A stretch of DNA of 32,433 nt from Anaerolineae bacterium. Its GTDB lineage: Bacteria > Chloroflexota > Anaerolineae > Aggregatilineales > J027. Every line of letters begins with the position of its first letter. The first letter of the stretch is position 1. Made by a program: the position numbers and the translations under genes. Location of the stretch: NCBI GenBank assembly GCA_012031655.1, contig JAAUUD010000007.1, positions 1 through 32,433 of the forward strand, given 5' to 3'. The notes under the pieces are model-generated. The model saw only the letters and a list, made by a program, of their open reading frames with translations. It was not told the DNA's origin and did not search any database. Positions 1-32,433 of this stretch are shown in pieces.

Positions 1-1
1 C

Positions 2-320
2 CCCGTGGTCAGTGCGCCGCCGGCCACGCCCCAGCCCCCCCACCGCGTGCCCCGGTACTTTGCCGCTTCGCTTGAGGGTGGGCCAGCAGGGGCGCGTATT
101 GCCCGGCGACGCCAACCTGATCAATCGCAATCCGGCGCGCCTGGCCGAAGACCCAACGAACGAGAGCATTGGGCGTATCCCGGGGGGCGGGGTCTTTAAT
201 GTGGTGGGCGGCCCGGTCTGTACCAACGATATCGCCTGGTGGCTGGTGGAATTTGAAGGTGTTACGGGCTGGACGGGCGAAGGCGGGGGCACGAGTTATT
301 GGGTGGAGCCGCTGCCCTGA
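2..320 (+). CDS. SH3-domain protein, C-terminal part
   Basis: This is the 3' end of a gene that begins left of the window. The visible protein is a proline/alanine-rich linker followed by a bacterial SH3-type domain with the pattern GRVLPGDANLI...R.P and IGRIPGGGVFNVVGGPVC, then AWWLVEFEGVTGW and a final YWVEPLP. Such domains usually bind cell-wall or extracellular ligands, and the linker suggests an exported, multi-domain protein. The linker reads well in frame 2 (SAPPATPQPP) and the domain in frame 3; the switch falls in a run of seven C at 35-41, so one C is probably extra. The family is clear; the full function is not visible. Confidence 0.7.
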   Translation, partial: PWSVRRRPRPSPPTACPGTLPLRLRVGQQGRVLPGDANLINRNPARLAEDPTNESIGRIPGGGVFNVVGGPVCTNDIAWWLVEFEGVTGWTGEGGGTSYWVEPLP

Positions 321-360
321 AGGTAGGGCGGCTGGTGGCCATAGGCTGACAGACCCATAC

Positions 361-392
361 GGGGCGCATCCCCTCGGCAGGGGATGCGCCCC
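361..392. repeat. Perfect 14-bp inverted repeat, 4-nt loop
   Basis: GGGGCGCATCCCCT (361-374) and AGGGGATGCGCCCC (379-392) are perfect reverse complements around CGGC. It lies 40 nt after the stop of the SH3 gene and could act as a transcription terminator, but no T-tract follows on either strand. The 15 bases TACAGGATTTTGCCG at 400-414 just after it recur exactly at 21311-21325 beside another AGGGG/CCCCT element, so this may instead be a dispersed palindromic repeat. Confidence 0.6.
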
Positions 393-431
393 TGCGGGCT
401 ACAGGATTTTGCCGCGAGGGCTTGGTGAATA

Positions 432-734
432 AAGCGGCAGGTTAATCTGATGAACGCCACCAAATATTCGCCCCAGGGCGGCGCCATCTGTTTGCAGCTG
501 GATCGCCACGTGCAGCACATCATCCTGCGGGGGATTGACAGTGGGATGGGCATCGCCCCGGAGGACCTGCCGCGCATCTTTGAACCCTTCTGGCGCGCCG
601 AGAGCGTCGGGCAAATTCGTGGGCTGGGCCTGAGTATCGCCAAAGCCGGCGTAGAGCGCCACCACGGCCACATCCAGGTCGCCAGCACACCAGGCCAGGG
701 GACCACCGTTCCGGTCTTTCTGCCAGACGCCTGA
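432..734 (+). pseudogene. Histidine kinase HATPase_c remnant
   Basis: The translation carries the ATP-binding boxes of a sensor histidine kinase: an N-box (NATKYSP), a G1 box (DSGMGIAPEDLPRIFEPFWR) and a G2 box (GLGLSIAKAGVERHHG), ending VASTPGQGTTVPVFLPDA. No sensor, HAMP or phospho-accepting His region is present. A stop codon lies just upstream in the same frame (426-428), and residues between the usual NLLDNA and KYSP look deleted. The piece is about 95 residues, far short of a functional kinase. It faces the kinase-ATPase gene on the other strand. I read it as the 3' relic of a two-component sensor; a stand-alone ATPase-domain protein is less likely. Confidence 0.75.
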
Positions 735-787
735 GCCTGCCATCCAGCAGGATCGCCTGCCGGCGGCATGGCGGCGGGTGCTGCGCC

Positions 788-3700
788 TTACAGCAACAAC
801 GCACCAACCTCGCCTTGCAAAATAGCCAGCGCGATTTCATCAAAGAACAGGGCCTGGCCTTCCTCGCGGGCGATCCGCTGTTGATGCGGTGTCAGCCGGG
901 CTTCGAGCTGCTCCTGAAAGGGCCGAATGTCGTTCTGGACGTTGACGTCGGCGGCGGCATGCTGGGTGATGAGGTAAACCCAGGTGGCCGCGCGGAAGGT
1001 ATCACCCCGCCGTGCCAGGATTTCTGCACAGCCCATCAACCCGTAGAGCGCGGTGGTTAGCGCCTGGTGCTGGAGCGAAAGCTGCAAGATATCCAGAAAG
1101 TAGCAGTGGGCGGTGGCAAGATCGTTCTGCGCCAGGCTAAGCAGGCCAAGGTTGGTGAGGTTCACCAGCACGGATTGATCTTGCTGAATTTCCTCGCTCA
1201 GGCACAGGGATTCTTCGTAATGCCGACGGGCAGCGGGGTAGTCGCCGCGCAGGCGTGCGATTTCGCCCAGGTTGCTGATGGCCGCGCTGGCGCGCTCGCG
1301 GTTGCCCACGGACAGGGCCAGGGCACGGTTTTTGAGGTGGTAGCGCTCGGCCAGGTCCAGGTCGCCCTGGAAGAAGGCAATCGACCCCAGTCGATTGGCG
1401 GCATAGAGGATCATGCTGGCGTCATTAAGCTGGTTGGCTAGCTGCCAACAGGCGGTGATGTGCACGGTGGCGGTTTCAAAATCCCCCAGGCGCCAGGCGA
1501 TGTCGCCCAGACCATATTGAATGCGGGCCAGAGTTAATGGGTCCACATCGTCGCAGGCGGCTAACGCCTGTTGCAGGTAGCGCTGGGCGGTGCTGAAGTC
1601 GCCTGGTGCGCGGCGACCTGGCTCAGCCAGTACATCGCGTTCAAGGCCACGGTGCCTGTTGCTTGGGGCTGGGCCTGCTGGAGCACACTTTCGGCCTCTG
1701 CATACTCGCCCAGGTACCAGCAGGCTTCGCCCAACTGAACCAGTAGGTCTGGTGTGGGGGGGGTGGAGCGTGCGGGCACGCTCCAGGTATTGCCTGGCTG
1801 CCCGAAACGCGCTCACGCGCAGCGATTTTTCTGCGGCCATGCGGCAGTAAGTGAGTTCTTTGGCGCTATCCCCGGCTTTGTGCCAGTGTTGCATCAAGAC
1901 GATGGCATAGTCTGCCAGGGGGTAAAAAGCCTCAATACTCGCCGCGACCTGTGCATGTCGCTTGGCCAATGCTCCAGCATCCAGGGTATAGAGGATGCCA
2001 TCGCGTAGTTTGTCGTGCGCAAAGCTCCAGGTTTCGTTGGCCACCGTGACGATGCTCGCCTCCAGGCAGTGCATCAACCAGGCTTGCAGGTCCAGCTCAG
2101 GGTGCAGGCTGCACAGCAAGAGCGGGTCAATCTGCCGCCCGATGACGGCGGCGGTTTGCAGGGCGGCATGGTCTCGCTGGGGCAAGCGCCGCAAACGTCG
2201 CTCGGCAATAGAGACCAACCCACGGGCAAAACGCGCTCAGGGAGCTGCATCAGCCGCACCTGAGCCAGGGCACCGGCTTCTTCAGCCAGTGCACGGATGA
2301 TCTCGATCAGAAAATAGATGTTGCCTTCGCTTTCGCGTTGTAAGAGGGTCATCAAAGCGGGTTGGTGGCCGCCCAGCATCCGGTTGCTGAGGTCCGCAAT
2401 GGCGTCTGCATTCAGCCGTCCCAGTTTGATCTGATACATTTCTGTGAGCGTTTTGTGAAGCTGCGAGCCTTCATCATCCCGATAGCTGCCAATGACCAGC
2501 ACCGGCAAATCTGCCAGGATATGGCTGAGCTGTTTGAGGGGCTCCAGGCTTTCGACGGCCCAGTGCAGGTCTTCCAGCAGCACCACCACGGGCACATTAG
2601 CCCGCCGGAATAGCCCAACCAGGGTGGAAACAAGCCGCTGCTGGTGGGCCTGGGGCGACAAGGGCGGCCAGGGCGCCACCGGTCGGCCCAGTAGCCTTTC
2701 GAGGTCTGGGATGATCTCTTGCAAAACACTGGCTTCGAGATCGTTGAGGTCACACACCAGCACCAGGCGGCGCACCGCCTCCCGCCAGAGTTGATAGGGC
2801 AGGCCGCCACCCTCCACTGCCTGCCCCGCCAGCACCATCGCACCGCTGGTGAGTGCATGAATACGGATTTCATCCAGCAAGCGCGACTTGCCAACCCCGC
2901 TTTCGCCGCCAATCAGCCAGCCGCTACCGCGTTGGTGCCGCAGGTCATCCAGGGCGTTTTTCAGCAAGGCAACTTCCTGCTCTCGCCCTACGAACTGCGC
3001 CCGCTCCAGAAAGCTGTTGCGGATGTGCAGGGTTTCGACCGGCACCGGAAGCCCAACTGCCACACAGAGGGCTGCCAGGGCATCTTCGGCGCAATCGAAA
3101 CGGTTGGCCGGGTCTTTGGCCATCAAGCGGGCGATGACTTGCTTAAGCGCGGTTGGGATATGCAGCAAATCCAGGCTGGCATCTGCCGAGATGATCTTGA
3201 TGAGCATCGCGCCCTGGTCGGGGCTCCAGAATGGGTGTGTGAGGTTGAACATCTCATAGGCCATCACGCCGACCGCAAAGAGGTCCGCCGCGCGGCTAAC
3301 GGGTTCCCCCAGCAGCACTTCGGGCGCGGCATAGGCCACCGTGCCGGAAAGAAAGGTCAGTTCTTCCTGGCTGGCGCGTTCCACCGCCACCGAAACGCCA
3401 AAGTCAGCCACGTAAACATGCTGCCCGACCACCATCACGTTGGCGGGCTTCATGTCTCGGTGCACGATGCCGCAACGGTGCAGATAGGCCAGAGCCTGGA
3501 GCACCTGCACAAGCAAGCACACCTGTGCCTCCAGCGGTTGGTTGAAGGCCGCCTTGGTCAGGCTTTGGACGTTTTCCAGCAACTCCATGGCCAGGAAGGG
3601 CTGCTGGTCGTGGTCGAAGCCGTAATCTAGCACAGTAATGATATGAGGATGGCGCAACGCGGCCAACAAACTGAATTCGCGGGCCAGCGCCAGGTTAAAG

Positions 3701-3870
3701 TCCGAGTGTGGCGTTGAGTAGCCCTGGAAAAGCGCTTCCTGCCGGGCGAGGACGCGCTTCAGGGCCACCTCTTGTTGAGTCAAACGGTCCAGGGCACGGT
3801 AGACCGTCCCCATTCCCCCGACTCCTAAACGTTCCAACAAGGCGTAACGATTACCAATCAAGTGTTGCAT
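788..3870 (-). CDS. Ser/Thr protein kinase with AAA-type ATPase and TPR domains
   Basis: After correction this is one protein of about 1027 residues. Residues 1-280 are a eukaryotic-type kinase: glycine loop GVGGMG (16-21), Lys38, Glu65, HRDMKPAN (137-144), DFG (155-157) and an APE motif, so it should be catalytically active. Next comes an ATPase module introduced by FVGREQE, with Walker A GGESGVGKS and Walker B VVVLLEDLHW. The C-terminal third is TPR-like helical repeats. No membrane segment or HTH is seen, so it is probably a cytosolic signalling hub. Three indels break the frame: an extra base in G8 at 1756-1763, a missing one near 1602, and a missing one near 2219-2221. The first two compensate each other, and between them the good TPR sequence is in another frame. 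Start ATG 3870 lies only 7 residues before the kinase fold. Confidence 0.85.
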
Positions 3871-4203
3871 AACGACCCGCCCAATACATCACTCGTCTAC
3901 CGGAAAACAGCATTAAACCGTGGTCATTCACTAGGGTGTGCAGGTGTTTCCAACCCGGGCTAAGTAAAAACTACCCAGTAGGGCCTATCCCCCGGTCCTC
4001 GCCTGACGGGCTGAGTTTTCCCCACATTGCTTAAGGATGCTTTTGTGGTTCGTTTGTGTAGTGCATCGCGTTTGCATACAGTCTGCATCGCCCTCTTCCA
4101 ACAAGGTATGCTGGAGTATCCCAGGGGGCCTAGTGCAGAATGTCATGCAAAGCGGATGCAACCTGGCACCCAGCGAGCACATCATGAGAAGCGCGCTTGC
4201 GCC
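3871..4203. other. Intergenic region upstream of the kinase gene
   Basis: These 333 bases lie between the end of the DUF2071 gene and the start of the kinase gene, so their only likely regulatory role is for the kinase. No credible gene or clear sigma-70 promoter was found. They hold the phased TGCA array (4062-4160). They also hold AAACCGTGGTCATT at 3915-3928, 45-58 nt before the kinase start; it resembles AAACCACGGTCATT upstream of the ferredoxin gene (16302-16315). Confidence 0.5.
4062..4160. promoter_or_regulatory. Two clusters of 11-bp-phased TGCA motifs
   Basis: TGCAT occurs at 4062-4066, 4073-4077 and 4084-4088, exactly 11 bases apart. A second cluster has TGCA at 4134, 4146 and 4157; on the minus strand it reads TTGCAT, TTGCAT, TCTGCA with 11-12 base steps. 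Direct repeats at 11-bp spacing place the sites on one face of the helix and are the known binding pattern of SARP/OmpR-type winged-helix regulators. A SARP-like gene lies at 13759-15618, but a link is inference. The array is 192-290 nt upstream of the kinase start. Confidence 0.45.
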
Positions 4204-4998
4204 CTAGAGGGGCCGGGGCGGGAGCTTGACGATGAATTCCGTTTCGGGTTGGATCAGCACACTATGAGCGCTAGATTGGGCTTCAAATGGCACAAGGCCC
4301 AGGCGGTCCAGCAAGGCAAAGCGCGCCTGGCGGATGCGCCCAACGGTGCATTGCAGGCGGTCGTGCCAGACGCTGTAGCTCCCCAACCGACCATCCCGCC
4401 GAAAATAGGCGCCCACCAGCGGGTGCGTAAGCTTGAACCAGCCGGCTTCCAGGTCCGAAAAGCCGTCTAAGCTGGCAACGGGCGCGCCGCTATCTTCCAG
4501 CTCCAGCGTTGCGGCGGCCCATGGGCTGGCCGTGGTCATCCGATAGCGGGTGTAGCGCTTTTGCTGGGCGTCGTAGTGTGTCTCAAACCGAATGCGCCCC
4601 CGGTGCCAGGGCAACCGCCAGAGGTAACGCGGGATCACCACCGGCCAGCCGCCCAGTGTGGTGCCGAAGAACCAGACCGCTGCCTGTCCGGTTACACGAT
4701 CAATAACATAGGTGCGGTAGTTGGTCTGCCCAAAGCGAAAATTGGCCTGGGGCAACCTTGCAAAATGAAAATCAGCGTCCTCGAAAGGCACCACAGACAC
4801 CCAAAGCGCGGGTTGCCCATCTGGCCCTGGGGAGGTGTCCAGGTCAAAGCGGGGGTGCACCAGCGGGCGCACCCGTTCCGGCGGCACGGCATAGGTGATC
4901 AGCGCGAAGTGGCGCAGCTTGGTCACCACATCCAACCCCCGGGTGGCGGGTCGTTGCAGCACATGCGGGGCAAAAGGCGGGGCGGGGTCGGTGTTCAT
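4204..4998 (-). CDS. DUF2071 (YqjF-like) protein
   Basis: The protein of about 264 residues matches the DUF2071/COG3361 pattern: an N-terminal ALITYAVPPERVRPLVHP segment, then VSVVPFEDADFHF, FGQTNYRTYVID and AVWFFGTTLGG, with a beta-rich middle. The family is uncharacterised; some members are thought to share an acetoacetate-decarboxylase-like fold. I place the start at ATG 4998, because AGGGA lies 6-7 bases upstream; an in-frame ATG at 5004 would leave no spacing. It is the last gene of the sugar-transport operon, 45 nt after the corrected end of the dehydrogenase. No signal peptide or membrane segment is evident. Confidence 0.75.
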   Translation of the reverse strand: MNTDPAPPFAPHVLQRPATRGLDVVTKLRHFALITYAVPPERVRPLVHPRFDLDTSPGPDGQPALWVSVVPFEDADFHFARLPQANFRFGQTNYRTYVIDRVTGQAAVWFFGTTLGGWPVVIPRYLWRLPWHRGRIRFETHYDAQQKRYTRYRMTTASPWAAATLELEDSGAPVASLDGFSDLEAGWFKLTHPLVGAYFRRDGRLGSYSVWHDRLQCTVGRIRQARFALLDRLGLVPFEAQSSAHSVLIQPETEFIVKLPPRPL

Positions 4999-5043
4999 CA
5001 GCATTCCCTGTTAAGTATAGCGCCCTTTGCCCCTTGGAGCATG

Positions 5044-6059
5044 CTAGGGGTTGGGCTGCACCAACGGCTTAAGGCTATGCCCGGCGTTGAACTCTGCAAA
5101 ACCGGCGGGTAACTCCGCGAGCGGGAAGCGCCGCTCGATGAGCACCTGATAATGTTCCCGGCGGGCCCGCAACAGGTCCATGTATTCGCCTGTTACCCGC
5201 TCAAAGGAAAGTAGAAGGTGCGCACGTAAGCGGCTTCTTTGCGGCGAATTTGCGGGGAGGGCGTGAGGGTCCAGGGGTTATCATTTTCGCCCAGCATCAG
5301 CACCGCCCCGCCAGATTCAACCAGGCGCATGGCCAGTTCGCGGGCGGCGGGCTGCCCGCTGGCCTCGATGACCAGCCCAAAGCTATCCTGAAGGGTGCTG
5401 TCTTCCAAATCCAGGGCCGTGGCGCCCCACTCGGTCGCCACGGCCACGCGGGCTGCGTTGGGGTCATAGACGCCGATTTCGGCCCACCCCAGCGCCGAGA
5501 GGATCAGTTGGCTGCCCAGGCCCAGCGGCCCCACCCCCACGATGGCCGCCCGTTGCGAGCGGGTGTGGGCGTCGCTGGCCGCCAGGGCATAGTGGATGCC
5601 GTGGGCTGCCGTGCCGATGGTATCCAGCAGCAGCACCCCTTCGTCGTCCCCGATGTCATCCGGCAGGGGGATGCAGTTGGCCGCTGGCGCGGTGAGGTAC
5701 TGCGCGTAGCCGCCGGGCGTTTGCCAGCCCACCAGGCCGCCCTTCGCTTCGGCGCAGCGGTTGGTCATCCCGGCGCGGCATTGGCGGCACGCGCCGCAAA
5801 AGCGCTTGATGTAAACCACCACGCGCGCGCCTTCTGGCAGGGTGGCGCCAGGGCCATTCTGGACCACCGTCGCGGTGAGTTCGTGGCCGGGCGTGATGGC
5901 CGTTCCCCGGTGGTAAAGCCGCCGGTCCGAGCCGCAGAGGCCACAAAAGCGCGTGAGGAGCAGGGCTTCGCCCGGGCCGGGCTGGGGGACCGCCGTTTCG
6001 ATGATCTCAATCTGATCATCGCCGGGGAAGCGCGCCGCGAGCATGGTTTGAGGGATCAT
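5044..6059 (-). CDS. Zinc-binding MDR dehydrogenase
   Basis: A medium-chain alcohol/sorbitol-type dehydrogenase of about 338 residues. Visible motifs are CGLCGSDRRLYH (catalytic zinc ligand region), PGHELTATVV, a structural zinc cluster CGACRQCRAGMTNRC, and the nucleotide fold VGVGPLGLGSQL. It probably oxidises a polyol, sugar alcohol or related substrate with NAD(P). The frame appears to stop at 5193 after YFPLSG, but the other frame continues perfectly (FERVTGEYMDLL... to KPLVQPNP) to a stop at 5044-5046; one missing C near 5203-5204 restores it. It lies 56 nt after the second permease gene, so the imported substrate is plausibly its substrate or precursor. Confidence 0.83.
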
Positions 6060-6115
6060 GATTGCCAGGAACTCCTAAAGTTTGAGCACGAACAAGCATC
6101 CACTCCACGGCGCGG

Positions 6116-7021
6116 CTAGCCCTTGAGCGCCCCGGCAGTGAGACCAGCCACCACGTAGCGTTGCAGCAACAGGGCCAGGATCACCGTGGGCAGCATCACC
6201 AGCAACGCTGTGGCGTTGACCACCGTATATTGCAGGCTGGTGTCGCTGATGAAGGAACTTATCAGCACCGGCAGGGTTTGCACATCCTCCGAGCCGCCCA
6301 GCGTGATCGGGATCAGGAAGTCGTTCCAGGCCAGCAGAAAGGTGATCACGAAGGTCGCGGCGATGCCAGGCATAGAGAGCGGCAGCACCACCCGCCAGAA
6401 CGACCCCAACCGGGTGCAGCCATCCACGCGGGCGGCGTCTTCCAGCTCACCCGGCAGGCTGTCAAAATAGGCGCGCAACATCCAGACGGTGAAGGGCAGC
6501 AAAAAGCCCGTTTGGGCCAAAATCATCCCTTCCAGCGTGTTGAGCAGGTTATAATCCCGCATGCGGATGAATAGCGGGATCACCAGCACAATGAGCGGAA
6601 CCATGCGCGTGGCCAGCAACAGCAGGCCAAAGAAATCCCGGCCTGGGTAGCGCAAGCGCACCAGGGTATAGGCAGAAAGCGAACCCATCGCGATGGTCGC
6701 CAGCCCGGTGGAGATGGCCACAATCGCGGAGTTGCGGAAGGCGGTGGGGAAGTTTTCGATCTGCGGTGGGAAGCGGTTGCGGAAGCTGAGGTCCTGCGCT
6801 GCGCGTTCTTCATCCACCCCAAAGATCAGCATCTCGAAGTTCTCCAGCGTCACCGCCTCTGGGATTGGGTTTTCCACATTGGCCAGCAGGTTGCGCTCGG
6901 TCTGGATGGCCGCCACAAAATCGAGGTGATGGGCGAGCAGGATATACAGCAACGCGACGACGTTCAGCGTCCAGCCGAGCACCTGGCTCCAGAGCTTGCG
7001 GCGGTTGCCTCTGCGCTGCAT
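6116..7021 (-). CDS. Carbohydrate ABC transporter permease (MalG type)
   Basis: A 301-residue inner-membrane permease with about six hydrophobic segments and the EAA loop near residues 192-220 (ELEDAARVDGCTRLGSFWRV followed by LPLSMPGI), which contacts the ATPase. The first segment (about 14-30) is followed by an external stretch of some 60 residues before the second. The end (RYVVAGLTAGALKG) is typical of the MalG branch. It begins 2 nt after the stop of the first permease, indicating translational coupling. No ATP-binding subunit is encoded nearby, as is common for CUT1 transporters that share an MsmX-like ATPase. Confidence 0.9.
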   Translation of the reverse strand: MQRRGNRRKLWSQVLGWTLNVVALLYILLAHHLDFVAAIQTERNLLANVENPIPEAVTLENFEMLIFGVDEERAAQDLSFRNRFPPQIENFPTAFRNSAIVAISTGLATIAMGSLSAYTLVRLRYPGRDFFGLLLLATRMVPLIVLVIPLFIRMRDYNLLNTLEGMILAQTGFLLPFTVWMLRAYFDSLPGELEDAARVDGCTRLGSFWRVVLPLSMPGIAATFVITFLLAWNDFLIPITLGGSEDVQTLPVLISSFISDTSLQYTVVNATALLVMLPTVILALLLQRYVVAGLTAGALKG

Positions 7022-7023
7022 GG

Positions 7024-7977
7024 CTAGTACTCCACCGAGCGATAGATAAAGCGGACGTAGAAAATGGCCAGGATGGCGATGATCACCGCCAGCACAAAGG
7101 CGGAGGCCGCGCCGTAGTCCAGGTCAAACAGGCGGAAGGACTGCCAATAGGAATACCAGGCTGCTGTCCAGGTGCTATTGCCGGGGCCGCCGTTGGTCAG
7201 GGCAAAGACCTCTTCAAAGATCATGATGGCGAAGGCGGTCCGCAGGACCAGGATCACGGCGATCACCGGGCGCAGCAGGGGCAGCGTGATGAACAAAAAC
7301 TTGTGCAGGTCGTTGGCGCCATCCACCTCCGCCGCCTCGTAAATATCGCGCGGGATGCCCTGCAACGCGGCATAGAACAGCAGCGCGCTAAAGGGCACCA
7401 CCCGCCAGACATAGGCCCACACAACCACCGCCTGCGCCGTGGTCGCATCGCTGAAGAAGCGGATGAAGTTATCCGTCAGGCCCAGGCTAAAGAGCACGGC
7501 GTTCAGGTGGCCATAGCGCGAATTGAAAATGAAGGACCACATCAGGCCATTGGCAATCGGCGGGATGGCCCAGGGCAACAACACAAAAATCCGCGTAAAG
7601 CGACTGATGAACACCTGCTTCTGGTTCATGGCGATGGCCATAAACAGGCCAATCACCAGCATCGAGATCACCGATGCGCCGGCCATCAGCAGGGTGCGCT
7701 GCAAGGTCTCCAGAAAAAGTTCATCGCGCCAGAGTGCCTCGAAGTTTTCGAACCCCTTGTAGGGGATTTCGCCCGTCCGCAGGCCGCGAATGGTGACCTC
7801 GTGCAGGGCCAACCAGAAGGCATAGCCAATGGGATAGCCAATGACCAGGGCGACGATCACCACGGTGGGCAGGTTCATCCAGAAGGCCAGTTGAGCGGAG
7901 CCGATGGCCTGGCGAGAGACCCGCCAACGGCGTTTGCTGCGTTGCTGGGGCACGTTCTGGGAGGCAGCATCCAGCAT
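7024..7977 (-). CDS. Sugar ABC transporter permease (MalF/UgpA type)
   Basis: A 317-residue inner-membrane protein with about six membrane segments and the EAA motif IYEAAEVDGANDLHKFLFIT followed by LPLLRPV. It pairs with the MalG-type permease just downstream to form the pore. The N-terminus (about 30 residues, rich in Arg/Gln) is cytoplasmic. The end (VRFIYRSVEY) is complete. The 111-nt gap from the binding-protein gene carries hairpins that probably limit permease expression relative to the binding protein. No frame disruption was seen. Confidence 0.9.
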   Translation of the reverse strand: MLDAASQNVPQQRSKRRWRVSRQAIGSAQLAFWMNLPTVVIVALVIGYPIGYAFWLALHEVTIRGLRTGEIPYKGFENFEALWRDELFLETLQRTLLMAGASVISMLVIGLFMAIAMNQKQVFISRFTRIFVLLPWAIPPIANGLMWSFIFNSRYGHLNAVLFSLGLTDNFIRFFSDATTAQAVVVWAYVWRVVPFSALLFYAALQGIPRDIYEAAEVDGANDLHKFLFITLPLLRPVIAVILVLRTAFAIMIFEEVFALTNGGPGNSTWTAAWYSYWQSFRLFDLDYGAASAFVLAVIIAILAIFYVRFIYRSVEY

Positions 7978-7996
7978 AAGTGCATCCTTATTGTTT

Positions 7997-8059
7997 CAAA
8001 AGAATACTTTTGCGCCCCAGGCGGGGCATCCGGCGGGCGGCACCTGGGCCACCCGCCGG
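7997..8059 (-). promoter_or_regulatory. Intercistronic hairpins between binding protein and permease genes
   Basis: Three stem-loops lie in the 111-nt gap. The main one pairs 8030-8041 with 8048-8059 (12 pairs, one G-U in the minus-strand RNA, 6-nt loop). A 5-bp stem pairs GCCCC at 8014-8018 with GGGGC at 8023-8027. CAAAAG/CTTTTG pairs 7997-8002 with 8007-8012. In sugar ABC operons a stem-loop here usually protects the binding-protein mRNA or attenuates downstream transcription. Confidence 0.6.
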
Positions 8060-8088
8060 CGCTCTCCAGAAAAACAGTTGCTCGCGGA

Positions 8089-9428
8089 TCAGGCGTTCAG
8101 GTCTTCGGCCCCCTGCGCGATGTTGCCTGCGGCTTCATCTGCGCTGATGGCCCCGCCCAGGCATTCTTGCAGGTTGGGGACAAGGTACTGGTCTACCCAC
8201 TGGTTGTACCAGGGGGCACCCTTGGCTGCGCAAGCCGTGGCAATGAACACGGCGTCCTCGAACTGGCTGTTGTATTCGTCCAGGTCGTAGAGGCTGCCCC
8301 ACAGCTCGCGGATTTCTTCGTTTTCCAGCGCCTTTTGTGGCCAGCCAGAGGTGTAGGCGAACTTGGCGCGTTCCACGGCCATGAAGTAGCCGTCGTTCTG
8401 CGTTTCGCCGCCAAAGTATTGCAGCAGTTGCCAGCTCAGGTCGCGGTCGTAGCTGTTAGACATCAGCGACCAGAGGTTGCCATCATAGGTGGGGGTGCCC
8501 ATGGCAAAATCTGGTGCTGCCCGGCGGTTTCGGACTGGGCTGGGTCGTTGGCGAAGTTCATGTAGCGTTCGCGCGTGTTAGAGAAGATGTGGTTGCCGGT
8601 GGCATGGGCGCGAATGGCCGGGATCCAGCGCAGTTCCAGCGAGGCGGGGTCGGCCACCTGGGTTTCCTGGAAGGTGTCGCGCCACCACTGGAGCGTCTCG
8701 CGGGCCACCGAGCCGGATTCCATCAGCGGGTTGAAGTCTTCGTCAAAGAGCTGGCCGCCCTTGGAGGACACCAGCATGATCCAGGTGTCGCCGATGTGCT
8801 CCAGGCCCACGCCCGCCTGCCAGACAATCGGGTAGTCCATCACGCCATCCATTTTGGCCTTCAGCGCCATTTCGCCCAGTTCTTCCAGGCTGGTGGGCAG
8901 GCTCTCGAAACCGGCTTCTTCGAAGCGCTCGGTGTTGTAGATGTAGGTGTTCAGCGAGAGGAAGTAGGGCAGGCCCCAGATTTCGCCCTGATAGGTTACC
9001 AGGTCGCGCGCGGCGGGCAACATCTGCTCCAGGTAGGCATCCACGCCGGGCAGGTCGGTGATGGGCTGCACGATGCCCTGTTCGGTCCAGGCTGCGCGGT
9101 TGAAGAAGTGCATCACACCCACATCGATCTGATCACCTGCGATGGTCTTGGTGAGGATGCGCTGGTTGGTTTCTTCGATATTGGGTTGCTGGTCCCAGAC
9201 CACCGGCACGCCAAAGTCGCGCTCAAAGAGGGCCATGGCGGCGTTGATGGCGGCTTCGTCACCGTCCACGGTCCAGTAAACCAGCGAGAGTTCATCCTGG
9301 GCAAAGGCACGCCGCAAGCCGAAGCCGGGCTTCAGGCCCAGCCCGCCAGCCAGGGCCAGGCTACCCCCAGCCGCAGAAAGGCGGATAAAATCCCGACGAC
9401 TGAGGCCACGTAATGTTTTGTTGGGCAT
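8089..9428 (-). CDS. Sugar ABC transporter substrate-binding protein, Tat signal
   Basis: After one correction this is a 446-residue extracytoplasmic solute-binding protein. The N-terminus has a twin-arginine motif SRRDFIRLSAAGG, a hydrophobic stretch and a likely cleavage near AFAQ, so it is exported folded. The body is typical of family 1 binding proteins (IWGLPYFLSLNTYIYNTERF, then FTDTWIM-like and VARETLQWW segments). The frame breaks at an AAAA run (8506-8509), where one T on the coding strand is missing; the other frame resumes with FAMGTPTYDGNLWSLM and runs to AQGAEDLNA. AAGGAG lies 10 nt before ATG 9428. It is the first gene of the transport operon; the substrate cannot be named. Confidence 0.88.
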
Positions 9429-9729
9429 GGTTCAGGCTCCTTAAAAGGTCAATACTTGCGCTTTAGGTTGGGAACTGCTGGTTGCGTAAGTCAGTTGAAT
9501 GATCGATGCGTAGCGGACCTTGCCTTTCCTGAAGTGCCAAGCACCCGTGCAAGTGGGGACCAGTGGGGCAGGGCCAGGCACCGCCCGCATAGGGCGCGGC
9601 GGGGTACCCCTGATCTGGATGAAGGCGGCGAAAAAAGGGGAAGGGGAAGGTGAGCAAGTTGAGCAGGCGAATGCACAAAACTATTTTCAACCCCGGCTGC
9701 AAGAGCGCGAAACAATATTCTATAGAAAA

Positions 9730-9766
9730 GAGTTACCACATCTACAGACGGTTGTCAACGCGTTGA
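9730..9766 (-). promoter_or_regulatory. Candidate promoter and LacI-like operator of the transport operon
   Basis: TCAACGCGTTGA at 9755-9766 is a perfect 12-bp palindrome with a central CG, as in many LacI-family operators. On the minus strand it overlaps TTGACA (9758-9753), followed after 17 nt by TAACTC (9735-9730) with an upstream TG, a weak extended -10. A repressor here would cover the -35. It lies over 300 nt before the binding-protein start, a long leader, so the promoter assignment is tentative. Confidence 0.35.
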
Positions 9767-9903
9767 AAGTCGAAGGTAAGGGGTTAGCAATCCAGGCGCA
9801 CGTGGCGTGAATTTCTCAGCATGGGTAGGGTTTGGCGCACAAAAGCGGCCCCCAGATGCCAGGGCCGTTCCCGGTTGCCGCTGGCCGCGCCCCCTGGTGT
9901 GGC

Positions 9904-9932
9904 TTGACGTGACGGCGCAAACCCAGTATATT
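9904..9932 (+). promoter_or_regulatory. Sigma-70 promoter of the UvrA-like gene
   Basis: TTGACG (9904-9909) is separated by 17 nt from TATATT (9927-9932). Transcription would begin near 9939, giving a leader of about 180 nt before ATG 10118. Confidence 0.55.
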
Positions 9933-10024
9933 TAGCAAGCATGTTCTAATTTCACAGCAGTGCCATCCCGCAACTTGCGGAGGGGCAGCGCCAACGGTTG
10001 CCAAACTCCGCAACCCGCCCACCC

Positions 10025-10053
10025 GCCGAGCTTGGTGTAACTTTGGGCTCGGC
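10025..10053 (+). promoter_or_regulatory. Leader hairpin before the UvrA-like gene
   Basis: GCCGAGC (10025-10031) pairs perfectly with GCTCGGC (10047-10053) around a 15-nt loop, in the long leader of the UvrA paralog. A GGCC/GGCC mini-stem and TTTT follow (about 10057-10074), so an attenuator arrangement is possible. Antibiotic-resistance ABC proteins are often controlled in this way; here it is inference from layout only. Confidence 0.35.
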
Positions 10054-10117
10054 CTTTGGCCCGCTGGCCGTTTTCGCAGCAAGTTCCTTAACCCAGTCCA
10101 CAGCTAAGGAGGTCGGC

Positions 10118-12354
10118 ATGTCTGCGCAGCCCTTTATTGAAGTCCATGGCGCACGGGAGAACAATCTCAAGAACATTTCGTTGCATATCCCCAAACAAAA
10201 ATCACGGTCTTCACCGGGGGTGTCTGGCTCTGGTAAGTCTTCGCTGGTGTTTGATACCATCGCGGCAGAGGCACAGCGCCAGCTTAACGAGACCTTCACC
10301 GCTTTTGTGCAGGGGTTTCTGCCACACTATGGCCAGCCGGATGTGGATAGCATCGAAAACCTGAACTCGCCTATCATCATCGACCAGAAACGGGTGGGTG
10401 GGGGCTCGCGCTCGACCGTCGGCACCTATACCGACATTGCGGCCTTGCTGCGCTTGCTGTTCTCCCGCATCGGCGAGCCGCATGTGGGCCCCGGTTTTGC
10501 TTTTTCCTTCAACACGCCCCAGGGCATGTGCCCTGAATGTGAGGGCATTGGCAAGACCGTGCAACTGGACATGGACAAATTTCTGGACCGCAGCAAGTCG
10601 CTCAATGCGGGGGCAATCCAGCACCCGGAGTTCAAGGTAGGGAAGTGGTTGTGGAAGAACTACACGCTTGCTGGCTTGTTTGACAACGACAAACCCATCA
10701 ACCAGTACACCGCCGATGAGCTACACGCCCTGCTCTATGGAGCAGATTTAAAAGTGCCGTTTGGCGAGTTCAACACCACCTACGAAGGGCTGATCGAGCG
10801 CTTTACGCGGATGTACATCAAAAAAGATGCGGCGGCGATGTCTGACCGCAACCGCGCCATCTTCGAGGCTTTCACCAATTCGCAGACTTGCCCGCTGTGC
10901 CAGGGGGCCCGGCTCAACCAGGCTGCGCTGAACTGCCGTATTCGGGGGCGTAACATCGCAGCGCTTTCTGACCTGGAAGCCACAGACCTGCTGGTTTTTT
11001 GCAAGGGTTGGATGACGACCCCATCGCGGCCCGCGTAGCCGCCAAGCTCACAGAGCGGGTGGGGCACCTGGTTGATATTGGCCTGGGCTACCTCAGCCTG
11101 AGCCGCGAAACCTCCACGCTTTCCGGGGGGGAGTCTCAGCGGGTGAAGATGATCCGGCACCTGGGCAACAGCCTCACAGAAATGCTCTACATTCTGGATG
11201 AGCCGAGTGTGGGCCTGCATGCCCGCGATGTGGCCCGCTTGAACGCCCTCTTGCAGAAGCTGCGCGATAAGGGCAACACGGTGCTGGTGGTGGAGCACGA
11301 CCCAGACGTGATTGCGGTGGCTGACCATGTGGTGGACATGGGGCCACGTGCAGGCATTCATGGCGGGGAAGTCGTCTTCGAGGGCAGCTATACGGCGCTC
11401 CAGCAGGCCCAAACCCTCACCGGGCAATTTTTGGCGCAGCACCTGCCTGTCAAAACCGAAGTGCGCCAACCCACCGGCCACCTGACCATTCGCAACGCCC
11501 AGCTCCATAACCTGAAGAACATCACCGTCGATATCCCCACCGGGGTGCTGACCGTTGTGACGGGCGTGGCGGGTTCTGGGAAAAGCACGCTAATCAACGA
11601 GGTATTCCTGGAACAACAGCCAGAAGCCATCGTGATCGATCAGTCGCGGGTCACCGCCAACAGCCGTTCGGCGCCCGCCACCTATACCGGCATTATGGAT
11701 GAAATTCGCAAGGTATTTGCCCGCACCAATGGCGTCAGTCCGTCGTTGTTTAGTTTTAACTCCGAGGGGAGCTGCCCCCACTGCAACGGGTTGGGGGTGG
11801 TCTACACCGACCTGGCCTTTATGGAAGGCATCGCCACACCTTGCGAAATCTGCGAGGGCAAGCGCTTTAAGGCTGATGTGCTGGAGTACCATTTGCGTGG
11901 TCAGTGCATCAGTGATGTGCTGGACATGACCGCCGAAGAAGCGCTGGAGTTCTTTACGGAGAAGAAGATCCGCCCGGTGGTGCAGGCCATGAACGAGGTT
12001 GGCCTGAGCTACCTCAAGCTGGGGCAGCCACTCAGCACCCTCTCTGGCGGGGAGGGCCAACGCCTGAAGCTGGCCACGGAGTTACACAAGCAGGGCAGCA
12101 TCTACGTGATGGACGAGCCGACCACTGGCTTGCACCTCTCGGATATTGGCTTGCTGATGGGCATCATCGCGCGGCTGGCAGATGCCCAAAACACGGTTAT
12201 ATTGATTGAGCATCATCTGGATGTCATCCGCCAGGCCGATTGGATCATCGACCTGGGGCCGGAGGGTGGCAGCGCCGGGGGGGAGGTCCTTTTTGAAGGG
12301 CCGCCTGCCGCGCTCCAAGGCTGCGAACTGAGCATCACAGCCCGCTTCATTTAA
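10118..12354 (+). CDS. Short UvrA paralog (drug-resistance type ABC ATPase)
   Basis: After correction a 745-residue protein with two ABC ATPase halves. Seen: first Walker A (TGVSGSGKSS), zinc motifs CPECEGIG and CPLCQGARL, signature LSGGESQRVKM with Walker B ILDEPSVGLH, second Walker A TGVAGSGKST, CPHCNGLG and CEICEGKRF, signature LSGGEGQRLKL and MDEPTTGLH. The UvrB-binding domain of true UvrA is absent: RIGEPH runs straight into GFAFSFNTPQG. Such paralogs (for example DrrC-like proteins) are linked to resistance to DNA-binding drugs, not to UvrABC repair. Indels: missing A at 10197-10201 and extra G at 10216-10220, which compensate and scramble the residues before the P-loop, and a missing T at 10995-11000. 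AAGGAGG lies 5 nt before ATG 10118. Confidence 0.88.
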
Positions 12355-12362
12355 AGTTCGGG

Positions 12363-12404
12363 GCGGTCGGTGGAGGAAAAGGCCCACCGACCGCCGCTTT
12401 TATT
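12363..12404 (+). terminator. Rho-independent terminator of the UvrA-like gene
   Basis: GCGGTCGGTGG (12363-12373) pairs perfectly with CCACCGACCGC (12384-12394) around a 10-nt loop and is followed by CGCTTTTATT. It begins 8 nt after the stop codon. Confidence 0.8.
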
Positions 12405-12407
12405 GGC

Positions 12408-12790
12408 AAAGAAGCCATTCTCGGGCAGTGCATTCAATCGCTCCTGGGCCAGACCTCCCCCAATTCCGAGATCATCTTCGTCAACGAGGAGCAAAAGCCG
12501 CTGAAGGGGGCCAGGATTGGCCTGCTGGGCATGGCCTAGGAGCGCGATACGGACGACGTGCGCCAGTCGCCCTCGCTGGAAGTGCAGCCGTTGTTGGCCT
12601 CGCGCGGGGCGCAGGTGACCTTTTGTGATCCTGACGTGGCCAGTGCACGGATGCACAACGGGGAAACGCTGCACAGCGTTGAACTCAGCATCGATTGGCT
12701 GCAAGCCCAAAATTGCGTCGTCATCCTGAAAGATCATCGCGCCTTTAACTACGCGTTGTGGTGCAGAACGCGCGCCTGGTGAAGCTTTAG
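12408..12790 (+). pseudogene. Nucleotide-sugar dehydrogenase C-terminal remnant, possibly chimeric
   Basis: From about 12490 the translation matches the C-terminal domain of UDP-glucose/UDP-ManNAc-type dehydrogenases: KPLKGARIGLLGMA, stop, ERDTDDVRQSPSLEV, LLASRGAQVTFCDPDV, SVELSIDWL, CVVILKDHRAFNY. An in-frame TAG (12537-12539) replaces the Tyr-Lys of the usual GLAYKRD. After FNYA the frame slips near 12758; the other frame gives VVVQNARLVKL and a stop at 12788-12790. The preceding residues, in the same frame (KEAILGQCIQSLLGQTSPN then SEIIFVNE), look like the N-terminus of a family 2 glycosyltransferase, suggesting fusion of two polysaccharide-gene relics. No start or RBS is visible and it abuts a terminator. 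Confidence 0.7.
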
Positions 12791-12810
12791 GCGGCGTGCC
12801 AGGGCAATCG

Positions 12811-12856
12811 GCGCCTGAACCCAGGCCCTCGGGTGCGGGGACATGGGTTCAGGCGC
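12811..12856 (-). terminator. 13-bp inverted repeat after the HTH gene
   Basis: GCGCCTGAACCCA (12811-12823) and TGGGTTCAGGCGC (12844-12856) are perfect reverse complements with a 20-nt loop, starting 16 nt beyond the stop of the minus-strand HTH gene. No U-rich tract follows, so it may be a stability or Rho-type element rather than an intrinsic terminator. Confidence 0.45.
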
Positions 12857-12872
12857 TGCGGGTGCTGTTGCC

Positions 12873-13391
12873 TCAGGCGTTGCGGAAGCGGACGACGCTC
12901 TTTTCGGAGTTCTGCCCGGCGACCACACCAAACTGCCGCAATTGGATTTCGTGGCCTATCAGATCAAAAGTAAGCTGCTGAATCCCTTCGTTGCAGCGCC
13001 GTTGCAGGGTGCGCCGGTCGTAGTGGACCAGCTCCGCCAGGCGGACCATTTCCAGGCCCAGGTCGGCACGGATAAAGCGGTAGTAGAGCAGGCTAAAGTT
13101 CTGCCGGTAGGAGTGTTCCTGAGCGAAATCTGCGATCAGCAGGTTCAGGGTATCGCTCTGGCTTCTGAGGTCCGCATCCCCAAGGGCCACCAACAAACGC
13201 GATGCAAGGGCCTGACGAACCGCATGCAGCCGCGCATAGCCACCCTTGAGGTCCCCGAGATGCTGCCGAACCTGGAGCAGTTCCATCCACACCTGGTCAT
13301 CCGGCAAGGGGCGCGCCTGGCGGATGTGCTCCAGCGCGGCGCGTACATGGCTGGGCTGTAATTCGGGGCCAGGCCCGGTCATCGGTTTCAT
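12873..13391 (-). CDS. HTH-domain protein, probable regulator
   Basis: A 172-residue protein of unknown family. The first 100 residues look helical (HIRQARPLPDDQVWMELLQV). The C-terminal half has LLYYRFIRADLGLEMVRLAE followed by LVHYDRRTLQRRCNEGIQQL, which I read as a helix-turn-helix: the same pattern (LYYR...R.DLGL...LA....V..RTLQRR...GI..L) occurs in regulatory proteins of Chloroflexota, sometimes in front of ATPase modules. No signal peptide or membrane segment is seen. Its start lies 6 nt after the stop of the exported-peptide gene and has no Shine-Dalgarno of its own, which suggests translational coupling. The exact role is not known. Confidence 0.6.
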   Translation of the reverse strand: MKPMTGPGPELQPSHVRAALEHIRQARPLPDDQVWMELLQVRQHLGDLKGGYARLHAVRQALASRLLVALGDADLRSQSDTLNLLIADFAQEHSYRQNFSLLYYRFIRADLGLEMVRLAELVHYDRRTLQRRCNEGIQQLTFDLIGHEIQLRQFGVVAGQNSEKSVVRFRNA

Positions 13392-13397
13392 TGGTGT

Positions 13398-13535
13398 CTA
13401 GCACCCACCGCAGGACTGAACCGGAGCTGTACTGTTGACCCCCGCTTCGGCGTTCGAGGCTCCATAGGCCGGAGCCGCCACCAAAACCAGGGCAATAATC
13501 AGGGCAATTACGGCACGCTTAATACGCTTTGACAT
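13398..13535 (-). CDS. Small exported peptide ending SCGGC, 45 residues
   Basis: A short frame with all marks of a secreted peptide precursor. The N-terminus is MSKRIKRAVIALIIALVLVA: basic, then a strong hydrophobic core. AxA-type cleavage sites follow (after APA, AYG, SNA or AEA), and the end is GVNSTAPVQSCGGC. Cleavage after AEA would leave 14 residues. GGAG lies 8-9 nt before ATG 13535, so the start is well supported. It is cotranscribed with the HTH gene 6 nt downstream and follows the SARP/TPR regulator gene, with a terminator between. A peptide next to a TPR regulator recalls exported-pheromone systems; the two Cys could form a disulfide or thioether, or bind metal. No homologue is known to me; signalling is inference, the exported peptide itself is well supported. 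Confidence 0.7.
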   Translation of the reverse strand: MSKRIKRAVIALIIALVLVAAPAYGASNAEAGVNSTAPVQSCGGC

Positions 13536-13549
13536 GTTACCATCTCCGT

Positions 13550-13566
13550 GGCTATAGCAGATAGCC
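13550..13566 (-). promoter_or_regulatory. Palindrome just upstream of the peptide RBS
   Basis: GGCTAT (13550-13555) and ATAGCC (13561-13566) form a perfect inverted repeat with a 5-nt centre, directly before the GGAG of the exported-peptide gene. It could be an operator for the neighbouring regulators or a 5' UTR hairpin. The minus-strand TATAGC inside it could serve as a -10, but no good -35 is seen. Confidence 0.4.
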
Positions 13567-13640
13567 AGAAGGGTCACATGCCGCGCCCCAGGGACCTCTG
13601 AGGCAAAACAGGGGGGCTACTGAGGCTATTCCAGAAAAGA

Positions 13641-13668
13641 AGCCCCAGCCTGTATGCAGGGCGGGGCT
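13641..13668 (-). terminator. Terminator of the SARP/TPR regulator gene
   Basis: On the minus strand AGCCCC...CCTG, loop CATA, CAGG...GGGGCT forms an interrupted 10-bp stem (13668-13641) followed by TCTTTTCT. It lies about 90 nt past the regulator's stop and separates it from the peptide gene. Confidence 0.65.
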
Positions 13669-13758
13669 AAAAAACGCGCTGCCTCACCGTTCCCCTGCAA
13701 ACGGAGGAGCTGCGGGGCAGCCTTTCAGCGGGTTGAGGACTAAAGAAGCCTGAACTGC

Positions 13759-15618
13759 CTATGGCAAACTCAGCGCTTCATCCAGTTGGACCATCAACTT
13801 CTGGTACCAGGTCTCCGGCAACTGGGGTTCAAGCTCTGGCAGCAGCTCTTGTGTGCTGAGCATCACCGCCTCGAAGCGCGCCTGATACTGGCGGCGCACG
13901 TCCTCCACAAATTCGCTTTCCACCGAGCGCGCAAAGGAGTTGTAAAGGCTCATCAGCTTAAAGCACAGCGCCAGGCGTTGCAGGGGTTGTTGGGTCTCGA
14001 AGAACTGGCGGTAGGTGTTGTCGAAGTCGTCGCCATCGTAATAGTGCGGGAAGTCCGGCGCCACGACGTAGTGCTGGCTGGGTTCGTCATAGGTGCACCA
14101 GTCCCGCACCTGGAGGGCACGCCGAAAGCTGGTCATGACGGTGTGGAAGCGCTCGCGGGCGCGGGCCGGGTCGGTTTCTGGGTAGAGCGCGGCCAGGATT
14201 TCGCCAATCTGGGCGCGGCGTTGCTCCAGCATATAGAGCAGCAATTGCATCCCCATCTGCCCGTAACGGTCCCGCTGCTGGAGCAAGGTGCCATTGGGCA
14301 GGTAAACCCGTGGGCCGCCAAAGGCATACACCCGCACCCCCTGGAGCGCGCCCTGTTCCTTGATGGCGACCTCAAGTTTCTCGCGCGTGTCTGGCGACCA
14401 CCACCCCCCCAGCAGGGGCAGGCTTAGCTGGTATAGGCGGGCCAGGTGGGTGACCTGCCCTTGCAGGAGAGTTTCTTTTTCCAGGATGTGGATGGTCGTT
14501 TGCACGGTTTCCCAGTCCCGGGCGAGCGCGGCTTGCCAGGCCTTGAGCAGACGCGCCTGGCTTAAGCCCAAAAAGCGCCCCTGGGCTTGCCAGCTTTCCA
14601 CCACGCTCACGCCGTAGTCCGCGCGCTGGTCGCCTTTTTGCGTCTCGATGAAGAGCTGCAACAGACCCACTTCCGGGCTCAGGCGGACATCCTGATAAGC
14701 GACGCTTTGTAGCTCTCTGAGCTTGAGCGTGGCCATGCTGAAGTCCTGCCGGAAAGCCGCAGCCCAGCCCGAAAGCAGCAGATGCGCGTACAGGCTGTGC
14801 AGGTGACCCGTGCTGGGCGGGTTCTCGAGTGCGCGCCGCAGCGTGGCCTCGTCCCCAACCCACAGGGCAATCTGGGCGCTGTTCAGGCGCACCTGCTCGC
14901 GCAGGTAGGCCTCTTTGGTGAGCGCTTCAGCATCCAGCAGATAGCCCATGGCTTTTTCAAACTGGCCTTCCTCCGCGCAAACCTCGCTGGCCTGGAGCAA
15001 CACGCGCGCCACAAGGTCCTGGTTGCCCGTAAGGCCGGCGTAATCTTCGGCTTCGCACTGGTGGCGCCAGCCCGCCAGGCGTAGATTTTGCTCAAAAGCG
15101 GTGGCAGCAGCGCGCAGGCAGGCCCGTGTGACATCATAGGCGCGTTCGGCCAGCGGCACTTCGATACGCTGCAAAAAGAGGCGCCGCGCCTGCTCGTAGT
15201 GCTGAAGTGCGGCGGCGGGGTCGTCCTCGCGGGCGGCTTCGCCATGCAAAAACGCGCATTCGGCCCGGTGAACGAGCAGCGTGCTGTTCTCTTGCACGCG
15301 CGCCAGGGCATAGCGCAGGCGGTCCAGGTCCTGCTCCCGCAGGGCCAGTTGGGCCTGCTGGAGGTAGGCCCGCGCCAGAAGCTCTGGTGCATTGGCCCAG
15401 GCTTTTTGGCAGACCTCCAACGGCACCCGTGCGGCTGCGTAGGCGCCCCGGTCCCCCAGGATTTTTGAGGTTTGGTAGGCCACCTCTGGATAGGTGAGGC
15501 GTGCATCGGGCGGCAGGGAGTTCCACGCATTCACCAGTAAATCGTGGGCTTCTCCGCCTGCCAGAAAGAAGTCGCGCGCCTGGTTTTCGAGATCATCCAT
15601 CGAAATTGAGGTGTTCAT
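13759..15618 (-). CDS. SARP-like regulator: TPR array with C-terminal winged helix
   Basis: A 619-residue intact protein. Residues 1 to about 410 are TPR-like helical repeats rich in Ala/Leu (for example LLARAYLQQAQLALREQDLD). From about 427 there is a winged-helix domain of OmpR/SARP type: VRVYAFGGPRVYLPNG, QLLLYMLEQRRAQIGEILAA, LYPETDPARARERFHTVMTS then FRRALQV. A BTAD-like helical end follows. This reverses the usual SARP order, in which the winged helix comes first. It is probably a transcription activator that senses a ligand or peptide through its TPRs. GGGAGG lies 12 nt before ATG 15618. It has its own terminator; the exported-peptide and HTH genes follow on the same strand. Confidence 0.75.
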   Translation of the reverse strand: MNTSISMDDLENQARDFFLAGGEAHDLLVNAWNSLPPDARLTYPEVAYQTSKILGDRGAYAAARVPLEVCQKAWANAPELLARAYLQQAQLALREQDLDRLRYALARVQENSTLLVHRAECAFLHGEAAREDDPAAALQHYEQARRLFLQRIEVPLAERAYDVTRACLRAAATAFEQNLRLAGWRHQCEAEDYAGLTGNQDLVARVLLQASEVCAEEGQFEKAMGYLLDAEALTKEAYLREQVRLNSAQIALWVGDEATLRRALENPPSTGHLHSLYAHLLLSGWAAAFRQDFSMATLKLRELQSVAYQDVRLSPEVGLLQLFIETQKGDQRADYGVSVVESWQAQGRFLGLSQARLLKAWQAALARDWETVQTTIHILEKETLLQGQVTHLARLYQLSLPLLGGWWSPDTREKLEVAIKEQGALQGVRVYAFGGPRVYLPNGTLLQQRDRYGQMGMQLLLYMLEQRRAQIGEILAALYPETDPARARERFHTVMTSFRRALQVRDWCTYDEPSQHYVVAPDFPHYYDGDDFDNTYRQFFETQQPLQRLALCFKLMSLYNSFARSVESEFVEDVRRQYQARFEAVMLSTQELLPELEPQLPETWYQKLMVQLDEALSLP

Positions 15619-15925
15619 AATAATCCCAGCCCTCCCTATTAACTTGTTATCCGATCTATTTAAGCGCAGTCCACCGATCCGTGCACCTATTCTAACCTGT
15701 TTGGGACTAAGGCTAAGGCGTACAATTTGACTAAATGGGAATCAGGCAACCTGCGTTGTGGTCAAGCGCTGCGTTCCCGGCGCCAAAGCCGGGGTTAGGG
15801 GGATGGGCAGGGCAAACAGAGAGTGGGGATGAACACCCCGGCACGGCGTGCACCTGGAGCCTGCTGGGGAAGGGCTCGCCTGCGGCCTACAGATCAATTG
15901 TGGGTTCTGGCAGCCACCTGGGTTG
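15619..15925. other. Intergenic region between ferredoxin and SARP genes
   Basis: These 307 bases hold the presumed promoter of the SARP gene. On the minus strand TTAGAATAGG contains a TAGAAT -10-like hexamer near 15693-15698, and TTAG recurs four times within about 45 nt. CCCGGC/GCCGGG at 15776-15781 and 15788-15793 could form a short hairpin downstream of the ferredoxin gene. No gene was seen. Confidence 0.4.
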
Positions 15926-16231
15926 TTATCGGGTGGCAGGTTCGGTGGCAGCCCGCATCTGATGCACCATGTATTTTTTCACTGGGACGCCGCCAAGCAC
16001 ATGTTCTTCAATAATCTGCGCCAGGGCCTTTTTGTTTGGGCAGCGATACCACACGCCATCGGGATAGACGATCAGGATCGGGCCAATTTTGCAGGCCCCC
16101 AGGCAGCCCACCTGCGAGCGCTTGATGGTCACAGAGGCTTTGCCCAGGAGTTTTTTGGCTTCTTTGGCCAGCTCTTTCCCTTCGCAGTCGCCCCCCTCAC
16201 AGAAAATCAGGTGGTGTGTGTAAGCTTTCAT
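15926..16231 (-). CDS. Thioredoxin-like [2Fe-2S] ferredoxin
   Basis: A protein of about 101 residues with the cluster-binding pattern of thioredoxin-like ferredoxins: HHLIFCEGGDCEGKE near the N-terminus, then VGCLGACKIGPILIVYPDGV and WYRCPN. Four Cys (C-x4-C and C-x3-C) are positioned to hold a [2Fe-2S] cluster. These proteins act as soluble electron carriers or as subunits related to NuoE and hydrogenase HoxE. I chose ATG 16231, because GGGGG lies 4 nt upstream and homology begins at MKAYTHHL; a longer start at 16270 would add 13 unrelated residues. No redox partner gene is adjacent. Confidence 0.8.
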   Translation of the reverse strand: MKAYTHHLIFCEGGDCEGKELAKEAKKLLGKASVTIKRSQVGCLGACKIGPILIVYPDGVWYRCPNKKALAQIIEEHVLGGVPVKKYMVHQMRAATEPATR

Positions 16232-16432
16232 GGAACCCCCAGCGGCACCTTTGCGTGCATAACATGCCAACAGGGTATGCCGAACCGCTGCGGGCGTCTA
16301 TAAACCACGGTCATTAGCGCTTCGTATAAAGTAGAAAAGCAAAGTTTAGTAGATGAGTAGAAGATTAAAACCGTTGGTTAACTTTTGCTGGGGCGGGCTG
16401 TTGAAGCGCCCCAGGCGGGGTTTGGGGCCAGC

Positions 16433-16461
16433 TTGACAGCCCCAATGAGGGGGTGTATGCT
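16433..16461 (+). promoter_or_regulatory. Promoter of the tetR gene
   Basis: TTGACA (16433-16438, a perfect -35) and TATGCT (16456-16461) are separated by 17 nt. Transcription should start near 16468, inside the operator. Confidence 0.75.
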
Positions 16462-16467
16462 ATATAT

Positions 16468-16483
16468 AACCGACCGGTCAGTT
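16468..16483. promoter_or_regulatory. TetR-type operator
   Basis: AACCGACCGGTCAGTT is a near-perfect palindrome (7 of 8 positions per half) with the ACCGGTC core common in TetR-family operators. It overlaps the predicted transcription start, 15 nt before ATG 16499, and so fits autorepression. Confidence 0.75.
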
Positions 16484-16498
16484 ATTTTTGAGGGCGCG

Positions 16499-17165
16499 AT
16501 GCCTCGTCCCGATGTCAGTGAAGAACGGATTCCGCAAATTCTGGAGGCAGCGGCGCAGGTTTTCGGCCACTATGGGATCGATGGCGCCAGTATGGCGCAG
16601 GTGGCGGCAGCCAGCGGGGTCAGCAAGGCAACCGTTTATCACTATTTTGAGAGTAAAGAGGCACTTGTTCTGGCCCTGGTGCGGCGTCTATTCGAGGCAG
16701 ACCAGGCGGAGCTCGAACGCCTGACCCAGGCTGAGGCGCCAGCCCTAGCCCGTTTGCGCGTCTATTGCCTGGAACTGGTGGCCCTGCTGGAAAGTCAGCG
16801 CGCCCTGACGCCGATCATGGCAGAATCCGCACCCATGCAGGCCGGATGCCCGCCATCCAGGCGGCGCTGCGCGACTCCTTCGAGCGCTATCAGCGTGCGT
16901 TTCAGGCGGTTATCCAGCAGGGCATCGCCCAGGGCGAGGTGCGCTCCTCGGTGGAGGCCAGCGCGGCGGCCCTGGCCCTCATTGCGCTTATCGAAGGCGC
17001 CATCCTGGTGGCTCAACATCTGGGCCAACCGCTGGATGAGACGATGAGCGCGGTTGTCGACACCTTTCTGGAGGGCTTGCGCGGCCAGCCCTCTTTTGCC
17101 CAAAAAGCGACCGACCCATGGCTTAACCATCAAGGAGGTTCCGATGCACAAGGCCCCCTAGCTGA
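16499..17165 (+). CDS. TetR/AcrR family regulator
   Basis: After correction a 222-residue TetR protein. The N-terminal HTH is clear: ERIPQILEAAAQVFGHYGID, ASMAQVAAASGVSKATVYHY then FESKEAL. The ligand-binding part continues in another frame (GRMPAIQAALRDSFERYQRA and AALALIALIEGAILVAQHLG), so one base is missing near 16840; a second is missing at the C run 17154-17158, which otherwise merges it with the next gene. Start ATG 16499 has GAGGG 4 nt upstream; longer in-frame starts would overlap the promoter. The operator at 16468-16483 predicts autorepression and control of the membrane protein, whose start overlaps the 3' end by 22 nt. Confidence 0.85.
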
Positions 17166-17814
17166 AGCTGTTCCCATTCGCTGGGCTTATCCCAGCCCGC
17201 AAAACGCCCTGGACCGTTTTATTGGGCCGGGGGCAACCCGCGCCGAGGTGCTGCTGCAATTCCTGCCCACACTGGCCATTACGCTGGTTTTCCTGGGGGC
17301 GGCCATCCTCGATGGATGGGGCTGGTCGCCCCTCCAATTGGGGGTGGCCGGGTTGCTGACCCTGGATCTGGTCGGCGGCGTCATCACCAACGCCACCAGC
17401 AGCGCGAAGCGCTGGTACCACCGCGCCGGAGAGGGCAAGCGCCAGCACTGCCTGTTTGTGAGCATCCACATCGCGCAACTCACCCTGCTGATGGCCGTTT
17501 TTGACCCCGGCAACTGGACCTTTGTGCTGGGCGCTTATGGCTATCTGCTGCTGGCTGCGTGGCTCATCGTGCGGGCGCCGCTCTACCTTCAGCGCCCATT
17601 GGCCGGGCTGCTGTTGGTGATCAGCTTTTTTCTGTCGCTGGCGGTGCTCCCGGTGCCGCCGCATTTTGCGTGGTTTCTGCCCGTGTTTTATACCAAGCTG
17701 CTGAGCAGCCACCTGCTGCGAGAAGAACCCTACCGCCCGGCCTGGGAAGAAGCCAGCCAACCCCGCGCCCCGTTGGCCAACCTGCCGGGGCGAGAAGCTG
17801 AAAGCCTCGGCTGA
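17144..17814 (+). CDS. Multi-pass membrane protein, unknown family
   Basis: About 223 residues after restoring one C in the run at 17154-17158. ATG 17144 has a strong AAGGAGG 5 nt upstream. The protein has five or six hydrophobic segments (FLPTLAITLVFLGAAIL, LGVAGLLTLDLVGGVI, IAQLTLLMAVF, LGAYGYLLLAAWLIV, LAGLLLVISFFLSLAVL). A conserved-looking loop reads ITNATSSAKRWYHRAGEG, and the C-terminus (REEPYRPAWEEASQ) is hydrophilic. It is cotranscribed with, and overlaps, tetR, so it is the likely target of that regulator; such pairs often concern stress or lipid-envelope functions, but the substrate or role is not known. Confidence 0.75.
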
Positions 17815-17824
17815 AGGTCCTCTG

Positions 17825-17862
17825 CGCGCGCCGTTAGCCTCCGGGGTGGGGGTCGGCGCGCG
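17825..17862 (+). terminator. Inverted repeat after the tetR operon
   Basis: CGCGCGCCG (17825-17833) and CGGCGCGCG (17854-17862) are perfect reverse complements with a 20-nt loop, 10 nt after the membrane-protein stop. No T-tract follows. Confidence 0.45.
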
Positions 17863-17920
17863 TCACCCAACTGGGTTGTGGACCAACCTGTTGCCCCAGC
17901 AGCATGTTCAGTTGGGCAGC

Positions 17921-18007
17921 ATGGCCCGCCATCTTGCTTCGGAGCGGCAAGGCGTTTCGACACAGACCATCCGCTACTATGAACGTATCGCGTTGCTACC
18001 GATTTAA
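17921..18007 (+). pseudogene. merR: merR fragment (N-terminal HTH only)
   Basis: The frame reads MARHLASERQGVSTQTIRYY then ERIALLPI and a stop. VSTQTIRYYERI.LLP is the recognition-helix signature of MerR regulators. Everything after the first helices, including the metal-binding Cys of MerR, is missing. The frame is open a little upstream (QLGS), as in the usual MerR N-terminus. The next 120 bases (18008-18130) read IRLREGLAQLPHIGLTMPED then IEMKRCVFHLIKSG in another frame; I do not recognise that piece. The position before mer-type genes on the same strand supports a mercury-resistance regulator relic; another MerR-family member is possible. Confidence 0.7.
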
Positions 18008-18130
18008 TCCGCTTGCGCGAAGGATTGGCACAACTACCCCATATCGGGCTGACCATGCCTGAAGACATCGAGATGAAACGCTGCGTTTTTCACCTGATTA
18101 AAAGCGGTTTACCAGAGGAGGAAGTTGCTG

Positions 18131-18580
18131 ATGACAGAGACCCCAACATGCCCGCGCTGTGGCAAAAAGGGACACAGCGTGGATGGCGCAACCGTAAAGT
18201 CAATGCTGGCGGTCAGCCTGCGCCATGTTCAAGACATCCCCTATCGTTTTTGCGCCAGCCCGGATTGTGATGTGGTCTACTACAGCGACGATGGCGCACA
18301 GACCTTCACCACACATCAGGTGCGCGAACGTGTCTATCAGAAGGCCCCAGAAGCCGATGATGTGCTGATCTGCTACTGCTTCCAGCATACGCCGGCAGAT
18401 ATCCGCCAGCGCGTTGCGCAATCCACCCAGGCAACCCTCATTGACGACATTAATGCTGGGATTCATGCTGGGCAATGTGCCTGTGATTGGCGCAATCCAC
18501 AGGGGAACTGCTGTCTGGGCAACGTGCGCCAGCTCGTCAAACAGGTAGAAGCGTCCACCATCACGAGTGAAGAGGAATAA
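18131..18580 (+). CDS. CopZ-like Fe-S/zinc metallochaperone domain protein
   Basis: A 149-residue cysteine-rich protein resembling the N-terminal domain of Archaeoglobus CopZ, which holds zinc and a [2Fe-2S] cluster. Seen: CPRCGKKG, FCASPDCDVVYY, ICYCF and CACDWRNPQGNCC. It lacks the heavy-metal-associated (HMA) domain of full CopZ. Stand-alone forms of this domain occur in mer operons of Chloroflexota and Thermus relatives, and here it lies directly before merF (2 nt gap), so it probably handled mercury or copper or supplied reducing equivalents. ATG 18131 has GAGGAGGAA about 8 nt upstream. It is the only gene of the cluster that still looks intact. Confidence 0.75.
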   Translation: MTETPTCPRCGKKGHSVDGATVKSMLAVSLRHVQDIPYRFCASPDCDVVYYSDDGAQTFTTHQVRERVYQKAPEADDVLICYCFQHTPADIRQRVAQSTQATLIDDINAGIHAGQCACDWRNPQGNCCLGNVRQLVKQVEASTITSEEE

Positions 18581-18582
18581 CG

Positions 18583-18798
18583 ATGTCACTCAAGGAAGTT
18601 GGTATCGTGCGAACCGTTATTGCTGCATGGTGCTGCTTCACGCCAGTTCTCGTCATGCTGTTTGGTGCAGTCGGATTGAGCTGGTTGGCAGACTATCTGG
18701 ATTATGGGCTCTTGCCTGCACTAATCGTCTTTGTGGGTATCGCCGTCTAAGCTGTCTGGCGTGAGTGTGCCGCCCTTCGGCAAGGAGAGGAAGGCTAA
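18583..18798 (+). pseudogene. merF: merF mercury transporter with in-frame stop
   Basis: The translation MSLKEVGIVRTVIAAW, CCFTPVLVMLFGAVGLSWL, ADYLDYGLLPALIVFVGIAV matches MerF: two membrane helices, with the Cys pair before FTPVLV that binds Hg(II) in the first helix. An in-frame TAA at 18748-18750 follows GIAV where the family has Tyr (TAT/TAC). Beyond it the frame continues AVWRECAALRQGEEG to TAA 18796-18798. The end is thus interrupted, although both helices precede the stop and a 55-residue product might still insert in the membrane. It starts 2 nt after the metallochaperone stop, and its final stop overlaps the merA ATG (TAATG). Confidence 0.8.
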
Positions 18799-18899
18799 TG
18801 GAATCTCGATTTGATACAGTGGTGATCGGTGTGGGGATGGCAGGCTTGACCGGTTTTTCAGCAAGTCAATTTGCATTTATACGCCACACGCTAGCCTAA
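18798..18899 (+). pseudogene. merA: merA start, truncated after about 18 codons
   Basis: MESRFDTVVIGVGMAGLT is the start of a flavoprotein disulfide reductase: a beta strand and the FAD dinucleotide motif GxGxxG, here G-V-G-M-A-G. With merF just before it, this is most simply the mercuric reductase gene merA. After the Thr the frame gives GFSASQFAFIRHTLA and a stop at 18897-18899, unrelated to reductases. The rest, over 1.3 kb, is gone, so a deletion or insertion junction lies near 18850. GGAGAGGAAGG precedes the ATG. Confidence 0.7.
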
Positions 18900-18938
18900 C
18901 TTCATAGCGGTTTGCATGGGGATTTGAAACCAGAACAC

Positions 18939-18967
18939 TTGTGCTTATTTTGGTTTGCCCCTATAAT
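18939..18967 (+). promoter_or_regulatory. Promoter of the DHFR-like reductase gene
   Basis: TTGTGC (18939-18944) lies 17 nt before a perfect TATAAT (18962-18967), giving a leader of about 54 nt before ATG 19028. Confidence 0.7.
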
Positions 18968-19027
18968 GAAATTGATTGCATCATGCCATCAGCACCGCAC
19001 AACTGTGACGCACAAAGAAAGGTATAG

Positions 19028-19564
19028 ATGTATATGGCTAAGTTCGTGTTCGGAATGAACCAGTCTCTCGACGGCTACGTTGACCATATGGCGTTTGCGC
19101 CAAGCCCTGCGCTCTTTCGCTACTTCATCGAGGAGGCTCAGGGACAGGCGGGCAGTCTCTACGGTCGCCAGATGTATGAGATCATGCAGTATTGGGATGA
19201 TGATCATGCTGAGTGGGATGCTGATGAACACGCTTTCGCGGCGGCATGGCGGAAACAGATAAAATGGGTTGCCTCGCGCACGCTGAAGTCGGTGGGTCCT
19301 AACGCTATTCTTCTTGAAGGGGATCTGGAGAGCGCTATCCGCAAGCTAAAGACCGAGCGCGACGGGGAGATCGAAGTTGCTGGGCCAAAGCTGGCGCACA
19401 GCCTCACCGAACTTGGTTTGATCGATGAGTATCGAATCTATCTCCACCCCGTCGTGCTGGGTCACGGCACGCCCTATTTCGCCGGTCCCCGTCCACCGCT
19501 CCGCCTGATGACGAATGACCCGGTTGGCGAGGATGTAATCCGGTTGGCCTACGTTCCTGCCTGA
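19028..19564 (+). CDS. DHFR-like (RibD C-terminal) reductase family protein
   Basis: A 178-residue protein of the RibD_C/dihydrofolate-reductase-like family (YyaP, YwjB group). Typical features: FGMNQSLDGYVDH near the N-terminus, GSLYGRQMYEIMQYW, and EIEVAGPKLAHSLTELGLID followed by EYRIYLHPVVLGHGTPYF. These bind NADPH; the substrate is unknown. AAAGG precedes ATG 19028; a second ATG at 19034 is also possible. Its last 16 bases overlap the convergent VOC gene. It looks less GC-rich than most of the window. A paralog lies at 20093-20659. Confidence 0.85.
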   Translation: MYMAKFVFGMNQSLDGYVDHMAFAPSPALFRYFIEEAQGQAGSLYGRQMYEIMQYWDDDHAEWDADEHAFAAAWRKQIKWVASRTLKSVGPNAILLEGDLESAIRKLKTERDGEIEVAGPKLAHSLTELGLIDEYRIYLHPVVLGHGTPYFAGPRPPLRLMTNDPVGEDVIRLAYVPA

Positions 19565-20013
19565 TGATCAAGCTGCTCGGATAGCCCCACGATGATGCCT
19601 TCGGGTCCACGGATGTAGGCTAGCCGATACGTGTCTTCGAACTGCATTTCACCGATGATCTCAGACCCGTGAGCCCGCATTCGCGCAACGACCTCCTCGA
19701 GGTCATCGACGACGAGCATGACGCGACGAAAGCCCAACGTATTCACCGGCGCGTCGATGGGGCCGAACCGGACAGGATTGGGCGTGTGGAACTTGTCCAG
19801 CTCGATGCCACCGTGACCGTCGGGAGGCCGCATCATGGCGAGTGTGGCCCGCACATCCGCCAGCCCGATCAGCCTCCCGATCAAAGGCCCTTCGACTGTC
19901 GCCTCGCCTTCCAGCTCCATACCGAGTTCGATGAAAAACGCCTTAGCCGCCTCAAGGTCGTCAACAACGAGGAGAACGTTGTCCATCCGTAACAAATTAC
20001 TTTTTGCGGCCAT
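19549..20013 (-). CDS. VOC family protein (glyoxalase/bleomycin-resistance fold)
   Basis: A 154-residue protein with paired beta-alpha-beta-beta-beta modules: NVLLVVDDLEAAKAFFIELG, then VMLVVDDLEEVVARMRAHG and AYIRGPEGIIVGLSEQ, the last with the usual metal-ligand Glu of the final strand. Members are dioxygenases, isomerases or drug-binding proteins; the specific role cannot be assigned. GAAAGGA lies upstream of ATG 20013. It sits between two DHFR-like genes and is convergent with the first. It is intact. Confidence 0.85.
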   Translation of the reverse strand: MAAKSNLLRMDNVLLVVDDLEAAKAFFIELGMELEGEATVEGPLIGRLIGLADVRATLAMMRPPDGHGGIELDKFHTPNPVRFGPIDAPVNTLGFRRVMLVVDDLEEVVARMRAHGSEIIGEMQFEDTYRLAYIRGPEGIIVGLSEQLDHQAGT

Positions 20014-20092
20014 CTATGATCCTTTCAGGGTTGCTCGTATCTTTCCACCAGTCGTGCCGCCAATCAGTTGAACGCTAGTGGCAGCATATCAG

Positions 20093-20659
20093 TTATTTAT
20101 TGTTGGGCTGAAAGACAAGCGCGATGGATCCAAAACTCAGCAATTTGCTTTCCACAAGTTTGACCGTCGTTGGGGGCATTCCGTCCAGGAAGAATCGCCT
20201 TCCCCTTCCGCTGATGAAGGGTTGGACTAAGAACCGGTACTCATCAATCAGACCTGTTCCCATCAGCGATTGAACCAGGGTCGCGCTGCCATCAATAATG
20301 ATGTCTTTGCCTGGCTGCTGTTTTAGTTTGGTGATCTCCTCCACCACATTTCCGCTGATGATGCTGGAGTCTTCCCAAGGAGCACTCGTGAGCGTGTTCG
20401 AGACCACATATTTTTTCATGCCGTTAAGGATCGCACCCAGATCGCTGGTGGTATCCTTCGACCAGCCCGGCCAAAGCATTTCATAGGTCGTCCGCCCCAG
20501 TAGGTAGGTGTCGCCTCTCCGGTACTCTGCGGCAATGTACTCTAGCCTCTTCGCATAATCCACAGCAGACTCATCGGCAGGAGGCCACCAGAGACCCATC
20601 GTATCTGCGTCAAAGACACCATCCAGGGTAATCCACGCTTTTACCCAGAGCTTTCTCAT
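20093..20659 (-). CDS. DHFR-like (RibD C-terminal) reductase, second copy
   Basis: About 188 residues. It starts RKLWVKAWITLDGVFDADTM, with YLLGRTTYEMLWPGW, then KDIIIDGSATLVQSLMGTGL and IDEYRFLVQPFISGRGRRFF, as in plasmid- and soil-type dihydrofolate-reductase-family proteins. ATG 20659 is preferred; a longer frame from TTG 20710 would run into the likely -10 (TATGAT at 20692-20687). It is related in fold but clearly diverged from the protein at 19028-19564, so the pair is not a recent tandem duplication. It looks less GC-rich than the flanking regions. Confidence 0.85.
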   Translation of the reverse strand: MRKLWVKAWITLDGVFDADTMGLWWPPADESAVDYAKRLEYIAAEYRRGDTYLLGRTTYEMLWPGWSKDTTSDLGAILNGMKKYVVSNTLTSAPWEDSSIISGNVVEEITKLKQQPGKDIIIDGSATLVQSLMGTGLIDEYRFLVQPFISGRGRRFFLDGMPPTTVKLVESKLLSFGSIALVFQPNNK

Positions 20660-20759
20660 GTGAGTTCTTCTGGCCTTTCTTGGACTATCATACTTTAACA
20701 ACCTGTCCAATTTCAGGGGTTCAGTACAGGGCTAGGGTCTCGGGCGATGGCGGCTGGGG

Positions 20760-21239
20760 TTATTCTTCGGGCGGGGGGGGGTCCGCTTGCGCCTCCGGGG
20801 GCGGTTCTGCCGGGGTCTGGGCCAGCTTTTTGAGCGTGCGCCGCACGGTCTCATCGCTGATGTACGGCACCACCTGCATTTCGATCAGTTTATCGGCCAG
20901 CAGTTGATAGGTCCAGCGCGGGCGGCCTTCCGGGGCGGGGCTGCTGGCCAGCGCCAGCAGCGCGGCTTCCTGTTCTGCGTTCAACATCCGCTGGCTACCG
21001 TAGCGCTGGCGGTCTTCCAGGCGTTTGGTTTTGGCCCAGCGTTCGCGCGTGGTGGCCACGGTCAGCGGATCGCAACCCAGCAGCAAACAAATCTCCCTGT
21101 CCGAAAGCCCGTCCTCGCTCCAGAGCAAAATTCGCGCCCGGCGGACGATGTGCGCCGGGCGCTCGCCTGCCTGCACAATCTCATGCAGCTGGTTACGTTC
21201 GGCCTGGGTCAGGCGCACCGGAAATTTTTGCTGCCCCAT
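20760..21239 (-). CDS. HTH protein related to IS630 transposase N-terminus
   Basis: A 159-residue protein: VRLTQAERNQLHEIVQAGE, RRARILLWSEDGLSDREICL then LLGCDPLTVATTRERW (helix-turn-helix), and YISDETVRRTLKKL. This is the two-HTH DNA-binding part of IS630-family transposases. The catalytic DDE domain, which normally follows the last motif, is replaced by a proline/glutamate tail ending ADPPPPEE. AAGAGGG lies 6 nt before ATG 21239. No terminal inverted repeats or TA duplication were found. It may be a transposon relic or a domesticated DNA-binding protein; its neat ending favours a maintained gene. Confidence 0.7.
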   Translation of the reverse strand: MGQQKFPVRLTQAERNQLHEIVQAGERPAHIVRRARILLWSEDGLSDREICLLLGCDPLTVATTRERWAKTKRLEDRQRYGSQRMLNAEQEAALLALASSPAPEGRPRWTYQLLADKLIEMQVVPYISDETVRRTLKKLAQTPAEPPPEAQADPPPPEE

Positions 21240-21310
21240 GGCATCCCTCTTTCGCGGTTTTTGGGTGTGGCCGGCTGCTCCCAGGGGAGCCCCTGCGCTT
21301 TTCGAGACTA

Positions 21311-21325
21311 TACAGGATTTTGCCG
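21311..21325 (+). repeat. Second copy of a 15-bp dispersed element
   Basis: TACAGGATTTTGCCG is identical to 400-414. Both copies follow an AGGGG/CCCCT palindromic element within about 30 nt (here around 21283-21294), which suggests a dispersed intergenic repeat. Confidence 0.45.
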
Positions 21326-21414
21326 GGACCTGCCAGGTGACCCTGGCATAGACCGACCGAGGGTGAGGACCTGCGCGGTGCCCCGGGCTGGCGCAATTTC
21401 CGCCACTCGGTGAC

Positions 21415-21443
21415 TCGAGATTGGGGCGCGGCTCCGCTACAAT
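21415..21443 (+). promoter_or_regulatory. Promoter of the LuxR regulator gene (leaderless)
   Basis: TCGAGA (21415-21420), 17 nt, TACAAT (21438-21443). Only 6 nt separate the -10 from ATG 21450, so transcription should begin at or next to the start codon and yield a leaderless mRNA. Confidence 0.55.
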
Positions 21444-21449
21444 AGGGTT

Positions 21450-24143
21450 ATGCCCGCACCGATCCTGACCACCAAGCTGCACCTGCCGCCCGCGCGCTCC
21501 GCAGGGTCCAGCGACCGCGCCTGCTGGCGCAGTTGCAAAGCGGCCTCCAGCGCAAACTCACCCTGATCTCTGCCCCGGCGGGCTCCGGCAAAACGACCCT
21601 GCTCAGCGCCTGGTTGGCGCAGTGTGCCTGCCCGGTTGCCTGGCTCTCGCTGGATGAGCGCGACGGCGACCCCTTGCGCTTTGTGGCCTATTGTGTGGCC
21701 GCCCTCCAGACCATTGACCCCGAGATTGGCCAGGTGATTACGCAGGCCAGCGGGAGCAGCCAGCCGCCCCCCGCTGGAGGCACTCCTGACGGCGCTCCTG
21801 AACGACCTGGCCGCGTTGCCTGGCGATTGCCTGCTGGTGCTGGATGATTATCACAGCCTGGAATCGCCAGCGGTGGACCAGGCCCTGGCGTTTATGCTGG
21901 ACCACCTGCCGCCGCAATTGCACCTGGTGATTGCCACGCGCGAGAATCCGCAATTGCCGCTGGCCCGGTTGCGCGCACGCGGCCACCTCACCGAACTTCG
22001 CGCCGCTGATCTGCGCTTTACGCCGCAGGAGGCCGCCGAGTTCCTGAACCGGGTGATGGGCCTGGCGCTGGCTCCCGAAGATGTGGCCGCGCTGGAAAGC
22101 CGCACCGAAGGGTGGATCGCCGGGTTGCAGCTTGCCGCACTCTCGTTACAGGGCCGGGCAGACCGCGCCGAGTTTATCCGGGCGTTTACAGGCAGCCATC
22201 GCTTTGTGCTGGATTATCTGGTGGAAGAAGTGCTGGCGCGCCAACCGCAGCCGGTGCGCGATTTTCTGCTGAAAACTGCCATCCTGGGCCGCCTGAACGG
22301 CGACCTGTGCGATGCGGTGCTGCAACAGCCGGGCAGCCAGGCCATGCTCGAGGCCCTGGAGCAGGGGAACTTGTTCCTGGTGGCGCTGGATGATAAGCGC
22401 CACTGGTACCGCTATCATCATCTGTTTGGGGCGGCGCTGCATAACGACCTTCAGCGCCAGCACCCCGCCGCCCTGCACGCGCTGCACTTGCGGGCCAGTC
22501 GGTGGTTTGCGCAGCACGACCTGCCATACGAGGCCATTCATCATGCCCTGGCCGCGCCGGATTTTGAACACGCCGCTGACCTGCTGGAACGGGTGTGGCT
22601 GGGCATGGATGAGTTCTACCAGACGCCGACCTGGCTGGCCTGGGCCAGGGCCCTGCCAGAGCAGGTGATCCTGAACCGGCCCATTTTGTGCCTGGGCTAT
22701 GGGCGTAGCCTGGCCTACGCCGGGCAACTGGAGCTGGCTGACGCATGGTTGCGGGTTGCAGAGCGCTGGCTACACGCCCCAGAGGGCGACCAGGCCACAA
22801 TGCGCGTGGCCGAAGCACGGCTTTTTGCGTGGCTACCGGCCATGCTGCAATGCTCCTGGACCTACAACGCCCTGGCGCGGGGCGATATCCCAGCGACCCT
22901 GGCGCACGCCCAACATGCGCTGCGGGTGTGGCCGAAGACGACGTGCTGAGCAACATTCAGGCGCAGGCGCTTTCTGGCCTGGCCTACTGGACCCAGGCGA
23001 CCTGCCGCCGCGAACCAGACCTTCAGCACGTTCCTGGAGCGAATGCCGCGCCTGGGGCGTGTTTCGGATTCAGTAGAGCTGGTTTTCATCGTCGCGGACA
23101 TTCGCAGCACGCTGGGGCAGCTCCACGCCGCATACCAGGCCTATCAGAATGCCTTTCGCTTGCTAGCGGACCTGGGCAACCCGGTGGTGATGGGCCTGGA
23201 GGACCTGCACCGGGGCGTGAGCGACCTCTACCGCGAGTGGAACCGCCTGGACCAGGCCGAAGATCATCTGCTGGCGGCGGAAGAACTCAGCGACCAATTG
23301 ATCCTCATGCCCGATTGGCGGCACCGCCTGAGCGTCTCGTGGGCGCGGCTCAAGATGACGCAAGGCGACCTGGAGGCGGCCCTGGGCTGGCTGGACCACG
23401 CCGAACAACACTACATGCGAACGCCTTTGCCAGTGCTGCGTTCTTTTGAAGCGTGGCGGGCGCGGGTCTGGATGCGGCAGGGTGCGCTGGATGCGGCCCA
23501 GGATTGGGTTGCCCGGCATGGCCTGACCGACGCGGGCGAAATCACCTACCGGCGCGAGTTTGACCTGATCACACTGGCTCGCTTGTGGTTGGCGCGGGGG
23601 ATTGCTGACCCCGGGGAGGCCGCCTGGTCCCGGTTGCACGCGCTACTGGCGCGCCTGTTGCACGCTGCGCAGGCAGGCGGCAGGCTGGGCAGTGCCATAG
23701 AAATCCTGGTTATGAGGGCGCTGGCGCAGGTGGCCGAAGGCGACCCCCCTGGCGCGCTGGAACCCTTGCGGCAGGCCCTCGACCTGGCGGAGCCCTCTGG
23801 TTACCTGCGCCTGTTTGTGGATGAGGGGCTGCCTATGCAAATGCTGCTGGGCGAGGCTGTCAAACAAGGGCGTGCTACGGCCTATATGCGCCGCTTGCTG
23901 GCGGCCTTTAGCGCCGCCCCGGACCAACCAGGCGCCCCGCAACCGCTCAGCGAACCCCTCACCGAGCGCGAGCTGGAAGTGCTCCGCCTGTTGGCCACGG
24001 ACCAGAGCGGGCCAGAAATCGCCCGCCATCTGATCATCTCTCTGAGCACACTCCGCACCCACATCCGCAACATCTATGGCAAGCTGGGCGTCAACAGTCG
24101 GCGCGCGGCGGTGCGGCGCACCAGCGAACTCACCCTGCGCTGA
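21450..24143 (+). CDS. LuxR/MalT-type ATPase-TPR transcription activator
   Basis: After correction an 898-residue STAND-class regulator. It starts MPAPILTTKLHLPP, has Walker A SAPAGSGKTTLLSAWL and Walker B CLLVLDDYH, winged-helix and TPR regions, and a C-terminal LuxR HTH (LTERELEVLRLLATDQSGPE, then LSTLRTHIRNIYGKLGVNSR). ATP and an inducer are expected to drive oligomerisation and promoter binding, as in MalT. Five indels split the frame: missing bases near 21495, 22931, 22996 and 23006, and an extra C in 21767-21772. The corrected length is a multiple of three. It probably controls the small-protein/oxidoreductase operon downstream through the phased repeats at 24171-24198. The mRNA is likely leaderless. 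Confidence 0.87.
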
Positions 24144-24170
24144 GCGACCCCTCGGCCCTGCCTCCGGTAA

Positions 24171-24198
24171 ATCATCACCAGATCATCACATCGGATGA
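24171..24198. promoter_or_regulatory. 11-bp-phased ATCATCAC repeats, likely LuxR/MalT-type sites
   Basis: ATCATCAC occurs at 24171-24178 and again at 24182-24189, exactly 11 nt apart, followed by the inverted element GATGA at 24194-24198. TATCCT at 24222-24227 could be the -10, which places the repeats just at and upstream of the -35 as expected for an activator. They lie between the LuxR gene and the operon it probably controls. Confidence 0.55.
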
Positions 24199-24285
24199 CG
24201 ACGGTAGGCCCTGCCTGGGCGTATCCTGAAGGCATATCAAACGCCGCGCAGCTGCGCGCTCTGAAGGATGACCGGAAGGTGACGC

Positions 24286-24528
24286 ATGAACGCTAGCCCG
24301 CTATCAGCAGCCTATCGCATCCGCGTGCAGGGCCACCTTGGCGCGTCCACAGCGGCCCGCTTCCCCGGGATGGCCATCTGTTTCATCGCAAACGGCCAGA
24401 CAGACCTCACCGGGACGCTGGCGGACCAGGCCGCTCTGCATGGCGTGCTGCGGACGATCCGAGATTGTGGGCTGGAGCTGCTGTCCGTTAATCGCCTTGA
24501 ACCCAACGAAGCGCAAGAAGGAGCATAA
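24286..24528 (+). CDS. Small conserved protein linked to LuxR/MDR loci
   Basis: An 80-residue protein with YRIRVQGHLG, GMAICFIANGQTDLTGTLAD and QAALHGVLRTIRDCGLELLS followed by VNRLEP. The pattern (YRI.V.GHL..., LTG...DQAALHG.L..IRD.GL.L.SV) is familiar from small proteins of Chloroflexota found next to LuxR regulators and oxidoreductases. No enzymatic motif, signal peptide or membrane segment is visible. GAAGG lies 5 nt before ATG 24286; the MDR gene starts 4 nt after its stop, so the two are coupled. It may be a ligand- or partner-binding module; this is a guess. Confidence 0.7.
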   Translation: MNASPLSAAYRIRVQGHLGASTAARFPGMAICFIANGQTDLTGTLADQAALHGVLRTIRDCGLELLSVNRLEPNEAQEGA

Positions 24529-24532
24529 CCCC

Positions 24533-25513
24533 ATGAATCAAGCCAAGATGCAGGCGGTGGTCTACACCCAATATGGCCCGCCGGAGGTGCTAAAGCTGCA
24601 AACGGTGCCCATTCCCACCCCCAAGGATGACGAGGTGCTGATCAAGGTCCACGCGGCCACCGTGACCGCTGGCGATGTGAACCTGCGTGGCTTTACCTTT
24701 GTGCCGGATGACATGAAGCTGCTGCCGCGCCTGGCTTTCGGTTTACGCAGGCCCCGCCAGCCCATCCTGGGCACCGAGGTCGCCGGGGAGGTGGTGGCGG
24801 TTGGCCAGGCTGTGCAACGCTTTGCCGTGGGGGATGCCGTTTTTGGCATTGGGTCGTCGCGCCTGGGGGCCTATGCCGAATATGTCACCCGCAAAGCCAC
24901 GGGCGCGCTGGCAACAATCCCGGCGGGCCTGAGCTACACCGAGGCCGCCGCCGTGCCCTTTGGTGCCAGTACTGCGTTGTATTTCCTCCAGCAGCGCGCC
25001 AACGTCCAACCTGGGCAGCAGGTGCTGGTCAACGGCGCTTCGGGCGGGGTGGGGAGCTACGCGGTGCAGATTGCGAAAGCGCTGGGCGCGGAGGTGACCG
25101 CCGTTTGCAGCACGCATAACCTGGACCTGGTGCGTGGCCTGGGTGCCGACCACGTTATCGACTACACCCACGAGGACTTTACGCAGCGCACGGCCACCTA
25201 CGACATCATCCTGGACACAGTGATGGGCGCGCTGCGCTTTGCCGACTGCAAAAATGCCCTCAGGCCAGGTGGGCGCTATCTGGCGGTGGCAGGCGGCCTG
25301 CGCGAGATGCTGCAATCGGTCTGGAACAAGCAGGTGGTTACGGGTACACCCAGGGAAGACGCGGCAGGCATGGCGGCCCTGCAAGCGATGTTACAAACCG
25401 GGCAGATTAAGCCCCTGATTGACCGCTGCTATCCGCTGGCCGAAACCGCCGAAGCGCACCGCTATGTAGAGACGCGACGCAAACGTGGCAGCGTGGTGAT
25501 CAACGTCACCTGA
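24533..25513 (+). CDS. MDR NAD(P)-dependent oxidoreductase (quinone reductase-like)
   Basis: A 326-residue intact protein of the zinc-independent MDR group: MQAVVYTQYGPPEVLKLQTV, ILGTEVAGEVVAVG, the nucleotide motif VNGASGGVGSYAVQIAKALG, VIDYTHEDF, and KPLIDRCYPLAETAEAHRYV. It lacks the Cys-rich structural zinc cluster of the dehydrogenase at 5044-6059, so it belongs to a different branch. It probably reduces quinones or enones with NADPH. AAGGAG precedes ATG 24533 by 9 nt; a longer open frame upstream is the shadow of the small gene. It is the last gene before a terminator. Confidence 0.87.
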   Translation: MNQAKMQAVVYTQYGPPEVLKLQTVPIPTPKDDEVLIKVHAATVTAGDVNLRGFTFVPDDMKLLPRLAFGLRRPRQPILGTEVAGEVVAVGQAVQRFAVGDAVFGIGSSRLGAYAEYVTRKATGALATIPAGLSYTEAAAVPFGASTALYFLQQRANVQPGQQVLVNGASGGVGSYAVQIAKALGAEVTAVCSTHNLDLVRGLGADHVIDYTHEDFTQRTATYDIILDTVMGALRFADCKNALRPGGRYLAVAGGLREMLQSVWNKQVVTGTPREDAAGMAALQAMLQTGQIKPLIDRCYPLAETAEAHRYVETRRKRGSVVINVT

Positions 25514-25532
25514 AGCGGCCAGGGGAAGCGCA

Positions 25533-25556
25533 GACGGCCCCAGGGTTGGGGCCGTC
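25533..25556. terminator. Terminator between convergent genes
   Basis: GACGGCCCC (25533-25541) pairs perfectly with GGGGCCGTC (25548-25556) around a 6-nt loop. CCGCTTT follows on the plus strand. It lies between the convergent MDR and VOC genes. Confidence 0.65.
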
Positions 25557-25584
25557 CGCTTTGGTGCGCTGCTCTGCGGCGCTG

Positions 25585-26057
25585 TTAAGCCTGGTTGTAG
25601 GCGTGCTGCAGGGCGTCCACTTCAATCTTTTGCATTTGCAGCATGGCTTGCATCACGGCCTGGGCGCGGGCGGGGTCTGGGTCGCTCAGCAGTTCGCCCA
25701 GCGCACGCGGCACAATCTGCCAGGAGAGGCCAAAGCGGTCCTTCAGCCAGCCACATTGGCTGGGTTCGCCGCCCTCAGTGAGTTGCTCCCACAGGTGGTC
25801 GACCTCGGCCTGGTCTTCGCAGTGCACATACAGGGAAAACGCTTCGGTGGGGCGGAACTGTGGCCCGCCATTGAGCAGCATCAAGGGCTGGCCAGCCAGC
25901 TCAAGGACGGCCATGAACAGGCTGCCCTCGGGGCAGGGCCACCGGGGCCGTGCCGGTCCATGTTCAAGACCCGAGAATCCGGGAAGATGCGCGTGTAGAA
26001 CTCGACGGCGGCTTCGGCGTTGTCATCAAACCAGAGAAAGGGCGTAATCTTTTGCAT
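25585..26057 (-). CDS. VOC family protein (PhnB-like)
   Basis: After one correction a 157-residue PhnB-type VOC protein: MQKITPFLWFDDNAEAAVEF then YTRIFPDSRVL, LELAGQPLMLLNGGPQFRPT, EAFSLYVHCEDQAEVDHLWE and QCGWLKDRFGLSWQIVPRAL. The family name comes from E. coli PhnB; the biochemical role is unknown. The frame breaks near 25930-25940 in a GC-rich stretch; one missing base restores APEGSLFMAVLEL. AGGAGG lies 4-5 nt before ATG 26057. Convergent with the MDR gene. Confidence 0.82.
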
Positions 26058-26202
26058 GGGGCCTCCTGGCTGTGTGCTGTGGATCGTCACATGCTCTTAT
26101 AATAGATCAAATGTACAATTCTGGCAAGCACTTTTGTTCTATCAGCTGGCGACGGCGCCTGGAGTTTCCGCGCGCTTCAGGGGGATGCAGCAGGGGTCAG
26201 GG

Positions 26203-27530
26203 CTACTGGGGGAGTTCCAGGGCCGAGGCTACGGCCTGGAATTCCCCGGTGTAGCGGGTTTCCCACGCCAGGCGCGGGCGCAGGATGTCAACCAGATTGT
26301 GGCCATAGTCGCCGCGTACCGAGGTGCCCAGCCCTTTATCAATCGCGCGCAGGGCCAGGGCGTCTTCAATGATGGCCATCGAGCGCTTTTTGCCCCCCAG
26401 AGAGGTCGCCAATTGGACGGTTACGGTATAGCTGTTCTCTGAAAAAAGGTGGGCTGGGATGGTCACGCTGGCGTAGTATAAGCCGGTTTCTGTGTAGGTT
26501 GTCTCTGTCGGTTCCAGGCTATTGAAGGCACACACCCCCTGCGTATACACGGACACCAGGCAGCGAAAGCGGGCGCTCGGCTTCAGCACCACGAACCCCA
26601 GACGAATGCAGACCGATTCTTCTACATTGACCGCTTTAACAGGGTTGCCCTCTGCATTGAGCGCCTCAACCGAAATCAGGCGAACTTCATCGTTGCCGGG
26701 GGCGCGTTCCAGGTCGCTCCAATCGAAGTGCTCTTTGGTGAGCAGCGATGCGCTGGTGTATTCGCCCACCACTGGTCGGTGGAGGCATCCATGCGTAGCC
26801 GCCCATGGTCCAACCAGATGCTGCGCGGGCACAGACGGGTGGTCGCCGCCAGATTGTGCGAGACAAAGAGCACGGTCCGGCCTTCTTCCTGGGTCAGGTC
26901 TTGCATTTTGCCCAGGCACTTTTGCTGAAAAGCCAGGTCTCCCACCGAAAGCACCTCATCCACCAGCAGGATTTCGGCCCGCAAATGGGCCGCCACTGCA
27001 AAACCCAGGCGCACCCGCATCCCGCTGGAATAGCGCTTGACGGGGGTATCGATGTAATCATCTGGAACGCCGGAAAAAGCCACAATCGCATCAAAGCTTT
27101 CACGGATTTCCTGGGTGGTCATGCCCAGGATGCTGCCATTCAGATAGACATTCTCGCGCCCGGTGAGTTCGGGGTGAAAGCCGGTGCCCACCTCAATGAG
27201 CGAAGCCATGCGCCCCCGCCCCCGTACCACGCCCTCTGTGGGTTCGGTAATGCGCGAGAGGATCTTGAGCAAGGTGCTCTTCCCGGCGCCATTGTGCCCG
27301 ATGATGCCCACCACCTCGCCCGGATGCACGGTGAACGAGATATCACGCAAGGCCCAGAATTCGCGGCTGGCATAGGACGGCAACTGATATTTAAGCAAGG
27401 AACGGGTGCGCTGGAGCGGCGCGCGGAGCATATCCATCATCATCTGGCGTGCGGACTGCTGTTGGTTCTGGACTTCGCCTGTGTAGTAGCGCTTGCTGAC
27501 CCCTTCAACCACCAGTGATGGTCTGCTCAT
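26203..27530 (-). CDS. wzt: ABC transporter ATPase for polysaccharide export (Wzt-like)
   Basis: After one correction a 442-residue Wzt-type ATPase. The N-terminal 270 residues hold VVEGVSKRYYTGEV, Walker A IGHNGAGKSTLLKIL, the signature YSSGMRVRLGFAVA and Walker B ILLVDEVLSVGD, then a His-loop (FVSHN). The remaining 170 residues are a beta-rich Wzt carbohydrate-binding domain (NVEESVCIRLGFVV, YASVTIPAHLF) that selects the finished polysaccharide. A missing base near 26770 splits it; the other frame resumes VVGEYTSASLL. It is transcribed away from its partner wzm across a 249-nt shared region, an unusual arrangement. The substrate is probably an O-antigen-like or surface glycan; teichoic-acid export is possible. 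Confidence 0.87.
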
Positions 27531-27696
27531 TAAGCCTTTTCCTTACTCCTGTGTATGGGCGGTGCTTGCCAGGTAACGGAACAAAAGTTGTACTTCCCTG
27601 GGGTCAGAACAGTGCATCCAGGCAAGCCGATGGAGGTGCTTTATGATGCTCAAGCTATGCAGGCCATGCGACAATTGTGATTAACGATTTTCCTGC

Positions 27697-27740
27697 ACTG
27701 TACTTCAAATATGTACAGTCCAATGCGCCTAGTCTATAAT
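27697..27740 (+). promoter_or_regulatory. Promoter and palindromic operator of wzm
   Basis: TGTACA (27712-27717), 17 nt, TATAAT (27735-27740) forms a good sigma-70 promoter. The -35 lies inside a perfect inverted repeat, ACTGTAC (27697-27703) and GTACAGT (27713-27719) with a 9-nt centre, so a regulator bound there would block or control transcription. TGTACTT recurs near 27587-27592, closer to the divergent wzt start. Confidence 0.6.
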
Positions 27741-27779
27741 CGCAGTTTGCTTCTGTCAATTCAAAAAGGTTGATGCAGG

Positions 27780-28633
27780 GTGGCCGCTCCCGGTATGGCA
27801 AGTTCACAGACAACCCATGACGAATGGGTGATCCAGGCCCATCACGGCTGGCGGGGCCTGAACCTGGGCGAAGTCTGGCGCTATCGTCACATGGTCTACC
27901 TGCTGATGTGGCGCAACATTACTGTAGGCTATAAGCAGTCCATCCTGGGGCCGTTCTGGCTCATCATCAACAACATCTTTCTGGTGGTGGTTAACACCCT
28001 CATCTTTGGCGTGATTGCGGACATCGACACGGGCGAGGTCGCCTATCCGCTGTTTAACTTCATCGGCATCATCCCCATGACCCTCTTCACCAGCTTACTG
28101 GGGAGTTCCACCGCCAGCGCACTGAACAACCGGGCCTTCATCGAGAAAATCTACGTGCCGCGCCTGGCCTTCCCCATCATTGGCATGTCCGGCGGCTTGA
28201 TGGGTCTGTTTTCTCTAGCCTGCTGCTGCCTTTTATGCTGGTTTTCTACGAGCACCCGCTGAGCTGGCGCATCGTGACCCTGCCCTTTTTTCTGCTGATT
28301 GCCATGAGCACCGGCATGGGGGTGGGGATGTGGTTTGCGCCCTTGCAGGTGCGCTTTCGGGATATGGGGCAGGTGGTTGGTTACATCAGCCGCATCTGGT
28401 ATTACATGACGCCCGTCATTTACCCCCGCTCGGCGTTGCCCCAACCGCTGGACCAGATCATCCTGTTTAACCCCATCACCACGGTGGTGGAGGGCTTCCG
28501 CTGGGCCTTGGTGGACGGGCAGCCACCGTCGGTTCCCATGCTGGTCCTAAGCATGGTGATCAGCTTTGGGCTGTTGCTGACTGGCGCCCTGTACTTTCGG
28601 CGCCACGAAGCCACCTTTGCGGACCTGGCCTAG
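27780..28633 (+). CDS. wzm: ABC-2 type permease for polysaccharide export (Wzm-like)
   Basis: After one correction a 284-residue ABC-2 permease. The N-terminus is cytoplasmic (HMVYLLMWRNITVGYKQSIL then GPFW), which is characteristic of Wzm/TagG. About six membrane segments follow (IINNIFLVVVNTLIFGVIA, MTLFTSLLGSS, WRIVTLPFFLLIAMSTGMGV, IWYYMTPVIYP and VLSMVISFGLLLTGALYF). One base is missing near 28216-28221, after which LLLPFMLVFYE is in the other frame. GTG 27780 is the probable start, with AAAAAGG about 10 nt upstream; ATG 27795 is an alternative. It pairs with the divergent Wzt-like ATPase. Confidence 0.85.
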
Positions 28634-28643
28634 CTCGCGCGCT

Positions 28644-28675
28644 GGTTGGCTAGCTTGTGGGCAGAAGAGCCAACC
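28644..28675 (+). terminator. Inverted repeat after wzm
   Basis: GGTTGGCT (28644-28651) and AGCCAACC (28668-28675) are perfect reverse complements with a 16-nt loop, 10 nt after the wzm stop. No T-tract follows. Confidence 0.35.
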
Positions 28676-28754
28676 CCAGGGCTGTCTCCCCAAGCAGGCG
28701 CCAGCTCCGCTTCGATGGCCACCATCGGCCCGACGAACATCAGCGCCACGGCGA

Positions 28755-29171
28755 TCACGGCGCGGCCCGGATGCCTGCATCGATGCCGTGGGCATGGAGG
28801 CACACGGCGAGGGCATTGGCTATGCAGTGGATGGTGTGAAGCAGACTTTGCGCATCCACACGGACCGGGGTACGGCCCTGCCTGAGGCCATTGTGGCCTG
28901 CCGCAAAGGGGGCACCTTCTCTATCCTGGGTGTGTATGGCGTGCTGGATAGCTTTCCGTTGGGCGTCATCATGAACCGGGGCCTGACCGTCCGCACCGCA
29001 CAGCAACACGGCCAGAAGTACTTGCCGCGCCTGCTGGAGCATGCCCAGGCCGGGGAGTGGGACCCCACCTTTCTGGTGACGCGGCGCTTCTCGCTGGAAG
29101 AAGCGCCGCGTGGCTACGAGATGTTCAAAACCAAGGAAGACGGCTGCGTGCGCGCGGTCTTTGTCCCCTGA
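28755..29171 (+). pseudogene. Zinc alcohol/formaldehyde dehydrogenase, 5'-truncated
   Basis: The last 135 or so residues of a glutathione-independent formaldehyde-dehydrogenase-like MDR protein are preserved: GPDACIDAVGMEAHGEG, ALPEAIVACRKGGTFSILGV then YGVLDSFPLGV, GLTVRTAQQHGQKYLPRLLE and LEEAPRGYEMFKTKEDGCVR. The catalytic and structural zinc regions and the start of the nucleotide fold are missing. Upstream (28634-28750) nothing in any frame resembles the lost part. The retained part is clean, so the loss was a deletion, perhaps fairly recent. No function is expected. Confidence 0.8.
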
Positions 29172-29192
29172 ACCATCCTGCCTGGCGCGGGC

Positions 29193-29221
29193 TTGTTGCT
29201 GGCCCGTGCCATCGCTACAAT
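29193..29221 (+). promoter_or_regulatory. Promoter of the SGNH hydrolase gene
   Basis: TTGTTG (29193-29198), 17 nt, TACAAT (29216-29221). Transcription would begin near 29228. Confidence 0.5.
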
Positions 29222-29272
29222 ACAAGCGCTGTTAGTGAGAGGGCCGCAGCGATCTTTATTCAACGGAACTGG

Positions 29273-30819
29273 GTGCAAGGGGGCTTTAGTGCCGCCTGCC
29301 TGATCCTGATCTTTAATCTGCTGTTCACTGGCAATGCAGCCACCAACGCTGCTGTCTTCAGTGGAACCCGTTTGTTGGCTCTGGTGGGGCTGGCCCTGCT
29401 GTTGCTGAGCGGCAACTTTCTGGCCCGCTGGTTGCCAGCGCGCTGGCAGCTTCCCCTGCTGGCCTATCATGGGGTGTTGCTGGCCCTGACGGGGTGGGTC
29501 GCCAGCCTGTTTTACCTCAATTGGTCCGCTTATCCCTTGCGGACACCCATAGAACGGTTTGCGCTCTTCCTGAGTAGTGCTGTGATCTGGGGCGCGTGGG
29601 TGCTGGCGGCTGAGGATCGGCGGCGCCTGGTGATGCGAGCCACGCCGTGGGTGGGTCTTGTTGGCATCTCGCTGTTCTCGGTGGAAGCAGGCTTGCGCGC
29701 TTACCTCGCCGAGGACCTTAGCGTGGCGGAAACTGCACCCTACCGCGTTAATCGGCCTAATCTTGCCCTGCAATTTGAGGCACAGGAAGGGGTGTTGCCG
29801 GGCGTGGAAGGGCGGACACGCTTTTCCACCGATGCGCTTGGGCTTCGGGGCAGTGCGCTCCCGGAAGCAGGAGACGCGCTTCGCATCCTGGCTATTGGAG
29901 GCAGCACCACGGAATCGCTCTATGTGGATGATGCCGACGCCTGGCCGCACCGCCTGGAGCGGATCGCACAAGCGGAAGGACAGGCCGTGTGGGTGGGCAA
30001 TGCGGGGCGCTCTGGCCACAACAGCCTGCATCATTTTGTGACCCTCTATTATATCGCGCCACAGATTGCCGCAGACGTGGTCCTGATGCTGGTTGGCGTC
30101 AATGACATGACGCCTTTTCTGCGCTCAGGAAATGCGCAGGCGATGCCGCTGATTACCGAGGTGACGCGCTTGCCCGGTGCGATGGATGGGCTGGCCAGCC
30201 GAACATTTTACGCAGACCCCGCCACCCAGGAGCGCCTCACGGACCTGGATGGCGCCTGGCCTTGCTGGAATATCCGTTGGACTGGCTCGCGGGATCGGAT
30301 GAACTGGCTGAAGCAGAAGGGGCGCAGGGGGTGCAGGTTGCGGCACAAGGCTACGCGGAGCGACGGCTTGCCTGGCAGCAGGCCCCGCTGGAACTGGAAA
30401 ACATGCCGCAAGACCTGCCCACCGCCCTGGGGCGCTATCGCCAAAACCTGATAGCCCTGGTAGAAGAAGCCGCCCGGCTGGACGTTAGGCTGGTTTTTGT
30501 GACGCAACCAGCGGTCTGGTCGCCAGCGCTGCCCGAGGTTTTCTGGCACAACCTCTGGTTGATGTACAAGGGAAGTCGGGATACGCCGTATGGGCGCTAT
30601 TCCCCGGCGATCTCTGCGGACCTGATGACCGCCTACAACGGGGTGGTCCTGGATGTTTGCCAGGCGTACACGCTGGTTTGTGTGGATGCCAGCGCCCTCA
30701 ATGGCGAAGTTGCTTACTTTTATGACGATGTTCATCTGAATAGCGCTGGGTCGCATGCGCTCGCGGCGGTGATCTGGCAGACGCTTGAGCCAGTTCTGGC
30801 AACTGAAAAGGCCGGGTGA
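29273..30819 (+). CDS. Membrane-anchored SGNH/GDSL hydrolase
   Basis: About 515 residues after one correction. The N-terminal 150 residues hold five hydrophobic helices (ACLILIFNLLFTG, LLALVGLALLLLSGNFLA, LLAYHGVLLALTGWVASLFY, ALFLSSAVIWGAWVLA, WVGLVGISLFSVEAGL). Then comes an SGNH esterase domain with block I LAIGGSTTES, block II VGNAGRSGHN, block III LMLVGVND and block V DDVHLNSAGSH, so all catalytic residues (Ser, Gly, Asn, His) are present. A base is missing near 30258. The start is uncertain: GTG 29273 is the only plausible in-frame codon near the promoter. Such enzymes often remove or add acyl groups on surface glycans, which fits the nearby Wzm/Wzt pair. Confidence 0.75.
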
Positions 30820-30906
30820 AGCGGCGCAGGTTGCCTATCGAGTGCCTGGGGATGCTTGGCGCGCTTGTGGTTGGCGAACCGGGTCACCTTTTGGCCTAAA
30901 GCGGCG

Positions 30907-31780
30907 CTAGTCCCCGGCGGGCAGCAGCAGGTTAAGCAAGGGGTTGGGGAAGCGCCGCACCAGCGTCAGCGCAAAGAAAGTCTCGACCAGGCCCGGCAAC
31001 GCGGCCACCTCCACCAGCCAGCCCGCGTCCAGTTCATCTTTGACCACAATCGGCGGCACCACCGCCAGCCCGCGATGTTCCCGGGCCACCAGCCGCAACA
31101 TGGCCATGTCGTCCACCTCCGCCACGATGTGCGGACGCAGCCCCAGGCGGCTCACCAGCGCATCAAAGCCACTACGGATGCTCGATTCTGGCGCCGGGAC
31201 CACCAGCGGCTCGTTTGCCAGCAGTACCTCTAGCGGGAGGTGCCCCCGCGCGGGCACCGGATGCCCGATCAGGCTCACGGCTTGTGTGTCGATGGCATGG
31301 GCCACCCAGCGCGTCCCCGCCTCGCGCAGCGGAACCGCATTCGAGAGCACCACATCCCAATTGATAGGCTTCCAGGCTATGGAGCAGTTCATCCAGCCGC
31401 CCGGAACGCATCACCACCTCGACCCCCTCCGCCGCCAGCGAAGGCGCCAGAAATTGCAATTGAAAGTTGCGCGAGAGCGTGGCCAGCGCACCCACGCGCA
31501 ACCCCTGCCGCCGGGGCTGTTCCAGCTCGCCCAGTGTGCCCAGCAATTCCTCGCCCGTGGAAAAGATCGCGTCGGCAAAGTCCAGCGCGATCCGCCCGGC
31601 TTCCGTCAGGACCAGCCGGCGGCCTGTGCGCTCAAAAAGCGGCTGGCCCAGAAAGCCCTCCAGGGCGCTGATCTGCATGGAAAGTGCCGACTGTGACAGG
31701 TTGATTTTCTGCGCGGCGCGTGTCAGGTTGCCCTCGTGGGCCACGATCCAGAAGTAGCGCAGGTGGTGGTAGTTGAGCAT
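30907..31780 (-). CDS. LysR family regulator, NhaR-like
   Basis: After one correction a 290-residue LysR protein. The HTH reads LNYHHLRYFWIVAHEGNLTR then AAQKINLSQSALSMQISALE, followed by LGQPLFERTGRRLVLTEAGR; this HLRYFW opening is typical of NhaR-type members. The effector domain is split by an extra base in the CCC run at 31356-31358; the correct path is EAYQLDVVLSNAVPLRE. It is divergent from the DabB/NuoL-like gene, the arrangement usual for LysR regulators and their target. The -10 hexamer ends 6 nt before ATG 31780, which predicts a leaderless mRNA. Confidence 0.87.
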
Positions 31781-31786
31781 CGCCTT

Positions 31787-31814
31787 ATTCTACAAAACAG
31801 AACGATAATGTCAA
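31787..31814 (-). promoter_or_regulatory. Strong leaderless promoter of the lysR gene
   Basis: On the minus strand TTGACA (31814-31809, perfect) and TAGAAT (31792-31787) are separated by 16 nt. Six bases separate the -10 from ATG 31780, so the start codon should be at or near the mRNA 5' end. Confidence 0.75.
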
Positions 31815-31816
31815 AA

Positions 31817-31841
31817 GCCTATATTTTTCAGATCGATAGGC
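31817..31841. promoter_or_regulatory. Inverted repeat in the lysR-dabB intergenic region
   Basis: GCCTAT (31817-31822) and ATAGGC (31836-31841) form a perfect interrupted palindrome with a 13-nt centre. It contains a T-N11-A arrangement expected for LysR-type regulators and lies just upstream of the lysR -35, where binding could both autoregulate lysR and activate the divergent gene. Confidence 0.6.
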
Positions 31842-31890
31842 GTATGGTACCCTAGGGGTCTTCCTGAACAAGCGGAGATGGACGTGCGCT

Positions 31891-32433
31891 ATGGATGGTG
31901 TAACCACAACTTCCCTGGTGTTGCTGGCCTATCTGGCGCCGCTGGCGCTGGTCCTGCTGCCCTATAGCGGTGGGCGCTCGCCCGTGGCGGTCTTTCAGCG
32001 GAGCCGCTGGGCGGCTTTTGGGGCGCTGGGGCTGGCGCTGCTAGCGGGCCTGGCTGTGTTGACCTCCGGCCCTTTGCGCAGCCCGTTGCTGGGCCTGGGT
32101 GGGGTGGGGCTGGTGCTGCGCCTGGATGCCCTGAGCGTGATCCTGGTTGGACTGGTGGCCTTTCTGGGCGTTTTGCTGGTGCAGTTCAGCCGCAATTACC
32201 TGGATGGCGACCCGCGCCAGGCGATCTTTTTGCGCCGACTGGCCCTGACCCTGGCGTCTGTGCTGTTCTTCGTGACAGCCGGCACCTGGGGCAGTTGGTG
32301 CTGGGTTGGGTGGGGACCAGCCTGGCGCTGCATCAACTGCTGGTGTTCTACCCCGGAGCGCGCGCGGCCACCCTGGCGGCCCGCAAAAAGTTCCTGGCGG
32401 CGCGGCTGGGCGACCTGGCCTTGATGGCGGCGG
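31891..32433 (+). CDS. dabB: NuoL/DabB-like proton-translocating subunit, N-terminal part
   Basis: The gene runs off the right edge; about 180 residues are visible. It is hydrophobic, with several membrane helices (VLLAYLAPLALVLLPY, AAFGALGLALLAGLAVL, LDALSVILVGLVAFLGVLLV, LALTLASVLFFVTAG). The segment RLDALSVILVGLV...FSRNYLDGD is typical of the NuoL/MrpA/DabB family. In the second frame GWVGTSLALHQLLVFYPGAR and AARKKFLAARLGDLALMAA resemble DabB most closely, the partner of DabA (DUF2309) in DAB inorganic-carbon uptake. One base is missing near 32284. GGAG lies about 14 nt before ATG 31891, weak. Divergent from a LysR gene, as in many dab loci. A NuoL- or Mrp-type subunit remains possible until the next gene is seen. 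Confidence 0.7.

Follow-up and report, generated by a model that had tools for sequence, protein, structure and literature searches.

Peptide signalling through an intracellular TPR regulator has been described as a trait of the Bacillota (PMC10075063, PMC9765709). By the published criteria, a system of the RRNPP type has a receptor of 250-500 amino acids that contains TPRs and adjoins, at a distance of -60 to 400 bp, the gene for a Sec-exported propeptide of 10-100 amino acids, and its mature peptide is re-imported and bound by the receptor (PMC10075063). Tandem or in-precursor repeats are known for Phr propeptides (PMC11343458). The SARP boxes described for SARP regulators consist of repeats 11 or 22 bp apart that lie 8 bp from the -10 element (PMC10936776). 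In the open-access literature, RRNPP and Chloroflexota are found together only in work on a Streptococcus Rgg regulator, and no open-access paper was found to describe SARP-peptide loci of the kind reported here.

The window, meaning the whole 32,433-nucleotide stretch of DNA that was analysed, is an entire contig (C118) of a genome assembly of 3.8 Mb that is 69.5% complete. On its minus strand, three ORFs lie in a row and code for a 619-amino-acid TPR/SARP-type regulator, an exported peptide of 45 codons, and an HTH-type protein of 172 amino acids (Table 1). The peptide gene is separated from the SARP gene by 223 nt, and the ORF for the HTH protein begins 6 nt past the peptide stop codon. RNA folding and a scan allowing mismatches both locate a hairpin at 13668-13641 with 12-nt arms, 8 G-C pairs and the tail TCTTTTCTG. 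Hairpins resembling terminators are present in 11 of 28 such SARP-peptide intergenic regions, compared to 3.6% of shuffled sequences. Because the 223-nt gap holds this hairpin, transcription of the SARP gene is probably separate from that of the peptide gene, which probably shares a transcript with the HTH gene. Thus, the sequence-only reading, which had placed the peptide gene between a SARP/TPR gene and a coupled HTH gene on one strand, holds for order, strand and coupling to the HTH gene, but the SARP gene is likely transcribed apart. No Rfam families were found in the window, and a consensus promoter scan found no sigma-70-like promoter.

Table 1. Features of the SARP-peptide-HTH locus, in positions of the window
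Feature	Position	Strand	Basis
TPR and SARP-type (winged helix and BTAD) regulator, 619 aa	13759..15618	-	ORF, profile comparison, model
Hairpin and T-rich tail resembling an intrinsic terminator, in the gap between the SARP gene and the peptide gene	13632..13668	-	RNA fold and mismatch-tolerant scan
Two GCCTCAG heptamers, weak operator candidate	13598..13626	-	Shuffle P=0.02
GGAG Shine-Dalgarno sequence of the peptide gene	13544..13547	-	Sequence
Exported-peptide gene, 45 codons, SCGGC C-terminus	13398..13535	-	Signal-peptide score versus chance; layout as in large-SARP loci
Probable mature tail GVNSTAPVQSCGGC, if cleavage occurs after AEA	13401..13442	-	Inferred from precursor alignment
All-helical HTH-type protein, 172 aa	12873..13391	-	BLAST and HMM matches; model

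Three other regions of the window drew attention. A UvrA-like gene at 9998-12354 on the plus strand is split into two frames that overlap (9998-11038, 10999-12354) and is perhaps frameshifted. Short plus-strand frames at 12428-12782, convergent with the HTH gene, resemble by eye the remnants of a nucleotide-sugar dehydrogenase C-terminus. Upstream of the SARP gene, a minus-strand ORF at 15926-16270 weakly matches thioredoxin-like [2Fe-2S] ferredoxin (PF01257).

The predicted peptide has the sequence MSKRIKRAVIALIIALVLVAAPAYGASNAEAGVNSTAPVQSCGGC. Its ATG is preceded at 8 nt by GGAG, and its 11-residue core has a mean hydropathy of 3.74. The RBS, basic N-terminus, hydrophobic core, cleavage site and SCGGC end that had been described for this small gene are all confirmed at the coordinates given in Table 1. 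Signal peptides were called with a simple hydropathy-based score, by which this frame is the best in the window. For a chance expectation, 100 sequences simulated from the window with a second-order Markov model (6.5 Mb of strand in all) were searched for frames of 22-90 codons with an RBS, a basic N-terminus and a cleavage site. None of the simulated frames has a core hydropathy of at least 3.5 and three reach at least 3.0; on this simulation, a chance origin of the 45-codon frame is rejected. Codon usage is weakly gene-like (P=0.07). No orthologue of the peptide is detectable in 300 related genomes, where searches with the peptide and with the codon pattern for CGGC-stop matched only non-genes or the signal peptides of other proteins, and no Pfam model scores above its cut-off. 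The case for function therefore rests on comparison with other loci.

The regulator likewise has no Pfam match above cut-off. Residues 23-420 of its AlphaFold model are TPR-like helices, the C-terminal part is poorly modelled, and TPR proteins make up most of the PDB matches at E<=0.001. An NTPase domain is absent as judged from both Pfam and the model. In a profile comparison, the protein aligns with the large SARPs described below at a probability of 98.7% over 327 columns, which span both the TPR and SARP parts. A first scan of genome contigs with the 619-amino-acid protein gave no match. Its relatives are a truncated paralogue in its own genome (C43) and one homologue in another (G002:C29), and neither has an exported peptide downstream because convergent genes follow.

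The HTH protein led to the family. BLAST and HMM matches show its homology to the N-terminal domain of NB-ARC/STAND-type ATPases of ~500-890 amino acids, and among 161 genomes of the order, 62 contain this domain. Its model is all-helical (pLDDT 88) with no confident match in a fold search against the PDB, and a DNA-binding role is putative. The ATPases that carry the domain are mostly large and lack small partners, and an early scan of ~20 of their genes revealed no peptide upstream or downstream. A wider scan of 86 matches to the domain yielded two loci ordered as in the window (SARP, peptide, HTH protein). Specifically, a large SARP at G152:C591 is followed by MLSKRLSLTIRFFVVVPRRVLILTLVLLLALTITTSAQGVTYACGPGTGSSCCPGC, a 99-amino-acid protein and a stand-alone HTH protein, and a large SARP at G056:C26 is followed by an exported peptide ending in DGVPGGVHP and an HTH-ATPase. 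A search with the G152 peptide then identified two more precursors, one ending in CPGC and the other in CPGCG, immediately downstream of SARP genes. Some stand-alone relatives of the window HTH protein adjoin CRISPR arrays and proteins that by eye look like CARF-type CRISPR-associated proteins (L170 1-5501, G121:C9; L175 1-5501, G007:C12). These neighbours suggest a second role for the domain.

The large SARPs of Anaerolineae are ~1,050 amino acids long with the architecture NTPase-TPR-BTAD, as exemplified by the regulator at L105, in which Pfam detects BTAD (2e-19), AAA, TPR, and an NTPase and TPR_MalT region. When the C-terminal part of one such protein was used as a query, ~40 orthologues were separated by a clear score gap from ordinary SARPs. 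An alignment scan of contigs from 85,462 genomes yielded 33 named loci of the Anaerolineae type (including Anaerolineae, Aggregatilineales, and Chloroflexi OLB13 and OLB15), plus others. Peptides were counted at the 32 large-SARP loci with at least 300 nt of downstream sequence, as same-strand ORFs with an RBS no more than 700 nt from the SARP stop codon. An exported ORF of 38-63 codons is present at 26 of these loci, and two more have a peptide beyond 700 nt, which raises the count to 28 of 32. On the opposite strand no exported peptide is found at any of the 32, and in four loci a Sec-type peptide is missing even in the wider scan. The order-level control has no peptide at 22 of 25 SARPs, and the three positives are themselves large SARPs of at least 714 amino acids. 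These three and the Dehalococcoidia loci were initially treated as controls and were reassigned to the positives. Within a 39-locus set, the SARPs of Bacillota and of Trueperaceae/Deinococcales were found to have no downstream peptide. The pairing is thus a feature of the large SARPs and is absent from ordinary short SARPs and from SARPs outside the Chloroflexota.

In Dehalococcoidia, the large SARPs are accompanied by 33-amino-acid precursors ending in AEVIWDL, AEVIWPW or AEVIYPW. The same SARP-EVIWDL arrangement is present at L360 on a contig titled Phycisphaerales, which reflects either misbinning or transfer. At L332, the family operator described below lies 80 nt past the SARP stop codon, and three leaderless ORFs of ~20 amino acids (MQNETIVIRANAGNAAGGSR and variants) come after it in tandem, with no Sec-exported precursor. 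Most loci carry an Os1348-like protein after the peptide, often followed by a response-regulator receiver; the window instead has the HTH protein, homologues of which are present at G152 and G056. From L321 to L353, a conserved ORF of ~100 amino acids with the pattern MDVxPWPxGxGFxGAxxWW follows the peptide and weakly resembles NF038399 of the Os1348 NHLP clan. No NCBIfam model scores above its cut-off for the precursors or the partner protein.

The recurrence of this arrangement shows the regulator and the predicted exported peptide to be a conserved pair. At the family level, the proposal that a SARP/TPR regulator accompanies a small exported peptide in Chloroflexota is thus borne out by 26-28 of 32 loci, by the selection and operator described below, and by the two loci with the order SARP, peptide and HTH protein. 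It does not extend to the two closest homologues of the window SARP. The small frame had been expected to be conserved beside homologous regulators, and this is the case in the wider SARP family but not at C43 or G002:C29.

The family peptides are evolving under purifying selection, as judged from substitution rates. The two closest precursor pairs from distinct genomes have dN/dS values of 0.10 and 0.16, and other values are mostly 0.2-0.55. Among six precursors of the ITSGS type, identity is 82% over the six C-terminal residues compared to 43% elsewhere, and the difference holds for 15 of 15 pairs. Precursor genes are present in tandem as five copies in L291, three in L329 and two in L330, and one precursor in L323 carries DGQAPGGSY three times. 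Predicted tails include GQASGGSGSPLP, GEITSGS and EVIWDL, and some are as short as 6-9 residues (EVIWDL, GEITSGS). The distance between tails correlates with that between SARPs (r=0.55 for the TPR part and 0.42 for the BTAD part), but this was set aside as proof of binding because common descent would produce it. In the precursor alignment, AEA followed by GVNSTAPVQSCGGC in the window lines up with ITEA followed by GPSGGGAYCPGC. On this analogy, the mature window peptide is probably GVNSTAPVQSCGGC, cut after AEA, and its Cys pair may form a disulfide. Cys-pair tails are present in six other precursors (CPGCG, CPGC, CCPGC, CSC, CGMC and GCGC). With its SCGGC end, the window peptide fits this subgroup, and the Cys pair is no hallmark of the family.

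The intergenic regions before the peptide genes share the motif GTAAGCA(C/G)TTTGTTGCAC, followed ~9-10 nt on by TAnnnT; the operator can be written as GGTAAGCASTTTGTTGCAC-N9-TANNNT. At least 13 of 18 positions match in 24 of 27 regions, compared to 0.7% of shuffles, and the A and final T of the -10 element are present in all 27. At L336 (G152), the match is 11/18 and falls below the pass score, though a shifted repeat is visible. With one mismatch allowed, 250 genomes contain 15 occurrences of the pattern, of which 13 lie at SARP-peptide loci, and the reversed pattern does not occur in these genomes. The Dehalococcoidia loci and two further loci have repeats of GGTnAGA or TGTAAGT at 11-bp spacing, with TAnnnT 10 nt further on (shuffle P<=0.004). 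This layout is close to that reported for SARP boxes, and the SARP probably acts on the peptide promoter in the family. In the window, the family operator is missing from the intergenic region, where the best consensus match is 10/18 and TANNNT is not preceded by heptamer repeats at 11-bp spacing. This region does contain the GCCTCAG repeat, 22 bp apart and 62 nt before the peptide start (shuffle P=0.02), with no -10 element at SARP-box spacing. It is possible that the divergent window SARP uses another operator.

In our reading, the window belongs, as a divergent case, to an undescribed family of Chloroflexota loci that couple a TPR-containing SARP activator with a short exported peptide that feeds back on it; we hold this complete reading with moderate confidence. 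That the SARP-peptide family exists is almost certain. That the window belongs to it is likely: it is a probable but divergent member because it shares the TPR-SARP regulator, the position of the peptide gene, the export signal, the Cys-pair tail and the HTH neighbour, and has neither the operator nor the NTPase part. The pairing on one strand, the Sec-type signal peptide, the purifying selection, the tandem copies, the constrained tail and the family operator with its -10 element can all be read from the sequences; a pheromone mechanism for the family is rather probable. In such a mechanism, the SARP would turn on the peptide operon, and the precursor would be exported and then cleaved to yield a short tail that often starts with Gly (GVNSTAPVQSCGGC in the window). 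The tail would build up outside, re-enter the cell or otherwise be sensed, and modulate the SARP via its TPR domain, which would complete a feedback loop. The HTH protein encoded alongside the peptide would act as an accessory regulator or as an output regulator.

The chief rival to a signal, which we consider unlikely, casts the peptide as an output: an exported bacteriocin, a RiPP-like product or a surface peptide that the SARP switches on with no feedback. The SARP-box-like operator points to control of the peptide genes and not to sensing, and AfsR activates afsS in Streptomyces in this manner (PMC10936776). The Cys-rich tails of a subgroup and the protein weakly resembling NHLP/Os1348 that follows the peptide in many loci are also consistent with such a product. 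However, tails of 6-9 residues are short for a bacteriocin, near-identical tandem copies and in-precursor repeats resemble pheromone precursors (PMC11343458), and neither a modification enzyme nor a dedicated exporter was noticed in the short flanks that were read.

Less probable still is a chance neighbourhood in the window, outside the large-SARP family of loci, in which the 45-codon frame, whether it encodes a real small secreted peptide or is no gene at all, happens to sit between a SARP gene and an HTH gene unrelated to it. Such a chance arrangement would account for the two closest SARP homologues without a peptide, the missing family operator, the peptide without an orthologue and the borderline codon usage (P=0.07). 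It is harder to reconcile with a signal-peptide frame that exceeds chance, with spacing and strand as in the family, with homologues of both the SARP and the HTH protein at true SARP-peptide loci, and with a Cys-pair tail like those of six other precursors. A small toxin-antitoxin pair formed by the hydrophobic peptide of 45 amino acids and the HTH protein is very improbable. Although a small hydrophobic product is encoded directly before a putative DNA-binding gene, its basic N-terminus, cleavage sites and hydrophilic tail ending in Cys suit secretion, and the HTH family consists mostly of N-terminal domains of large ATPases without small partners.

If the pheromone reading of the family is correct, large SARPs gain a candidate ligand for their TPR sensor domain; the main text of the paper on the AfsR structure does not contain the word ligand (PMC10936776). 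The conserved unit of regulator, operator and peptide also allows pheromone sequences and DNA sites to be predicted in a phylum that is largely known from uncultured genomes. A broader proposal, for which we see an even chance, is that in at least two classes, Anaerolineae and Dehalococcoidia, STAND/TPR-SARPs serve as cognate receptors of self-induced, lineage-specific, Sec-exported pheromones of 6-15 residues that are independent of RRNPP, with the window as a Cys-paired variant that has a reduced receptor.

The likeness to RRNPP-type systems that had been suggested for the window is not sustained at the level of family. As in the RRNPP(A) systems of Bacillota (Rap-Phr, PlcR-PapR, NprR, Rgg, PrgX and AimR), a TPR regulator adjoins a short Sec-exported propeptide, here of 33-63 amino acids, with a short mature tail. 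TPRs are indicated by the fold match of the window protein, which lies below Pfam cut-offs, and by Pfam in the large SARP, and the window propeptide of 45 amino acids, called by the hydropathy-based score, lies within the published distance at 223 nt. The receptors, of 619 amino acids in the window and ~1,050 in the family, exceed the RRNPP size range, and because they differ in both family and size, the SARP-peptide loci lie outside RRNPP by family. Specifically, the SARP/STAND regulators of these loci carry a winged helix and BTAD at the C-terminus, belong to another phylum, and are associated with a SARP-box-like operator before the peptide gene. The AfsR-AfsS system of Streptomyces similarly has a single regulator that unites SARP, NTPase and TPR parts, and SARP-binding repeats beside the -10 element of a small gene (PMC10936776). 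In the loci described here, however, the domain order is reversed, with the SARP part C-terminal, and the small products have signal peptides and variable short tails, with no sign of kinship to AfsS. The NTPase and TPR_MalT region that Pfam detects in the large regulators recalls the STAND activators of the MalT/LAL type, but the effector is BTAD/SARP rather than a LuxR-type HTH, and a peptide gene adjoins.
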